Shown here: positions 1 through 64,000 of the stretch, piece by piece
Layout: each line of letters opens with the position of its first letter
Numbering within the stretch: position 1 is the first letter of the stretch
Origin: Elusimicrobiota bacterium
GTDB taxonomy: Bacteria > Elusimicrobiota > UBA8919
Assembly (NCBI GenBank): GCA_028718185.1
Contig: JAQUMH010000002.1
Span: forward strand, 130,088-194,087
Direction of reading: 5' to 3'
Length of the DNA: 64,000 nucleotides
Translations under genes and position numbers: made by a program
Notes under the pieces: generated by a model
Database searches by the model: none
Seen by the model: the letters and a program-made list of their open reading frames with translations, nothing else
What the model was told of the DNA's origin: nothing

Positions 1-71
1 AGACCGCTTGTCAATAAAAAATGCCCTTCCAACAACGCCTCTTTCTCTTTAAACAGTTTTAATAGATTCAT
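1..71 (-). CDS. pyrE: Orotate phosphoribosyltransferase, N-terminal fragment
   Basis: The reverse complement reads from an ATG at 71-69 to the window edge and gives 23 residues ending GHFLLTSGL, the usual N-terminus of PyrE just before the conserved LxSGxHS motif. PyrE adds phosphoribosyl from PRPP to orotate to make OMP, the substrate of PyrF encoded just upstream. The start codon overlaps the pyrF stop as ATGA (68-71), so the two are probably translationally coupled. The rest of the gene lies outside the window. Identification rests on the short N-terminal motif plus gene order. Confidence 0.85.
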   Translation of the reverse strand, partial: MNLLKLFKEKEALLEGHFLLTSG

Positions 72-733
72 GCTATTTCCTTTAATATTTCTTTTGCCGA
101 CGATAACGGGTTACCTGATTTTATTACAGGCCTGCCGACTACGATATAATCGGCTCCTTTTTCTTTTGCTTCCTTTGGGGTCAGTGTTCTTTTCTGGTCG
201 CCTTTTTCATCTTTTTCTGTCCGGATACCGGGTACGATAATCTGAAGTCCGCCGATTTTTTTAACTATGTCTATTTCTTGCGGTGAACATACAACACCAT
301 CAAGTCCGGTCTCTTTTGCCAATTTGGCTAAATCTTTTACTTGTTCGCCAACTGTCTTGTTTATTCCAATTCCCTTTAAATTATTTTCATCAAAACTTGT
401 AAGAACTGTTACTCCCCACACAAGCGGTCTGTTTTTTATCTGTGAAACCGCCTTAAGCATATCGCTGCCGCCGGAAGTGTGTACCGTCAGAGAAAAAACT
501 TTTCTTTCACCTGCGATTCTTACTGCATCGGAAATAACACTGGGTATATCATAATATTTTAAATCAAGAAACACTTTACAACCCCTGTTGTTTATCATGT
601 CTATTATTTTTGGACCTTCAGAAGTAAAAAGCCGTGAACCCACCTTGAATATCTTTACGTCACTTTTCAAAAGGTCAACAATTTTTTCTGCCTGAGAAAT
701 ATTATCAACATCAAGAGCAACAATTAGTTCCAT
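68..733 (-). CDS. pyrF: Orotidine 5'-phosphate decarboxylase
   Basis: A 221-residue protein of normal length for PyrF, which decarboxylates OMP to UMP as the last step of de novo pyrimidine synthesis. The catalytic DxKxxD array is present at D57, K59 and D62 (in DLKYYDIP), with D8 and K30 earlier in the barrel. The C-terminal phosphate-binding loop (VPGIR and VVGRP) is intact. It is followed directly by pyrE through an ATGA overlap. The gap upstream to pyrD contains GCGAAT-type word repeats (about 750-800) and a hairpin repeat at 821-870. Confidence 0.96.
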   Translation of the reverse strand: MELIVALDVDNISQAEKIVDLLKSDVKIFKVGSRLFTSEGPKIIDMINNRGCKVFLDLKYYDIPSVISDAVRIAGERKVFSLTVHTSGGSDMLKAVSQIKNRPLVWGVTVLTSFDENNLKGIGINKTVGEQVKDLAKLAKETGLDGVVCSPQEIDIVKKIGGLQIIVPGIRTEKDEKGDQKRTLTPKEAKEKGADYIVVGRPVIKSGNPLSSAKEILKEIA

Positions 734-820
734 AGATTCACCCTAATTTTTCACGAATAAATGCAAACATCGCGAATTAATTACGAATATTTATTAACAT
801 CTTAATTACTACTACTTACC

Positions 821-870
821 CCCCTCATCTTTCATCTTCTCCCCTGTGGGGAGAAGAAAGAGTTGAGGGG
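821..870. repeat. Intra-operon hairpin repeat, copy 1
   Basis: An imperfect 50-base inverted repeat. Arms beginning CCCCTCATCTTTCATC and ending AAGAGTTGAGGGG meet at CTCCCC-TGT-GGGGAG. Two close relatives sit at 12123-12170 and 17021-17070. All three lie a few bases downstream of a stop codon on the transcribed strand, here 18 bases after pyrD. The transcript would fold into a long stem without a U-tract, so mRNA end protection or processing is more likely than termination. The function is inferred. Confidence 0.8.
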
Positions 871-888
871 ATAGCGAACAGATTCGAT

Positions 889-1740
889 TTATTTATTCGT
901 GTGATTCTTTAATTTTTCTATAATTCTTATCGGTATATTTGGGTCTATTAAATTACCGGTTCCAACTTGTATGGCTTTTGCACCTGCTTTAAAATAATCT
1001 AAAGCGTCATTTACATTCATTATTCCGCCAATTCCGATTACAGGTATTTTTACCGATTGAGAAACTTCGTATACTTTTTTAAGTCCTATATGTTTTATGC
1101 AAGGACCTGACAAGCCGCCGAACACAGGAGATTGTGGGATTGTGGGATTGTGAGATTGTGGAAAAAACAAAACAGGGACAGTGTTTATTAAAGAAACGGC
1201 ATCGGCACCTGCATCTTCGGCCGATTTGGCAATTTCAAAAATATCTGTAACATCCGGCGATAGCTTTACAATAAGAGTATGTTTTGTATTCTTCCTGACT
1301 GACTTTACGACCTTGTAAGTATCAACTTTATATTTTGAAATTATTCTTCCTTTTACGTTCGGACAGGAAATGTTCATTTCAATTCCGGATATATTTTCTT
1401 TATTCAATGCTCTTGCAATCTCTACATATTCTGATTCTTTTTCCCCTGCTATGCTTACAATAACCGGTGTTCTGGTAATTTTATTTAGTTCCGGCAGTTT
1501 TTCAGTTAAAAATATTTCCAATCCGACATTTTGCAATCCAATAGTATTTATAATCCCATACGGGACTTCAAAAGTTCTTGGCTGTGAATTTCCTAACCTT
1601 GGTTTTAATGTTATTGTTTTAGTAACAATTGCACCAAGTTTATCCAAGTCAACTAAATCCTTGCATTCAATACCATACCCGAATGTTCCGGAAGCAACCA
1701 TCACAGGATTTTTAAGTTTTATATTTCCAATTTTTACCAT
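889..1740 (-). CDS. pyrD: Dihydroorotate dehydrogenase, catalytic subunit (class 1B)
   Basis: A 283-residue FMN TIM-barrel enzyme that oxidises dihydroorotate to orotate. The class 1 active-site cysteine is C126 in NISCPNVKG. The FMN phosphate site is seen in PVIGIGGI and QVGTGN near the C-terminus. Class 1B enzymes pass electrons through PyrK to NAD+, and pyrK lies immediately upstream with a 7-base overlap. Oddly, residues about 191-206 (SHNPTIPQSPV), just before the conserved GGLSGP, are encoded by a degenerate tandem repeat of CCACAATC words at 1130-1161, which looks like an in-frame repeat insertion in a surface loop. Confidence 0.95.
   Translation of the reverse strand: MVKIGNIKLKNPVMVASGTFGYGIECKDLVDLDKLGAIVTKTITLKPRLGNSQPRTFEVPYGIINTIGLQNVGLEIFLTEKLPELNKITRTPVIVSIAGEKESEYVEIARALNKENISGIEMNISCPNVKGRIISKYKVDTYKVVKSVRKNTKHTLIVKLSPDVTDIFEIAKSAEDAGADAVSLINTVPVLFFPQSHNPTIPQSPVFGGLSGPCIKHIGLKKVYEVSQSVKIPVIGIGGIMNVNDALDYFKAGAKAIQVGTGNLIDPNIPIRIIEKLKNHTNK
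1130..1161. repeat. Tandem word repeat inside pyrD
   Basis: About four near-identical 8-9 base words (GATTGTGG on the plus strand) in tandem within the pyrD coding region. They add a proline- and asparagine-rich stretch to a loop before GGLSGP while keeping the frame. The composition differs from the flanking conserved codons. Confidence 0.75.
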
Positions 1741-2627
1741 ATTATATCTTCCGCATCAAAAACAGGCCCGTCCTTACAAACACTTTTGTATTCAAACTCT
1801 TGATTCTGAACTTTAGACATTGGACATTGGACATTGGACATCGGACGCCGTATTTTTACTACACATCCCATGCAAGTCCCTATACCGCATGCCATTTTTT
1901 CTTCAAGGGAAACAAAACATTTTAAATTATATTTTTTTGATATTTTTGCTATTTCTTTAAGCATTGGTTTGGGACCGCAGGAATAAATGACAGTAGATAG
2001 GGAATAGGGGTTAGCTATTAGGTAAGAACTAAAAAATTTAGATATCATACCTCTCTTGCCGTAAGAACCGTCTTCTGTGGAAACTATAACTTTGCAGCCG
2101 TATTTTTTAAATTGATTTTCAAACATTACATCTTTTTTGATTTTGGCACCGATAAATACTACAGGTTTTATATTTTTAAGTGCAAATGATTGAGCAAGGA
2201 ACAAAAGTGAAGCTACACCGGTACCGCCGCCGACTAAGACAGGAAGCCCTCCACTAAACCTTTGGCGGGCAAGTGGGAAGCCCTCCACTAAACCTTTGGC
2301 GGGCAAGTGGGAAGTAGGAAGTGGAGTATAGCCGTTGCCAAGAGGACCGAGGATGTTGAAAATATCACCTCTTTTGGCTTTCGATAATATTTCTGTTCCT
2401 TTGCCGACTACTTTAAATAATATATCAAATGTATTGTTGCTTGTTCTGCAAATACTGAAAGGACGTCTCAAAAACGTTTTTTCATCATCTATTTTGAGCA
2501 TAATGAACTGACCGGGTTTTGAATTCCTGGAAATTTTTGGGTTGGTGAAAGTAAGCAAAAAAAAATCCCCCGATAGTTTTTTATTAGAAATTAATTTAGT
2601 ATTAGTCTGATACAATCTGCCCTCCAT
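1734..2627 (-). CDS. pyrK: Dihydroorotate dehydrogenase electron-transfer subunit
   Basis: A 297-residue FAD/[2Fe-2S] subunit that takes electrons from PyrD-FMN to NAD+. The FAD motif RRPFSI (about 54-59), the NAD-site GGGTG (about 133-137) and four cluster cysteines (C247, C252, C255, C284) are present. It is roughly 40 residues longer than usual (about 255-265) because of two repeat-derived insertions. One, at residues about 101-129, is encoded by two 34-base repeats; the other, at about 260-278, lies between the third and fourth cluster cysteines. The ATG overlaps the pyrC stop by 26 bases. A TTG a few codons later, behind GGAGGG, is an alternative start. Confidence 0.94.
   Translation of the reverse strand: MEGRLYQTNTKLISNKKLSGDFFLLTFTNPKISRNSKPGQFIMLKIDDEKTFLRRPFSICRTSNNTFDILFKVVGKGTEILSKAKRGDIFNILGPLGNGYTPLPTSHLPAKGLVEGFPLARQRFSGGLPVLVGGGTGVASLLFLAQSFALKNIKPVVFIGAKIKKDVMFENQFKKYGCKVIVSTEDGSYGKRGMISKFFSSYLIANPYSLSTVIYSCGPKPMLKEIAKISKKYNLKCFVSLEEKMACGIGTCMGCVVKIRRPMSNVQCPMSKVQNQEFEYKSVCKDGPVFDAEDIIW
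1817..1847. repeat. Tandem word repeat inside the pyrK Fe-S domain
   Basis: Tandem copies of a nine-base word (GACATTGGA on the plus strand) encode MSNVQCPMS within the iron-sulphur domain of PyrK. A related, more degenerate set (GACATCGGAC, GACATGGGAC) occurs in purQ at 7644-7670. Confidence 0.75.
2246..2313. repeat. Two tandem 34-bp palindromic repeats inside pyrK
   Basis: Two identical 34-base units (2246-2279 and 2280-2313), each containing CCACTAAACCTTTGGCGGG, whose ends form an imperfect stem. Because 34 is not a multiple of three, the two copies are translated in different frames (HLPAKGLVEG and ARQRFSGG). Related elements lie outside genes at 40833-40861 and 60892-60916. Confidence 0.85.
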
Positions 2628-3897
2628 CTACAATTACTTTTCCTGCTACTATAGTAGTCGTTGCAAAACCGCTTAACTTCATTCCTATAAAAGGCGAATT
2701 TTTACATTTTGATTCAAATTTTTCTATAATTTTGGTCTTGTTTAAATCAATTATTGTAATATCTGCATCGCTACCGGCTGACATGCTGCCTTTTTTTAAC
2801 CCGAGTGCTTTTGCCGGATTGCATGTTAATTTGGATATAGCATCATTTAGTGAAATTATTTTTTTATTAACAAGATTTGTTATGACCAAAGGAAGAACTG
2901 TTTCTAACCCAATGATACCAAAAGGTGCAAGCTTAAATTCTTGTTCTTTTTCTTCGGCTAAATGCGGAGCATGGTCGGAAGCAATGCAATTTATTGTCCC
3001 GTCAGCAAGTCCTTCACAAATTGCCTTCACGTCTTCTTTGGTCCGAAGAGGCGGATTCATTTTTGTATTTGTATTATAATCAGTTTCTTTTACATATTCG
3101 TCAGTAAGCGAGAAATAATGCGGAGCAGTTTCTGCCGTAACATTTATCCCTCTTTTTTTCGCTTCTCTTACAAGTTCTACGGAATGTCTTGTTGAAATAT
3201 GTGCAATATGCAACCTGCCCCCTGTAAGTTCGCAAAGTGCTATATCTCTTGCAACCATAATCTCTTCTGCCTGTTTTGGAATTCCCTTAAGTCCAAGAAC
3301 TGTTGAAATATATCCTTCATTAATCTCACCGTTTGCAGATAAGTTCGTATCTTCGCAATGCGAAATCAATGTAAGATCCAGCATTTTTGTATATTCCAAC
3401 GCTCTTCTCATTATATTGGCATTCATAACAGGTCTGCCGTCATCTGAAATTGCTATAACTCCCGCACCTTTCATTTTTCCTATTTCAGCAAGTTCTACGC
3501 CGTTACTGCCTTTCGTTATTGCACCTACCGGAAAAACATTTATTACTCCTTCTTGTTTAGCTGTCGCCAATATAAATTTTACACCGGACACGGAATCTAC
3601 TACAGGCTGAGTATTAGCCATCGCACAAACTGTCGTAAATCCGCCCATTGATGCTGCCCGTGTTCCTGATTTTATTGTTTCCTCATCTTCCCTGCCCGGT
3701 TCTCTTAAATGTGTATGAATATCAATTAATCCGGGTACTACGATTTTTCCTTTTGCATCAATTACTTTTACATTTGACTTGTTTTTGGAAATTTTACCTA
3801 CAGAAATTATTTTACCGTTCTCTACAAGAACGTCCGCTTTCTGATTAAACTTATTTGCAGGATCACAAACAATTCCATTAAGAATTAATAATTTCAC
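2602..3897 (-). CDS. pyrC: Dihydroorotase (type I)
   Basis: A zinc amidohydrolase that cyclises carbamoyl-aspartate to dihydroorotate. The metal-binding HxH is in GLIDIHTHLREPG, and later ligands are in LISHCEDTNL, LHIAHIST and IASDHAPH. Length is about 431 residues, as usual for type I. I choose the GTG at 3897-3895 because a strong GGAGG lies 5-7 bases before it. An in-frame GTG at 3915 would add six residues but has no better ribosome site. The ribosome site lies inside the pyrB 3' end, which overlaps by 20 bases, so PyrB's glycine-rich tail codons double as the pyrC initiation region. Confidence 0.94.
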   Translation of the reverse strand: MKLLILNGIVCDPANKFNQKADVLVENGKIISVGKISKNKSNVKVIDAKGKIVVPGLIDIHTHLREPGREDEETIKSGTRAASMGGFTTVCAMANTQPVVDSVSGVKFILATAKQEGVINVFPVGAITKGSNGVELAEIGKMKGAGVIAISDDGRPVMNANIMRRALEYTKMLDLTLISHCEDTNLSANGEINEGYISTVLGLKGIPKQAEEIMVARDIALCELTGGRLHIAHISTRHSVELVREAKKRGINVTAETAPHYFSLTDEYVKETDYNTNTKMNPPLRTKEDVKAICEGLADGTINCIASDHAPHLAEEKEQEFKLAPFGIIGLETVLPLVITNLVNKKIISLNDAISKLTCNPAKALGLKKGSMSAGSDADITIIDLNKTKIIEKFESKCKNSPFIGMKLSGFATTTIVAGKVIVDGGQIVSD

Positions 3898-4825
3898 CTT
3901 GACCTCCGTCTCCACCTGCTAGTAAATAAAGAACTGCCATTCTTACCGCAACCCCGTTTGTAACCTGTTCTGTAATTACCGAATTTTTACTATCGGCAAT
4001 GCTTGACGATATTTCAATACCTCTGTTCATAGGACCGGGATGTAATATTAAAAGATCTTTTTTAGCATTGCTTAATTTACCGGAATTAATCCCGAAAAGT
4101 TCGCTATATTCCTCAAGCGTAGGGAAAAGATGCTGTTCCTGTCTTTCCTTTTGTATTCTTAAAATATTTATTACATCCAATTTATGAATAATTTTTGAAA
4201 TATCGTGATGAACTTCAACGTTCATCTTTTCAACTTCCATTGGTATCATAGTTGACGGTCCAATTACAAACACATTAGCTCCCAATTTATTTAATCCCCA
4301 AATATTTGATTTGGCAACTCTTGAATGTGAAATGTCTCCGATAATTGCAACATTCAGACCTTTTATTTTCCCCTTCTTTTCCATTATAGTAAACATGTCT
4401 AAAAGTCCCTGGGTAGGGTGTTCATGCATCCCGTCACCTGCATTTATAATAGAGGCGGATATTGTTTTTGCAATAATATGTGCAGCACCTGACATGCTAT
4501 GCCTGATAATAACGAAGTCGGCTTTTAACGCTTCAATCGTCTTTGCAGTATCTATAAGTGATTCACCCTTAACAACAGACGAGGAAGCTACGTTTATATT
4601 TACAGTATCAGCACTTAACCGCTTTGCAGCAAGTTCAAAAGATGTCCTTGTTCTTGTTGACACTTCATAAAAAAGGAGAACAACCGTTTTACCTCTCAAT
4701 GTAGGTACCTTTTTTACAGTTCTCGTAAAAAGTTGTTTGAATGGTTTTGCAGTTTGAAGAATAAGCTCTATCTCTTCCTTGGATAGATACTCGAGTCCTA
4801 ACAAATCCTTCTGTTTAAGTTTCAT
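3878..4825 (-). CDS. pyrB: Aspartate carbamoyltransferase catalytic subunit
   Basis: A 315-residue transcarbamylase that joins carbamoyl phosphate to aspartate, the committed pyrimidine step. The carbamoyl-phosphate motif STRTRTSFE is at about residues 56-64, followed by the HPTQ loop (in EHPTQGLLD) and C-terminal HPGPMNRG. No pyrI regulatory chain is adjacent; instead pyrR lies directly upstream with an ATGA overlap, as in PyrR-regulated Firmicute-type operons. The tail (GGDGGQGEIINS) overlaps the pyrC initiation site. Confidence 0.96.
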   Translation of the reverse strand: MKLKQKDLLGLEYLSKEEIELILQTAKPFKQLFTRTVKKVPTLRGKTVVLLFYEVSTRTRTSFELAAKRLSADTVNINVASSSVVKGESLIDTAKTIEALKADFVIIRHSMSGAAHIIAKTISASIINAGDGMHEHPTQGLLDMFTIMEKKGKIKGLNVAIIGDISHSRVAKSNIWGLNKLGANVFVIGPSTMIPMEVEKMNVEVHHDISKIIHKLDVINILRIQKERQEQHLFPTLEEYSELFGINSGKLSNAKKDLLILHPGPMNRGIEISSSIADSKNSVITEQVTNGVAVRMAVLYLLAGGDGGQGEIINS

Positions 4826-5367
4826 CTCTTCTCCTTCAATACAATGTTATCTTCGTTATCTATCTCTTTTAAATTTACACATATAAGTTCTTCTTTAGAA
4901 ATCGGGAAATATTTACCGATAAAATCAGGTTGTATAGGCAATTCACGTCCGCCGCGGTCTATAAGAACTGCAAGCTTTATTGTCCTGGGACGCCCAAAAT
5001 CAATTATTTCATCAATCGCAGCCCTGACTGTTCTTCCGGTATAAAGAACATCATCAATAAGAATAACATCTTTACCTGTTACATCAAACGGTATTTTTGT
5101 TTCTTTTACTACCGGCTGCCGGGAAATAGAGCTAATATCATCCCTGTAAAGCGTAATATCCAAAATCCCGAGCGGAACTGTTTTTTTTGTAATTTTTTTT
5201 AACTCGGCAACTATCCTTTTTGATAAATAAACTCCCCTTGTCTGAAGTCCTACAAAAACCAGATTTTCAATCCCGTTTGTTTTTTCAATAATCTCATGAA
5301 CAAGCCGTTTCAAAGTTTTTTCTACTTCCTTGTCATTCATTATAACTTTTTTATAAACAAGTTTCAT
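4822..5367 (-). CDS. pyrR: PyrR, pyrimidine operon regulator / uracil phosphoribosyltransferase
   Basis: A 181-residue type I phosphoribosyltransferase fold. The PRPP loop VILIDDVLYTGRTVRAA (about 97-113) is typical of PyrR. In Gram-positive bacteria PyrR binds pyr mRNA in response to UMP and attenuates transcription; it may also salvage uracil. The start overlaps the purE stop (ATGA) and the stop overlaps the pyrB start (ATGA). I did not find a convincing PyrR-type anti-antiterminator hairpin in the short junctions around it, so RNA targets may lie elsewhere or it may act mainly as an enzyme. Confidence 0.93.
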   Translation of the reverse strand: MKLVYKKVIMNDKEVEKTLKRLVHEIIEKTNGIENLVFVGLQTRGVYLSKRIVAELKKITKKTVPLGILDITLYRDDISSISRQPVVKETKIPFDVTGKDVILIDDVLYTGRTVRAAIDEIIDFGRPRTIKLAVLIDRGGRELPIQPDFIGKYFPISKEELICVNLKEIDNEDNIVLKEKR

Positions 5368-5882
5368 GCTCTATACCTCTTATATCCGACTTTTTTAAGT
5401 TTTAACGCTTTTTTGGAAATACCATTTGCAAGGTCTTTTCTGTAATTTAAAAGATTTCTTCTAATTTCCAAATCTTTTAATGCTAATATCTCAACTGCAA
5501 GAATTGCCGCATTATAAGCGCCCATTTCTCCGATTGAAACAGTTGCAACCGGAATACCCTTCGGCATCTGAACAATTGAATAAAGGGAATCAACCCCTAA
5601 AAGCGTTTCTGTTTTCATCGGAACACCAATAACAGGAACTACCGTAAAAGACGCAATAACTCCAGGAAGATGAGCTGCACCGCCTGCTCCGGCAATAATA
5701 ACTTTAATTCCCTTCTTAGTAAGATTTTTTGAATATAATCTCACTTTTTCCGGTGACCTGTGAGCGGACATGATAGTCATTTCATATGGTATCTTAAAAA
5801 ACTCAAGAGCTTCTGCACAATGCTTCATCTGTGGAAGATCAGAATCACTCCCCATTACGATACTTACTAATGGATTTTTCAT
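5364..5882 (-). CDS. purE: N5-carboxyaminoimidazole ribonucleotide mutase (class I PurE)
   Basis: A 172-residue protein with the class I PurE motifs MGSDSD, MSAHRSPE, AGAGGAAHLPGV and SIVQMPKGIPVATV. It converts N5-CAIR to CAIR. Class I enzymes need PurK, which is not in this window, so purK should be elsewhere. The gene is coupled by ATGA overlaps to purD upstream and pyrR downstream, placing a purine step within a pyrimidine block. Confidence 0.95.
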   Translation of the reverse strand: MKNPLVSIVMGSDSDLPQMKHCAEALEFFKIPYEMTIMSAHRSPEKVRLYSKNLTKKGIKVIIAGAGGAAHLPGVIASFTVVPVIGVPMKTETLLGVDSLYSIVQMPKGIPVATVSIGEMGAYNAAILAVEILALKDLEIRRNLLNYRKDLANGISKKALKLKKVGYKRYRA

Positions 5883-7147
5883 ATTGTTAGTCCTCCTGAT
5901 AATCCCTTTTTAGCTATGTCTTTGCGGAAATGCATATTTTCAAATTTAATTACTTTAATGCTTTCATAAACTTTTATAATTGCATTTTCTAAAGATGAAT
6001 CCACTGCTGAAACATTTAATACTCTGCCGCCATTTGTATAATATTTTTTATTTTCATATTTCGTGCCGGAGTGAAAAACAACAGCATCTTCTACATTACT
6101 TATACCGTAAATTTCTTTTCCTACTTCATATTTGCCCGGATAACCGCCTGATGTAATAACAACAGATACACAATAACCTTCATTATATTTAATTTTACAC
6201 GCGTCAAGATTACCGTCAATAGTTAATATTATTAAATCCAGCAAATCAGTTTTCAATAACGGGAGTATTGCCTGTGTTTCAGGATCGCCAAAGCGAACAT
6301 TAAACTCTAAAACTTTCGGACCGGCACCTGTTAACATTATTCCCGCATAAATTATACCCTTGAAATTAAGCGATTCGCTTTTTATTCCATTTAAAAAATT
6401 GTCAAATATCTTTTTTATATCTTTAGAATTTACAATCTTTACCGGAGCATATGCTCCCATACCGCCGGTATTTGGTCCCTTATCTAAATCATTGACCCGC
6501 TTATGGTCCTGTGACTGTATCAAAGGTAAGATAGTTTTGCCGTCACAAAAAGCAATTAGCGATACTTCCAGCCCTCTTAGTTTTTCTTCAATAATGACCT
6601 CTTTACCGGCATCACCAAAAACCTTATCTAACATTATTTTTTTTATCGCTTCTTCAGCCTCAGTTCTTGTGTTACATACAAAAACACCTTTACCTGCCGC
6701 AAGCCCATCCGCCTTGATGACACAAGAATCGACTTCCGGCGGAGTATTGAGATATTTTATGGCATCTTCGCATTTATTAAAAACTTCAAATGATGCTGTC
6801 GGAATATTATATTTCTTCATGAATCTTTTTGCAAAGACCTTGCTCGCCTCAAGCTGGGATGATTTTTTATCAGGACCAAAAATATCCAGTTTCTTAGTTT
6901 TAAAATAATCAACAATACCTTCTGAAAGCGGAAGTTCAGGACCAACAACAGTTATATCCACTTTATTATTAATAACAAACTCGGATATTTTTTTAAAATC
7001 CAGTATGTCTATTTTAGCACATTCTGCAATCTGGGAAATCCCACCATTACCGGGAATACAGAAAATCTTCTTTATATGTTTTGATTGCTTCAATTTCCAA
7101 ATAATCGCGTGTTCTCTTCCGCCTGAACCTATAACCAAAATGTTCAT
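5879..7147 (-). CDS. purD: Phosphoribosylamine-glycine ligase (GAR synthetase)
   Basis: A 422-residue ATP-grasp ligase that joins glycine to phosphoribosylamine. The N-terminal MNILVIGSGGREHA, the ATP-grasp segment VIKADGLAAGKGV and the metal-binding region ending EFNVRFGDPETQ are all intact. I start at the ATG 7147-7145, five bases after GGAG. A GTG two codons upstream is possible but lacks its own ribosome site. It follows a 140-base gap that contains a nested inverted repeat (7196-7279). Confidence 0.95.
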   Translation of the reverse strand: MNILVIGSGGREHAIIWKLKQSKHIKKIFCIPGNGGISQIAECAKIDILDFKKISEFVINNKVDITVVGPELPLSEGIVDYFKTKKLDIFGPDKKSSQLEASKVFAKRFMKKYNIPTASFEVFNKCEDAIKYLNTPPEVDSCVIKADGLAAGKGVFVCNTRTEAEEAIKKIMLDKVFGDAGKEVIIEEKLRGLEVSLIAFCDGKTILPLIQSQDHKRVNDLDKGPNTGGMGAYAPVKIVNSKDIKKIFDNFLNGIKSESLNFKGIIYAGIMLTGAGPKVLEFNVRFGDPETQAILPLLKTDLLDLIILTIDGNLDACKIKYNEGYCVSVVITSGGYPGKYEVGKEIYGISNVEDAVVFHSGTKYENKKYYTNGGRVLNVSAVDSSLENAIIKVYESIKVIKFENMHFRKDIAKKGLSGGLTI

Positions 7148-7195
7148 AGTCACTCCACAGAATTATTGTAACAGTCCGATATTGTTTTTACTATT

Positions 7196-7279
7196 AAAAA
7201 ATCTGGTTTTGAACGATTTAGAGACATTTAGGCGAATAAACCGTTAAAAATGTCTTGTTTAGTGAAAAACCATGATTTT
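7196..7279. repeat. Nested inverted repeat between purQ and purD
   Basis: An 84-base imperfect palindrome with outer arms AAAAAATCTGGTTTT and AAAAACCATGATTTT and inner perfect arms AGACATTT and AAATGTCT. It occupies most of the purQ-purD gap and would form a two-part stem in the mRNA. I do not recognise the family. No clear T-run follows, so I do not call it a terminator. Confidence 0.65.
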
Positions 7280-7293
7280 CTAATAGCTATAGA

Positions 7294-8082
7294 TTATAAA
7301 TTCTTTTTTGCGTAATTTACGGCATTTTTAAGAATACAAAGTCCATATGGTTCAATATTTTTTTTTCTTGTCCAAAAAGGATTAAGATAGCTCGATACAA
7401 ATCTTTCAGGATGCGGCATCAACCCGAATATATTACCCTGAGTATTTACAATTCCTGCAATGTTTTTAATTGAACCGTTCGGATTATACGGAAAACCTTT
7501 CTCTTCGCCAAATTCATCAACATATTTAATGGCAATCTGAGAATTCTTTTCTAACAACTCAACCGTTTCATCGCTACAAACAAATTTTCCCTCACCATGC
7601 GCAATAGGCAGTTGAATTATATCAGGCAGGTCTTTTGTCCAAAGACATCGGACACCAGACATGGGACTCCTGACTATTTTTAAATAAATCCACCTGCACT
7701 CGAATTTTCCGCAGTCATTATATGTAAGAGTTACCGACTGTTCCCCGTCTAAAAAAGGAAGAAGTCCTGCTTTTACTAAAACCTGGAAACCATTACAAAT
7801 ACCTATAATAAGATTCCCTTGCTCTGCAAACTTCGTTATTTCATTTTTTAGTTTGTATTTTAACTTGTTCGCAAATATCTTACCGGCAGAGATATCGTCG
7901 CCATATGAAAAACCACCGGGAATTGCAAGTATCTTATAATCAGAGAATTTCTTTTCTTTACTTAAAAATTTATTTATATGCACAATTTCAGGGTTTGCAC
8001 CGGCAAGCTTGAACCCCTGATATGTTTCAGCGTCATTATTTGTTCCTGCTGTTTTTAAAACAACCACATTAACTTTTTTCAT
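7294..8082 (-). CDS. purQ: Phosphoribosylformylglycinamidine synthase, glutaminase subunit
   Basis: A 262-residue class I glutamine amidotransferase that supplies ammonia to PurL. The nucleophile cysteine lies in GICNGFQ and the histidine/glutamate of the triad in MPHPER. It is somewhat longer than the roughly 230-residue PurQ of three-subunit systems. A variable loop (SPMSGVRCLWTKD, encoded around 7644-7670) is made of degenerate GACATCGGAC-type words like those in pyrK. It belongs with the separate purL and purS here and is displaced from purL by pyrG. Confidence 0.94.
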   Translation of the reverse strand: MKKVNVVVLKTAGTNNDAETYQGFKLAGANPEIVHINKFLSKEKKFSDYKILAIPGGFSYGDDISAGKIFANKLKYKLKNEITKFAEQGNLIIGICNGFQVLVKAGLLPFLDGEQSVTLTYNDCGKFECRWIYLKIVRSPMSGVRCLWTKDLPDIIQLPIAHGEGKFVCSDETVELLEKNSQIAIKYVDEFGEEKGFPYNPNGSIKNIAGIVNTQGNIFGLMPHPERFVSSYLNPFWTRKKNIEPYGLCILKNAVNYAKKNL

Positions 8083-8106
8083 AACAGATACGCTAATAAT
8101 TCGAAT

Positions 8107-9762
8107 CTAACGCGAATATTCGCGAATATTAATATTTTCCTTTTTTGAATGTTTGCGAATATTAATTTTCTTCTTATTCGCGTTTACTAGCGCTTCCCTC
8201 ACAAGACCGGCAAATAACGGATGAGGATTTAGCGGTCTTGATTTGAATTCAGGATGAAACTGGGTAGCAACAAACCATGGGTGATTTTTTATTTCTATAA
8301 TTTCAATAAGACCATTATGCTTGCCGGCAATCACAAAACCTCGCGATGTTAATATTTTAATGTATTTATTATTAAATTCGTAGCGGTGCCTGTGTCTTTC
8401 AGAAATATTTTTCTTTTTATATGAACTATATGAAATCGTATTTTGATTCAAATCACAAGGATAACTTCCCAGCCGCATTGTACCGCCTTTCATCTTAACT
8501 TGTTTTTGCTGCAGCAATAAATCAATTACAGGATATTTGGTTTTTGGATTAAATTCGGTACTGTTTGCATTTTCTAATCTGCATACATTTCTTGCAAACT
8601 CAATAACAGCACACTGCATTCCGAGGCATATTCCCAAAAAAGGGATTTTGTTTTTCCTTGCATATTCAGCAACTTTTATTTTACCTTCAATACCCCTATC
8701 ACCAAACCCTCCCGGCAGGATTATACCGTCAGCTGTCTTCAGTTCAGAATTTAATAATTTATTTTCCACATCAACAAATTTTATTTTTATATTTGTTTTA
8801 TTAGGGAAACCGGCATGCAACAATGCCGAGCAAATACTTTTATATGCATCCTTTACCCCGATGTATTTCCCGGCTATGGCAATTTCTACTTCCTTTTTGA
8901 AATTTTTCTTACTTTCAACTAATTCCTGCCAGTCTTTTAAATTGTGTTTTTTAGGCTTAATCCTTAGATATCTCAAAATTATTTCATCCAGTTTCTGTTC
9001 TTTTAAAATAAGCGGTATTGCATAAATATTTCCTGCACCTACGTCTTTTTCTTCAATTACTGCTTCACGGCTGACATTACAGAACAAAGATATTTTTGCT
9101 TTTATGTCCTCATTCAGCGATTTTTCCGTTCTTGCTATTATTATATCGGGTTCTATGCCAATCTCTCTTAACTTTCCGACTGATTGTTGTGTCGGTTTTG
9201 TTTTTAATTCCTCAGCCGCTTTTATATATGGAATTAATGTAAGGTGTATGTATAATACATTCTCTCTTCCGATATCTATTTTGAATTGTCTTATCGCCTC
9301 TAAAAACGGAAGACCTTCTATATCTCCGACAGTCCCGCCTATTTCCACAATCGTAACTTCTGCAGTTTCAATTACTTTTCGTATCCTGGATTTTATTTCA
9401 TTCGTAACATGCGGGATTACCTGTATTGTTTTTCCTAAATAAGCACCTTCTCTTTCTTTTCTTAAAACCGATTCATAAATTTGCCCTGCCGTAGCATTGT
9501 TTATTTTAGACATATTTATGTCTAAAAACCTTTCATAATAACCCAAATCTAAATCAGTCTCAGCGCCGTCTTCAGTGACATATACTTCACCGTGCTGATA
9601 GGGACTCATCGTTCCCGGGTCAACATTCAGGTACGGGTCTAATTTCAAAACATTTATTTTAATTCCTCTGCTTTTAAGAAGGACCCCGATAGACGCCGTG
9701 GTAATTCCCTTGCCTAACGATGAAACAACGCCACCTGTAACAAAAATAACTTTTCTAATCAT
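8107..9762 (-). CDS. pyrG: CTP synthase
   Basis: A 551-residue enzyme that aminates UTP to CTP. The N-terminal synthetase domain starts with [10 protein letters not shown] and has the nucleotide-site segment [16 protein letters not shown]. The C-terminal amidotransferase domain has cysteine in GICLGMQ and histidine/glutamate in HPEFKSRP. The start overlaps the purL stop by 8 bases. The last ~25 residues ([18 protein letters not shown]) are not typical of PyrG and are encoded by GCGAATATT word repeats that run into the intergenic region, so the repeat appears to have extended the tail. Confidence 0.96.
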
Positions 9763-12100
9763 AATTATTTAGTGTTTTCTGCCAGCATTCCTTTAATTCA
9801 AAAATATCTGAATCAATTATTTTTTTATCACCGGTCCCTTCAACAATAAATTTTTTCATAGAAGCGACTGTTCCGATTTTAGCAAAATTATTTCCTTTAA
9901 GAATTTTTTTAAACTCGGGTTCTTTTCCTTTCTTTACTTCAACAATAAATCTGCTGTTTGATTCCGAAAAAAGAATTTTATCATCCGACATTATACTTTC
10001 AACAGGCACATTTTTCAAGTAAATTTCCATTCCGAGTTCACCGGAGAAACACATCTCGCTGCATGCAACACCAATTCCACCCTCTGAACAATCGTGACAA
10101 GAGGCAACTGTTTCTCTTTCAATTGCTTTCTGTAATGCAATCATTTGCTTTAGGGCTTTTCCGGGTTCAACTTTCGGCGGGAATTCATCTTTTGTAATTC
10201 CTACAACATAAACAGGATTCCCCGCTTTTTTCAAATCCATTGTAATACACTTCCTGATGTCTTTAATAACGGATATTGCAGAAATTAAAAGAACGTTGGG
10301 TATGGAAATTAATTTTCCTTCGGGTAAAATATATTTATTATTCAAACTGTCTTTACCGGAAATAAACGGTGTTCCAAATACTTTTGCCATTTCAGAACAC
10401 GCTTCTGCAGCCCGGACAAGACCACCGAGCTGCTCCGGCTTTTCCAACTCCCCCCAGCAAAAATTATCCAGAAGGGCAGTCCGGCTTAAATCGCCGCCGA
10501 CAGCAATAACATTACGCAAAGCCTCATCTATAGCCGACTGTGCCATATAATAAGGGTCTATTTTTCCGTATAAATTTATACCGTTTGAAACAACAATTCC
10601 TTTATTTGACGCAGGAGACGGCTTTATTACCGCAGCGTCTGAAGGACCGTCACTCATTACTCCTACTAACGGTTTGATAACTGTTTGTGCCTGAACTTCG
10701 TGGTCATATTGGCGAATTACCCATTCTTTTGAACACACGTTCAGAGAAGACAGAAGATTTTTTAAAATATCTAAACTATCCTTTGTTTTAGCAGGAACAT
10801 TAAAAGCAGCCGCCGGAATATGGTTCCACACAGCTTTTTTATTCATTTTTGGAATACCGTCATGGAGAAAATCCATATCCAGGCAACACAACATTTCATC
10901 TTTATAAAAAACCTCAAGTTTATTTGTGTTTGTAAACTCGCCTAAAACAGTCGCTTCAACGTCTTCATCAGAGAATACTTTTAAGATTTTTTCCAGATTC
11001 TTTTTTGGAACAGCCAGAACCATCCTTTCCTGTGCTTCAGAAATCCATATTTCCCACGGCTGTAACCCTTTATATTTTAGCGGTGCTTTATCTAAATATA
11101 CTTTCGCGCCTCCTGACATAATAGCGAGTTCCCCGATTGCGGACGAAAAACCGCCCGCACCGCAGTCGGTAATTGCATTATATAAATTTTTATCCCTCGC
11201 CTGGAGAACCGTATCGGTAACTTTTTTTTCTACAATCGGGTTACCAATCTGAACAACGCTGGCTGAAATATTATTTTCAAGAGAAAGTGAAGAAAAAGTA
11301 GCGCCGTGAATACCGTCCCTGCCCGTCTTTCCTCCTACGGAAAGGATCAAATCACCGGCGATAACTTTCTTAAACGATTTTTTCTTGGGTAAAATTCCTA
11401 CTGTCCCGCAATAAACAAGCGGGTTGAAAATATAACCTTCATCAAATATTATCGTACCGTTTGCCGTTGGTATACCCATTCTATTGCCATAATCCCGCAC
11501 ACCTGAAACAACACCCTTTAGAATCCTTTTCGGGTGTAGGACCCCGTCAGGAATTTTTCCAAACGGATAATCGGGAGGACCAAAACAAAATACATCCGTA
11601 TTCATTATCGGCTTCGCGCCTAATCCCACGCCTAATATATCTCTTATTACTCCGCCAATACCTGTTCCTGCACCGCCATAAGGCTCAAGCGCCGAGGGAT
11701 GATTATGTGTTTCAACTTTAAAAGCGATTGCGTTTTCTTTGTCGAATTCAATTACTCCGGCATTATCCTTGAAAACGGAAATACACCATTTCTTATTCAA
11801 ATCTTTTGTTGATTTGAAAATGGTATCTTTCAGTAGATTATTATATACCTTCTTCTGGCTTTTCCCATCTTTCTTATACTCGTATTCTATAGTAGCTGTC
11901 AACATTTTATGCTTGCAATGCTCTGACCATGTTTGTGCAATAGTCTCTATCTCTATATCAGTCGGATTTCTTCCTTCTTTATTGAAGTATTTTTGTATTG
12001 TCTCCATCTCTTCAAGATTTAAAGACAATAAATATTCCTTACTGATTTTCTGCAATTCAGCTTTACCTGCTTTAAGTATATCAACAATATTTGTTTTCAT
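9755..12100 (-). CDS. purL: Phosphoribosylformylglycinamidine synthase, small-type PurL
   Basis: A 781-residue ATP-dependent subunit, matching the small PurL that works with separate PurQ and PurS. Motifs include the N-terminal [31 protein letters not shown] and the second-half metal/ATP motif HDCSEGG. It converts FGAR to FGAM using ammonia from PurQ. It lies after purH (with a hairpin repeat between) and overlaps pyrG. Confidence 0.96.
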
Positions 12101-12122
12101 TTTGTTATAGACCTGTCACTAA

Positions 12123-12170
12123 CCCCTCACCTTTCATCCTCTCCCCATAGGGGAGAGGAAAGATATGGAG
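12123..12170. repeat. Intra-operon hairpin repeat, copy 2
   Basis: A second member of the CCCCTCA...TGAGGGG family. It has arms CCTCTCCCC and GGGGAGAGG around a short loop and starts only two bases downstream of the purH stop. The spacing again places the stem directly after a stop codon. Confidence 0.8.
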
Positions 12171-12172
12171 TA

Positions 12173-13681
12173 TTAATGTTTAAAATGCCTGATTCCTGTG
12201 AATACCATTGCTATTTTATGTTCATTGCAGCCTGTTATAGAATCCTTGTCTTTTATGGAACCACCGGGCTGTATTATAGCGGCAACACCTATTTTTGCCG
12301 ATTCATCCACTACATCCCTGAACGGAAAAAAAGCGTCGCTGGCAATAACAAGCGGTTGAGCGGACAAGTGAGTTAAAGAACCGGCGATTGACTGCATTTT
12401 AATATTAGCGATTTTTAACGCATCAATTCGTGACATTTGACCGGCGCCTATTCCGACAGTTTGTGTTCCTTTTACCATTGTAATTGTATTTGACCTAACA
12501 TATTTGGCAACAGTATAAGCAAACTCTAATGATTCCAACATCTCTTTCTCCGGTTTTGTCTCCGTTACAACTTTCAAAGTCTCGTAGACTTTGTTGTCTT
12601 TAGTTTGTACAAGCATACCTTCCGAAATAGAACGGATCTCCGGGATGGAATCATCAGAATTATTAATAGATTTTACCAACAGCCGTAAATCTTTCTTTTG
12701 TGCAAAAATCTTTAATGCATCTTCTGAATATTCCGGTGCTATAATACATTCTGTAAATATTTTTATCACTTCTTTTGCCGTATCCCCGTCCACACTTTTA
12801 TTGAAAGCAACTATGCCGCCAAACGCGGAAACAGGGTCACAAATAAAAGCGTTTTTATACGCCTCTAAAATATCTTTTGAAGATGCAGCCCCGCAGGGAT
12901 TATTATGTTTTACAATTACACAAGACGGTTTTTGAAACTCGCATACAAGATTAAATGCGGAATTTAAATCAAGGTAGTTATTATATGATAATTCCTTCCC
13001 CTGCAATTGCTTTGAACTGTTCATCTGCCAATTACCGATTTTGTATATTGCTGCTTTTTGATGCGGATTCTCACCGTACCTTAAATCTGAGCTTTTTTTA
13101 AGTCCAATCGATATTTTTTCTGGAAATTGTTCTTTGGTAAAGTAACTTGAAATGACAGAATCGTAATAGGCAGTATGCCTGAATGATTTCGCCGCTAGTT
13201 TCTGCCTGAATGCCAAATCATCTTTTGAATCTTTTATAGCGGTTATAACTGAAGAATAATCTTCCGGTTCACAAACAACCAAAACACCTTCGTGATTTTT
13301 GGCAGCTGCTCTCAGAAGCGTAACCCCGCCGATATCTATAGTTTCAATTGACGGTTCCGCTTCAAACGGGTATAAATTAACCGCAACTACGTCTATAGTG
13401 TCAATCTCTAATTTCTTTAATTCATCCAGGTGTTTTTTATTTCTCATTGCCAAAATACCCGCATGAATTTTCGGATGTAATGTTTTTACCCTGCCGTCAA
13501 GCACTTCCGGAAATCCTGTGATTTCTTCTACAGCGGTAACTTTCAGTCCGGCATCTTTTAAAGCTTTTAACGTCCCGCCTGTTGAAATAATTCTAAAGTC
13601 CAGCTTCTGAAGTTCCTTTGCAAAATCAACAACACCTGCTTTATCCGAAACACTCAACAGCGCAGTCTTAACACTCCCCAT
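12173..13681 (-). CDS. purH: Bifunctional AICAR formyltransferase / IMP cyclohydrolase
   Basis: A 502-residue protein catalysing the last two steps to IMP. The N-terminal MGS-like cyclohydrolase domain contains STGGTLKAL and DGRVKTLHPKIHAGI. The transformylase domain contains KHNNPCGAA and the C-terminal QPGGSIKD. I choose the ATG at 13681-13679 because GGAGGAAG precedes it by two to three bases; an ATG four codons upstream lies just before that ribosome site. The purS stop is 39 bases upstream. Confidence 0.95.
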   Translation of the reverse strand: MGSVKTALLSVSDKAGVVDFAKELQKLDFRIISTGGTLKALKDAGLKVTAVEEITGFPEVLDGRVKTLHPKIHAGILAMRNKKHLDELKKLEIDTIDVVAVNLYPFEAEPSIETIDIGGVTLLRAAAKNHEGVLVVCEPEDYSSVITAIKDSKDDLAFRQKLAAKSFRHTAYYDSVISSYFTKEQFPEKISIGLKKSSDLRYGENPHQKAAIYKIGNWQMNSSKQLQGKELSYNNYLDLNSAFNLVCEFQKPSCVIVKHNNPCGAASSKDILEAYKNAFICDPVSAFGGIVAFNKSVDGDTAKEVIKIFTECIIAPEYSEDALKIFAQKKDLRLLVKSINNSDDSIPEIRSISEGMLVQTKDNKVYETLKVVTETKPEKEMLESLEFAYTVAKYVRSNTITMVKGTQTVGIGAGQMSRIDALKIANIKMQSIAGSLTHLSAQPLVIASDAFFPFRDVVDESAKIGVAAIIQPGGSIKDKDSITGCNEHKIAMVFTGIRHFKH

Positions 13682-13720
13682 AACTTCCTCCATAATTATT
13701 TTATTATACTACAAAATATC

Positions 13721-14194
13721 TCAAGAAACATTCCCGCTAATTATATTATATGCCTGTACAACTGTATTTGATAAAATTCCTTCGGCTATTTTTTTTACTT
13801 CTTCCTTTGATAAATCACCTTCTAATGAATATCTTTTACCGGTTCTTACAAATAATTCCTTTTTTATATTCATGTCATCTATCCCGATTTTTATCGTTTC
13901 CGCAACCGAGTCGGTAACCCCGCCTTTATAATAAACCTCAACTGCTAATTTTCCACTTTCGTTTTCCAAAGAAAAATTTATGAACAGTAATTGTGTAAGC
14001 GGGTCTACGAGTAAATCTTTGGAAATTTCTTTGATTTCCTGAAATGATATATCTCCGGATATTTCATAAATCTGAGCTATTTTAACAGAAATTATATTCT
14101 TTATGCCCGAAATCAGAATATCTTTTTTGATTCTTTCCGATTCCGCATCAAAAAATTCTTCCTTGTGTTTTACTAATATTTTATAACTAGCCAC
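13721..14194 (-). CDS. purS: PurS, tandem two-domain form
   Basis: About 157 residues made of two PurS-like units of roughly 75 residues: residues ~4-72 (YKILVKHKEEFF ... DPLTQLLFI) and ~80-150 (LAVEVYYKGGV ... NTVVQAYNI). Each has the alternating beta-alpha pattern and the LL.(D/N)P or LSNT segment near its end. Single PurS chains are about 80-85 residues and dimerise to bridge PurL and PurQ, so this may be a covalent dimer. I start at the GTG at 14194 (behind AAAGGAG), overlapping the purC stop by 8 bases. The identification is supported by context more than by catalytic motifs. Confidence 0.78.
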   Translation of the reverse strand: MASYKILVKHKEEFFDAESERIKKDILISGIKNIISVKIAQIYEISGDISFQEIKEISKDLLVDPLTQLLFINFSLENESGKLAVEVYYKGGVTDSVAETIKIGIDDMNIKKELFVRTGKRYSLEGDLSKEEVKKIAEGILSNTVVQAYNIISGNVS

Positions 14195-15077
14195 ATATTC
14201 TCCTTTGAACTTCCTGGTATCTTTCCCTTGTCTTACTAACAATATCTTCCGGTAAGGACGGAACCGGCGGTTGCTTGTTCCAATTGATTGAAATTAAATA
14301 GTCACGGACAAACTGCTTGTCAAAATTTTCCTGAGATTTCCCCGGAGAATATTTTTCTTTATCCCAAAATCTTGAAGAATCAGGTGTAAAAACCTCGTCA
14401 ATCAGAATAATATCATCACCAACTATTCCAAACTCAAATTTTGTATCGGCTATTATTATTCCTCTCGACAAAGCATATTCTGACGCTTTTTTATAAATTT
14501 TAATACTTCTATCTCTGACAATTTCAGTAATTTCTTTTCCGACAATATCTCCGGCTTCTTTTTCCGTAATATTAATATCGTGCTGCCCGTCTGAAGCTTT
14601 TGTTGAAGGTGTAAAGATAATCTGCGGAAGTTTTTCGGATTCTTTTAATCCTTTTGGTAATTTAATCCCGCAAATAGAATTTGTTTTATTGTACTCGCTC
14701 CACGCACTGCCGGAAAGATAACCGCGTATGATTACCTCAATATCTATTCGTTTTGCCTTTTTAACTAACATCGTACGCCCTTCTAATGCACTTACCATAT
14801 TAGCAGGAATAAATTGAGAGATATATTTAATATCAGAAGAGATTAAATGGTTTTTTGTTATGTCTTTCAAATAATCAAACCAGAAAAGTGAAATATTTGT
14901 CAATATCTTTCCTTTTTCCGGAACTAATGTCGGCAAAATATGGTCGAAACAGGAAATTCTGTCAGTAGCGACAATAAGTAATTTATCGCCTTCTATATCA
15001 TATACATCCCTGACCTTTCCATGATAAACATTTTTAAATCCGGTCAAGCCGGTTTCAGATGAGGTGATACCCGTCAT
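14187..15077 (-). CDS. purC: SAICAR synthetase
   Basis: A 296-residue PurC of the longer type that condenses CAIR with aspartate. Motifs include GKVRDVYDI, ATDRISCFD, RGYLSGSAW and DTKFEFGI followed by DEVFTPDSSRFW. The start overlaps the thymidylate-synthase-like stop by four bases (ATGA). The 3' end contains the purS initiation region. Confidence 0.96.
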   Translation of the reverse strand: MTGITSSETGLTGFKNVYHGKVRDVYDIEGDKLLIVATDRISCFDHILPTLVPEKGKILTNISLFWFDYLKDITKNHLISSDIKYISQFIPANMVSALEGRTMLVKKAKRIDIEVIIRGYLSGSAWSEYNKTNSICGIKLPKGLKESEKLPQIIFTPSTKASDGQHDINITEKEAGDIVGKEITEIVRDRSIKIYKKASEYALSRGIIIADTKFEFGIVGDDIILIDEVFTPDSSRFWDKEKYSPGKSQENFDKQFVRDYLISINWNKQPPVPSLPEDIVSKTRERYQEVQRRICG

Positions 15078-15895
15078 TTTTTCTCCTGTTTTAATTTTTC
15101 TCTTGCCTCGGCAAAAATATCTTCTGCAAATTCACTATTCCATGTTCTTTCTTCAAATCTTCTTTTCTCAACTGTATCAAGAAATCCTTTAAATTCATTA
15201 TAATAACTTCCGTAAATATGAAAACTGTCTGCCATGTCAGTATATCTTCCTATTAGAACTTCTTTTTTAATTTTTTTAGATATGCCTTCAGCAACAAGTT
15301 TTTGTAAATCAGTTAAAGCAAAAATATTCATAAACGCCGCTTTATACCCGTCTCTGGAACGCCAATGCGTATCCATGTTTAAAACCGGTTCATTTTTTTC
15401 ATTTTCAACTACCCTAAACCATAACCTTTGGAGACACGGAGGGTCGTATGTCTGAGGGTCGGTTGCTACATTCCAGGTTATTGCCTGTGCCCGTCTGGTA
15501 TAAAAAGTTTTTGATAACTTATCAATTATATAATCTATCTGGTTGATTATTTTATTCTCCGTTTTATAAGCAAAAATTCTTTCATGGTAAGTATATGTCC
15601 ATTTACCCTCAGCCGGGTTAATCCAGTGGTCGTGGACACCATTTACTACTTCCTGCCTGTATATCTCAAGAGTATCAAGTCCTGCCGGAAAACATCTGTG
15701 TATTCTCGGTTCTTTTAACGGATTATGACATACCATTATCATTGTACAATCCTTACTCAGGGGGTCACCGGGCCTGTCATATTCTGTCTTTATTTGTATA
15801 CCTTCCTTCCACGTTTTTACTACTGCTTTTTCCCATACCTCCGGTAAAGTCTCACCTTCAACTAAAAAAACCGGTATGTTCCCGTCAGTATTCAT
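15074..15895 (-). CDS. Thymidylate synthase family protein, archaeal/methanogen-like type
   Basis: A 273-residue ThyA-fold protein. The nucleophile region reads DPPCLQRLWF with C154 as the predicted catalytic cysteine. RR at 134-135, the RSRD segment at 179-182 and H226/Y228 in SFHIYGSYY match phosphate- and dUMP-binding positions of ThyA. The PPCLQ form, rather than bacterial QPCH, is typical of the methanogen-type branch. The presumed reaction is dUMP to dTMP with a folate or pterin one-carbon donor; the donor in this branch is uncertain. It sits downstream of dut, guaA and a UroD-like methyltransferase and is coupled to purC by ATGA. Confidence 0.8.
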   Translation of the reverse strand: MNTDGNIPVFLVEGETLPEVWEKAVVKTWKEGIQIKTEYDRPGDPLSKDCTMIMVCHNPLKEPRIHRCFPAGLDTLEIYRQEVVNGVHDHWINPAEGKWTYTYHERIFAYKTENKIINQIDYIIDKLSKTFYTRRAQAITWNVATDPQTYDPPCLQRLWFRVVENEKNEPVLNMDTHWRSRDGYKAAFMNIFALTDLQKLVAEGISKKIKKEVLIGRYTDMADSFHIYGSYYNEFKGFLDTVEKRRFEERTWNSEFAEDIFAEAREKLKQEKK

Positions 15896-15938
15896 TTTAT
15901 TCGCTCCTTTTACTAAAAATCAATTTCAATACCATCTT

Positions 15939-16979
15939 CTATTGTTTTTGCATAGTTTCAACAAAAGCCATAATGTTTTCAACCGGAACATCAGCTTGTA
16001 CTGCATGTGCAGGTGCCAAAATATACCCGCCATTCTTACCCAATTCTTTTAATTTGTTCATAACATCTTTTTTTACTTCGTCAACTGTTCCACGAGGCAG
16101 AAGTTCCTGGGTGCTAATCCCGCCGTAAAACGAAAGATTATTCCCATATAGTTTTTTAATTTTATAAACATCCATAATTTCAGGCTGAACCGGATTAAGC
16201 ACGTCTACCCCTATCTCAATTAAATCCGGTATTACACACTCAATATTCCCGCAACTATGCATGAAAACTATTTTATTTTTTTCCTTAATAATCCCGCACA
16301 ATTTTCGTATTCCGGGTTTAATATATTCATTCCACATTTGAGGTGACATGATAAGACCGTTTTGTTGTCCCCAATCATCAAAGAACATTATGGCATCAAT
16401 ATCATATTGAATTGCCTCTTTAACTACTTTTTCAGTATATTCCATAATAATATCAATTAATTCGTGAACAAATTCCTTATTTAGAGCCATATCTACTAAA
16501 AAGTTTTCCATGCCTCTCAAAAACCACGCTCTCTGAAATATCGGAGAACTTAAACTAACCAACCTGAACCTATCAGGATTTTCCTTGCAGAATTTCTCAA
16601 GATATTTTCCCCTGCTCACCGGGACAGGAGCTTTGAATTTCTTTAAATTATCTTCTTTAAGCGGAGCATCTGCAACTACCCCGATATCATCTCCCGGTTC
16701 CTTTCTCCATACAACTCCCCAGTCATCCATATATAAATTATTCCCTACTTTTTTTGAATAATAAATTTCGTCAATCGTTCCCTCGGAGGGACCTGTAACA
16801 GTACCTATATTTAACTGGGCTAAAAAATTACCCAGTTTTCCGCTGACTTCTTCGGCACTTGCCAGCCCTAAATATTTCCTTACTTTTTCCCGCATAGCTA
16901 TAGTAAAATCTATATTATAAGGAACAATACCGCAATCTTTATGTTTCAGTGTTTCTAAAACTATTTCTCTTTTATTCAT
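15939..16979 (-). CDS. Uroporphyrinogen decarboxylase-family methyltransferase-like protein
   Basis: A 346-residue TIM-barrel protein of the UroD/MtaA/CmuA superfamily. The HSCGNI segment after the central barrel (about residue 245) and the DVLNPVQPE segment are family hallmarks. In this branch the Cys often coordinates zinc for methyl transfer involving corrinoids or thiols, rather than decarboxylating porphyrins. No other haem or corrinoid genes are nearby; the neighbours are guaA and the thymidylate-synthase-like gene, so a one-carbon role linked to dTMP or purine synthesis is an inference. The substrate is unknown. Confidence 0.75.
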   Translation of the reverse strand: MNKREIVLETLKHKDCGIVPYNIDFTIAMREKVRKYLGLASAEEVSGKLGNFLAQLNIGTVTGPSEGTIDEIYYSKKVGNNLYMDDWGVVWRKEPGDDIGVVADAPLKEDNLKKFKAPVPVSRGKYLEKFCKENPDRFRLVSLSSPIFQRAWFLRGMENFLVDMALNKEFVHELIDIIMEYTEKVVKEAIQYDIDAIMFFDDWGQQNGLIMSPQMWNEYIKPGIRKLCGIIKEKNKIVFMHSCGNIECVIPDLIEIGVDVLNPVQPEIMDVYKIKKLYGNNLSFYGGISTQELLPRGTVDEVKKDVMNKLKELGKNGGYILAPAHAVQADVPVENIMAFVETMQKQ

Positions 16980-17020
16980 AACTTTTTACCAAATCTGTCA
17001 GCTAAAAATATTATAATATT

Positions 17021-17070
17021 CCCCTCATCTTTCATCTTCTCCCCGTAGGGGAGAAGAAAGAGTTGAGGAG
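17021..17070. repeat. Intra-operon hairpin repeat, copy 3
   Basis: Nearly identical to the copy at 821-870: arms CCCCTCATCTTTCATC and AAGAGTTGAGGAG around CTCCCCGTAGGGGAG. It lies 20 bases downstream of the guaA stop, in the same position relative to a stop codon as the other two copies. Confidence 0.82.
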
Positions 17071-17090
17071 TACTTTTTCACTATATCTAC

Positions 17091-18617
17091 TTATTCCCAT
17101 TCTATTGTTGCGGGTGGTTTTGAAGTAATATCATATACAACCCTGTTAACACCTTTTACCTCATTGGTTATTCTTGATGACACCGTCTGTAATATCTCGT
17201 GCGGCATTTCCGTATAGTCTGCTGTCATACCATCCAGACTTTCTACAATACGTATTGCAATCACATTCTCGTAACTCCTTCTATCGCCCTTAATACCTAC
17301 TGTTTTTATCGGCAGAAGAACAGCGAATGATTGCCATACTTTATAATAATATCCGGATTTTTTCATTTCATTAATTAAAATATAATCTGCATCTTTCAAT
17401 ATTCTTAATTTTTCTTCGGTTATATCCCCTATAATTCTTACAGCAAGACCGGGACCGGGAAACGGCTGGCGATGTACAATTTCATCAGGAAGCCCTAAAT
17501 CTTTTGCAATAACTCTCACTTCGTCTTTAAATAAATACTTTAAAGGTTCAACAAGTGAGAGTTTCATTTTTTCCGGCAACCCGCCTACATTATGATGTGA
17601 TTTAATTATGGAAGAAGGACCTTTAACGGCACGCGACTCTATTAAATCCGGGTAAAGCGTCCCCTGAGCTAAAAATTCAACGCCTTTTATTTTTTTTGCT
17701 TCCCTGTCAAAGACGTTAATAAATTCCCTGCCGATGATTTTTCTTTTCTTTTCCGGGTCCGTAACACCTCTCAATTTTCTTAAGAAAATATCTTTTGCAT
17801 CGATAATACGTATATTAAAACGATATTTTTGCTTAAATAACTCCCTCATTCTTTCTGTTTCTGTTTTCCTTAAAAGTCCGTTATCCACGAAAATAGCAAA
17901 CAGATTCTTACCTATTGCTTTATGCAACATCATAGCCAGTGCAGATGAATCAATCCCTCCGGACATTCCGCAAATAACTTTTGAATTTTTTACCTGCTTT
18001 CTTATATAAGAAATCTGATTTTTAACAAATTCTTTTAAACTCCAGTTTCTTTTTGCTTTTACAATTTTAAAAATAAAATTTCTTAATATTTCTTTCCCGT
18101 ATTCAGTATGAGCAACTTCAGGATGGAACTGAACGCCATATATATTTTTGCTCTCATTTACAATAGCGGCGTTACTTATATTGTCCGTATGCGCTATTCT
18201 TACAAATTCTTTCGGTAAAGTCTTAACTTTGTCGGAATGGCTCATCCATACATTAAAACTCTTTGGAATTCCGGAAAAGAGAACATTATTCTTATCAATA
18301 AATATTTTTGATTTCCCGTATTCATGCAAAGCACCTTTCACAACATTCCCGCCGAACATCTTCGCAGTCAGCTGCATTCCATAACAAATCCCCAAAATAG
18401 GTATCCCCAGATTAAAAGTATAAATATCACAAGAAGGAGAATTTTTAGAAAACACGGAAGCAGGACCCCCTGATAAAATAATCCCTTCCGGCGATTTTTT
18501 CAAAATTTCACTAATAGACACCGTGCAAGGAAGAATTTCAGTAAAAACATTCATTTCACGAATCCTTCTTGCAATAAGCTGAGTGTACTGCGACCCAAAA
18601 TCAAGAATTATCATCAT
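17091..18617 (-). CDS. guaA: GMP synthase (glutamine-hydrolysing)
   Basis: A 508-residue enzyme converting XMP to GMP. The N-terminal amidotransferase domain has C78 in GICYGMQ and HPEV later. The PP-loop is in CGMSGGIDSSALAMM (about residues 215-230). The C-terminal dimerisation domain ends with the canonical PPATIEWE. guaB lies directly upstream, separated by 257 bases of inverted repeats. The start can be either of the first two methionines. Confidence 0.97.
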   Translation of the reverse strand: MMIILDFGSQYTQLIARRIREMNVFTEILPCTVSISEILKKSPEGIILSGGPASVFSKNSPSCDIYTFNLGIPILGICYGMQLTAKMFGGNVVKGALHEYGKSKIFIDKNNVLFSGIPKSFNVWMSHSDKVKTLPKEFVRIAHTDNISNAAIVNESKNIYGVQFHPEVAHTEYGKEILRNFIFKIVKAKRNWSLKEFVKNQISYIRKQVKNSKVICGMSGGIDSSALAMMLHKAIGKNLFAIFVDNGLLRKTETERMRELFKQKYRFNIRIIDAKDIFLRKLRGVTDPEKKRKIIGREFINVFDREAKKIKGVEFLAQGTLYPDLIESRAVKGPSSIIKSHHNVGGLPEKMKLSLVEPLKYLFKDEVRVIAKDLGLPDEIVHRQPFPGPGLAVRIIGDITEEKLRILKDADYILINEMKKSGYYYKVWQSFAVLLPIKTVGIKGDRRSYENVIAIRIVESLDGMTADYTEMPHEILQTVSSRITNEVKGVNRVVYDITSKPPATIEWE

Positions 18618-18654
18618 TTTGTTTTTTTCCTTTTTTAATCGAGGTAAGCAAGAA

Positions 18655-18722
18655 ATTAATTGGGTTATTGAGTTATAGGGTTATAGAGTTTTAGGGTTTT
18701 AACTCAATAAACTCTATAACTA
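18655..18722. repeat. Inverted repeat of TTATAGAG/TTAGGG words, downstream of guaB
   Basis: Perfect arms TTATAGAGTTT (18681-18691) and AAACTCTATAA (18709-18719) are embedded in degenerate words (TTATAGGG, TTTAGGG). The same kind of element occurs at 20085-20170 on the other side of guaB. Confidence 0.7.
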
Positions 18723-18740
18723 TTCTTGCCGTGTGCAATT

Positions 18741-18867
18741 CAAACAAATTTTCCTTACTTAATCGTAAGCGAGCAAAAAATTTTCGAAGAGCCTAGATTT
18801 GCGACTACGCTTTCAAGAGCAAATCTCAGAGCGAGTTGGTGCCGAGCGACTCAAGAAAATTTGTTTG
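18741..18867. repeat. Large nested inverted repeat in the guaB-guaA gap
   Basis: Outer perfect 13-base arms CAAACAAATTTTC (18741-18753) and GAAAATTTGTTTG (18855-18867) enclose inner perfect arms AGATTTGC (18795-18802) and GCAAATCT (18819-18826), with GCGAG/AGCGAC motifs between. It resembles a miniature palindromic element, but I see no target duplication or transposase. In the mRNA it would form a long branched stem between guaB and guaA. Confidence 0.7.
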
Positions 18868-18874
18868 TGAGCGA

Positions 18875-20044
18875 CTATTTACCCATACCCACACTTTGTG
18901 CTTTCTGCAAAACCTTACCTTCATGTTTTATTGAAGGCGCTATTATAATTTCAACAAGCTGCATTTCTTTTATATTCTTTGCACCAAGTGAACCCATACT
19001 GGTTCTTAAAGCACCGACAAGGTTCTGAGTTCCGTCATCTGTCTTTGCAGGACCTAAAAGTATTTCTTCAACACTTCCTGTAAGCCCCACAAAAACACCT
19101 GTTCCCCTTGGAAGATTTTTATGACTTGTCGCCATGCCCCAGTGGTATCCTCTACCCGGCGATTCTTCCGCTCTTGCTAAACCTGAACCAATCATAACTG
19201 CATCGGACCCGCAGGCGAACGCCTTGCAAATATCACCACCGGTAACCATCCCGCCGTCCGCAATTATTGAAACATACTTACCTGTTTTCTTATAATAAAA
19301 ATCCCTTGCTGATGCACAGTCAATGATAGCCGTTACCTGAGGCACACCTATTCCTAAAACTCCCCGTGTGGTACATGCAGCACCGGGACCGACACCTACA
19401 AGAATTCCGCAACAACCGGTTTCCATCAATTCTATTGTCGGTGCGTAAGTAACAGTATTTCCTATTATTACCGGAATCTTTAGCGAGCTGCATATTTTCT
19501 TCAAGTCAACCTTTTCCTGCCTGCTTGAAACAAAGTTGGCTGAAGTAACTGTTGACTGAATGACAAAAACATCACAACCTGCTTCTTGCGCTATTTTAGA
19601 ATATCTTTCAGCATTTTTAGGAATTGTTGAAACGGAGACCAAACCGCCGCCTTTTTTTATTTCCGACACCCGTTTAGATATTAACTTCTCTTTTACAGGT
19701 TCTGCATATATTTTTTGTATGATTTCAGTTGATTTCGTACCTTTTGTTTTGCATGCTTCTCTGATTTTTTCTATAACTTCTTCCGGATTTTCATACCTGG
19801 TTTGTACACCGTCTAAATTTAAAACAGCAAGACCGCCTAATTTACCAAAAGCTATTGCAAATTTTACATCTACAACCCCGTCCATTGCTGACGCTAAAAA
19901 CGGTATTTTAAGTTTTAAATCCCCAATCCTGGTATTAACTTCCACATCATCAATATCAATTGTCGTTGTTGAAGGAACAAGTGCAACCTCGTCAAACCCA
20001 TAAGCTCTTCTAGCTTCCCTATCTCTCCCAATAAAAAACGGCAT
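18875..20044 (-). CDS. guaB: IMP dehydrogenase, GuaB3-like (no CBS domains)
   Basis: A 389-residue IMP dehydrogenase/GMP reductase-fold enzyme that oxidises IMP to XMP. The catalytic loop reads GVGPGAACTTRGVLG with C224, rather than GIGPGSICTT. The protein lacks the CBS pair normally inserted after about residue 90. Both features match the IMPDH-related GuaB3 group of actinobacteria and cyanobacteria. The IMP phosphate site IIADGGMVTGGDICKA is intact. As the only guaB candidate beside guaA it is likely the functional IMPDH. The leader carries a CACATTACACATTTTTT stretch just before AAAGGAGG. Confidence 0.85.
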   Translation of the reverse strand: MPFFIGRDREARRAYGFDEVALVPSTTTIDIDDVEVNTRIGDLKLKIPFLASAMDGVVDVKFAIAFGKLGGLAVLNLDGVQTRYENPEEVIEKIREACKTKGTKSTEIIQKIYAEPVKEKLISKRVSEIKKGGGLVSVSTIPKNAERYSKIAQEAGCDVFVIQSTVTSANFVSSRQEKVDLKKICSSLKIPVIIGNTVTYAPTIELMETGCCGILVGVGPGAACTTRGVLGIGVPQVTAIIDCASARDFYYKKTGKYVSIIADGGMVTGGDICKAFACGSDAVMIGSGLARAEESPGRGYHWGMATSHKNLPRGTGVFVGLTGSVEEILLGPAKTDDGTQNLVGALRTSMGSLGAKNIKEMQLVEIIIAPSIKHEGKVLQKAQSVGMGK

Positions 20045-20084
20045 AAACCTTCCTCCTTTAAAAAATGTGTAATGTGTTTTTGAA

Positions 20085-20170
20085 AGTTATAGAGTTTTAG
20101 AGTTATAGGGTTTTAGGGTTTAGAGTTTTAACAACCCTATAAACACTACAACGCTACGAACTCTATAACT
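20085..20170. repeat. Inverted repeat of TTATAGAG/TTAGGG words, upstream of guaB
   Basis: Perfect 12-base arms AGTTATAGAGTT (20085-20096) and AACTCTATAACT (20159-20170) enclose a second pair around TATAGGGTT and AACCCTATA. This is the counterpart of the element at 18655-18722, so guaB is flanked by two related hairpins. Confidence 0.72.
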
Positions 20171-20174
20171 ACTT

Positions 20175-20609
20175 TTATTGATGTCCCGTGGAACCAAATC
20201 CGCCTTCGTTTCTTTTTGTTATATCTAAATCTTCCACTTCTTCCCATGAAATCTGTTCTACTTTACAAAGAGCTGCCTGCGCGATTCTTTCACCGCTTTC
20301 TATTTTAACTTCTTCATTAGAACTATTATACAAAATTACTCCGATTTCGCCCCTATATCCCGAATCTATAGTCCCGGGAGTATTTAATACAGTAAGACCT
20401 TTTTTCAATGCCAAACCGCTTCTTGGCCTTACCTGTATTTCATAACCTTCCGGAATAGCAACTTTTAAACCTGTCGGAACAAGTTGCCTCGCAAATGGTT
20501 TAATAGAAACTTCCTTATCCGCATTTATTAAATCAACACAAGAATCACCCTTGTGCTGATACTGTGGCAACTTTACTTCTTTCCTCAATTTTGTCACCTT
20601 GACTAACAT
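20175..20609 (-). CDS. dut: dUTP diphosphatase
   Basis: A 144-residue trimeric dUTPase that hydrolyses dUTP to dUMP for thymidylate synthesis. The five motifs are visible: GDSCVDL (a Cys-Val variant of the usual AGxDL), RPRSGLALK, NTPGTIDSGYRGEI, RIAQAAL and the C-terminal RNEGGFGSTG. The start ATG is preceded by GTGGAGGGAAGTA, but this lies inside nrdD, giving a 65-base overlap. The final NrdD residues are therefore specified by the dut 5' end. Confidence 0.96.
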   Translation of the reverse strand: MLVKVTKLRKEVKLPQYQHKGDSCVDLINADKEVSIKPFARQLVPTGLKVAIPEGYEIQVRPRSGLALKKGLTVLNTPGTIDSGYRGEIGVILYNSSNEEVKIESGERIAQAALCKVEQISWEEVEDLDITKRNEGGFGSTGHQ

Positions 20610-23001
20610 TACTTCCCTCCACTGAATAATTTCCTTTATGCCTGTCTTTTAATTCTCCTATTTTCGACTTGTTCCAGTTAGGTATTCTTGAATAGTAACC
20701 GACTATTCTCGTTACCCCATAGACATTACTTGAGTTACACCTTAAGCAACTATCCTTTAAACCGCGAACCATCCTGTTACAATCATTACAGACTGTGAAC
20801 TCCGGTGAAATCGTTATCTGTGCACATTTCGTGTTTTTCCATGTTTTCTCAATAAGATTCAAAACCGATAATGCCTGCGGTTTTTCTTCACCTATAAATG
20901 CGTGTATAATAGCTCCGCTTTCTATAAGCGAGTGGAACTGGCTCTGTTTTACTATTCTATCAATAATGCTTACAGGAGCACTTGCAGAAAAATGAACGCT
21001 GTTTGTATAGTAGTATTCATCCGTTTCTATATCACCCTTTATAACTTCTCTTGCTTGCGGATATCTCTGTAAATCTACTTTTGCCAACCGCCTGGCGGCT
21101 GATTCTGCAGGACTTTCTTCAAGCGCAAATTTTAAGTTATGCTTTTTCTCGTATTCCTTTGTTTTCAAGTACATAAAAGATATAATTTTCAAACCTAACC
21201 GGAATACATCCTCGCTTTCGTGAAGCTGTTTCCCTGTTAAATACTGAACACATTCATTAAGTCCTACCATACCTAATATATATGTTGACTTTTCCAAATC
21301 AACATACGGCTTGCCGTCAAGCGCAACTTTGCCTATCTGGTAAAGCGGCATGTTTCTGCCTGACATGAGTTTTTTTGCAAATCCCTTTTTCTGAATATGC
21401 GCTTTTACCGCTAAATCCATATCATCTGATATTTCAGTTAACAGTTTATCAATATTTCCTTTACCGGCACGATATGCCGCCTGAGGAAGATTTAATGTAA
21501 TATTCTGAAACCCGCAAAACCGCATTGATTCCGGATGTTCAACCATATAATTATCCGTTATTTTAGTTCTTAAACGGCAGCATGCGGAAAGCGTAACCTC
21601 ATCCCTGTCAAAAACAAAATAAGGCGTCCCGTTTTCCGAGGCAACAAGACATGCGTATTCAAGAATTTTTCTTTGGTTAGGATCTGAAAATGAATCATCA
21701 TTTACGTGTAAATCACATTTTGGAAAAGCAAAAATATGGCCGCATTTATCGCCCCGTCTCCATACTTCAAGAAGAGCCATTGCAAACATTTGCGCCTGCT
21801 TTTCGTAATCAGCATAAGTCCTTCCCGTATATTTACCGCCGGGTCCTATAGCAGGTACATTTTTCAAGTATGCCGGTATTCCCGTATGTATATTTGCATC
21901 CAGAAACAATACCTGACCGCCGCGGGAAAATGCCGATTGCGAAAGCGAGAAAATTAAATACTGTGCTTCCTGAATCATTCCCTCGTAACTCATATCGACA
22001 AGATACGGTGCATAAAATATGTTCAAATATCCGACACCCAACGCTCCGGCATAATACGCTTGCATCGAAGCGAGAAATGTATTAAGGTGTCCGGTAAGTG
22101 TCCTTGCATGTTTTGCAGGAGAAGATATAACCTCAAGATTTTCTAATTCCAGTCCGTATTTTTTCAGATATTCAAGTGAGTGGCTTGAACAATAAACGCG
22201 TGTAGGATATCCCAAATCGTGCAGGTGTATACGGGCATCAAGGTGAGCATCAGCGACATCCCTTGAAAATATATTATTCAAGGAATACTGTTTAAGTGTG
22301 ATTTCCGCTATAGCCAGATTTATCGCTTCCGGATTATGCTCTGCAATATTTGAGTTCTCTTTTCCTTTTGAAAATATAATCTGTTCCAAATTATATGTCG
22401 GAATACCCAAAGACATCTGCTTTTTTATTTTTGAAGCGTACCCGGCAGTAAGAAGTTCATTATCAACCATCTCTCTTAACAAGGAGGTCGTTATTTTATC
22501 AACACCGGACGATATAAGTCTTTTCTCGACATCGTGCGCAATTTTACGGGCATCGATATGCGAAATGCCTGCTTCTTTTACAAGCGCATCGGCAATCTTA
22601 TTTTTATCCCAAAGAGAGGTCTCTTCTTCAACTTCTGCCTGAACTAAAAGAGATAAATCTGTCGTATCGCTTTTGTCTTTTCTCTTCGCTATCCTAATCC
22701 GTTTCCGCATCTCATTTTTTTCAACGCGCCTTCTCTGGTATGCCTGAAACGTCTGTTCAAATTTTTCCTCGACAAGAACTTTTTCTATAGCATCGCTTAA
22801 TGTCTGTGTTGTAATCGTTTCCCCGGGAAGATAATTTGCTTTCAGAAATTTTGAAATTTTCCCCGCAATCCTCATTATTACTTCTTTATTTTCACTACCG
22901 CCTTCCTTGCTCGCCCTGGTAACTGATGCAATAACTTTTTTGTAGTCGAATGGTTCCAACCTCTCATCTTCTTTCTTCACAAAACTAAAATACTTCTGCA
23001 T
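20545..23001 (-). CDS. nrdD: Anaerobic (class III) ribonucleoside-triphosphate reductase
   Basis: An 818-residue glycyl-radical enzyme that makes dNTPs without oxygen. An ATP-cone domain is at the N-terminus (EPFDYKKVIASVTRASK). The core has the thiol-radical region around QNITLNLPQAAYR. The C-terminus has the CNDC ... CLRC zinc site and the glycyl-radical segment RIVGYYSR with the glycine at about 768. The extra tail after DRHKGNY is encoded by sequence shared with dut. nrdG lies directly upstream with a 17-base overlap. No class I or II reductase is seen in the window. Confidence 0.97.
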   Translation of the reverse strand: MQKYFSFVKKEDERLEPFDYKKVIASVTRASKEGGSENKEVIMRIAGKISKFLKANYLPGETITTQTLSDAIEKVLVEEKFEQTFQAYQRRRVEKNEMRKRIRIAKRKDKSDTTDLSLLVQAEVEEETSLWDKNKIADALVKEAGISHIDARKIAHDVEKRLISSGVDKITTSLLREMVDNELLTAGYASKIKKQMSLGIPTYNLEQIIFSKGKENSNIAEHNPEAINLAIAEITLKQYSLNNIFSRDVADAHLDARIHLHDLGYPTRVYCSSHSLEYLKKYGLELENLEVISSPAKHARTLTGHLNTFLASMQAYYAGALGVGYLNIFYAPYLVDMSYEGMIQEAQYLIFSLSQSAFSRGGQVLFLDANIHTGIPAYLKNVPAIGPGGKYTGRTYADYEKQAQMFAMALLEVWRRGDKCGHIFAFPKCDLHVNDDSFSDPNQRKILEYACLVASENGTPYFVFDRDEVTLSACCRLRTKITDNYMVEHPESMRFCGFQNITLNLPQAAYRAGKGNIDKLLTEISDDMDLAVKAHIQKKGFAKKLMSGRNMPLYQIGKVALDGKPYVDLEKSTYILGMVGLNECVQYLTGKQLHESEDVFRLGLKIISFMYLKTKEYEKKHNLKFALEESPAESAARRLAKVDLQRYPQAREVIKGDIETDEYYYTNSVHFSASAPVSIIDRIVKQSQFHSLIESGAIIHAFIGEEKPQALSVLNLIEKTWKNTKCAQITISPEFTVCNDCNRMVRGLKDSCLRCNSSNVYGVTRIVGYYSRIPNWNKSKIGELKDRHKGNYSVEGSNVSQGDKIEERSKVATVSAQG

Positions 23002-23698
23002 AACACATTTCCTCCATTCTTTCCATTTCCTTCTCCGAATATGGTTTGATTTTTATATATTCTTCGCTTAAAGTATTATGTGGAATAAATTTCTGAACGA
23101 CATATCTTTTATATTTCGCCCTGCCGGTAACATCTTTTTGCGACTTAGCAGAACTTATCCTTTTAATAATTTCTTCTATATCTTCTATACTTACAATTCC
23201 CGGAACAGCAGTTGTTCTGAACGAATACCCGATAGATGAATTCAATAAAATATCTATTGTCTTGTTAATTGCATCCAAATCCACTTCTATCCCGCAGGCA
23301 GCATTGTATTTCTCTTTATTCAACGCTGTTTTAATATCCATTGAAACAAAATCAACAAGACCGGATGAAATAATGTCTTTTATAATATCAGGTCTCGAAC
23401 CATTGGTGTCAACTTTTACAAGGAAACCGTTATTCCTGATTTCCAAGATAATATTTTTCAAATCTTTATTAAGAGCCGGTTCGCCGCCTGTAATAACAAA
23501 ACCATCCACCCAATTCTTTTTATCTTTGAATTTTTGGAGTATTTCCTTTACAGATATCTTGTTTTCAATTTTTCCTAAGGCAAGGTCTTTATTTTGACAC
23601 CAAGGACAACGAAAGTTACAACCCGACAGAAACAAAACACAAGATACTTTTCCCTCCCAATCAAGAAGAGATGTTTCAAGACAACCCGCTACACGCAT
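22985..23698 (-). CDS. nrdG: Anaerobic ribonucleotide reductase activating enzyme (radical SAM)
   Basis: A 237-residue radical-SAM protein with C27, C31 and C34 in CNFRCPWC binding the [4Fe-4S] cluster and the SAM-binding GGEPALNK. It generates the glycyl radical on NrdD. The length and motifs fit the NrdG2-like group (about 190-240 residues) rather than the shorter E. coli NrdG. Its start overlaps the upstream redoxin gene by 23 bases. Confidence 0.93.
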   Translation of the reverse strand: MRVAGCLETSLLDWEGKVSCVLFLSGCNFRCPWCQNKDLALGKIENKISVKEILQKFKDKKNWVDGFVITGGEPALNKDLKNIILEIRNNGFLVKVDTNGSRPDIIKDIISSGLVDFVSMDIKTALNKEKYNAACGIEVDLDAINKTIDILLNSSIGYSFRTTAVPGIVSIEDIEEIIKRISSAKSQKDVTGRAKYKRYVVQKFIPHNTLSEEYIKIKPYSEKEMERMEEMCYAEVF

Positions 23699-24083
23699 TG
23701 TTCATTTCCTCTTCTGATGGAGCGGCTTTCCAACGCTTCAACTCATGCCCATCTTTTTCTACAACAATCGTAGGAACATCAAACGCGGTATAAATCGCTG
23801 CTTCAGTTAATCCATCAAGCGTATCCATATCATAATAAATAACTGCCGGCTGATTTTTAATATTTGCTTTATAACTGTTAATTTTTTCAGTTGAAGATTT
23901 GCATATACTGCAGTCTTTTTTACCAAAGATTTTAATTTTTATCCCGGACACATTCTGCTTTACGCCGGCATCAAGCACGGCAGTAGCACCGGCAGTGGCA
24001 CGTGAAGTCTTAGACATCTTGATGAAATCAATCTTCTCCTGCGGCAACGAACAACTACCAGACTCACAACTTTTATCCGCCAT
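23676..24083 (-). CDS. Thioredoxin/glutaredoxin-fold redox protein next to nrdG
   Basis: About 135 residues starting at the ATG 24083, which has GGGGGAAG before it. The C-terminal ~80 residues have a redoxin pattern: strand IKIFGKKDCSICKS with a CxxC pair (C58, C61), then YYDMDTLDG and the likely cis-proline in DVPTIVV. A short Cys-rich N-terminus (SCESGSCSL) precedes it. NrdH or glutaredoxin partners commonly accompany reductases, though class III enzymes of the E. coli type use formate, so the reductant role here is inferred. The leader carries the CACA...TACACATT element seen upstream of four other genes. Confidence 0.72.
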   Translation of the reverse strand: MADKSCESGSCSLPQEKIDFIKMSKTSRATAGATAVLDAGVKQNVSGIKIKIFGKKDCSICKSSTEKINSYKANIKNQPAVIYYDMDTLDGLTEAAIYTAFDVPTIVVEKDGHELKRWKAAPSEEEMNNACSGLS

Positions 24084-24136
24084 CTCTTCCCCCTTGAAAC
24101 AATGTGTACTGTGGATGTTTCTCAACTTTCCACTCC

Positions 24137-24634
24137 CTACTTCCTACTTTCTACTTCCCATTCCCTACTTCCCGCCTTCTTATTGCTCCTGCCTCTTAAC
24201 CTTTTAAATTCCTTTAAAAATGTATCTATACTATCAAACTTCCTGTAAATCGAAGCGAATCTTACATATGCAACTTCATCAATTTTTCTGAGCCGCCTTA
24301 AAACCATCTCACCTATATCTTTTGAAGGCACTTCCATTATATAGTCACGCAACTCCATTTCTATTTCACTTACAAGTTTTTCTACGGTGTCTTCAGATAC
24401 AGGTCTTTTAAGGCATGCTAATCTGATGCCTTTAGTCAATTTTTCTACATCAAAAGGTTCCCTTTTATTGTCTAATTTAATTACTGTCAGAGGTTGGATT
24501 TCTATTCTTTCGTAAGTAGTAAACCGTCTTTTACAACCTGTGCATTCCCTTCTTCTTTTTATTATTGAACTGCCTTCAATGGGGCGAGTATCGCTAACAT
24601 CACAATCATTTTCTCCGCAAAATGGACACTTCAT
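24137..24634 (-). CDS. nrdR: NrdR transcriptional repressor
   Basis: A 165-residue repressor of ribonucleotide reductase genes. The N-terminal zinc ribbon uses C3, C6, C31 and C34, followed by KRRFTTYERIE. An ATP-cone domain spans about residues 48-138 and senses ATP/dATP. The last ~12 residues (GSREWEVESRK) fall outside the usual NrdR end and are encoded by GGAAGTAG word repeats at 24137-24178. It is the first gene of the nucleotide superoperon and has a likely NrdR box in its own promoter, so autoregulation together with nrdDG is expected. Confidence 0.96.
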   Translation of the reverse strand: MKCPFCGENDCDVSDTRPIEGSSIIKRRRECTGCKRRFTTYERIEIQPLTVIKLDNKREPFDVEKLTKGIRLACLKRPVSEDTVEKLVSEIEMELRDYIMEVPSKDIGEMVLRRLRKIDEVAYVRFASIYRKFDSIDTFLKEFKRLRGRSNKKAGSREWEVESRK

Positions 24635-24713
24635 ATCTACAACCTATACTATACCTTGATTTTTATTACACTAAATAGCAAACTTTCAATACAACTTGTG
24701 CTACGGTAGAGGT

Positions 24714-24741
24714 ATTATATATACTACATATAGTTTGTCAA
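24714..24741 (-). promoter_or_regulatory. Sigma-70 promoter with NrdR box in the spacer
   Basis: On the minus strand, TTGACA (24741-24736) and TATAAT (24719-24714) are separated by exactly 16 bases. Within the spacer lies CTATATGTAG (24733-24724), which matches nine of ten positions of the NrdR core CWATATATWG; its perfect outer arms are ACTA and TAGT. NrdR boxes usually come in pairs about 21 or 31 bases apart, and I see no equally good second site. The nrdR start codon is 80 bases downstream. Confidence 0.8.
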
Positions 24742-25051
24742 GTACTTTTCTTTTTGTTTGATTTTTTTTATTTCGAGGTAGGTTATTCTGCTTTATTTTG
24801 TATCGGTAAAATGAAAAAGAAAATAAATGTAAACAAATTTTTTATTTACATTATTTTTTTATGAAAATAAAAAAAAGAGAAAATAATTTTAAGTGTAGCG
24901 GCTGATTAAAGAAAGTTTTTATAATTTTATGCTAAACAAAACCTTGCGGATTTGGTGTATGCTTTCGTTTTATATATTTTATCACTTAAGTTGACCATGC
25001 TAACTACCCTAAGACTCTAAGACTTTATAACTCTGGACTTTGAACACCTTT
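24742..25051. other. Intergenic region, superoperon promoter to adhesin 3' end
   Basis: A 310-base AT-rich gap. It holds a weak hairpin (ATGTAAA/TTTACAT near 24824-24850) among T- and A-runs, and a tandem-word stretch (CTAAGACTCTAAGACTTTATAACTC-like words, about 25002-25044) directly after the adhesin stop. I see no gene. Confidence 0.6.
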
Positions 25052-28000
25052 TCATTTTATCAGTCCTACCTTCCCGGTCTTCTTCCTGCCTGTAGCGTCT
25101 CTTATCTGATAAATATATACTCCTCTGGCTACTTTGTCTCCATCGTCATTCTTGCCATCCCACTCAAGCCAGCCAAGATTACCAAAGTCTGCCTCTTTGA
25201 GTTCCCTTGCCAATTCACCGGATACAGTGTATATCTTCATTTCACTGTTTATAGGCAGGTTTATTACCTTTAACTTACCACCTACCGCCATGTTAGGTTT
25301 ATATGGGTTAGGATATACTTTCACATTACTCAGGTCTGTCGCAAGATAACTGCCCAATATACGATATGTTGTGAATCGTTTCACATTCGCTGTTATTGTC
25401 TTGTTTAGCTTGTCTACTATATGTACTCCAGGCACCAATTCCCACTCCCTACCGTTCCATGAATATATCCTTAATCCTTCTTCCTTTAATTCACCTATAT
25501 CCACTAACGTGTATGGGATTGTTATGCTTATCGGCTTTGTAAATATATCTTCTTCCAATACCGATGTCTTATTTGTAAATGACAATCTTCCAAAATCATA
25601 ACTTATGGGTTTCACGGTATCTACATATCTCGCTGCGTTTCTTACTACCGCCGGCGTCTTTGTCTTTATCACTGCCAAATTCCTGGTTTCTGTCAATACG
25701 TTTTCGCTCACTATTATCTTTAGTTTGTTTACTCCTTTTATCATTCCGCCATTGTTTCCTATTGGTTTTGCAAGATACATATCGTTGATATTTGTCAGGG
25801 TAGGCAACATGCTGTCTCCGGTAACTGATACTGTCTCTATTTCACTATTGAATGGTATTGATATCTCCCTTTCTCCTGTATCTTCTTTTGTCAGTATTGC
25901 GTCTGCAACGTTCAATATACCGGTTTTTGAGTTCTTTGTTGATAGTGTTAGTGTCCCGCTGTAATCCGTTGTGGGGTTATTGTCATTTGTATTGTATACT
26001 TGTGCTTTGAATTTCAAGCTTGATACTGTTATAGCTGGGTCTAATGACGCTGTATCTAATGTCGGTCCGTCTTCGTAGTAATATGACTTTAAGGTGTTAC
26101 TGTACTTTATAATAGGTTTTGGTGGTGTAGCAAGTCCTGTAACTGTCTCAAGACGGACATCATCTATGTAATATGTATCGCCCGCAGTCGCATATGGCGT
26201 AAACCAGAACCGGAAACGTCCATCGGTTACCGGTGTTGTAAAACCTGTGGTGATAAATTCTGTAGTAAATGTCTGCCAGCTTGTGCCAAGGTTCGCTGTG
26301 TAATTCAAACCGTAGTCTGTATATGGGGTGCCATGCTTTAACAAGTGTACTGTTACGGCATGTCTGGTTGGTGAATATGCTGTAAATATCAATCTATATC
26401 TGGTATTAGGGTTAAGGCAAATTCCTGTCTGGTATAATTGGATGTTACCATTGGCAGCGGTTATTGTACATTTGGCGGATTTGCTACCTTCAAATCCTGG
26501 TGTTGTGCTAATAAATGTGCCTCCGCCACCTGCATAATATGCCCAGGAATCTGTACCTGATTCAAAGCCGGCATTTGTAACATGATTTGTGCCGGAAGAA
26601 GTGCTTAGTGTGCTGAATGTATAATTTTCGCTTGTTGCTATGTTACCGGAGCCATCTTTACTTGCTACATGGTAATAATATGTAGTGCCTAATGTTAAGC
26701 CGGTTATGTTAACGCTATGGTTTGTTACTTTTGTTGTATCTGATGTCGTTGAAATACCATATAGTGTTGTTGTACCGTACTCTACCTGTGAATCGCCTGG
26801 TTCATTGGTTAGCCAATTTACTACTGCGGAATTCCAGGTTATATTGCAGGAGGCAACGCTCGTTATTATGGGCGGGGTTGTATCTGCAGGGACTGTTTCA
26901 AGGTGTACATCATCTACGTAATATACATCGCCGGCTACTGCATATGGGGCATACCAGAGCATTAAACGGGCATCATTAACAACAGACGAAAATCCGGTTG
27001 TTACAAATTCAGTGGAATATGTTTGCCAGCTTGTGGTTAGGTTCGCCAAATAATTATCTAATCCGTAATTGGTATATGGGGTGCCGTGCTTGAATATGCG
27101 CACTGCCATATCATGTCCTGTATTGGAATAGGCTGTAAATGTTAATCTATATCTGGTATTTGGATTAAGGCAAATTCCTGTCTGATATAACTGGATGTTA
27201 CCGGTGGATTTGATTATTGTACATCTGGCGGACTTGCTACCTTCAAAACCGGGTGATGTGGTAACAAACGTGCCTGCTTCTTCGGTATAAAAAGCCCAGG
27301 ATGTTGTGCCTGATTCAAAACTATGATTACTTATGAAATTTATATCGCTTGTAAATGTATTGTCTTCGCTTATTGCAAGATTGCCTGATTCATCTCTGCT
27401 GCTTACCCTGTAATGATATACCGTACCTGGCGTTAATCCTGTTATATTAACGCTATGATTTGTTAACTTAACTGTACTTAACACTGTTGAGTTTCCATAT
27501 GATGTCGTTAGTCCATACTCTGCTTGCGAATCGCTTGGTTCATTGGTTACCCAATTTACTACTGCGGAATTCCAGGTTATATCGCAGGATGCAACACTCG
27601 TTATTATCGGCGGGGTTGTATCAGGTGGGACTGTTTCAAGGTGTACGTCGTCTATGTAATATACATCACCTGCTACTGCATATGGCGCATACCAGAACAT
27701 TAAACGGGCATCAGTAACTACAGACGAAAATCCGGTTGTTACAAATTCGGTGGAATATGTCTGCCAACTTGTGGTTAGGTTCGCCAAATAATTATTCAAA
27801 CCGTAGTTGGTATATGGGGTGCCGTGTTTGAACACGTGCAATGTCATTTCACGGCCTGTATTGGAATATGCTTTAAATGTTAATCTATATCTGGTGTTAG
27901 GATTAAGAACGATATCTTTTTGGTATAACTGGAGGTTACCGGTGGATTTGATTATTGTACATCTGGCGAATTTGCTACCATCAAAACCAGGTGATGTGGT

Positions 28001-31000
28001 AACAAACGAGCCTGCTTCTTCCGTATAAAATGTCCAGGATGATGTGCCTAATTCAAAACTATGATTACTTATGAAATTTGTATCGCTTGTAAATGTATTG
28101 TCTTCGCTTATTGTAAGATTACCTGATTCATCTCTGCTGCTTACCCTATAATGATATACCGTACCAGGTGATAATCCTGTTATATTAACGTTATGATTTG
28201 TTACCTTAGCTGTACTTAACACTGTTGAGTTACCATATAATGTCGTTAGTCCGTACTCTACCTGCGAATCGCTTGGTTCATTGGTTATCCAATTTATTAC
28301 TGTGGAATTCCAGGTTATATTTCCGGATACTATATCTGTTACTACTGGCGGTGTTGTATCGCTAATCACTTCAAACTTTGCTGTTGTAGAAGACAAATGA
28401 TTCCCAACCCAATCAGTTGCCTCAACGGTCAATGTCCAAAATCCATCATCAATTGATAGTGGCTCAATTGTTTGCCCATTATTCACTTGTATTGTCGTCC
28501 CTTCTTCCAAGTCAGTTAAATATGCATAATACGTCGGCGATGGGTCAAGGTTATCAGTAACTATATAATTTATCACTATTGTAGAAATATTAGCAACAAA
28601 CCTTTCACTACCAACAGGCGAAATCAAAGTAATTTTAGGTGGTGTATTATCTACAACTAATGTTCCATTTACAAGTTTACTATACGATATCGGAATATAT
28701 TTACTTACCGTGTCTGGAAAATCAGGTGTTACTTGAATATTAAAATAAGAACTGGCAGAATCTAATAATGTTATATCAGTTGGAATATTAAAAAGCAATT
28801 CCACTGTCTTTTTATTTTGTGCTGGAATTGTAATACTTGATACAATAGACATAAATTTTTCATTTGTATTAGTCATTAATTTTAATTTATAAATATCCTG
28901 GACATTACCTGTATTTTCAATATTAATATTAAATTTCCCAGTTTGTCCCGGTCCCGCTACTACAACAGATGAATCAATATTAATTTCAAAAGAATGATGT
29001 TCTTCAATAAGATTGGATATGGTAGGAAGAAAATTATATCCTGATTCTGTATGTGTAATAGATGCTCCTAAATCAAAGTCAATTACAGACAATAACACTT
29101 CATCTTTTTTAACTATAAAATTTTGATTTATATTTACTTCACTACTTAATAAATTCAAAGGTATAATTCCTTTTGTAATTTTATCAACTCCTAATACATT
29201 TTTTATTGTTGCCTTAAGTCCATTATAAGTTCCTGGTGGTAAGATATTTACTCCAACAGCTACAGGAACTTGTACTTCTTGAGTCGGTTGTAAGTCAATT
29301 ACTGGTTGTGTGATATTAAAATCAATCCATTCTCCATTAGAATTCAATACGGCTAATTTACTGAAAATTAAATATATTTTAGAAAAATCACTTACAGGCT
29401 GATCAATAACAGAAATAATTACACTATTTACGTCGTGATATAAAGTAATTGACCTTTGTGCCTCGTTATTTCCCTCTTCTAATTCAGGAATTTCACTATT
29501 TGGGTCAACTCTTACTGTAAACAAATATGTTTGTGGGGTTTCAGTTACTGAAACAACTTTTTGCACCATTGTCACTCCACTACCAAACCCGGATATTTCA
29601 TTAATAAATTGGTCGCTACCAATTTGTATTAGGTTAGGTGAACTACCTTCAAAAAATCTTACTCTAACATTTTTTGACTCAGCACCACCTATATTATTAA
29701 CATTTGCTGTTATACTTAATGTAACCTCATCAACTCCAGGACCTTCTTTTCTAGAAATATCTATAAGTTCTTTTTTGATATATAAATCTGAACCTTGAGT
29801 AAAATTAAAATTATAAGAACCTAAATTTGCAACGGTATTAGCGGGATTTGAAACACCAGCTATTGCCTGACCTACAGCATTATTAATCACATATCCATTA
29901 GGCATAGATGGCTGACTTTCACCTCCACCCATACACATGACATTACTTACAAATAAATCCTTACCAGCATTGTTTACTATCATCCAATTTTCAGACCTAA
30001 ATTCAAGTCCAGTATTCTCAACAGCAATAACTGTTAGATTATATGAACCGTCACTTAATTGTTTAGTATCAAATGTAAAAGTAAAAGGTGTAAACTTTGT
30101 GTCCGTTAAAACTTCGTTAATTAATAATTTACAAGAAACAATACTATTATTAGTTATATATGGTTGGATAGTTACTATACCTGAAACTACATCCACACCT
30201 GGAAACATTTGTGGTGAAATACTTGCATCAAACAATGTATCAAAATTATCTGTTACTGAATTAGAAAGTCCTGCTTGGTTTACCGACTTAACCATATAAT
30301 AATTCTTACCGGGTGCAGAGAGATTGCTTATTTCTACCGTATGATTAATTGTATATTCAGAAGAAATCACTATTGGTTCACCAAGAGGTAATGTTGAATT
30401 ATATCTTATACGAGTATCAGACGGGTCATCAGTAGTCCAACTGATAGTAGCACTATTATTAGTTACATTTGTTACTTTTAAGTTAGATATTACAGGTGGT
30501 GTGTTATCAATTTTTATATCTACAGTTGCCTGTGAGGTATTTGATGCATTATCTTCTGTCAATAATTTTATAGTGTATGTTTCACCATTAGCATTAGGTA
30601 AGACAGCAGTTGTGTCCCATGCAGCCAATTGACCATTTACCACTGGAATATTTGATTGTGTAATTTCTGTCCAACCAGTTGAACAATAACTTAATGTATA
30701 CTTTTTAAGTTGTGATGGTTCAGTTCCATAATCCTGCGCTGTCCCTGATATTGTAACCATTCCACTATGCCAACTATTAGGTTCTGGTTGACTTATTACA
30801 CTTACAGGTGGAATTATATCGTATCTTAACATTACCGTAGAACTGTTATTATTATCAATATTCCCAGCATTATCTTTAAGCCAGACATAAAGAGGTGTTG
30901 ATCCTTCTTGAGACACTGTTACATTAAATGGTTTAGATGTGGTATATGTCCCATCAATATTATTCTGTGGTGCAGAACCCAACTTATAATAAGCTCCTGC

Positions 31001-32641
31001 TATCCCTGATAAATCAGATGGAATTGACCAGGATATTGTATAACTTGTTGTATTCTTCCAGGGTGATGGGTTTGAACCATCGCCGACTAAATTTATTGGT
31101 GCAGCCGGTGGCGTAGCATCTACTATTATTCCATCACTGCTAACCAGCGACTCAGAACCAGCACCATTTCTTGCTTTTGCAGTAAAATAATAAATACCGT
31201 CAGATAAAGGTGGAGCAAATGTCCTGATTACATTATTAACTATTCCTGCTGATGTTAAAGAAATAATATTATTCCATCCAATATTCGGATATTGTGTTGT
31301 TCCTATAGCATACCAGTATTGGGTTACACCTGACTCTGGATCTACAAAACTCCAACTACAAGAAAGTTGTCCATTATTGTTTGTATAATTTCCATCTTCA
31401 ATAGATTGAACTTGTGGTGGGGTTAAATCAACAGTAATCCAAGGACTGTAATCTCCCCAACTACTGTAAAGTCCTGCATTGTTTCTCGCTTTTACTCTTG
31501 CACGATATAAACGTCCATGCTCACAATTGGGAACATTATAATTTGTAACATTACCTACATTCTGACTGAAATGAACATATCCATCATCACGAACCACTTC
31601 TAAATTGAAATCCCATATACCACTCTCAGGGTCTGAAGCAAAATCACTTGACCAATTGATATTTATAATGCTTGAATTGGAATACGATGAAACAACCGTT
31701 GGTGCTTTTTTACTCGGGTCTGTTGTCATTGGGGGTGGTGTAGAATCTTTAGAAATTGTATCAGATACACTTCCTGATACATTTCCAGCACCATCTTTAA
31801 ACTGCGTATAAACTGTCTTTACACCATCTCCCACGGAAAGTAACCAACTATAAATACCACCAGAACTATAATTCTCCCAACTTGACCAACTTATATTGTC
31901 ATTAGAAAATCTTAACTGTGCAACTCCGCTTGAATTATCTGACGCAGAAGGACAAACATATACAGTTCCGAAACACCAATCTTCACGAAGTGTTATTATA
32001 TCTCTTAACACTATACTTCCTGTCGGTACTGTATAATCTGTATAAAAAGACCAACTTCTTGTCGTAGTATTACCTGCTTTGTCTTTTACAATTAAATCAA
32101 CCCAGTTTAATCCTTCAGGTAAATCACTCGTTGGTGTGTAACTTACTGAATTTGCCCCAATAGTTGCTGGCATCGTGTTGCTATTAAGTTTCAGTATTGT
32201 GTTTGCTGTATCTATTCCACTACCAACATCTGAATAAGTTGCTGATATTGGTGGTCTTCTATTATTCGTGTATGACCAAGATATTGGTATTAGGTTTGTT
32301 ATTACGGGTGGGGTTGTGTCTATGTCAGCAGTTGCTTTTACTGTGTTGTTTCCGAAAGAACTATTACTTGCAGGGAATGGACTTATAAGTATATTACCAT
32401 CTTCATCAGAATTAGCAGATGTCGTGCAAGTTTGCCCTACCGTTGTTTCCCAATTAATTTTTCCAATCAACCCTGCCGATGGTGTTACCTTCCCTTTCAC
32501 TGAAACATTAAGTAACGTAATTTTTTCATTTGCAGTCGGAATTAGTATATCTAATGTAGGAGCAGATTCAACTTCACTAACAAAAAATGCAAAAATTCCT
32601 ACACTGAATAAAAACATTATAATAATTTTCCTTTTTAACAT
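25052..32641 (-). CDS. Giant multidomain secreted surface protein (adhesin-like)
   Basis: About 2529 residues. I choose the ATG at 32641 because AAGGATT precedes it and it gives a compact signal peptide (KRK, then a hydrophobic run ending VES); an ATG at 32686 overlapping the previous gene would add 15 residues. The N-terminal half is a chain of Ig-like/FN3-like domains with repeated 'DTTPP' linkers. A CARDB-like domain (DLYIKKELID ... PELEEGNNEA) and a DUF4382-like segment follow. Then come three FN3 plus carbohydrate-binding-like units, and a C-terminal FlgD-like/sorting-type domain (YPNPYKPN ... GVYIYQI ... KTGKVGLIK). It is probably exported and surface-anchored. Ligands are unknown. Confidence 0.85.
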   Translation of the reverse strand: MLKRKIIIMFLFSVGIFAFFVSEVESAPTLDILIPTANEKITLLNVSVKGKVTPSAGLIGKINWETTVGQTCTTSANSDEDGNILISPFPASNSSFGNNTVKATADIDTTPPVITNLIPISWSYTNNRRPPISATYSDVGSGIDTANTILKLNSNTMPATIGANSVSYTPTSDLPEGLNWVDLIVKDKAGNTTTRSWSFYTDYTVPTGSIVLRDIITLREDWCFGTVYVCPSASDNSSGVAQLRFSNDNISWSSWENYSSGGIYSWLLSVGDGVKTVYTQFKDGAGNVSGSVSDTISKDSTPPPMTTDPSKKAPTVVSSYSNSSIININWSSDFASDPESGIWDFNLEVVRDDGYVHFSQNVGNVTNYNVPNCEHGRLYRARVKARNNAGLYSSWGDYSPWITVDLTPPQVQSIEDGNYTNNNGQLSCSWSFVDPESGVTQYWYAIGTTQYPNIGWNNIISLTSAGIVNNVIRTFAPPLSDGIYYFTAKARNGAGSESLVSSDGIIVDATPPAAPINLVGDGSNPSPWKNTTSYTISWSIPSDLSGIAGAYYKLGSAPQNNIDGTYTTSKPFNVTVSQEGSTPLYVWLKDNAGNIDNNNSSTVMLRYDIIPPVSVISQPEPNSWHSGMVTISGTAQDYGTEPSQLKKYTLSYCSTGWTEITQSNIPVVNGQLAAWDTTAVLPNANGETYTIKLLTEDNASNTSQATVDIKIDNTPPVISNLKVTNVTNNSATISWTTDDPSDTRIRYNSTLPLGEPIVISSEYTINHTVEISNLSAPGKNYYMVKSVNQAGLSNSVTDNFDTLFDASISPQMFPGVDVVSGIVTIQPYITNNSIVSCKLLINEVLTDTKFTPFTFTFDTKQLSDGSYNLTVIAVENTGLEFRSENWMIVNNAGKDLFVSNVMCMGGGESQPSMPNGYVINNAVGQAIAGVSNPANTVANLGSYNFNFTQGSDLYIKKELIDISRKEGPGVDEVTLSITANVNNIGGAESKNVRVRFFEGSSPNLIQIGSDQFINEISGFGSGVTMVQKVVSVTETPQTYLFTVRVDPNSEIPELEEGNNEAQRSITLYHDVNSVIISVIDQPVSDFSKIYLIFSKLAVLNSNGEWIDFNITQPVIDLQPTQEVQVPVAVGVNILPPGTYNGLKATIKNVLGVDKITKGIIPLNLLSSEVNINQNFIVKKDEVLLSVIDFDLGASITHTESGYNFLPTISNLIEEHHSFEINIDSSVVVAGPGQTGKFNINIENTGNVQDIYKLKLMTNTNEKFMSIVSSITIPAQNKKTVELLFNIPTDITLLDSASSYFNIQVTPDFPDTVSKYIPISYSKLVNGTLVVDNTPPKITLISPVGSERFVANISTIVINYIVTDNLDPSPTYYAYLTDLEEGTTIQVNNGQTIEPLSIDDGFWTLTVEATDWVGNHLSSTTAKFEVISDTTPPVVTDIVSGNITWNSTVINWITNEPSDSQVEYGLTTLYGNSTVLSTAKVTNHNVNITGLSPGTVYHYRVSSRDESGNLTISEDNTFTSDTNFISNHSFELGTSSWTFYTEEAGSFVTTSPGFDGSKFARCTIIKSTGNLQLYQKDIVLNPNTRYRLTFKAYSNTGREMTLHVFKHGTPYTNYGLNNYLANLTTSWQTYSTEFVTTGFSSVVTDARLMFWYAPYAVAGDVYYIDDVHLETVPPDTTPPIITSVASCDITWNSAVVNWVTNEPSDSQAEYGLTTSYGNSTVLSTVKLTNHSVNITGLTPGTVYHYRVSSRDESGNLAISEDNTFTSDINFISNHSFESGTTSWAFYTEEAGTFVTTSPGFEGSKSARCTIIKSTGNIQLYQTGICLNPNTRYRLTFTAYSNTGHDMAVRIFKHGTPYTNYGLDNYLANLTTSWQTYSTEFVTTGFSSVVNDARLMLWYAPYAVAGDVYYVDDVHLETVPADTTPPIITSVASCNITWNSAVVNWLTNEPGDSQVEYGTTTLYGISTTSDTTKVTNHSVNITGLTLGTTYYYHVASKDGSGNIATSENYTFSTLSTSSGTNHVTNAGFESGTDSWAYYAGGGGTFISTTPGFEGSKSAKCTITAANGNIQLYQTGICLNPNTRYRLIFTAYSPTRHAVTVHLLKHGTPYTDYGLNYTANLGTSWQTFTTEFITTGFTTPVTDGRFRFWFTPYATAGDTYYIDDVRLETVTGLATPPKPIIKYSNTLKSYYYEDGPTLDTASLDPAITVSSLKFKAQVYNTNDNNPTTDYSGTLTLSTKNSKTGILNVADAILTKEDTGEREISIPFNSEIETVSVTGDSMLPTLTNINDMYLAKPIGNNGGMIKGVNKLKIIVSENVLTETRNLAVIKTKTPAVVRNAARYVDTVKPISYDFGRLSFTNKTSVLEEDIFTKPISITIPYTLVDIGELKEEGLRIYSWNGREWELVPGVHIVDKLNKTITANVKRFTTYRILGSYLATDLSNVKVYPNPYKPNMAVGGKLKVINLPINSEMKIYTVSGELARELKEADFGNLGWLEWDGKNDDGDKVARGVYIYQIRDATGRKKTGKVGLIK
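26140..28355. repeat. Three tandem FN3 + CBM-like coding repeats
   Basis: Three consecutive units of about 738-753 bases (246-251 residues) within the giant surface gene. Each codes an FN3-like domain (ITWNS...NW.TNEPSDSQ.EYG) followed by a jelly-roll-like module (FESGT.SW..Y..E.G.F...PGF.GSK.A). Units 1 and 2 are most alike at DNA level, with unit 3 more diverged, consistent with stepwise duplication. Confidence 0.85.
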
Positions 32642-32678
32642 TTGATAATCCTTAAAAACATTGACTGTATGGACTTTT

Positions 32679-33560
32679 TTATTCATTTACTTTATATTCA
32701 CTATCTTTCTTTTCTACTTCAATCCTTTTTATAATTTGACGAATAGATTCCTTTCGCTTAAAATCAACTTTTGGTAAATTTCTAAAAACATCTTCCAGAT
32801 ATGGTAAAACAAGTTTTCTTTCATCCCAAATAAAATAATCCTCTATTGCTCCATTTTTGATAGCATCCAGAGTTTTAACACCAGATTTTCCTCTAATCCA
32901 AGCATCCGAACCATGACCACTACCTGTTAAAATGCCCGTTAAGTAATTACATCTTTCTTTCATGGTAATTATTCCTTTCTTGTGCATATCTAACTTTAGA
33001 TAATTTTTATAAGCATATTCACGAATGCCATAAAATAATTTGTCATCATTTAAAATATTAAAAAAAATATTTAAAGTCTCATTATCTTTCCAATTACTTA
33101 AAGATTCCATTGTTATTCTTACAATCCTATAATATTGTAAATCATGAATATAAGGAGACCTTCCTTTATATTTAGGTCCAGATTTTATATAATCATCGAG
33201 TATTATCAACAATTCCCTTTTAGCCTCTTCACTTTTAATTTTTCCCAAGGCAGTCAGCACCGCCTCTTTTACTCCTTCAGGAAATTCCATCCCTATTCTA
33301 TAAGGCTCTTTTTTAAAAATTTCAACTAACAACTTTACTACCTCTCCTCCTCCTATTTCTCCTAATCTCATTACTGCAGCTTCTCTTAATCTTTCGTCAG
33401 GACTATCTAAGTATGGAGTTAATTTTAAAATTGTCGTGATTTCTTTCATTTCTTTAGGAATAATTATAGGTTTTTTCTCAAGCATATCCGCCAAACATAT
33501 TCCTTTTGATAATGATAGCAATGCATAAAAAAAGAGCGGGAAAATAAAATATTTTTTCAT
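32679..33560 (-). CDS. Secreted HEAT-repeat protein
   Basis: A 293-residue protein with a signal peptide (MKKYFIFPLFFYALLSLSKG). Residues about 50-135 contain HEAT-type helical repeats (DERLREAAVMRLGEIGGGEVV..LL, GVKEAVLTALGKIKSEEAKREL). The C-terminal half has no motif I recognise. The stop overlaps the longer possible start of the adhesin gene by 8 bases. It lies between a metallopeptidase and the adhesin in a five-gene surface operon, so a periplasmic scaffold role in that assembly is possible but only inferred. Confidence 0.7.
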   Translation of the reverse strand: MKKYFIFPLFFYALLSLSKGICLADMLEKKPIIIPKEMKEITTILKLTPYLDSPDERLREAAVMRLGEIGGGEVVKLLVEIFKKEPYRIGMEFPEGVKEAVLTALGKIKSEEAKRELLIILDDYIKSGPKYKGRSPYIHDLQYYRIVRITMESLSNWKDNETLNIFFNILNDDKLFYGIREYAYKNYLKLDMHKKGIITMKERCNYLTGILTGSGHGSDAWIRGKSGVKTLDAIKNGAIEDYFIWDERKLVLPYLEDVFRNLPKVDFKRKESIRQIIKRIEVEKKDSEYKVNE

Positions 33561-33579
33561 AAGATTCTACTCCTATAAA

Positions 33580-34209
33580 TTACCATATTGTTGTATGAGT
33601 GGACTGTTTACCTGGATCAGCCCAATCTTTTGAAGCAACTCCTTTCTTTCCATTTCCAGCCTTCATGCACATAAATTCTTGATCTCCATACCAATAATAA
33701 TCAGAATTATTTCTTATTCCTTTAACATCGTAAGTATCTGGATTTTGGGGATTTGTACCAGAAACTGTAGTCTCATAATCATCAGGAAGTTCATCCCCAT
33801 CAGTATCAACTTTCCCTGCCCATGCCCCTTGCCATTGATCATATACCCACTTATGATAAAGTTCATGAGCACATACTTCAGCAGCACAATCTATCCCTTT
33901 TGCTCCTCCAAAAGTAACTCCTCCTATAGTGTATTTAGTAGGATAATGTTCTTCTGATGCATCCGCACCAAGTCGAAGAGTACTAGGAGATATAAACTCA
34001 CCATAACCAGAACATCCATATGTAAATTGACTCATATCAGGTACGACACCCCCCTCTTTCCAATAATAAAACCAATTAGGGACAGTAAACCAAGTAGCAA
34101 TTTTTGGAAAAAAATATTGCACATTCACTGTTTTTGTAACCGTTTCGGCAAATACAATAATAGATATCAAACTTATAAAAATTAATATTACTAAACCTAT
34201 TTTTTTCAT
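33580..34209 (-). CDS. Secreted HExxH putative metallopeptidase
   Basis: A 209-residue protein with an N-terminal signal (to about A21). The zinc-binding HExxH is HELYH at 115-119 in a CAHELYHKWVYD context. Residues 135-143 (DTDGDELPD) form an acidic Asp-rich loop of the calcium-binding thrombospondin type 3/dockerin sort, followed by ETTVSGTNPQNPDT. No third zinc ligand can be assigned with certainty. It lies in the surface operon between an outer-membrane-like protein and a HEAT protein; processing of surface proteins is a plausible but unproven role. Confidence 0.65.
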   Translation of the reverse strand: MKKIGLVILIFISLISIIVFAETVTKTVNVQYFFPKIATWFTVPNWFYYWKEGGVVPDMSQFTYGCSGYGEFISPSTLRLGADASEEHYPTKYTIGGVTFGGAKGIDCAAEVCAHELYHKWVYDQWQGAWAGKVDTDGDELPDDYETTVSGTNPQNPDTYDVKGIRNNSDYYWYGDQEFMCMKAGNGKKGVASKDWADPGKQSTHTTIW

Positions 34210-34323
34210 AGAATTTCTATCCTTATTATTTATTTTACATATTACACTTCATCTTTGTAATATCCCCCTAACTTGTCTGTTGGTCAAAAAGGTTACTCCT
34301 GTAGACATTTATCATCGTTATAA

Positions 34324-35349
34324 TCACCAAGTGAAAGAAACTGAAGAACAATAAATAATTGGTCGAATTTTTATTGGTTCTGGCTCTACATTAAGTCTTG
34401 GTCCATAAAAATATCTTACATCTAATTCAATATGTAATTGTTCTGTCGGAATAAGCTGTATCCCTAATAAGTAATAGGGACAGATTTTTAATATATCTTT
34501 TTGTATATTTTTATCTGGATTGCCATTGTTAAAAATATAATAGTGAATAGCATATTTATATACACCTGTTATATAACTTCCACCTAAACCTAAATATGGT
34601 GATATTCTCGCTGGATAATAAAAGTATTTTCTTATTCCCACCGTATAATTTATATGCTCTCTTTCTTCTTTATCTTCTCTCATTCCTTCACTGTAAATTG
34701 ACTCTCTTTTAAATCGGCTGAAATCTGTTATAACACTTTCAAAACCCAATCCACCTCTAAGATTATATTTCCATATCATTCCAAACCCTAAATATCTTAC
34801 ATCTTTATAATAGTCACTAAATCCATTTATCAAACCAATTTCCAACCGTCTCCTCTGTCCACGAAATTTAATTGTATCTCCAGGTTCTATTTTTATCTTT
34901 GTCTCATATAGCTCACCTATTGATATCGCATCAGCGATTGCTTCTATCTCTACTTTGCCCTTGTAGTTCATACTGGAATCATAAACAATATAAACATCTC
35001 TTTCACGAACTTTATGAACTGACCCCTTATCTATTTCAACTAACTTTCCTTCTACCCTTCTTATTTTACCCCACTTCTTGCCTTTCTCTAATGATTTTTT
35101 CAATTCTACAAGTAAATATTCCAGATACTCTTCTTTTTTCGGTTCTTTAGTAATTATTTCTTTACGGTAGTAAATATCAACATCTTTATCTTTTTTTTTA
35201 TTCAACCTCTTGTGAAGTTCTTTCAGTTCTTTTTCGCCAGTTTTAATTTCTTCTTCCCCATCAGCACCAACTCCATAAACATAAAATATAGGGGTAAATA
35301 AAAAAACACATACAACAATGAAAAAAGCACATAATTTTTTACTTTCCAT
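34324..35349 (-). CDS. Outer-membrane-like protein with FlgT-C-type and barrel segments
   Basis: A 341-residue protein: signal peptide to about residue 28, a lysine/glutamate-rich region (about 31-92, probably helical), then a small domain (EGKLVEIDKGSVHKVRERDVYIVYD, about 99-160) resembling the FlgT-C fold found in many secreted proteins. From about 165 onward alternating beta strands end with VSFTW, the aromatic C-terminus typical of outer-membrane barrels. This suggests a Gram-negative envelope. The function is unknown. Confidence 0.62.
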   Translation of the reverse strand: MESKKLCAFFIVVCVFLFTPIFYVYGVGADGEEEIKTGEKELKELHKRLNKKKDKDVDIYYRKEIITKEPKKEEYLEYLLVELKKSLEKGKKWGKIRRVEGKLVEIDKGSVHKVRERDVYIVYDSSMNYKGKVEIEAIADAISIGELYETKIKIEPGDTIKFRGQRRRLEIGLINGFSDYYKDVRYLGFGMIWKYNLRGGLGFESVITDFSRFKRESIYSEGMREDKEEREHINYTVGIRKYFYYPARISPYLGLGGSYITGVYKYAIHYYIFNNGNPDKNIQKDILKICPYYLLGIQLIPTEQLHIELDVRYFYGPRLNVEPEPIKIRPIIYCSSVSFTW

Positions 35350-35363
35350 TTTTTATATTTTCC

Positions 35364-36467
35364 TTATAATTTCATTATATAACACAATGCATAATATGGC
35401 GGTATTATACTACTGCCACCACCACTACTATTAGTTAAACTCACAGTATGACTATGACCACCAGAACCAGCCACAGTAATTATATGAGTATGATCTGCTG
35501 CCGGAGTACCATTGTTACTATTCACGGGAGGAGAACTGTAGTCTCTACCACCCATATTACCTGCATTACCAAATATAAATCCAGCACCATGTTCTGTCCC
35601 ATCATTTCCCCAATCATCACCCGTCCAAGAAAAACCTGTCCCAGCATGAGAAAAAGGCAAAATATGCTTATGGCTACCAGCCATAATGGCATTAGCAGTA
35701 TGAAAATGTAAACCATCAGTTGATGTTGATCCCGTTGCTGTATGTGTATGAGCAGCTATAGTTGAAGAACCTCCCGATGTATTAGGAGTATATACCATAC
35801 CTGCACCTACTATAAATCTATCCATTAAATTTGGTGTGCCATTTGTTCCATCACATAAATGCCAACCAGTAGGAATATTTGCTATGGTACCAGACCACAT
35901 TACAATACATCCTCGTGGAATTAAACCATACCCTATTGAAGTTCCAGTTTTTAACTCACTATTTATTTTTGAATTAGTAATAGAACCATCTTTTACATCA
36001 TCTGCTATCTCTGCCTTAAAAGCATATCCCACACTAACTAACCGCTGTCTAGGAATTAGGACTTCTGGTACCCCATCTTTTATAACCGTAATTTCTAACC
36101 ATAGATTATTTTCACTAAAAATATTTTTTATCCCAGTAACTCCTTCACCTAAAAACAACTGAAAAATACCATTTTTTACAATTACATTGGTATGTGCCTC
36201 TGTTCCCCATCTGATGCTACCACCAGTTGCACTATTAAATATAGCAAAATTAAGTGTATAAAGTCCATCTGGCTTATTTACACCACTTGCATCTGTCAAT
36301 CTTCCTTGTACGCTTATTAATTCGGGTACTTCACTAAACACAAATTGAAAAGACAAAAATACAAAAACACAAATTGCCACACATAAAAAAACAGGTATCT
36401 TTCTCTCTGTTTGATTCGCAAAAAAACTCTTCCTTATCTTGTTTGATTGAAATAATTCTTTAAACAT
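35364..36467 (-). CDS. Secreted phage tail-collar-domain protein
   Basis: About 367 residues from the ATG 36467, which follows AAAGGAGGAAC; longer forms upstream have no ribosome site. A long basic n-region precedes a hydrophobic signal (IPVFLCVAICVFVFLSF). Residues about 45-165 form a conserved 'ISVQGRLTD...GLYTLNFAIFN' domain. The C-terminal half has the tail-collar core (PRGCIVMWSG..ANIPTGWHLCDG, then PNLMDRFIVGAG) and ends PPYYALCYIMKL, as in collar-domain proteins. No phage genes are adjacent, so this appears to be a domesticated surface protein, first in the surface operon. Confidence 0.78.
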   Translation of the reverse strand: MFKELFQSNKIRKSFFANQTERKIPVFLCVAICVFVFLSFQFVFSEVPELISVQGRLTDASGVNKPDGLYTLNFAIFNSATGGSIRWGTEAHTNVIVKNGIFQLFLGEGVTGIKNIFSENNLWLEITVIKDGVPEVLIPRQRLVSVGYAFKAEIADDVKDGSITNSKINSELKTGTSIGYGLIPRGCIVMWSGTIANIPTGWHLCDGTNGTPNLMDRFIVGAGMVYTPNTSGGSSTIAAHTHTATGSTSTDGLHFHTANAIMAGSHKHILPFSHAGTGFSWTGDDWGNDGTEHGAGFIFGNAGNMGGRDYSSPPVNSNNGTPAADHTHIITVAGSGGHSHTVSLTNSSGGGSSIIPPYYALCYIMKL

Positions 36468-36519
36468 CTTTTGTTCCTCCTTTAAAAATATTTTAGTAGG
36501 TTCTTTAGTCAGGTAACAT

Positions 36520-36547
36520 ATTGTATCAATTATACTTATTTTGTCAA
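36520..36547 (-). promoter_or_regulatory. Promoter of the surface-protein operon
   Basis: Minus-strand TTGACA (36547-36542) and TACAAT (36525-36520) with a 16-base spacer. The ribosome site of the collar-domain gene is about 40 bases downstream. The layout matches the promoters at 24714-24741 and 59819-59846. Confidence 0.75.
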
Positions 36548-36581
36548 GTATTTTTATTATCTTGCAAACTTTTTTATGCAA

Positions 36582-37108
36582 TTATCAACACTACTTGCCA
36601 GATGCTCGTTTGATTATATTATTTTATGGTTACATTCCTAAATGATTTGACAAGGGGCTATTTGTATATATTATTGTGCAATTATCGATATAATTAATTA
36701 ACAACTATTTATTTATTATCCCGATTTTTATTTACGAAATTTGTTATCGGGATTGTGTTCTCGGTCGTTTCAGTAGAGCCGACCTCCGAGCACTAACCCG
36801 ATTTTTATTTATAGAATTTGTTATCAAGATTGTGTTTCTCTTGATACTGCGGGATCATGTTCTCATCCGGTGCAAGTGCTCCGAGCTGCGTGTGTTAATT
36901 TTACTAAACTGCAATTATTCTGTCAATGACCTAATGCCACTTTTTTATGACTTTTTTCCACTGCGAGAAATTAAGTCCAGAATATTTACTTCGCCACATC
37001 TATTGATTCCCGATAGGAACACACGGAAATGACATATTACTTTGATAATGCAAAGAAGCTTGGCAACTACAATTGTTTGACATGTGGATAAGGATTTTTT
37101 TAATGGTC
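36582..37108. other. Gene-free region with degenerate repeats and a plus-strand promoter-like site
   Basis: A 527-base gap. TTGACA-16-TATTAT on the plus strand (36647-36674) looks like a promoter pointing right. At about 36718-36895 two related segments share CCCGATTTTTATTTA, GAATTTGTTATC and GCTCGG/CCGAGC motifs that can pair (CCCGAT/ATCGGG and CTCGG/CCGAG). No open frame of note follows. A small RNA is possible, but I cannot name one. Confidence 0.5.
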
Positions 37109-37858
37109 TTACTGCTTACTCTTATCGGTGTGTTTGCCTACGTCCAGGACTTTGCTGAGGAATTTTCTTGTTCTTTCTTTGTTTGGGGAAAAGAATATTT
37201 CTTGTGCTGTGCCTCTTTCGATGATTTCGCCTTTATCAAGGAGGATTATTGTATCGGAAATTTCCTTTACAAAACCCATCTCGTGGGAAACAACTACCAT
37301 TGTCATTCCTTCTTTTGCGAGTTTTCTCATAACGTCAAGGACATCGTTTGACATTTCAGGGTCCAGCGCTGAGGTGGGTTCGTCAAATAACATTACTTTG
37401 GGGTTCAATGCTAATGCTCTGGCAATCGCCACTCTTTGCTGTTGTCCGCCTGAAAGCTGGTAGGGATAATTTCCTGCTTTTTCCAATAGCCCGACTTTTT
37501 TCAATAAATCTTTTGCTGTGTTTTCAGATTCACTTTGGCTTTTTTTCCTGACTATTTCCTGGGAAATCGTAATATTTTCTAAAACTGTTAAATGCGGGAA
37601 CAAATTAAAATCCTGGAATACCATCCCGACTTCTTTTCTTATTTCAAAAAGGTTGGCTTTTGTTACCGGAATTTTATCTATTATTATTTCGCCCTCATCC
37701 GGGACTTCCAGCCTATTAAGACATCTTAATAGCGTGGTTTTCCCGGAACCGCTCGGACCTATTATAACGAAGACCTGTCCTTTTAGAACGCTAAAGGACA
37801 CTTCTTTTAAAATATTGATTTTACCAAAATATTTTGAAACTTTGATTACTGATATCAT
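37109..37858 (-). CDS. glnQ: Polar amino-acid ABC transporter ATPase
   Basis: A 249-residue ATPase of the GlnQ/HisP family. Walker [13 protein letters not shown], signature [15 protein letters not shown], Walker [15 protein letters not shown] and the switch histidine in VVSHEM are all present. It powers uptake with GlnP- and GlnH-like proteins encoded upstream. It is separated from glnP by a 196-base gap holding three tandem REP-like hairpins, unusual inside such a tight operon. Confidence 0.94.
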
Positions 37859-37897
37859 TTTTTTATTTCACTGCTCTTCGCTGAAAAGGTACATATG

Positions 37898-38004
37898 GCA
37901 CGCCGAGGGCGTGCAACTACAATTATTACAGCATATAAAGCACGCCGAGGGTGTACAACTACAACTATTACAGCACATAAAGCACGCCTAGGGCGTGCGA
38001 CTAC
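37898..38004 (-). repeat. Array of three REP-like hairpins between glnP and glnQ
   Basis: Three copies (37898-37920, 37940-37962, 37982-38004) at an exact 42-base period. Each reads on the minus strand as GTAG plus two bases, then a hairpin with arms GCACGCC and GGCGTGC. Copy 2 has two changes that weaken the stem. The GTAG tetranucleotide at the base of the hairpin is the hallmark of REP elements recognised by RAYT transposases. The array lies within the presumed transporter transcript. Confidence 0.8.
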
Positions 38005-38054
38005 AATTATTAGAGTATCGGGACTTAATCAACTTTATTATTCGGATTACAATA

Positions 38055-38720
38055 TTATTTCACTATTTTGTATTTCTTTTCTATTAAAGATACTACTTTT
38101 GTTAAAATCACTACCATGGCAAGGTATACCATTCCAACCATAAACCAGGTTTCAAAATCAACAAAATATTGTGTATAGAATTCCCTGCCTGCCCTGGTAA
38201 GTTCTCTTAAACCAATTATTGAAACCAGGGAACTATCTTTCAGGCAAGCGATAAATTCATTTGCTACCGGAGGTATAACTACTCGAAATGCTTGCGGGAG
38301 TACCACATATCTCATTGTCTGGATAGCATTCATACCCAGTGATTTACACGCATCATATTGCCCTTTAGGTATTGCTTCTATTCCGGACCTGAATATTTCG
38401 CCTAAATATGCGCTATAACATATGCTTATTGCAATAATACCGGCAGGAAATTGAGAAAGATTAAATAATTTGCCAAGCCCAAAATATATAAAAAATATCT
38501 GAACTAAAAGCGGTATTCCACGAATCATATCAATATACGCCATCGCTGTCTTTCTAAGTAAGGGACTGTGAGACGTCCTTACCAGCGCGATAATGATTCC
38601 CAAAATAACCGCTATTAAAAAGGATAATATCGTTATCTTTAATGTTATCGGGACAACAGGTAAGAGAAATTTTAATATTTTCCAATATATTGCAAATTCT
38701 CTTACAAAAAAATTTATCAT
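38055..38720 (-). CDS. glnP: Polar amino-acid ABC transporter permease
   Basis: A 221-residue inner-membrane permease of the HisMQ family. It has an N-terminal helix, the conserved MIRGIPLLVQIFF segment and the EAA-type coupling loop (EAIPKGQYDACKSLGMN). About five transmembrane helices are expected. The start overlaps the glnH stop by four bases (ATGA). Confidence 0.93.
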   Translation of the reverse strand: MINFFVREFAIYWKILKFLLPVVPITLKITILSFLIAVILGIIIALVRTSHSPLLRKTAMAYIDMIRGIPLLVQIFFIYFGLGKLFNLSQFPAGIIAISICYSAYLGEIFRSGIEAIPKGQYDACKSLGMNAIQTMRYVVLPQAFRVVIPPVANEFIACLKDSSLVSIIGLRELTRAGREFYTQYFVDFETWFMVGMVYLAMVVILTKVVSLIEKKYKIVK

Positions 38721-39511
38721 TTACCACCTATTTGCCACTTGATTTCAAGTTTTTTTAAATCACCTGTTTTCTCAAGTTTAGCTATTGCGGAATTTACTTT
38801 ATCAAGCAGTTCTTTATTATCTTTTCTTATAGCTATACCATAATATTCTTTTGTAAGTAATTTACCTACAGTTTTAAATTTACCGGGTCTTGTAATAATT
38901 ATCGACTTGTTTGTAGGCACATCATTTATTATAGCGTCAAGTTTTTTATTTTCTAAATCTAAAAACGCGGCGCTTATATTATCAAAGCTTACAACTTTAG
39001 CATTTTTTATTTTTTTTGCTTCCATTTCACCTGTGGTTCCTAACTGGACACCTATCCGTTTACCAACTAGTCCTTCCAACCCCTTAATATTTTGTTCGTC
39101 TTTACTAACTGCTATTGACTGACCGGCTAAATAATATGGTTTTGAAAAACTAACTTCTTTTGCCCGGTCTTCAGTTATTGTCATTGCGGAAATCACAGCA
39201 TCATACTTTCTCTGTTTTAACCCGGAAATAATCCCGTCAAACGGAACAACAATAAATTGCGGTTCTTTACCTATTTCTTTGGCTATCGCTGTCATTAAGT
39301 CAATATCAAACCCGACTACCTTGCCTTCACCGGCTACTGTCTCGAATGGCGGGTATGTTGCGTCGGTACCTATTTTAAGTACTTTAGTATTTTCAACCGA
39401 GCAGGCAGTTAAGATAACTACAAGCAGGAAAGAAAATAAATTAAGCGTTTTGGTGCAGATACTTTTCCCTTGGGATTTCCTGGGACACTTACGGGTTTGA
39501 TTCAAAAACAT
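38717..39511 (-). CDS. glnH: Amino-acid ABC transporter substrate-binding lipoprotein
   Basis: About 264 residues from the ATG 39511 (behind GAGGGAGGAACAA). A lipobox LTAC gives a lipidated Cys at about residue 37. The SBP type 3 features are clear: LKIGTDATYPPFE, VGFDIDLMTAIAKEIG, AVISAMTITEDRAKEVSFSKPYY and a GVQLGTTGE hinge. The true ligand could be glutamine, another polar amino acid or a related compound. The leader contains the AAGATT-word palindrome at 39545-39628. Confidence 0.92.
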   Translation of the reverse strand: MFLNQTRKCPRKSQGKSICTKTLNLFSFLLVVILTACSVENTKVLKIGTDATYPPFETVAGEGKVVGFDIDLMTAIAKEIGKEPQFIVVPFDGIISGLKQRKYDAVISAMTITEDRAKEVSFSKPYYLAGQSIAVSKDEQNIKGLEGLVGKRIGVQLGTTGEMEAKKIKNAKVVSFDNISAAFLDLENKKLDAIINDVPTNKSIIITRPGKFKTVGKLLTKEYYGIAIRKDNKELLDKVNSAIAKLEKTGDLKKLEIKWQIGGK

Positions 39512-39544
39512 TTGTTCCTCCCTCTTCATTAAATAACAAGAAAC

Positions 39545-39628
39545 CAAATGCAAGATGTAAGATTCAAGAAGTAAGATTAGATTCTAACTATAAAATACCT
39601 TGTTCAACCTTAATCTTAAATCTAGAAT
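39545..39628. repeat. AAGATT-word palindrome upstream of glnH
   Basis: Tandem words of the type CAAGATG, TAAGATT, CAAGAAG run to the centre TTAGATTCTAA, followed by complementary words (TTAATCTT, AAATCTA). Closely related palindromes lie upstream of the phosphofructokinase gene (50325-50425) and the SDR gene (51309-51412). Confidence 0.7.
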
Positions 39629-39650
39629 ATTCAGTAATTAATTTCAAATA

Positions 39651-39860
39651 TGCAAAGCAAGCTTTGCAACTACTTTTTATACTTCTGATTGCCAAGGGCA
39701 ATCTACTACGTTATATTCATACCATCGGGTGGGCAAGCCCACCCCTACAATATCTTTATATCTGCAAAGCGAGCTTTGCAACTACTTCATATACTTCTGA
39801 TTGCCAAGGGCAATCTACTACGTTACATTCATACCATCGGGTGGGCAAGCCCACCCCTAC
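39651..39860 (-). repeat. Duplicated triple REP-like hairpin array
   Basis: A 112-base unit occurs twice. Each unit carries three different hairpins, at 39651/39763, 39687/39799 and 39727/39839, with stems TGCAAAGC/GCTTTGCA, GATTGCC/GGCAATC and GGGTGGGC/GCCCACCC. All end in CTAC on the plus strand, so read on the minus strand each is GTAG followed by a hairpin. Stems differ completely while the GTAG foot is constant. It begins 14 bases after the nagA-like stop. Confidence 0.85.
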
Positions 39861-39874
39861 GTGTAATTATATAA

Positions 39875-40786
39875 TTAATTCAAACCTATTAGTTTAAGAG
39901 GGTTGTGGTAACATAGACATAACAGTTCTTTTTCTGTAAATTCACCTGTGCTCCTGAGATACTTTATACATTGAGTTATGGTTTTAGAAGAACCGCATAA
40001 TGTATTACTGTCGAAAGAATGAATTGAACCGTCTTTTTTCAGTATAACATTATTTCCTGATGTTTTATATTTACCTACAGGCAGACCGGCAATCGGTGCC
40101 TGGTCGCTGATACATATACAATTATCAATACCTTTTGCCTTGATTAACGTCTTTATAAAAGACAGCGGCAGGTGGTTCCCGTCGCCAATAAACATCGCAG
40201 TAAGTTTGTCTTCGGACATTTGGTCCCAGATTTGGTTGGGATGTCTTGGAAGCATTGCAGGTATACCGTTACCAAGATGAGTACAGGCAGTAGCTCCAGC
40301 TTTAACCGCTAATTGGATTTCTTTTGTTGTCGCTAAATGATGACCCAGCGAAATGACGCAATTATATTTCTTTTTTATATATTCAATCATTTTGGGTGTA
40401 TTCTTGCCTTCAGGAGCGATTGTAAGAATGGATATTTTATTTTCACATAAACCAAACAACCAATCGACATCATTTTTATTAATTGGTCTGACATACTTTT
40501 TATTATGCGCTCCTACAGCACCGTCTTTTTTTGAAATAAAGGGCCCTTCAAGGTGAAAACCGGGAATATGTCTTTTATATTTCTTTTCCTTCATCACTTT
40601 CAATATAATAGGTATGTTCTTCTCATATATATCAGGAGAATTAGTTATAATAGTAGGTAAAAATATCTCAGTGCCGATTGAAACCATTTCATCAATTGTT
40701 TTTCTAAAATTTTCTATTGTAAGGGCATCTGATGAATAATCTATTCCTTTATAACCGCCTAACTGAAGATCAACATAGCCTTTCAT
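39875..40786 (-). CDS. N-acetylglucosamine-6-phosphate deacetylase-like amidohydrolase
   Basis: A 303-residue NagA-family protein. It keeps PGFHLEGPFIS and GAH, the metal-binding SLGHHLAT, the THLGNGIP segment (THxFN-like) and the catalytic aspartate region CISDQAPIAGLP. It lacks the N-terminal beta-sandwich and most of the HG-rich strand, beginning at MKGYVDLQLGG, so it is about 80 residues shorter than standard NagA. The substrate could be GlcNAc-6-P or another acetylated sugar phosphate. The start follows AAAAGGAGAGGG. Confidence 0.78.
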   Translation of the reverse strand: MKGYVDLQLGGYKGIDYSSDALTIENFRKTIDEMVSIGTEIFLPTIITNSPDIYEKNIPIILKVMKEKKYKRHIPGFHLEGPFISKKDGAVGAHNKKYVRPINKNDVDWLFGLCENKISILTIAPEGKNTPKMIEYIKKKYNCVISLGHHLATTKEIQLAVKAGATACTHLGNGIPAMLPRHPNQIWDQMSEDKLTAMFIGDGNHLPLSFIKTLIKAKGIDNCICISDQAPIAGLPVGKYKTSGNNVILKKDGSIHSFDSNTLCGSSKTITQCIKYLRSTGEFTEKELLCLCYHNPLKLIGLN

Positions 40787-40832
40787 TTTTACCCTCTCCT
40801 TTTACCCTCCTACACAGAATAAATAAAGGGTA

Positions 40833-40861
40833 ATCCGCCAACGCTTTAGTGGCGGATCTAC
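40833..40861 (-). repeat. REP-like hairpin that supplies a stop codon
   Basis: On the minus strand GTAG (40861-40858) is followed by arms ATCCGCCA and TGGCGGAT around a nine-base loop. The TAG of the GTAG foot is the stop codon of the cyclophilin-like gene. The stem is related to the 34-base repeats inside pyrK and the copy at 60892-60916. Confidence 0.8.
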
Positions 40862-41232
40862 ATAACTTTTTCAATAACTACTAACGTACCACTCTTGACT
40901 TTTTTAAATACTGTCGGGTCGCCTATTATTTTTCCTAAAATATTTACTGCGCTGGCAGGTCTGATTTCGTCACCTTGACTTGCCGGTGTCCTGCCAAAAA
41001 AAATACAGAACGCTTTGCCGGGGAACCAATACGCGATTGTTCCTAAATCTACAATTTCTTTAGCATCTTCCTCATCACAAGAAACCGGAATAGCAAAATA
41101 TATTTCGTCTCCCCACGTATTCGCTTTCGCTTTAATGGGTAGAGCGTCATATATAGTTCCTGCAGTCTGAGAATCATTTAATTCCGCCTGCATTTCCACT
41201 TTCCCTGCAGTGATTTTAATCTTTTTTAACAT
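40858..41232 (-). CDS. Cyclophilin-like protein, TM1367 family
   Basis: About 124 residues. The sequence KKIKITAGKVEMQAELNDSQTAGTIYDALPIKAKANTWGDEIYFAIP and later YWFPGKAFCIFFG and INILGKIIGD match the small cyclophilin-like beta-barrel family represented by TM1367, whose function is unknown. I start at the ATG 41232 after AGGTGAT. The stop lies within a REP-like element. It is grouped with sugar-metabolism genes, so a role with a sugar ligand is possible but not shown. Confidence 0.78.
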   Translation of the reverse strand: MLKKIKITAGKVEMQAELNDSQTAGTIYDALPIKAKANTWGDEIYFAIPVSCDEEDAKEIVDLGTIAYWFPGKAFCIFFGRTPASQGDEIRPASAVNILGKIIGDPTVFKKVKSGTLVVIEKVM

Positions 41233-41272
41233 AATCACCTATAGTTTTCATTGAAAAAATCATAAAAACCAC

Positions 41273-42184
41273 TTATAATTTCGCCCAGGCTTCTTTGAAT
41301 GTCTGCTTGGCATTTTCAATAACTGACTCGCTTGTTTCATTTGAAAGCGGTTTCACTTCAAAACTCACTATTGGTTTTGTTCCTTTACTGAAAAAACCGA
41401 TATCAAAAAGTACTTTTAAAAATTCCCTTAATTCCTCTACACCATTTTCTCCACCTTCAATTCCAAACCTGGGATGCTGGTCACCGTAAGCAGGATGGTT
41501 CTTGTCTTTAAAAACACAGTTGCCCATATGCATATGAGTTAAATAATCTGCGGCATTGGTCAAAGCGTCTTTTGTTGTTTCAAACTGGATTGGAAAATGC
41601 GATAAATCAAGCACCAATCCGAAATTATCACATTCTTTTCTCACTTCTTTAGCAATTTCTACGGCTTCCTTGGATGGACCAATTAAACTTTTTTTATCTA
41701 TATCCCTGTCAAATGATTCAAGCTCAAAATTCAATTTCTTTTTTTTGGCATATTTGGAAAGATATTTTAATGAATCTACAAGAAGTTTTTTTGCCTTATC
41801 TCTATCTGCTTCTCCAGGGTCAGCACCGGAAAGAACAGCTACACCTACTGCTCCTAAATAGGATGCTTCATCTATACCTCTTTTTACTTCATCTATTGCT
41901 TTTTGACGTTCCACTTTATCCAGAGCACTCAAGTTAAACTTATTTACCAAGAGTCGCGGTTGAGCACCATATGCAACCGCCAAACCACTGCTTTTCAACA
42001 ACTGTTTTACGCTTTCCCTGGTTTTATCGTCCTTAATCCACGAAATCTCAACAGCAGTAAAGAAACCATCGTCACAAATTTTCTTCAAAGTTTCCAATAT
42101 CTGCCCTTCGCCTTTCATCGTCTGGGGATATGCCATGAAATGTATTACCCCCACTTTCATAAAATCATTCCAATTTTTTTCCAT
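41273..42184 (-). CDS. Sugar phosphate isomerase/epimerase-like TIM barrel protein
   Basis: About 303 residues from the ATG 42184 (behind GAGGGAGAAG). It fits the xylose-isomerase-like AP-endonuclease-2 barrel family: LNFELESFDRD, NFGLVLDLSHFPIQ, THMHMGNCVFKD and HPRFGIEGG carry probable metal ligands. The reaction is likely an isomerisation or epimerisation of a sugar or sugar acid. The neighbours (gnd, NagA-like, LarA-like) support carbohydrate catabolism. The leader has the CACTTTACACATTACGC element just before the ribosome site. Confidence 0.75.
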   Translation of the reverse strand: MEKNWNDFMKVGVIHFMAYPQTMKGEGQILETLKKICDDGFFTAVEISWIKDDKTRESVKQLLKSSGLAVAYGAQPRLLVNKFNLSALDKVERQKAIDEVKRGIDEASYLGAVGVAVLSGADPGEADRDKAKKLLVDSLKYLSKYAKKKKLNFELESFDRDIDKKSLIGPSKEAVEIAKEVRKECDNFGLVLDLSHFPIQFETTKDALTNAADYLTHMHMGNCVFKDKNHPAYGDQHPRFGIEGGENGVEELREFLKVLFDIGFFSKGTKPIVSFEVKPLSNETSESVIENAKQTFKEAWAKL

Positions 42185-42237
42185 TTCTTCTCCCTCTTTC
42201 AAACAATTGCGTAATGTGTAAAGTGTTATACAATACC

Positions 42238-43689
42238 TTATGCCTTATAAGTTGTTGCTACTGTATCTCCGCCTTCACCGGTCCAGTTGGTATGAAAGAA
42301 TTCGCCTCTGGGTTTGTCCACTCTTTCGTAAGTGTGAGCGCCGAAATAATCACGTTGTGCCTGGAGCAGGTTTGCCGGCAGCCGCTTACTGCGATAACCG
42401 TCAAAAAAGTTCAGCGCGGTACACATTGCAGGCACAGGTACACCTAATTTAACAGCTGTGGTTATAACTTTTCTCCACGACGGTTGTGCCTTTTCCACAA
42501 TATCTTTAAAGAACGGGTCTAATAACAGATTTTCAAGTTTCGGATTTCTATCAAACGCTTCTTTGATTTTGCCCAGGAAAGCTGAACGGATAATACAACC
42601 TCCGCGCCACATCAATGCAATACCGCCGTAATTCAAGTTCCACTTGTATTCAACTGCAGCCGCACGCATAAGCTGATAACCCTGGGCGTAACTGATAATC
42701 TTGGAAGCGTACAATGCCTGACGGAGGTCGTCAACAAAGGTCTTTTTACCACCTTTGTACTTTTCGTTCGGACCGGATAATATCTTTGAAGCATTTACTC
42801 TCTCGTCTTTTAACGCCGATAAACACCTGGCAAAAACAGCCTCGCCTATAAGAGTTAACGGCTGGCCTAAATTTAACGCTTCTATAGATGTCCATTTGCC
42901 GGTACCTTTCTGCCCTGCAGTATCAAGAATAAGGTCAATCACCTCATTACCATCCTCATCTTTATAACCGAGAATATCTCTGGTTATTTCAATAAGATAT
43001 GAATCAAGCTCGCCTTTATTCCATTCGGTAAAAACTTTATGCATTTTTTTGTTGGTCAAACCAAGCCCTTCTTTCATTATTTGGTAGGTCTCGCAAATCA
43101 TCTGCATATCGCCGTATTCAATACCGTTATGGACCATCTTGACAAAATGACCTGCACCGTTTTCGCCTACCCATTCACAGCAGGGTTCACCTTTTTCTGT
43201 TTTAGCACATATTTTCTGAAATATCGGTTTGACATACTGCCACGCTTCCGGGGAACCGCCGGGCATAATGCTGGGACCTTTAAGCGCGCCTTCTTCTCCG
43301 CCGGAGACTCCAGTGCCAATATACAGCAAACCTTTTGCCTCACACTCTTTTGTCCTACGAATAGTATCGGGAAAATGAGAATTTCCGCCATCAATAATAA
43401 TATCACCTTTTTCCATTACAGAAGCTACCTGGTCAATAAACGAATCTACAGCAGCACCGGCCTTAACCATTAGCATAACTTTACGCGGTCTTTTAAGAGA
43501 ATCTATCAGCTCTTTAATAGAATGTGTACCTATAATGTTTTTACCTTTAGCCCGTCCCTGAACAAACTTGTCTACCTTCTCCAGTGTGCGATTATAAACA
43601 GCCACCGTAAAACCTTTGCTTTCTATGTTAAGCACCAGATTTTCACCCATTACTGCCAAACCAATCAAACCAATATCCGCTTTGTCCAT
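42238..43689 (-). CDS. gnd: 6-phosphogluconate dehydrogenase (decarboxylating)
   Basis: A 483-residue enzyme converting 6-phosphogluconate to ribulose-5-phosphate with NADP+ or NAD+. It has the dinucleotide motif GLAVMGENL, substrate motifs GVSGGEEGALKGPSIMPGG and GHFVKMVHNGIEYGD (catalytic lysine), and LDTAGQKGTGKW. It is the full-length dimeric type. It may feed pentose phosphate for PRPP, linking to the nucleotide cluster, though it sits in the sugar cluster. glucose-6-phosphate dehydrogenase is not in the window. Confidence 0.97.
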   Translation of the reverse strand: MDKADIGLIGLAVMGENLVLNIESKGFTVAVYNRTLEKVDKFVQGRAKGKNIIGTHSIKELIDSLKRPRKVMLMVKAGAAVDSFIDQVASVMEKGDIIIDGGNSHFPDTIRRTKECEAKGLLYIGTGVSGGEEGALKGPSIMPGGSPEAWQYVKPIFQKICAKTEKGEPCCEWVGENGAGHFVKMVHNGIEYGDMQMICETYQIMKEGLGLTNKKMHKVFTEWNKGELDSYLIEITRDILGYKDEDGNEVIDLILDTAGQKGTGKWTSIEALNLGQPLTLIGEAVFARCLSALKDERVNASKILSGPNEKYKGGKKTFVDDLRQALYASKIISYAQGYQLMRAAAVEYKWNLNYGGIALMWRGGCIIRSAFLGKIKEAFDRNPKLENLLLDPFFKDIVEKAQPSWRKVITTAVKLGVPVPAMCTALNFFDGYRSKRLPANLLQAQRDYFGAHTYERVDKPRGEFFHTNWTGEGGDTVATTYKA

Positions 43690-43702
43690 TGCTCAAACCT
43701 CC

Positions 43703-43975
43703 TCATATTTTTTTATAAATATCCCCTCTGGGACCAATCAAGTGAATCGGGACTTCTTTCTTTAATTCATTTATTTCATAGATAATTCTTAAGTTGCCTA
43801 TGCGAAATCGGTATAAGTTTTGCCCATGAATTCTTTTTATTCTACCACCAGGATGATAAAAAGGATTATCTTCAATATGCAGAAAACAATCCCTTAATAA
43901 ATCTTGCGTTTTTTTATCAACTTTTTCACAATATTTCTTCGCCTGTGAAGATAAAAGGACTGTAAATTTATCCAT
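43703..43975 (-). CDS. RelE/ParE-family toxin
   Basis: A 90-residue protein starting at an ATG that overlaps the antitoxin stop by 8 bases. The pattern FTVLLSSQAKKYCEK ... RIKRIHGQNLYRFRIGNLRIIYEIN ... VPIHLIGPRGDIYKK is typical of the RelE/ParE superfamily (strand-rich C-terminus with the R.G..R..Y motif). Such toxins are mRNA interferases or gyrase inhibitors; which applies here cannot be told. A longer frame upstream would run into the antitoxin gene. Confidence 0.88.
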   Translation of the reverse strand: MDKFTVLLSSQAKKYCEKVDKKTQDLLRDCFLHIEDNPFYHPGGRIKRIHGQNLYRFRIGNLRIIYEINELKKEVPIHLIGPRGDIYKKI

Positions 43976-44198
43976 TAAGCACTTTTCTCCATGGAGTATA
44001 TTTGCCTTCCCTGTACTCTTTTCGTCCTTTTTCAATCAGATCCCACGATTTTAAACTAAGCTCATCTTCAATATATTCTACCACCATCTCTCTGATTAAA
44101 GTTGAAACTGATTTATATTGCTTTTCAGCGATGTCTTCAAGTAAACAAGCAAGCTTTACCGGCATTTTAACCCCAATAAGTTTAACTTTTGTTTCCAT
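43968..44198 (-). CDS. Ribbon-helix-helix antitoxin
   Basis: A 76-residue protein with an N-terminal ribbon-helix-helix DNA-binding domain (KVKLIGVKMPVKLACLLEDIAEKQYKS and VSTLIREMVVEYIED) and a C-terminal tail (SWDLIEKGRKEYREGKY) likely to wrap the toxin. It is expected to repress its own promoter, which lies immediately upstream, and to neutralise the toxin encoded next. The ribosome site GGGAGGAAA is strong. Confidence 0.88.
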   Translation of the reverse strand: METKVKLIGVKMPVKLACLLEDIAEKQYKSVSTLIREMVVEYIEDELSLKSWDLIEKGRKEYREGKYTPWRKVLNG

Positions 44199-44218
44199 AT
44201 TTTCCTCCCGTTAAACAA

Positions 44219-44247
44219 AGTATAACATAGTTTAATTGTTTTGTCAA
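44219..44247 (-). promoter_or_regulatory. Promoter of the toxin-antitoxin pair
   Basis: Minus-strand TTGACA (44247-44242), 17-base spacer, TATACT (44224-44219). The antitoxin start is about 20 bases downstream, so the leader is very short. GTTTAAC/GTTTAAT-like repeats around the -10 could be the RHH operator. Confidence 0.75.
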
Positions 44248-44260
44248 GTACTTTTTTATT

Positions 44261-45511
44261 CTAACTTTTCAACCGATAAAGAATCTCGCCGGCTTTGGGG
44301 ACGAGCAAAATTCCCTTGTCTTCTTTATCTTTATAATCTTCTATTTTTATCTTATCCGGATTCATATATCCCAAATTCACTTTACGGCATCGTTCTTCAG
44401 GTATTCCTGTCGCCAGGACTACATTAACTCTGGGTTTTTCTATCCCGTTTTCAAAACTGCCTATGCCTTTGACGTGAGTAGAATGAGCCAAAACACCCCA
44501 CGGAAAATGTTTGAAATCATCCCATTGTTTTACAAAATAATCGCGGGTATGATAACCCACTTTGTCAATAATCTTACCATGGCTGTAACTTATTTCATTA
44601 ATATGCGGAGCATAAATTATCAGGGTGCCGCCCTCCGCAACCACCGGTTCTAATTTATACATGCATTTACCTGCCGTCCACACATCATCATACATTTTCG
44701 GCGCACAGGAAAGAACGGTATTAAAAGGTTTGTCTTTATATATAATATGCAATTTATCGGAGAGGTCAGCGGCAGAAGACCATGCTTCTTCAGGAGAACC
44801 ATAATATAAACCGGCAAGCTCCTCGCCTTTAACCACCAGACAAAAAGCGCTGCGTTTCACTTTCAAATGCGAAACCGCACAATCAATCACCTGGCGTACC
44901 GGCGTACTTTTATGCCCGTTTATCATGGGGTTTGTAATTATCGCTCCTAACCAATGAAAAAAATCGATAATTTCCTGACCTGCAATACCAGGGAATATAT
45001 ACTTATTACCCCCGGAAAAACCTACCACTTCGTGCGGAAAAACAGGTCCAATAATTAACAAATGGTCATAATCAAGCACCTTGCGATTAACAACTATTTT
45101 GACCGGCATTTTAAATTTATTATCAGTAATTTGAGAAATTGTTTCCTGCGGTATGGTTCCTATCAGGGTAAGCGCATCCGGTTCTTTCCAAAGATGATTG
45201 AAAAACCGGACTTTTGGATATTTTTGTTTATGTTCTTCAGCAGTTATCTCTACTCTTTGGTAAATTTGCTCGTCAGTCATAGGCGGATGAGTACCCAGGG
45301 CTATTAAAAAATCAAGTGTTGCTGCCCGGTGGGCGAGTAATCTATAAAGTATCTTAAACATCTGTCCTATAGGCGCAGTTCGTGTATGGTCAGGAATAAT
45401 AACCAGTACTTTTTGGCCGTCAAGACCGGCGGATTCCACAGAATCAGCCATTAAACTGGCTATTTCTTCTTCCGCTAAAAATCTGTTTTCGTACCCTTTT
45501 CCGATAACCAC
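44261..45511 (-). CDS. LarA-like (nickel-pincer) racemase family protein
   Basis: A 416-residue LarA/DUF2088 protein. Residues H94, H160, K170 and H186 line up at constant offset with the cofactor and catalytic residues of lactate racemase (H108, H174, K184, H200 in the Lactobacillus enzyme). DHTRTAP and GTHPPMTDEQI are also conserved. LarA paralogues epimerise various 2-hydroxy acids using the nickel-pincer cofactor. The cofactor genes larB, larC and larE are not in the window. The substrate may be a sugar acid given the neighbours. The start appears to be GTG. Confidence 0.82.
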   Translation of the reverse strand: MVIGKGYENRFLAEEEIASLMADSVESAGLDGQKVLVIIPDHTRTAPIGQMFKILYRLLAHRAATLDFLIALGTHPPMTDEQIYQRVEITAEEHKQKYPKVRFFNHLWKEPDALTLIGTIPQETISQITDNKFKMPVKIVVNRKVLDYDHLLIIGPVFPHEVVGFSGGNKYIFPGIAGQEIIDFFHWLGAIITNPMINGHKSTPVRQVIDCAVSHLKVKRSAFCLVVKGEELAGLYYGSPEEAWSSAADLSDKLHIIYKDKPFNTVLSCAPKMYDDVWTAGKCMYKLEPVVAEGGTLIIYAPHINEISYSHGKIIDKVGYHTRDYFVKQWDDFKHFPWGVLAHSTHVKGIGSFENGIEKPRVNVVLATGIPEERCRKVNLGYMNPDKIKIEDYKDKEDKGILLVPKAGEILYRLKS

Positions 45512-45542
45512 GATAATATAACTCCTAACATTATTATAAATT

Positions 45543-46685
45543 CTATTTTTTGAAATATCCTAAATCTTTTTCTATTTCATATTCTTTTAACTTAACATCT
45601 TCTCCCTTTATCAACATTTTATCATTCTTTATTTTTAACTTCTCTACATTATTAAATTCAGGATAATGTTTTAATACTTGCTCCTTTACATTATACCTAA
45701 TTATTCCATCTCCTCTTGTACCAATCCAAAGATATTTATTATCGCTTACTAATGTAGTCGGCCAATTGTACATATCTTTAGCAATATAGATTATATATGT
45801 TTCATTGTTCTCTTCATCATAAGCCCATGTTCCACCTTTGAAAATAGCATAATAATTGATCTTTCCAATTTTAAGAACATCTAAACGACTACTGGGATTA
45901 ACAACATTCCCTTTATATTTTCTTATTTTTACTTTTCCATTAGTTATATACCCTTTATTGTCAATTACCCACACTTGTTCAGCATACTTATTATTGTCTA
46001 AATTATTTTTAACCATATCTGCTGTTAAAAACCGGTCAGGATATTTATTCTTAAAATAAGATATAAATATATTTTCTCTTGCTTTATCAAGGTTTTTAGA
46101 AGGTGTAAATTCCCATGTTGGAAATGTACCTGGATCTTTTAACCATGTAAAATCATACGTAAGGAATGCATTATCTTTAATATCAATTATATAACAAGCA
46201 GCAGCATCTACTCCTGTTCCTCCGCCATCACAAGATATAAATACCTCAGATATATTATCTTTGTTTAAATCTAATACCTCCCATGAGAATATATTATATG
46301 GTTTTACTTTAAAAGAAAAATTTTTATCAAGCGCAAATTCTCCATTTCTATTCTTACGAATAAGATATAAAAGAGAATAAGCGTCCATATCACGGGTCGC
46401 CGGTTGAATTATATCCGGTTGAACTATATATTCAGGCTGTACATCATTGTCTGTTTGAACAACAATTGCACTTGGTCTTGTGCCTATTTCACTTTTACTA
46501 TTTGCCGACGATTTTACTAATTCTGGTGAAATAACTTTTAATAGATCTTTAAGAATAGTATCTGATGCTTCAATTGTTTTCCCGACAATTATTTTCTCTT
46601 GGCTGATAGTTTCAACACTTTTTAGTTTATAATTCAGTAACAATATAATTAATGCAAATAAAAAAGTTAATTTAAGTTTATTCAT
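45543..46685 (-). CDS. Secreted protein of unknown function with a propeller-like motif
   Basis: A 380-residue protein with an N-terminal signal (KLTFLFALIILLLNYKL). A low-complexity stretch follows (VQPEYIVQPDIIQPATRD, about 83-100). Residues about 130-155 (SWEVLDLNKDNISEVFISCDGGGTG) resemble an FG-GAP/VCBS-type 'DLNKDN' motif, and YLWIGTRGDGIIRYN near residue 340 resembles a two-component-type beta-propeller repeat. I do not recognise a family. It interrupts a cluster of cytoplasmic sugar enzymes. Confidence 0.55.
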   Translation of the reverse strand: MNKLKLTFLFALIILLLNYKLKSVETISQEKIIVGKTIEASDTILKDLLKVISPELVKSSANSKSEIGTRPSAIVVQTDNDVQPEYIVQPDIIQPATRDMDAYSLLYLIRKNRNGEFALDKNFSFKVKPYNIFSWEVLDLNKDNISEVFISCDGGGTGVDAAACYIIDIKDNAFLTYDFTWLKDPGTFPTWEFTPSKNLDKARENIFISYFKNKYPDRFLTADMVKNNLDNNKYAEQVWVIDNKGYITNGKVKIRKYKGNVVNPSSRLDVLKIGKINYYAIFKGGTWAYDEENNETYIIYIAKDMYNWPTTLVSDNKYLWIGTRGDGIIRYNVKEQVLKHYPEFNNVEKLKIKNDKMLIKGEDVKLKEYEIEKDLGYFKK

Positions 46686-46723
46686 AACAATTAGTCATCC
46701 ATGTAATCTTAGGACGAAGTCGC

Positions 46724-47884
46724 TTATTTTATATTAAATCCCAGAGACGTCAGAACTTCTGATAATTTTTTGTCATCCCTTGATAATTTAACGTCTATAC
46801 TCTGAAATTCTCTACGAACCGGATATTTCTTTCTTAAGAGGTCAAAATAGGGACCTTGCTCATTTACCGGTAATTCAATAATTTTTCGTAATTTTTTGTC
46901 GTCTTCGAGAATATTATACATCTGACTCACCAGATTGTCAACCACGCTTTCAATCCCTTCTTTATCGTAACTATCATTATTAAAAACCAATGGCGGACGC
47001 GTACGGTCAAAAAGTATTTTGTCCGGATTCCATTGAACAGGAACTCCCAAAAATCGGCATAATTCCTCATAAACCATAAATGTGCCATTGACTTTACCGT
47101 CATAAGAATAACCCGCAATATGCGATGTACCTAAAGATACGAGTTTGACAAGTTCTGCGTCGATAGACGGTTCCTTTTCCCAGACATCAAGCACGACGGC
47201 GGATAATTTTTTACTCTTTAAAGTACTTTTCAGAGCATTATTATCTACCACCGAGCCACGCGAGGAATTTATAAGTATGCTGCCCGGTTTCATCGCAGCC
47301 AGAAAATCCTCGTTCACCAAATGATATGTAGCATCCTGCCCTTCCTTATTCAGGGGCACATGGAAGGTAAGTATATCTGCTTTCATAAGTTCTTTTAAAG
47401 GGAGATATTTACGGTCACCGGTACTTCGCGCCATAGGTGGGTCATTTAAAAGTACATTCATACCCATCGCTTTAACTTTGGTTACTACCCTGCTGCCGAC
47501 TTTACCAACCCCGATAATTCCTAAAGTCTTACCTTTAAGTTTGAAATTCTTTTTTTGGGCTAAAAAAAGAAGGGCGGCAATAACATACTCTGCCACCGAA
47601 TTGGCGTTGGAACCGGGCGCACTGACAAATTTTATATTTTTTTTGTTTAGATATGGAATGTTTACATGGTCGGTACCGATTGTAGCCGTCCCGACAAACC
47701 TGACTAAACTCCCATCCAGAAGCTCCGGTCCCACTTTGGTTACCGAGCGGACAATAAGAACTTCTACCCGGTTTTTCTTGATAATCTCGGAAGTTATAGA
47801 ACGCCCGGGCATTATTATAGTCTGACCTAATGTACCAAAGGACTCTTTAACGAAAGGTATATTTTCATCAGATAAAATTATCAT
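46724..47884 (-). CDS. pdxB: 4-phosphoerythronate dehydrogenase (PdxB-like)
   Basis: A 386-residue D-2-hydroxyacid dehydrogenase. The N-terminal DENIPFVKESFGTLG, RFVGTATIGTDHVN, the PGSNANSVAEYVIAALL segment, Rossmann GIIGVGKVGSRV followed by DPPMA, and the HIAGYSYDGKVNGT segment with the catalytic histidine match PdxB rather than SerA. A C-terminal dimerisation region (about 290-386) is present. PdxB serves pyridoxal phosphate synthesis, but no other pdx genes are adjacent; given the HAD phosphatase and sugar enzymes next door, another sugar-acid phosphate substrate is possible. Confidence 0.82.
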   Translation of the reverse strand: MIILSDENIPFVKESFGTLGQTIIMPGRSITSEIIKKNRVEVLIVRSVTKVGPELLDGSLVRFVGTATIGTDHVNIPYLNKKNIKFVSAPGSNANSVAEYVIAALLFLAQKKNFKLKGKTLGIIGVGKVGSRVVTKVKAMGMNVLLNDPPMARSTGDRKYLPLKELMKADILTFHVPLNKEGQDATYHLVNEDFLAAMKPGSILINSSRGSVVDNNALKSTLKSKKLSAVVLDVWEKEPSIDAELVKLVSLGTSHIAGYSYDGKVNGTFMVYEELCRFLGVPVQWNPDKILFDRTRPPLVFNNDSYDKEGIESVVDNLVSQMYNILEDDKKLRKIIELPVNEQGPYFDLLRKKYPVRREFQSIDVKLSRDDKKLSEVLTSLGFNIK

Positions 47885-47896
47885 AATGATTTTCTA

Positions 47897-48784
47897 TTAC
47901 TTTTTCCAGGGCGGTGTGTCCGGTAAATATGCATCAAATTCGGCTATTAGTTTCTCTTCGTATTTTCCGGCATATTCGCCATCAGTGAACTTCTTCATTG
48001 ACTCTTTATATAACCGTTCCCAGGAAGCGTCTTCATTACCAGGATTAATCGGATAGAAAAGGACCTGGTTTGCCCGTGCAGCTTTCATATCACCCGGCGC
48101 ATCACCAATCATAATGACGTTGTTTTTATCATAACGCCCTTTTATTGCGATTTCAAGATGTTCTTTCTTTGTGCCCATCTCCTGCCCGGCTATTACTTTA
48201 ACATATTTGTCTATTCCATGCTCCTGCCATTCCCGGACAAGCGCCTCACCCGGAGTAGCCGAGACAACAATTATATCAGCTACTTTAGACATCGCTTCCA
48301 AATTTTCCCTTACAAACGGGAAAGGAGGAACGCCGCGTACGAATCTGGTGACAGTATTATTAACTTCCTTTGACCATTTAAGTGTCCTTGTCAGGACAGG
48401 GTCATTAGTTTCTTTAACTGCTTTTTCCAAAGCAGGGTTACCCAGTTTAGTTTCTTTTTCCATCCACTTACGGAGAGAATCGACTTGCGGTAATTTAATC
48501 CCGCGCCTTTTGACTTCTTCACGTTCTTTTAAAAGATCAAAGACCATAACGAGGGCAGGGAAGCGGTTAATCCCTCGCCACTTGGAATACAGGTTTACAA
48601 ATTCCGCAGCCTCACGGGCATATTTTGAAACAGCCTGCAAATCCCATTCGTTAATAATATTAGGGATAAAACATTCTTTGTGCTTGATTTCCATGGTATC
48701 AAAAGCACACCCGTCAGAATCAATACCCACCAGAAACTTCTTCTCATGTTTAAAATCTCTAAGCGCCTGTGCAGCATCAACCAT
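47897..48784 (-). CDS. HAD-superfamily hydrolase
   Basis: A 295-residue phosphatase-like protein with HAD motif I at GIDSDGCAFD (D22, D24), motif II around VVSATP, a motif III lysine in MGTKKEH and motif IV MIGDAPGDM. A helical cap of roughly 110 residues lies between motifs I and II. It is positioned 12 bases upstream of pdxB and downstream of the phosphofructokinase gene, suggesting a sugar-phosphate substrate. The leader carries the CACATTTCACATTTCAC element before AAGGAGGG. Confidence 0.8.
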   Translation of the reverse strand: MVDAAQALRDFKHEKKFLVGIDSDGCAFDTMEIKHKECFIPNIINEWDLQAVSKYAREAAEFVNLYSKWRGINRFPALVMVFDLLKEREEVKRRGIKLPQVDSLRKWMEKETKLGNPALEKAVKETNDPVLTRTLKWSKEVNNTVTRFVRGVPPFPFVRENLEAMSKVADIIVVSATPGEALVREWQEHGIDKYVKVIAGQEMGTKKEHLEIAIKGRYDKNNVIMIGDAPGDMKAARANQVLFYPINPGNEDASWERLYKESMKKFTDGEYAGKYEEKLIAEFDAYLPDTPPWKK

Positions 48785-48805
48785 GACTTTTTACCCTCCT
48801 TAATA

Positions 48806-48962
48806 TTTGTGAAATGTGAAATGTGTTATGTGTAATGTGAAAAACAACTTTGAAACTTGCTTCGCGAAACTTATAGAAACTGATTGAAATTTATTGTGAT
48901 TTTCTTTTTCTATTAATTTCTACCAATTTCTTAGTTTCTATAAGTTTCAATATCAATTTCTA
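48806..48962. repeat. Word repeats and 16-bp-arm palindrome between pfk and HAD genes
   Basis: GTGAAATGTG-type words (48809-48839) are followed by a palindrome with perfect 16-base arms GAAACTTATAGAAACT (48866-48881) and AGTTTCTATAAGTTTC (48933-48948), plus further GAAATTT/AATTTC words inside. The stem would sit between the two genes in the transcript. Confidence 0.72.
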
Positions 48963-50258
48963 TTATTTTTTCCGGAAACCTTGTGGAATATATTCAGGGC
49001 ATTTCTTGTCTGCAAATATCTGTTTGAACCTGGCAAAACGCATTCTGCCGTCGACCAGAGGTATACTTACCCAATCTTCACCAATTAGCGGGCGGGCGTA
49101 TTTAATAAAATCGTCGGTAACATCAATTTTATTTTTTGCTAACCAGTTGGCGGGAAATGTCCGTTCTGAATTAGCAACCAGTTCTAATCCTACCTTACTA
49201 TATTCAACATTATATATCAAACCTGGCTTCCTTAAAATAGTAGCCATATAACCGTTGCCGTCTTCAACTGCTATCATAACAGCTTTCTGTCCTACTCTGT
49301 AAGCTTCATCAAGGTCAATATTGGATGCATAGACCATAGCGTGACGTTGGTCGGTACCCGGCACCTGACCACGGGCTGAACCCCGTGCTTTAAGTCCTGC
49401 TTTATTAAGATAATTAACCACACTTTGTTCAACGGTTATTTTACTGGCGCTGAATTGAGTATGACCAAATGCGTCTTTGCTTTCACCAAGGTCACCTACA
49501 TTATAACCTTCGCTGACTACCACTATCACACGACCCGCAGTTTTTAACTGGTCATTAACGTTATCAGCCATTTCTTTGATACCCAGTCCTGATTCAGCCA
49601 TGTAAATCTGTAAAGGTATTTCTCTTTTTGGGTCAGCCAGCCTGGCTGCTGCGGGAATAAAACCTATTTTCCTACCCATAGCTTGAATAACCAATACAGG
49701 GTCAGCAGGAGAAGAACCTGCATTTTCTTCATTAGCGTTCTGGATATAACAAGTCCAGTACTTTGCAACACTACCGTATCCCGGTGTATGGTCGATAAGT
49801 TTAAATTCAGAATCTCCAACATCATTATCTATTGTTTTGGGTACACCGACAGCTACCAGTTCCAGACCTTTTTCGTGAGCCAGAACGCTTATCTTGTGGG
49901 CTGTATCCATAGAATCGTTGCCGCCGATATAAAATAAAAACCCGATATCGTGTGCCTTAAAAACATCTATTACGCGTCTCAAATCTTCCTGCTGGTCTTT
50001 TTTTAATTTATAACGACAGGTACCAATAGAACCGGCTGCAGGTGTATTTCTTAAAAGAGCTACTTCTGTTTCGTCCTGGGCACTTAAATCAAGCAGTTCT
50101 TCTTTGAGAATACCTTCTATCCCGTGATAACCCGCGTATATAGTGCCGAATTTATCCGGAAATTTTTTGCAGGTTTCAATTATCCCGCGAAGAGAATTAT
50201 TAATTACCGGCGACGGACCGCCCGACTGTGCCACTAGTACATTTTTTAATTTCGCCAT
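48963..50258 (-). CDS. 6-phosphofructokinase, probably PPi-dependent
   Basis: A 431-residue phosphofructokinase. The phosphate-binding loop reads YIGGNDSMDT (N114, D115) and the substrate loop PKTIDND (K141). In this family an aspartate at the second position and the lysine of PKTIDND go with pyrophosphate rather than ATP as donor; ATP enzymes have GGDGS and PGTIDND. The MGRKIGFIPAA segment (fructose-6-P binding) is present. PPi use would save ATP in an anaerobe and could make the step reversible. The start follows AAAGGGGGGAG. Confidence 0.85.
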   Translation of the reverse strand: MAKLKNVLVAQSGGPSPVINNSLRGIIETCKKFPDKFGTIYAGYHGIEGILKEELLDLSAQDETEVALLRNTPAAGSIGTCRYKLKKDQQEDLRRVIDVFKAHDIGFLFYIGGNDSMDTAHKISVLAHEKGLELVAVGVPKTIDNDVGDSEFKLIDHTPGYGSVAKYWTCYIQNANEENAGSSPADPVLVIQAMGRKIGFIPAAARLADPKREIPLQIYMAESGLGIKEMADNVNDQLKTAGRVIVVVSEGYNVGDLGESKDAFGHTQFSASKITVEQSVVNYLNKAGLKARGSARGQVPGTDQRHAMVYASNIDLDEAYRVGQKAVMIAVEDGNGYMATILRKPGLIYNVEYSKVGLELVANSERTFPANWLAKNKIDVTDDFIKYARPLIGEDWVSIPLVDGRMRFARFKQIFADKKCPEYIPQGFRKK

Positions 50259-50279
50259 CTTAAACTCCCCCCTTTAAAA

Positions 50280-50425
50280 ATTGTGAAATGTGAAATGTGT
50301 CAAGTGTAATGTAAAAATAGAAACAAGATGCAAGATGTAAGATACAAGATTTAAGAATCAAGATTCAAGAAGTAAGATTATATTCTAATCTTTTAATCTT
50401 GAATCTTCAATCTTTAATCTTCAGT
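50280..50425. repeat. Word-repeat palindrome upstream of pfk
   Basis: TGTGAAATG words (50282-50312) are followed by a CAAGATG/TAAGATT word array with centre TTATATTCTAA and complementary TAATCTT words to about 50425. It fills nearly the whole SDR-pfk gap and resembles the elements at 39545-39628 and 51309-51412. Confidence 0.72.
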
Positions 50426-50432
50426 CTCTTAA

Positions 50433-51290
50433 TTATACACCGCTGAAGGCGGAAAATCCGCCGTCTACGGGGACTACTATGCCGGTTACAAAACTTGATG
50501 CGTCAGATAATAGCCATATAATTGTACCAACTAAATCTTCGGGATTACCAAAACGGGACATAGGGGTATGGGCAATAATGGTCTTGCCTCTCTCTGTCAG
50601 TTGTCCTGTTTTCTCGTCTGTTAACAAAAACCGGTTTTGATCACTCATAAAAAATCCGGGTGCTATAGCATTGACCCGGATATTTACAGATGCCAAATGC
50701 ACAGCTATCCACTGTGTAAAATTCGAAACCGCTGCCTTAGCTGCCGAATATGCCGGGATTTTAGTAAGAGGGCGAAAAGCATTCATTGAAGAAATATTAA
50801 GGATTACACCGCCGCCCTGTTCTGCCATTATACGGCTGAAAACCTGGGTAGGCAAAAATGTCCCCAAAAAATTTAAGTTGAAAACAAATTGCACGCCTTC
50901 AGGAGCAAGGTCAAAAAAAGATTTTGAGTTTGCCGGCTGGGATTTTAAATCCTGTGGCAAAAGCCGTTCGCTGGAAGTAGTCGCCTTGGGACTGTTCCCT
51001 CCGGCGCCGTTGATTAAAATATTAGGCTTGCCATAAATTTTTAGGATTTGTGCACATGCCTGCTCAATGCTTGCGCGTTCCAGGACGTTGCATTCCAACG
51101 CCACAGCTTCTCCGTTTTTTTTCTTAATCTCATCGGCAACTTTTTCAGCAGCTTCTTTTTTCAAGTCCAGCACGACTACCTTTACACCTACTGAGCCTAA
51201 CTTCTTGGCGATATCACCGCAAAGAACGCCACCACCGCCGGTAACAACCGCTATTTTCCCTTTCAAATCAAACATACTGTCATTAGACAT
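50433..51290 (-). CDS. SDR oxidoreductase, D-mannonate oxidoreductase-like
   Basis: About 285 residues from the ATG 51290 (behind AAAAGGAGATG); a longer frame upstream merely translates the word repeats. It has a Rossmann TGGGGVLCG motif, INGAGGN and the catalytic YSAAK (Y and K) with SSMNAF. The pattern NFLGTFLPTQVF, LTKIPAYSAAKAA and RFGNPEDLVGTI matches the YjmF/UxuB-type SDR that interconverts fructuronate and mannonate. The C-terminal VDGGFSAFSGV also fits. This implies uronate metabolism, consistent with the surrounding sugar-acid genes. Confidence 0.82.
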   Translation of the reverse strand: MSNDSMFDLKGKIAVVTGGGGVLCGDIAKKLGSVGVKVVVLDLKKEAAEKVADEIKKKNGEAVALECNVLERASIEQACAQILKIYGKPNILINGAGGNSPKATTSSERLLPQDLKSQPANSKSFFDLAPEGVQFVFNLNFLGTFLPTQVFSRIMAEQGGGVILNISSMNAFRPLTKIPAYSAAKAAVSNFTQWIAVHLASVNIRVNAIAPGFFMSDQNRFLLTDEKTGQLTERGKTIIAHTPMSRFGNPEDLVGTIIWLLSDASSFVTGIVVPVDGGFSAFSGV

Positions 51291-51308
51291 AAAATCATCT
51301 CCTTTTTC

Positions 51309-51412
51309 AACAAGAAACAAGATGCAAGATGTAAGAAACAAGATTAAAGAAGTAAGATTCAAGAAGCAAGATTAGATTCTAATCTTTCAATCTTTTAATC
51401 TTTCAATCTTAT
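51309..51412. repeat. AAGATT-word palindrome upstream of the SDR gene
   Basis: CAAGATG, TAAGAAAC, CAAGATT, AAGAAG words run to the centre TTAGATTCTAATC, then AATCTTTC words in the opposite sense to 51412. It lies between the promoter (51440-51468) and the SDR ribosome site, so it would form a leader hairpin. Confidence 0.72.
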
Positions 51413-51439
51413 AATTTCTTGCAGTGTACAATTTTTGTG

Positions 51440-51468
51440 ATTATAGCATATTGCTTATTACTTGACAA
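51440..51468 (-). promoter_or_regulatory. Promoter upstream of the SDR-pfk cluster
   Basis: Minus-strand TTGTCA (51468-51463), 17-base spacer, TATAAT (51445-51440). The SDR start is 150 bases downstream, with the AAGATT palindrome in the leader. It could serve the whole carbohydrate cluster to the left. Confidence 0.65.
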
Positions 51469-51485
51469 GATTTTGCAAACCACTC

Positions 51486-51917
51486 CTATAACCTTGCATT
51501 TGTTGCTTGTAAACGTCTGCAGAATACTTTTATAATACCTACTGCAACTGTCGGTTGTTCATAAACTAAATCAAGGAATGGCTCTTGTGCTATAAGAAGA
51601 CATACTGTCTTTTCCAATGCCCTGGCTGCTGCTGTATGCGGTAAATCAACAAATAAAGACAGCTCCCCGAAACATTCAGACGGCCCAAATATAGCTAAAA
51701 CTATTTTATTTCCACCGCTGCTTCTCGAAATTTCTACTTTACCGGAAACAACAATATGCAACCCTGATTGTTGTGAACCTTCGGTAAATATTACAGTGTC
51801 CGGTTCTACTGTTTTTTCAAATGTTATTTTTGAAATTGCAAGTAATTCCTCACCAGACAGATTCCCGAATATGGGAAACTTTTTCATATGGAGAATCTTT
51901 TCCATTGTACTTAACAT
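51486..51917 (-). CDS. Cyclic-nucleotide-binding-fold protein
   Basis: About 143 residues from the ATG 51917 (GGGAGGAAAC before it). The protein is a single cNMP-binding domain: FGNLSGEELLAISKIT, VIFTEGSQQSGLHIVVSGKVEI and the phosphate-binding cassette FGELSLFVDLPHTAAARALE. The cassette's usual phosphate-binding arginine (PR.A) is replaced by histidine, so canonical cAMP/cGMP binding is doubtful. There is no DNA-binding domain. It ends an operon with two MFS proteins and a transporter-HEAT fusion; in known relatives a cNMP domain is fused to such transporters. Confidence 0.82.
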   Translation of the reverse strand: MLSTMEKILHMKKFPIFGNLSGEELLAISKITFEKTVEPDTVIFTEGSQQSGLHIVVSGKVEISRSSGGNKIVLAIFGPSECFGELSLFVDLPHTAAARALEKTVCLLIAQEPFLDLVYEQPTVAVGIIKVFCRRLQATNARL

Positions 51918-51974
51918 GTTTCCTCCCATTATGGTTTTTATATGAAAACTAAATACAAATAATATCGAAAGTTA

Positions 51975-53282
51975 TTAAACCTTCTTCTTATAGATTTCTT
52001 CGCTCAAACTCAGTACCGGTGTTATCCCCAAAACGATGTGTAGCATTTTCCTGTCTTCAATTTTTTCTGCTTCTCTTACTTCACGGAAACTTTTGAGCAT
52101 AAACACGTTAACAAGTAACCTTGCTGCGCCTGATATAAGAAATAAAGTAAGTAACGTTGAACCGAAAATTTCAAATTTTAAATGCGTCGCCAACCAGCCG
52201 CCTAAAGTTGCACCTAAAAAGACAAATACTCCGACAGTGAAATTATAGTATGCGGCACAACGGGCTCTCACTTCAGGTGAAGCTGCGTCAAAAATAAAAT
52301 TTACAATTGCAAGATTAAAACCAACCCAAACATAACCGCCAAACGTATTTATAATAGTAAGGTATACCGGATTTTTTGAAAAAATCCAGAGAAGAGGCAG
52401 AATTGGAGTAAGTATTGCCGACGATTTAATCACCTTTACATTACCGTATTTATCTGCAAGTTTTCCCCAGAAAGGCACTAACAACAACCCCGCCAGTGCA
52501 GATGCCGAGACAATTATTGTATATGTTGCATATGTAAATTTAAGCTCTTTAAGCATATATACGATAAAAAACGGCGCTGCCAAAAATGCGGAAAAATTTA
52601 TTAACGATACGAACAAAACAAATTTTGCAAAATTACTTTCAGATATCCGTTTGATAAACTGGAAATAAGTAAAATCCTTTTTCTCGGAAGTCCTAACAGT
52701 TAAATCATCCATCTTCCCGATGTATATCCCTGAAATAACCCTGCAAATCCCTGCAACTAAGAACAAAACAATAAAACCAACGAGTTTACTGGGAATAATA
52801 AACAAGAAAAATCCGGCAACAAAACTGCCGCATAAATTTATAAATCCTAAAACCTTACCGCGCCATGCAAAATATACACCATACTTATGTTTCTCAACTG
52901 TATGACTCATTAAACTTAACCAGACAGGTGCACTTATAGAACCGAATATTGTGTTTATTACAACAAGAAAAAGAAATGTTTCTACCCTGAACTGTAATGG
53001 GACTAAAAAAACAAAACCTGATATTGCAATAGCTATTCCCTGCAAAACACAAAATACCATAATACCTTTTACCCTGTTATTCATCCATTCAAAAACTTCA
53101 GTAGATTTTATCTGGACAAATGAACCGATTAACACCGGTATTGAGCTAAGTAACCCGATACTAAAATTACTTGCCCCCAGTAGTAAAGCAAAAGGAGCTA
53201 TATAATTTAATGTAAAACCTAACATTATAGAAGCAAAAAGACCATCCATGAAAGAAACTTTTAAACTACTTTCCCTTGACAT
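51975..53282 (-). CDS. MFS transporter (paralogue B)
   Basis: About 435 residues with roughly 12 hydrophobic segments. I start at the ATG 53282 (GAGGAAA upstream), overlapping the previous stop by 17 bases. The N-terminus MSRESSLKVSFMDGLFASI and the loop KLADKYGNVKVIKS (an MFS A-like motif) are shared with the gene upstream; by eye the two proteins are very similar throughout, indicating a tandem duplication. The substrate is unknown. Confidence 0.85.
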   Translation of the reverse strand: MSRESSLKVSFMDGLFASIMLGFTLNYIAPFALLLGASNFSIGLLSSIPVLIGSFVQIKSTEVFEWMNNRVKGIMVFCVLQGIAIAISGFVFLVPLQFRVETFLFLVVINTIFGSISAPVWLSLMSHTVEKHKYGVYFAWRGKVLGFINLCGSFVAGFFLFIIPSKLVGFIVLFLVAGICRVISGIYIGKMDDLTVRTSEKKDFTYFQFIKRISESNFAKFVLFVSLINFSAFLAAPFFIVYMLKELKFTYATYTIIVSASALAGLLLVPFWGKLADKYGNVKVIKSSAILTPILPLLWIFSKNPVYLTIINTFGGYVWVGFNLAIVNFIFDAASPEVRARCAAYYNFTVGVFVFLGATLGGWLATHLKFEIFGSTLLTLFLISGAARLLVNVFMLKSFREVREAEKIEDRKMLHIVLGITPVLSLSEEIYKKKV

Positions 53283-54576
53283 ACAAGATTTCCTCACCCA
53301 AACTTAATATCGGCCTTATCCCCAAAACAATATGCATCATTTTCTTGTCTTCAATTTTTTCTGCTTCTCTTACTTCGTGGAAGCTTCTAATCATCAATAT
53401 ATTAACTAAAAATGTAGATACTGCTGACAGAAAAAATAAAGCAAGCAATTTTGAACCAAAAATAGTAAATGGCAGATGTGTCGACAACCACCCCCCTGAA
53501 AATGCACCTAAAGCAGCAAATAATCCAACAGTAAAATTATAATATGAGGCACAACGAGTCCTTACTTCATGTGAGGCAGCATCAAAAATAAAGTTTATAA
53601 CTGTAAGAGCAAAGCCCGCCCAAAGATATCCGCCAAATGCATTTAAAATTATAAGGTATACCGGATTTTTTGAAAGAAGCCACATAGCGGTTGAAAACGG
53701 AAAAAGCACTACTGTTGATTTAATTATTTTTACATTACCGTATTTATCTGCAAGTTTTCCCCAAAAAGGCATTAACAGTAATCCTGCTAAAGCGCCGGAC
53801 GAGATGATAATAGTATATGTTGAATATTTGAAATTAAGTTCTTTAAGCATATAAACTGAAAAGAAAGGAGCAGCAAGACACAGGGTAAAGTTTATCAGAG
53901 ATACAAATAAAACAAATTTCACAAAATTACTTTCAGATGCACGCCTTATAAACTGGAAATACGAAAAATCTTTTTTCTCGGAAGTTTTTATGGGCACATC
54001 ATCCATTTTACTTTGACATATTGCCGAAAAAACTCTAAGTATTCCGGCAACTAAGAATATTATAACAAAACCGGTTAACTTATTATGAATAATAAACAAA
54101 AAAAATCCGGCGATAAAACTACTGCACAAAGTTGAAAACCCAAGAATCTTACCGCGCCACGCAAAATACTCGCCATATTTTTGCTTTTCAACTGTATCAC
54201 TGATTAAACTTAGCCATACAGGTACAGCTGTAGAAACAAATATGTCACTTGCTATAATAAGAAATACGTACGTTTCTACCTGAAATCTTTTCGGTACCAG
54301 AAAAATCAAACCTATTAGAATAAGGAAAATTGCTTCCGAAAGGATACCCCATGTTATATGTTTTACTCTGCTGCCTATCCATTTTAGGACTTCATTAGCT
54401 TTAAGCTGTATAATGGAGTTAACTAATGCCGGCAGTGAATTAAGCAATCCGATGCTGAAATTACCGGCCCCCAAAATTAAAGCAAAAGGAGTTATAAAAT
54501 TAAAAGTAAGGCCAAATTTTATAGATGTAAAAAAACCTTCCATGAAAGACGCTTTTAAACTACTTTCTCTTGACAT
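53266..54576 (-). CDS. MFS transporter (paralogue A)
   Basis: About 436 residues starting at ATG 54576 with MSRESSLKASFMEGFFTSI. About 12 transmembrane segments and the loop GKLADKYGNVKIIKS are seen. It is the tandem partner of the gene at 51975-53282, with the same ending motif (LSLGEEI versus LSLSEEI). It lies 51 bases downstream of the transporter-HEAT fusion gene, so all are probably co-transcribed. Confidence 0.85.
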   Translation of the reverse strand: MSRESSLKASFMEGFFTSIKFGLTFNFITPFALILGAGNFSIGLLNSLPALVNSIIQLKANEVLKWIGSRVKHITWGILSEAIFLILIGLIFLVPKRFQVETYVFLIIASDIFVSTAVPVWLSLISDTVEKQKYGEYFAWRGKILGFSTLCSSFIAGFFLFIIHNKLTGFVIIFLVAGILRVFSAICQSKMDDVPIKTSEKKDFSYFQFIRRASESNFVKFVLFVSLINFTLCLAAPFFSVYMLKELNFKYSTYTIIISSGALAGLLLMPFWGKLADKYGNVKIIKSTVVLFPFSTAMWLLSKNPVYLIILNAFGGYLWAGFALTVINFIFDAASHEVRTRCASYYNFTVGLFAALGAFSGGWLSTHLPFTIFGSKLLALFFLSAVSTFLVNILMIRSFHEVREAEKIEDKKMMHIVLGIRPILSLGEEILYVKGK

Positions 54577-54627
54577 ATAAAAACCATCCTGTATAACAAC
54601 ACCCTGCAAATTCTAATACTTTTATAT

Positions 54628-57300
54628 CTAACCTCTTTTATGTACAGAACCAATTTTTTTGACTGCATCCAAAACTGTTTCTCTAATAAGAGTAGAACCT
54701 TTTTTTTCCGTTTCTTTAATCATTTCTTCTACAAAATCAGTTTCTTTAATTTCACCTATAATATAAATTGCACAAGCTTTCAACCACTCATCCTCTCCGT
54801 TAAGAAGTTCCAGAAGGATATCCCTGAAATACTTTTGCTTAAGTTTGAATTCCTTTTCAGCAATAATCAGCTTGTCCTGCGTAGTTATATCTTCTAAAAG
54901 CGGTATAGCAAGTCTTAATATATTACTATATTCCGTAGTAGTTGTCTCCAACATTTCTATTATTTGCGCCTTAATATTTTCATTCTTATCTTTTAATCTT
55001 CTAATGGATAAAGAAATTGCCTCGGATTTTTCCAGATAACTTATGACCCTGAGTACCTTTTCAATTTCTCTATTATTCCTTGTATTTAGAGTATCAATTA
55101 AAAGATTTATTCCCGGCGTTTTATTCCTCTCTGTTGAAAGACCTTGAATATAGACTATATTCTGGTATATTGACTTTATATGTGAAACACAATAATCTAT
55201 AACTGCTTTTATTGTTTTTACTTCCCGTTTTTCCGCTAAAATTAAAATGATTTTATCTTTAATTATATTTTCTTTTGAGTTCTGCAGAGTACTTAGAAGA
55301 CTATCCGTAATATTCGGCATCTTTACTAATGCTTTCGCGGTGACCATACGAACCGAACTTGTCTTATCTGCTAACATACGGATAAGTGCTTCTTTTGACC
55401 ATTCGTCATTAATCTTGCTGAGACCTTCTATTGATTGAAGCCGGACTTTAAAACTTTTATCATATGAAGATTCTATTAAAAGCGGCAGTAACTCCCTGTC
55501 TCCAATCTGACTCAAAGAATATGTGGCACGTATACGGCTTTCTTCATCTGAATGAGAAAATATCTCTGCAATTAACCCTGCCGCTTTTGCATGGTCTCCA
55601 TATTTCCAAAGAACAGTAGCTGTATTTATTCTTACTCTTGCACTCGGATCTTTTAAACACGGTTCTATTAAATCTTTTATATTAGAACCGCCAATTTCAC
55701 CTAATGCTTCTACTGCATTTGCTCTAATTCTCTCATCTATATCTTCAATGTACTTGTTTATTATAAGTAACGGATATGTATCTTTTATATTTCCTAACGC
55801 TTTGATGATTGTCGCTTTTTTAACAATATCTATACCAGGTTTTGACAATAATTCCACGAGCGGTTTCAAAGCCGTTCTATCTTTTGTTTTCCCTAATGTT
55901 TCAATAGCAAACAAAGATATCTTAGGGTCTGTATCATACATCGCGTTCCTCAGAACCGCAAGATTTGTACCTTTTGTCAGATCTATCAAGTCTCCTATAG
56001 GAGTGGATTCTTCATGGTATGTTTTGGAAATAATGTTTTCAATAAACGCATTGTGATATTCTTGCCGTAATTTTAATGTAAAATACAACCAGGCAAGACC
56101 TAAGAAAACACCAAACAATGACGGCGATATTGCATTTACACTTCTAAGTACCAGCAACAAAACACCAGCTAATCCTGTACCTATGGGAATTATAAATCCT
56201 TCTACAACTGCTAACGCTTTCGACCTGTGTTTTTCATCAATTGGAGTAAATAAGACAGGATACGAGGAATCTATTAACGAATTACCTATAATATCTCTTA
56301 TAAATTTTGCAAATAAAGCAGAAAGATACCCGAATCTGGCAACTAACGAAATAAAACCTGCTGTTATTACAGCAGGGAACACGAGCATGGTATTTCCAAT
56401 ACCAAGCCATCTAATTATTCTTGACGCTAAAAATATCTGGATAAGGAAAGTAACACTATAGAAACAACCAGAATAAATTCCATAAAATCTGGTTAATTTA
56501 TCCTGGTCCGGATAAGTTAGATTCATTATTTTGTTAAACTGAAAATCAAGAAAATACACGGTGGTACTATACAACAGAAAACAAATTAATATTGTTTTTA
56601 CCAGACGATTAACATACAAATAATTCGCCGTTTCAACCAACTCTTTTAGCGGATTGGACTTGGTTTGTTCAACAGGTTTTGTTTCTTGTTGGGAAAATAT
56701 TTTCTTGCTGCTGCGAACAATCAAGAATAAAAAAAGCGCCCAGACAAGAAGCAGATTATCTGTTTTCAGGAAATCCACGCTATATCGGGCAATTAAACCC
56801 GCTACTATTCCGCCTAATAACCCGGCACCGACTATATACGAAAATATTCTCCTGCTTTCGCGGACATTGCAGACTTCTACTGCTATCGCCCAGAATTGAG
56901 TAAAAAATATCCATGTTATCAAAGACGCTACCACATAAAGTATTGAATACATCCAGACTACTTTAAGATAAATTAATACCCGCGCTATTAAAACTATTAA
57001 TCCGAAGATTATCGCTATATTTTTGAAAAGTATTACTTTATCCATTTTATCCAATACTGCAAGATAAATAATGGTAGCTAAAAGTATTACAACCGCATTT
57101 AATATATATATATTCGGAAGGTATTCCACGCCTACCCTGTTAACGAACATCGAGGTGCTTACTATCGTACCGAAAGCAACAGAACATATTATCTGAAAAT
57201 TTAAAACAGAAAAATCAAGCAGTTTTTGCCAGTCATTTGACTGTATCTGGAAAACATTCTGTATTTTATCTTTTATGGTATTTTTTTGAGAAGTTAACAT
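54628..57300 (-). CDS. Nucleotide-transporter-like membrane domain fused to HEAT repeats
   Basis: About 890 residues; I prefer the ATG at 57300, although a TTG at 57318 is in frame. Residues 1-430 hold about 12 hydrophobic segments resembling the MFS/ATP-ADP-translocase (NTT, Npt1/2) group, with a charged cytoplasmic loop around 210-230. Residues about 450-885 are a long run of HEAT repeats (for example ALGNIKDTYPLLIINKYIEDIDERIRANAVEALGEIGG). Fusions of NTT-like domains with HEAT repeats, sometimes with a cNMP-binding domain, are known in free-living bacteria. Here a separate cNMP-fold protein lies three genes downstream. The transport substrate is uncertain. Confidence 0.75.
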   Translation of the reverse strand: MLTSQKNTIKDKIQNVFQIQSNDWQKLLDFSVLNFQIICSVAFGTIVSTSMFVNRVGVEYLPNIYILNAVVILLATIIYLAVLDKMDKVILFKNIAIIFGLIVLIARVLIYLKVVWMYSILYVVASLITWIFFTQFWAIAVEVCNVRESRRIFSYIVGAGLLGGIVAGLIARYSVDFLKTDNLLLVWALFLFLIVRSSKKIFSQQETKPVEQTKSNPLKELVETANYLYVNRLVKTILICFLLYSTTVYFLDFQFNKIMNLTYPDQDKLTRFYGIYSGCFYSVTFLIQIFLASRIIRWLGIGNTMLVFPAVITAGFISLVARFGYLSALFAKFIRDIIGNSLIDSSYPVLFTPIDEKHRSKALAVVEGFIIPIGTGLAGVLLLVLRSVNAISPSLFGVFLGLAWLYFTLKLRQEYHNAFIENIISKTYHEESTPIGDLIDLTKGTNLAVLRNAMYDTDPKISLFAIETLGKTKDRTALKPLVELLSKPGIDIVKKATIIKALGNIKDTYPLLIINKYIEDIDERIRANAVEALGEIGGSNIKDLIEPCLKDPSARVRINTATVLWKYGDHAKAAGLIAEIFSHSDEESRIRATYSLSQIGDRELLPLLIESSYDKSFKVRLQSIEGLSKINDEWSKEALIRMLADKTSSVRMVTAKALVKMPNITDSLLSTLQNSKENIIKDKIILILAEKREVKTIKAVIDYCVSHIKSIYQNIVYIQGLSTERNKTPGINLLIDTLNTRNNREIEKVLRVISYLEKSEAISLSIRRLKDKNENIKAQIIEMLETTTTEYSNILRLAIPLLEDITTQDKLIIAEKEFKLKQKYFRDILLELLNGEDEWLKACAIYIIGEIKETDFVEEMIKETEKKGSTLIRETVLDAVKKIGSVHKRG

Positions 57301-57405
57301 TAGATATAAAAACCACAACAGGCTGAAGTGGTCCAGTAACGAAGTGAATTTTTAAAACTTTAATAATTTATACTTAGTTTGTCCGCAGTTAAAAAAATAG
57401 GACAA

Positions 57406-57496
57406 CGGAGGGGGAGAGATTTGAACTCTCGATACTGCGATTAAACAGTATAGCGGTTTAGCAAACCGCCGCCATAAGCCACTAGGCGACCCCTCC
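57406..57496 (-). tRNA. tRNA-Ser (anticodon GCT)
   Basis: A 91-base gene with acceptor arms GGAGGGG and CCCCTCC plus discriminator G. The anticodon stem-loop is GGTTT-GCT-AAACC (anticodon at 57462-57460), a T-arm reads GAGAGTTCAAATCTCTC, and the long variable arm typical of tRNA-Ser is present (ACTG...CAGT). The 3' CCA is not encoded; TTG follows the discriminator, so CCA must be added after transcription. Confidence 0.95.
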
Positions 57497-57555
57497 TTAA
57501 TGACAGTTATTAGTTACTTAGAGAATTAGTAATTAGTTAATGGCTGTTGGTTTTT

Positions 57556-57584
57556 ATTTTACTAAAAAAACACCAAAAAGACAA
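57556..57584 (-). promoter_or_regulatory. Probable promoter of tRNA-Ser
   Basis: Minus-strand TTGTCT (57584-57579), 17-base spacer, TAAAAT (57561-57556). It lies about 60 bases upstream of the mature tRNA 5' end, with ATTAGTAATTAG-type words between. Moderate match only. Confidence 0.45.
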
Positions 57585-57702
57585 GAAAATATTTAGTTTC
57601 GATATGACATAATAGGGAAGAAAGTAGTTACTGTCTATTTTCTAATATCCAGTCAAAATTAACAATGATAAGTGAAGAAGTTTGAAAAGATTTTGAAATA
57701 TG

Positions 57703-58428
57703 TTATTTTACAGTAAGATTATCCTCAAGTTCCATTATTTTTTCTTTTGAAATTTCTTTAATTCTTTTTGGCACATCTCTTATGCTATTAAATGGTTCTA
57801 ATTTTCTATCAATTATAATCAATCTTACTTGCACATTATCAAAACCCACTGCAATAAGTTCTTGTTCAGATGCAACATTAACATTGACCTTCCCAGATTT
57901 CTTAGATGATTTTATTTCTTTTCTTTTTGTAGCTTTTTCCCAACTTGTTGATATATCTTGAGACTCCTCTGGAAGATAGAAATATACTGCCATATTAGCC
58001 ACCAACTCAACTCCGCTTACTTTAAAATCGTCCGATTTCATTCCTATTAAGACAGGCGAAAAATCCATAGCAATCGAAATTTGTTTTGCAAATGAATACT
58101 CCCCACCTAAAAAAATGGAGCCCTCAACACCATTACCTTTAATATCAAGCGTATTAAATGTAATATATCCGCCTTCAACCCCAGTGAAACAATTTATTTT
58201 TTTTTCAGAATAAAAGTTCCAATAACCCCGTACCGCATAAACACTTATCCCTTCGCCGGTAGCAATCCTGCCTTCACCTGCATATTTTGAAAAATTATAT
58301 TTTACACTGAAATAAGGCCAACCAATTCCTACACCAACTTCACCGTAAAGGCAGTGAACAAGGAAACAAGAAAATAAACAAGTAAGCAAAAAATATTTTG
58401 AGATTGATAAAATCAAAATTTGTTTCAT
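57703..58428 (-). CDS. Exported barrel-like protein with C-terminal helix-hairpin-helix
   Basis: About 241 residues from the ATG 58428, which gives a clean signal peptide (KYFLLTCLFSCFLVHCLYG); a GTG start 20 codons upstream is possible. Residues about 28-165 are glycine- and aromatic-rich alternating strands, like a small outer-membrane beta-barrel. The C-terminal ~65 residues (KVNVNVASEQELIAVGFDNVQ..LIIIDRKLEPFNSIRDVPKR.KEISKEKI) match the ComEA/T2SK-like helix-hairpin-helix motif VNxNxAsxxEL. That domain binds DNA in ComEA. The pairing is unusual. Confidence 0.65.
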   Translation of the reverse strand: MKQILILSISKYFLLTCLFSCFLVHCLYGEVGVGIGWPYFSVKYNFSKYAGEGRIATGEGISVYAVRGYWNFYSEKKINCFTGVEGGYITFNTLDIKGNGVEGSIFLGGEYSFAKQISIAMDFSPVLIGMKSDDFKVSGVELVANMAVYFYLPEESQDISTSWEKATKRKEIKSSKKSGKVNVNVASEQELIAVGFDNVQVRLIIIDRKLEPFNSIRDVPKRIKEISKEKIMELEDNLTVK

Positions 58429-58525
58429 AAATATTCTAAAATTATTTCTTAAATATTCCACTGTTTTTTTGGATATTTTTTCTGACACATTTTTACCGGT
58501 CGCTATTTCTACTGTCTTATATGCG

Positions 58526-59770
58526 TTAGTCTAGGTCCACAGGTGTAGTTATATCCATCATCTCTACATCCCCAAGACCTAATTGACCCCAGTAGTTATC
58601 TCCCCATCCACAAAGTGTTCTATTTGTCTTTATTGCTATTGTGTAATCATAACCGCAGGAAACAGAAAACCAGTTGGTTGATGTTCCGACCTGAGTCGGC
58701 GTAACTCTACTTGTTACATCTCCAAGACCTAATTGACCCGAGTAGTTATACCCCCAAGACCAGAGCGTTCCATCTGTCTTTATTGCTATTGTGTGATTAT
58801 AACCGCAGGAAACAGAAGACCAGTTGGTTGATGTTCCGATCTGAGTCGGTGTACTTCTATCTGTTAAATCTCCTAGTCCTAATTCACCCGAGTCGTTAGC
58901 TCCCCATGCCCAGAGCGTTCCATCTATCTTCCTTGCCATTGTATGATTATAACCGCAGGAAACAGAAAACCAGTTGGTTGATGTTCCGACCTGCGTCGGT
59001 GTAGTTTTACTTGTTACATCTCCAAGACCTAATTGACCCGAGTAGTTAGCTCCCCATGCCCAAAGCGTCCCATCTGTCTTTATTGCTATTGTGTTACTAT
59101 AACCACTGGAGACAGAAGACCAGTTGGTTGATGTTCCGACTTGTGTCGGTGTAATTCTACTTGTTCTATCTCCAAGACCTAATTGACCCGAGTAGTTAGC
59201 TCCCCATGCCCAGAGCGTTCCATCTATCTTCCTTGCCATTGTATGATTATAACCGCAGGAAACAGAAAACCAGTTGGTTGATGTTCCGACTTGTGTCGGT
59301 GTACTTCTATCTGTTAAATCTCCAAGTCCTAATTCACCCGAGTCGTTAGCTCCCCATGCCCAGAGCGTCCCATCTGTCTTTATTGCTATTGTGTGATTAT
59401 AACCACTGGAGACAGAAGACCAGTTGGTTGATGTTCCGACTTGTGTCGGTGTAACTATCATTTGTATTGTAGTTCCAAGACCTAATTGACCCCAATAGTT
59501 ATACCCCCAGGACCAGAGCGTTCCATCTGTCTTCCTTGCCATTGTGTGAATATAACCACAAGAAACAGAAGGCCAGTTTTGAGTAGCTATAGCAACAACA
59601 TTATTAATTACTTCACCTTTTTTATCCTTTAATTGTTTTACTTCATTTTTTATTGCAGAGATAATACCGAAATGTAATCCTTTTGAATAAGAACTAATGG
59701 TAAAGACCGAGAGTATTAAAAAACAAATTAAAATAAATTTTAGCGTTCGCTGGATAAAAAACTTATGCAT
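58526..59770 (-). CDS. Secreted RCC1-repeat protein
   Basis: A 414-residue protein: signal segment (LKFILICFLILSVFTISSYS, about 10-29), then seven RCC1-type blades of exactly 50 residues (WSSVSSGYNHTIAIKTDGTLWAWG, then GELGLGDLTDRSTPTQVGTST). Seven blades should form a complete beta-propeller. Codons are nearly identical between alternate blades. The partner is unknown; bacterial RCC1-like proteins are often secreted. It has its own promoter. Confidence 0.88.
   Translation of the reverse strand: MHKFFIQRTLKFILICFLILSVFTISSYSKGLHFGIISAIKNEVKQLKDKKGEVINNVVAIATQNWPSVSCGYIHTMARKTDGTLWSWGYNYWGQLGLGTTIQMIVTPTQVGTSTNWSSVSSGYNHTIAIKTDGTLWAWGANDSGELGLGDLTDRSTPTQVGTSTNWFSVSCGYNHTMARKIDGTLWAWGANYSGQLGLGDRTSRITPTQVGTSTNWSSVSSGYSNTIAIKTDGTLWAWGANYSGQLGLGDVTSKTTPTQVGTSTNWFSVSCGYNHTMARKIDGTLWAWGANDSGELGLGDLTDRSTPTQIGTSTNWSSVSCGYNHTIAIKTDGTLWSWGYNYSGQLGLGDVTSRVTPTQVGTSTNWFSVSCGYDYTIAIKTNRTLCGWGDNYWGQLGLGDVEMMDITTPVDLD
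58650..59600. repeat. 150-bp coding repeats with 300-bp higher-order period
   Basis: The marker CAGTTGGTTG recurs at 58671, 58821, 58971, 59121, 59271 and 59421, exactly 150 bases apart. Units two apart share variants (AACCGCAGGAAACAGAAAAC in the 58971 and 59271 units, AACCACTGGAGACAGAAGAC in the 59121 and 59421 units), showing duplication in 300-base blocks. Confidence 0.9.
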
Positions 59771-59818
59771 TTGTACAAATCCTTTTATTTATTAGTTTTT
59801 CTTTAAAAACCCATATGT

Positions 59819-59846
59819 AGTATAGATATTTCATATGTTTTGTCAA
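59819..59846 (-). promoter_or_regulatory. Promoter of the RCC1-repeat gene
   Basis: Minus-strand TTGACA (59846-59841), 16-base spacer, TATACT (59824-59819). The RCC1 gene start is about 49 bases downstream. It lies in the 112-base gap after the upstream gene's stop. Confidence 0.75.
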
Positions 59847-59882
59847 GTAGGGAATGTATTCTCGCGACAAACCTTTTGGTTA

Positions 59883-60749
59883 TCATTTTGGTTTTGCATA
59901 TTCTATTTTCATAAACAGTTTGCCATATTCATTATCGTCAAATACTCTGTTCTGCTGTCTTGCATTAGTCCAATTGCTATTATAAACCTCATTTGCCTGC
60001 TTTTGTGCTTTCTCTTTTGCTTCCCTCATTTCCGCACCGACATATCCCAAATCACATGAAACACTGATTTCTTCAAGACCGGCTTTAATTCTGGCTAATG
60101 CATCGTTATTTATGGTTGCATGTTTACATTCGTGCCTCATTAACTCTCTCAGAAAAGTTTCCCAGTAATATAGTTCTTTTTCGTCCACCGTTTGTGGAAT
60201 ATGCCAATATGGCAGCAATACTCTGTTATAATGTGAAATATTTATATCTGTTATTTTTACTTTTGGCATCACATCATTTACAGGGTGAATTATATATGTT
60301 ATTTTCGGGTTAATGGTACATGTTGCCAATGCCTTAGATTTATCCAAAACAGGACATACTTTTAACAGATAATCAAATGCTTCATCAAAATTATTTCCAT
60401 ATATGTCATAAAATTCATATACTAACTTTGTATAACCCATACCGGCATATAACGGCATTTCCCTGTAAAGCTTGAATCTATCCAATATCTTCTTATTCCC
60501 TTGCGAATCATAAATATATATCTCATCTGGTTTTAGTTCCTGTGGATTATACTCACTTTCCTCATATTTCAATATTTCGTTTTTGGGATATTTAATCGTC
60601 CCGTAGTAAACCTGTACTTCCATATATTCGCTATCAGAAGTCAGAACTTTCCCTTCCATTGTTTTTCCGTTTGTTAAATATATTTTGTCACAATATAAAA
60701 TATTTTCAAAAAACACAAATATTAAAATTATTCTTATTACATTCTTCAT
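59883..60749 (-). CDS. Exported HExxH protein, DUF922-like
   Basis: A 288-residue protein with a signal peptide (MKNVIRIILIFVFFENILYC). Residues about 21-62 (DKIYLTNGKTMEGKVLTSDSEY...) form a small strand-rich domain common in periplasmic proteins. The C-terminal region carries HECKH at 206-210 in LRELMRHECKHATINN, an HExxH zinc-site signature in a context resembling DUF922 secreted proteases. Whether it is an active peptidase is not shown. A lysine/alanine-rich helix follows. Confidence 0.65.
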   Translation of the reverse strand: MKNVIRIILIFVFFENILYCDKIYLTNGKTMEGKVLTSDSEYMEVQVYYGTIKYPKNEILKYEESEYNPQELKPDEIYIYDSQGNKKILDRFKLYREMPLYAGMGYTKLVYEFYDIYGNNFDEAFDYLLKVCPVLDKSKALATCTINPKITYIIHPVNDVMPKVKITDINISHYNRVLLPYWHIPQTVDEKELYYWETFLRELMRHECKHATINNDALARIKAGLEEISVSCDLGYVGAEMREAKEKAQKQANEVYNSNWTNARQQNRVFDDNEYGKLFMKIEYAKPK

Positions 60750-60891
60750 AATATTTAACGTGTTGATTTCTGTTGGAATATGAAATAATCAGGCAAAATC
60801 CAAAATACAACAATGCTATTAAGTAACATAATGATGTTACTATTTTTTCTTTGGAAAATCAAGGAATTATCTTTATAGAAACGATTACACA

Positions 60892-60962
60892 CCCACCACT
60901 AAACCGTTGGCGGGCAGGGATACGGCAAAGATGAGATTGCTTCACTTCGTTCGCAATGACTG
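60892..60962. repeat. Two adjacent dispersed palindromic repeats
   Basis: At 60892-60916 arms CCCACCA and TGGCGGG surround CTAAACCGT, the same family as the pyrK 34-base repeats. At 60933-60962 a GAGATTGCTTCACTTC / GTTCGCAATGAC palindrome resembles the widespread GTCATTGCGA-type bacterial repeat. Both are in the otherwise empty 60750-60993 gap. Confidence 0.75.
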
Positions 60963-60993
60963 GCGGTAATTTGGGTTGAATTTATGGGGTAAG

Positions 60994-61932
60994 TTACTGA
61001 ATATCGGTGCTTTCATTCCACCATTTTTCAAATGGGGGTTTATTCGGAGTTTTCTTTATCTCACTATACTGCCCTCTTGCTAATGTATCCGTTGACGGCA
61101 CATTAAAACAAGAAACAGCGGAGATTAGCCATCTGTCGTGAATGACTGACTTAATTTTATTGTCTGATATTACTCTCAATTCGCAGGTTATATTATTATT
61201 TTGTAATTCCTGCTTGAAATCTTTGAAGGAGTTTTCCAATCTATCGTCTACTTTATCATCGGACATCAAAATTTTTATATTTTTTACTTTTTTAACGTCT
61301 ACGGAATCAGCTAATAGTTCCAATCCTATCTTTGAAAAATATTTATCAACCCAATAAATATGTTTTCTGCAAGACCTTATAATATCTTTAAAGTTTTTCT
61401 TGTTCGTGAATGGCTTTTCAGGTGAAATCAATATAGATTCAGGTGTCGTTGATGGAATGGAATATATTGCTTTAAATATCGTTTTGATTTTCTTGTCATG
61501 ATTTTCTACTTTGTGTTCAAGAGCATCAATTCTGTTAGTGAATTTCTTACTATCAGAAACTATTCTCCTTATGTTTACGAATACACGCATAATGCCAATA
61601 TTTACCTGAATAGCTCTCGGGCTTCTGAGAACACTGGACAACATTGCTACTCCTTGTTCAGTGAATGCTAATGGAAGTTTCCGAGTACCGCCCCATCTTG
61701 ATATCGCATTTTGCGATATCAAGTTATCAAACTCTTCTTTAGTAAGTTGATACATAAAATCTATAGGAAAACGAGGCATGTTCCGCCTTACTTGTTCGTT
61801 AAGACGCCCTGTGGTTACTCCGTAAAGTTCTGCTAAATCTCTATCAAGCATGACTTTTTGTTCTCTTATTAAAAATATTTTACTTTCTATCTGCGACAAC
61901 GGAACACTAACAATTAAATTTTTCTTTTTCAT
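60994..61932 (-). CDS. ORF6N-domain DNA-binding protein with PLD-like C-terminus
   Basis: A 312-residue protein. Residues about 15-105 are an ORF6N domain (RDLAELYGVTTGRLNEQVRRN, then LPLAFTEQGVAMLSSVLRS). A coiled segment follows (about 130-160). The C-terminal ~130 residues (IIRSCRKHIYWVDKYFS, IKSVIHDRWLIS, YSEIKKTPNKPPFEKWW) resemble a phospholipase-D-like half domain with the HDR motif. ORF6N proteins are common in mobile and phage contexts. A 29-base palindrome lies 30 bases upstream of the start and may be its operator. Confidence 0.72.
   Translation of the reverse strand: MKKKNLIVSVPLSQIESKIFLIREQKVMLDRDLAELYGVTTGRLNEQVRRNMPRFPIDFMYQLTKEEFDNLISQNAISRWGGTRKLPLAFTEQGVAMLSSVLRSPRAIQVNIGIMRVFVNIRRIVSDSKKFTNRIDALEHKVENHDKKIKTIFKAIYSIPSTTPESILISPEKPFTNKKNFKDIIRSCRKHIYWVDKYFSKIGLELLADSVDVKKVKNIKILMSDDKVDDRLENSFKDFKQELQNNNITCELRVISDNKIKSVIHDRWLISAVSCFNVPSTDTLARGQYSEIKKTPNKPPFEKWWNESTDIQ
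61697..61723. repeat. Perfect palindrome inside the ORF6N gene
   Basis: Perfect 12-base arms CTTGATATCGCA and TGCGATATCAAG around TTT, coding for LISQNAIS in a variable part of the ORF6N domain. It could be a binding site or just a palindromic coding segment. Confidence 0.7.
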
Positions 61933-61961
61933 AATCTTTTTCTTAAACCCATTTTTTCTTT

Positions 61962-61990
61962 ATTGGATATTCCAAATTGGAATATCCAAT
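61962..61990. promoter_or_regulatory. Perfect 29-bp palindrome upstream of the ORF6N gene
   Basis: Perfect 14-base arms ATTGGATATTCCAA and TTGGAATATCCAAT around a single A, ending 30 bases before the start codon. The size and place suggest an operator, possibly for autoregulation. I see no clear -10/-35 pair. Confidence 0.6.
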
Positions 61991-62130
61991 TTCTCATTTC
62001 TTCTTTAGTCATCTGTAAAGGGATAAGGTCTTGATTCTTGAATTGCTTAGAATTGCCTATCCTTTTTAATCATCAACCGTATTTTTGCATGCAATTATCT
62101 TACATGTACTAAAATCGCTATCTTTTATTC

Positions 62131-62514
62131 TTATTTTTGTAATTTTTTCTTTTTAGACCAACCGATTAAAAATAAAGCTCCGATTAAAAATGAAGGACCG
62201 GCAATAGTTAAACTCCAGATAAAAAAATACCATTTAAAAGGTGGGTGCATAAACATATTTATTGCCAGTGATGCCATATATAATACTCCTGCAACAATAA
62301 AAATGATTCCTCCGACGATTTCATGTTTCCAGGAGATTAATAAAACAACTGCTAAGACAATTGTCGGAATATTATGCATAAACAATCCTGCAATAGTTCC
62401 CCAGAATCCGTAATTTCCTTCAAAAATATCCAAAGAAAACATAGCCAGAAATAAAATAAATATTATAGCCAATATTCTTGGTATCCAAAATATATACTTT
62501 GTGATTTTTTCCAT
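62131..62514 (-). CDS. Small four-helix membrane protein
   Basis: A 127-residue protein with four hydrophobic helices (about 8-28, 38-60, 65-88 and 95-118) and a lysine-rich C-terminal end (KKKKLQK). It resembles small integral membrane proteins of unknown function found beside house-keeping genes. It lies 23 bases downstream of mscL, perhaps co-transcribed. No catalytic motif is visible. Confidence 0.7.
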   Translation of the reverse strand: MEKITKYIFWIPRILAIIFILFLAMFSLDIFEGNYGFWGTIAGLFMHNIPTIVLAVVLLISWKHEIVGGIIFIVAGVLYMASLAINMFMHPPFKWYFFIWSLTIAGPSFLIGALFLIGWSKKKKLQK

Positions 62515-62537
62515 TTCTTATAGAAATATATTTCCTG

Positions 62538-62993
62538 CTATTTTAAAGCAGAACCGCAATACCCGCATTTTACTGCTTTAAGAGGAATGTTTAAAGCGCA
62601 AAACGGACACTCTTTTACTGTCGGAGCGGCGGCAGCGACTGTTTTATCAAATTTCTTTTTCAACAAATTAATCTGTTTAATCAGTATAAAGATAACAGCA
62701 GCAACCAATATGAAATCTATGACTATATTTAAAAACGCTCCATAGTTGATTGTTGGCGCGCCCGCTTTTTTTGCTTCAGCTAAATTTGCATAATCTGTTT
62801 TTGAAAGATTGATATAAAGATTGGAAAAATCCACATTGCCCAAAAGCAAACCTATCGGCGGCATGAGAATATCATTGACCAATGAAGTTATTATTTTTCC
62901 GAACGCGGAACCTATTATTATACCTACTGCCATATCTATCACGTTACCGCGTGTCAAAAATTCTTTAAATTCTTTAAATAAATTTTTAATCAT
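62538..62993 (-). CDS. mscL: Large-conductance mechanosensitive channel with C-terminal zinc ribbon
   Basis: A 151-residue MscL that relieves osmotic downshock. The N-terminal helix [20 protein letters not shown](S) and NDILMPPIG are typical, followed by the periplasmic loop and second transmembrane helix (about 87-105). Instead of the usual short helical bundle alone, residues 129-146 carry CPFC-x10-CGYC, a rubredoxin-like zinc ribbon. The start follows AGGGGGAC. Confidence 0.94.
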
Positions 62994-63309
62994 TTGTCCC
63001 CCTAATAATTCAAGAGAAGCATGAATGGCGTTATTTTGTCAGTCCTTTCAAATGTCGCCGCGGGAATATTCGCATATTTTATCAGATAAGACGTTTTTAG
63101 CGAAAAATTCCTGGAAGGAACATTTCAAGAATTATTTTTGCCAAGTCATAACTAAAAGTATTTTTTTCGAATGCTCTCATTAAGTAAATACCAATACGCT
63201 AACAATCAATTTCTTACTCATAACTTTTTTCACTCACAAATAATTTACATAAATTCAAATTTTGTGCTTAACTTGCCTCTATAGAATACCCCACTGTTTA
63301 ACAACTACT
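62994..63309. other. Intergenic region between DUF3332 and mscL
   Basis: A 316-base AT-rich gap between the DUF3332 stop and mscL. I see no gene, strong promoter or clear hairpin in it. Confidence 0.5.
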
Positions 63310-63822
63310 TTAATAGAGGCGACCAGCTTCATCTGCTGAACATGTTTTGACTAATTTTCCTTTAGCGTCAAACATGGAAATGCTACCGTCTTCGTTTGTT
63401 ATTGCTTTGAATAACAATTTTCCTGTAGTATCTTTAGCTATAACGCAGTCGGAATGTTTCTCAAGAACAAAAGATGATTGGGGCTTGAATGAATCAAAAA
63501 TATCTATCCTGACTTTATCTGATTCTTTCGAAGAAATAACCACCCGTTTATTCATGTTGTCCAGAGCAATCGTATCCTTACCGGGTACTTGCGCTATCGG
63601 ATTTTTACCGGTCCAGAACTCTATCGTATTTAATATAACAACGTCACAAAAAGACGCGATGCTGTAAATCGGAACTATGTTAAGTCCCAGAAAAACCAAC
63701 TCATTAACCCACTTACCACCTACGTTTTTGTTGAAATCGTAGACCTTTCTGGTAAGTTTAAAACCACCAAAACAACCTGAAAGGAAAACCACAACTAGAA
63801 CCAATGCTAAATACTTCTTCAT
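63310..63822 (-). CDS. DUF3332 family lipoprotein
   Basis: A 170-residue lipoprotein with lipobox FLSGC (Cys about residue 17). The segments FGGFKLTRKVYDFNKNVGGKWVNELVFLGLNIVPIY, then IASFCDVVILNTIEFWTGKNP, match the DUF3332 family, which has one or two membrane-associated helices and unknown function. A strong AAGGAGG ribosome site precedes the ATG. Confidence 0.85.
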   Translation of the reverse strand: MKKYLALVLVVVFLSGCFGGFKLTRKVYDFNKNVGGKWVNELVFLGLNIVPIYSIASFCDVVILNTIEFWTGKNPIAQVPGKDTIALDNMNKRVVISSKESDKVRIDIFDSFKPQSSFVLEKHSDCVIAKDTTGKLLFKAITNEDGSISMFDAKGKLVKTCSADEAGRLY

Positions 63823-63951
63823 ACTTTATTACCTCCTTTTTTTCAAACTATCTCAAGAATTTACCTGATTAAAGAAATTAACAGTGAGGTATCTCTATCG
63901 AGGTTCATTTAGTATTAAGATGTTTGCTATATTTGCTAAGTACAATTACTT

Positions 63952-64000
63952 TTACATGCTTCTATCCAATGAGCGATATTGAATTGCTTCGGCTATTTGC
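63952..64000 (-). CDS. YifB/ComM-family ATPase, C-terminal end (partial)
   Basis: The frame entering from the window edge reads QIAEAIQYRSLDRSM before a TAA at 63954-63952. This ending (AEAIQYRSLDR) is the typical C-terminus of YifB/ComM magnesium-chelatase-like AAA+ proteins, which act in branch migration during transformation in some bacteria. Only 15 residues are visible, so the call rests on this motif. Confidence 0.7.
   Translation of the reverse strand, partial: QIAEAIQYRSLDRSM

Follow-up and report, generated by a model that had tools for sequence, protein, structure and literature searches.

The window is a 64,000-nucleotide stretch of an Elusimicrobiota genome. At positions 39650-39860, on the minus strand, we found six perfect hairpins with a GTAG foot, flanked on one side by the 5' end of a solute-binding-protein gene (SBP_bac_3; 38717-39553) and on the other by the 3' end of a gene (39875-40786) that weakly matches Amidohydro_1 and whose homologues in relatives are only 25-30% identical. 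The arms are exactly complementary in all six, as the preliminary description of this DNA had proposed. The hairpins represent three unrelated stem types (TGCAAAGC, GATTGCC and GGGTGGGC), arranged as a three-hairpin block that is present twice with a spacing of 112 nt. This duplication had been described as exact; the two copies and their spacing are confirmed, but the copies are 93% identical over 106 nt, which rules out exact duplication. They differ in the spacers and in one loop base, with zero differences in the stems. A search of the hairpin region against Rfam returned zero family matches. The elements of the window are as follows.

37896..37920, minus strand: REP, GTAGTT and stem GCACGCC, loop CTC; array unit 1
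37940..37962, minus strand: GCACGCC REP, decayed middle unit with two pairs altered (one G-T, one A-C)
37981..38004, minus strand: REP, GTAGTC and stem GCACGCC, loop CTA; array unit 3
39643..39748, no strand assigned: three-hairpin REP block, copy 1; 93% identity to copy 2, 112 nt spacing
39650..39673, minus strand: REP, GTAGT and stem TGCAAAGC, loop TT
39686..39709, minus strand: REP, GTAGTA and stem GATTGCC, loop CTT; DNA fold z -5.5
39727..39748, minus strand: REP, GTAG and stem GGGTGGGC, loop TT; type shared with hairpins within and next to the RAYT gene at G000:C3:178163
39755..39860, no strand assigned: three-hairpin REP block, copy 2; 93% identity to copy 1
39762..39785, minus strand: REP, GTAGT and stem TGCAAAGC, loop TC
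39798..39821, minus strand: REP, GTAGTA and stem GATTGCC, loop CTT
39839..39860, minus strand: REP, GTAG and stem GGGTGGGC, loop TT
40833..40861, minus strand: separate long-loop hairpin, GTAG and ATCCGCCA ... TGGCGGAT; CCGCCA..TGGCGG family

The array at 37896-38004 lies between the permease and ATPase genes of the transporter. The preliminary description had counted 37898-38004 among the varied stems; the array does consist of GTAG REPs, but of the single stem type GCACGCC, repeated as 3 x 42 bp with a decayed middle unit. Likewise, of the five stem types said to share GTAG within 3 kb, four are of one kind and the fifth, at 40833-40861, is of another. We rejected the latter as a relative of the block REPs, since it belongs to a CCGCCA...TGGCGG element with a loop of about 9, present in 19 copies in our genome sample (window included), of which 6 have GTAG nearby. 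In this family and its variants, CCGCCA(CTGAACCGT)TGGCGG, the loop is conserved and GTAG stands near one end in about a third. A further GTAG hairpin with one mismatch, perhaps a decayed REP, lies at 37049-37070, downstream of the ABC ATPase gene.

The block is not one dispersed composite element: a search with 223 bases spanning it found only partial matches elsewhere, the best of which were two-hairpin units or single hairpins. Two such units, at 693 and 695 kb of contig C1, are homologous to the second and third hairpins of the window, and one A-T to G-C double change (GGGTGAGC to GGGTGGGC) separates them from the window in the stem of the third. A similar C1 two-hairpin unit next to an amidohydrolase paralogue might have pointed to a conserved link with the gene, but we attribute it to chance, as the unit is found at the opposite gene end.

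GTAG-footed hairpins in the genome sample

The genome comprises 3.03 Mb in 27 contigs, and hairpins were counted in a sample of 850 kb (about 28%). This sample contains 131 perfect hairpins with a GTAG foot, and GTAG is the commonest foot among its GC-rich hairpins. A perfect GC-rich stem of at least 7 bp begins 0-2 nt after 126 of 3768 GTAG occurrences, compared to 0-1 in second-order Markov sequence. Nine control feet yielded 0-13 hairpins, the 13 belonging to TAGG, which overlaps GTAGG. Thus, GTAG is far commoner at such stems than expected, contrary to the outcome that the preliminary description had named as its refutation. Pairing was also assessed at GTAG-YY-N7-CT[TC]-N7 sites, a pattern in which only the foot and loop are specified and either arm may have any sequence, so that sites are not chosen by pairing. 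With this pattern, 40 of 68 sites were paired at 7/7 and carried several different stems, whereas with the foot GATG none of 40 sites exceeded 4/7.

The stems of the 131 elements fall into 32 seven-base cores, of which 17 occur at least twice. The commonest loops were CTT (44), TT (32), CTC (12), GAA (7) and GTTA (7). Among 49 neighbouring pairs within 150 bp, 3 shared a stem and 46 did not, where random draws predict 7.7% same; these pairs thus show no preference for like or unlike neighbour stems. Such diversity and random neighbourhoods, together with compensated changes between homologous units like that separating the C1:693-695 kb units from the window, would also suit a single RAYT that recognises shape plus GTAG, with one family exploring stem space and all stems serving as substrates of one enzyme. 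Consistent with such a scheme, stem sequence is weakly important for group 3 TnpA_REP (PMC8266576).

As many as 120 of the 131 hairpins lie outside reading frames, many of them between co-directional genes, and only 11 fall in ORF proxies, even though these proxies cover 88% of the sequence; 7 of the 11 are in RAYT frames. The nearest neighbour is a gene 5' end in 65 cases and a 3' end in 50. Mixed REP clusters also occur outside the window: at L131 (1501-1664 and 2495-2553), GCTTGCC and GCAAACC stems are combined in two tandem 105-nt blocks with a further copy about 0.9 kb away, an arrangement resembling the duplication in the window.

RAYT genes and their internal hairpins

A matching transposase, which the preliminary description had proposed to look for, is encoded in the genome. 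Of its seven Y1 HuH transposase (Y1_Tnp) genes, five (L003-L007) form a RAYT/TnpA_REP set, and the solved structure closest to the profile of these five is that of E. coli TnpA_REP (4er8). The best family for all seven is NCBIfam REP_Tyr_transpos (NF047646; cut-off 80), with 90.7 bits for L003 and 66-79 for the other six. L003 carries the motifs NHIH, WQ and YIRNNP and L005 carries NHIH, WQ and YIQNNP, while L006 departs from this pattern (DHIH, YIENHP). All five RAYTs contain GTAG hairpins within their reading frames, and the stem/loop sets differ among the five.

This association extends beyond the genome. Across 80 RAYT loci from many phyla, the density of GTAG hairpins falls from 1.47/kb inside the gene to 1.10/kb within 400 bp and 0.08/kb far from it, and a control foot gave 0, 0 and 1 hits, respectively. 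A perfect GTAG hairpin is held by 59 of 108 RAYT frames, a fraction that describes loci found with a profile of hairpin-bearing RAYTs rather than a survey of all RAYTs. Moreover, GTAG hairpins depend on the presence of RAYTs: seven relatives with RAYT hits have 25 in 304 kb, some inside RAYT genes, whereas ten relatives without RAYT-profile hits have 1 in 350 kb.

In the RAYT tree, L003, L004, L005 and L007 form one supported clade with Elusimicrobia relatives, and L006 stands apart; L156, from a relative (G005) in the family of the window genome, is identical in the tree to L048 of Elusimicrobia bacterium RIFOXYD2_FULL_34_15, a kinship that would put the window genome in Elusimicrobiota. Mapped on this tree, the gap changes 2 times (9-13 after shuffling), the loop 38 times (47-55) and the stem 43 times (52-59), an association that could partly be explained by common descent of the loci. 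In the sample, 76 of the 131 elements (58%), spread over all five RAYTs, lie within distance 2 of a hairpin of the genome's own RAYTs, compared to a mean of 48 and a maximum of 59 upon loop shuffling. The other 55 may descend from lost or diverged RAYTs, or the class boundaries may have been set too tightly. Copies of the abundant GCACGCC-CTT type are absent from the genome's own RAYT genes, and the type is seen near one of them only about 260-320 bp beyond it (L003). In the window, GGGTGGGC matches the hairpin type of L006, and TGCAAAGC-TT and GATTGCC-CTT are, by resemblance only, nearest to other RAYT sets. That loop and gap classes track RAYT clades, that each of the five diverged RAYTs has a stem/loop set of its own and that the match to RAYT hairpins drops when loops are shuffled argue against a single enzyme acting on every stem, and we consider that explanation improbable. 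Recognition of shape plus GTAG, one of the two possibilities raised initially, is thus partly right inside a family, where both arms change.

Origin of the mixed stems

The second possibility, several families gathering at one spot, is the best supported, with five distinct RAYT sets, window stems nearest to different sets and random neighbours. We therefore consider it probable (roughly 0.87) that the window hairpins are GTAG-superfamily REPs of several co-resident families, spread by several RAYTs of the genome, with compensated stem drift within each family. The REPs would be non-autonomous, and REP-associated HuH tyrosine transposases (RAYT/TnpA_REP) with genes at other sites of the genome would recognise and spread them as single strands made up of GTAG, a gap of 0-2 nt, a stem of 7-9 bp and a loop of 2-4 nt. 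Because at least five such RAYTs coexist, each with its own loop/stem class, several REP families would gather next to one another in shared intergenic gaps, in this case the gap between the ABC-transporter operon and the upstream amidohydrolase-like gene. Stems of one family would diverge through changes in both partners of a base pair, since pairing would matter more than the sequence of the stem. Local tandem duplication of REP clusters probably gave rise to both the 112-bp block and the 42-bp array. These RAYTs would recognise, cleave and mobilise the REPs, which might also affect neighbouring mRNA. That the hairpins are instead RNA-level elements under selection (transcription terminators, stabilisers of mRNA 3' ends or binding sites for proteins, GTAG being contacted by a protein on the RNA) is very improbable, since this idea, which suits their position outside reading frames and between co-directional genes and the ability of REPs to affect mRNA elsewhere (PMC3733652), leaves the in-gene RAYT copies and the dependence on RAYT presence unexplained and sits poorly with the lack of Rfam matches and the excess of neighbouring 5' ends.

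The combination of an unvarying GTAG foot and stems that change is real, but it is how a known REP class is built, and the central idea is already covered by published work. That an ordinary REP family holds to a single stem, as initially assumed, is an outdated view. GTAG families differing in stem and loop, several per genome, with dimers of unlike elements and intragenic copies, have been described (Di Nocera 2013, PMC3733652). One published definition of REPs is GT[AG]G together with a palindrome whose composition varies, in many classes each tied to a RAYT (Nunvar 2013, PMC3686654), and REPs occur in frame inside subclass 2.4 tnpA_REP genes (Quentin 2018, PMC6006769). For perfect-palindrome REPs, stem sequence is less important than the loop base and GTAG (Corneloup 2021, PMC8266576). 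No new principle of recognition is required to explain why one locus has mixed stems, because several families and their likely RAYTs share the genome.

The window REPs have the structure of the GTAG superfamily, with GTAG (or GTGG) 0-2 nt 5' of a stem of at least 7 paired bases and a loop of 2-5 nt, and they occur in many, mainly extragenic copies associated with RAYT genes (131 in 850 kb). The superfamily (PMC3733652), to which the SMAG repeats of Stenotrophomonas belong, shares with our elements the terminal GTAG, a variable stem of 6-9 bp and, in many families, a loop of 2-3 nt; in both, one genome has several families, stems form compensated subtypes, unlike elements are joined as dimers and some copies are intragenic. 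However, Elusimicrobiota is absent from the phyla named in the text consulted, and stem diversity here is high by comparison (17 cores with at least two copies in 850 kb). The REP classes of fluorescent pseudomonads and stenotrophomonads (PMC3686654) are likewise many per group and each RAYT-tied, and one of them, GTAGAGTCGAGC-TT-GCTCGACT, has nearly the same design as here; they differ in phylum and were reported as almost exclusively intergenic. Similar to the REPtrons of TnpA_REP subclass 2.4 (PMC6006769), RAYTs here such as L003 and L005 have the motifs NHIH, WQ and YIxNNP, within the subclass pattern NH[IFV]H, WQ, YIxNNP, and REPs lie in frame inside RAYT genes and also beside them. Unlike in subclass 2.4, the main clade of this genome has GTAG, a 1-2 nt gap and a short stem rather than a long stem directly based on GGG, and in-gene hairpins here also precede the HuH motif; three G-C pairs next to GTAG, as in the long REPs of that subclass, were found only for L006/L152 and most far loci. 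Group 3 TnpA_REP (PMC8266576) shares the perfect short palindrome, small loop and GTAG foot and offers a candidate recognition mode tolerant of stem change, but its loop and RAYT sequences are different.

What is new is an Elusimicrobiota set of REPs whose short stems follow GTAG after a gap of 1-2 nt, along with the preference for a sense-antisense doublet in RAYT genes. The GTAG REP/RAYT system is thereby extended to an Elusimicrobiota genome, which offers a clear case of several REP families with their likely RAYTs; its five RAYT/REP sets form a natural panel for asking whether foot, gap, loop or stem determines the specificity of a RAYT. Successive in-gene hairpins are sense then antisense in 26 of 33 pairs (L003-L007, L048-L174), and one reading phase dominates per orientation. 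We tentatively suggest, with the odds against it, that an inverted REP doublet is retained within the coding sequence of RAYT genes in this group and that both arms of its stem are replaced while the RAYTs diverge. The doublet would give the gene a cis copy of its own substrate, as a source of new REP families or an autoregulatory site. If so, REP families could arise through stem turnover inside the transposase gene. The recurrence of sense-antisense REPs in RAYT genes, with stems differing between paralogues, may be of interest to specialists.

As a separate observation, the RAYT frame L155 (G000:C6:40957-41421) has one in-frame TAG in its longer match, possibly derived from a GTAG foot.
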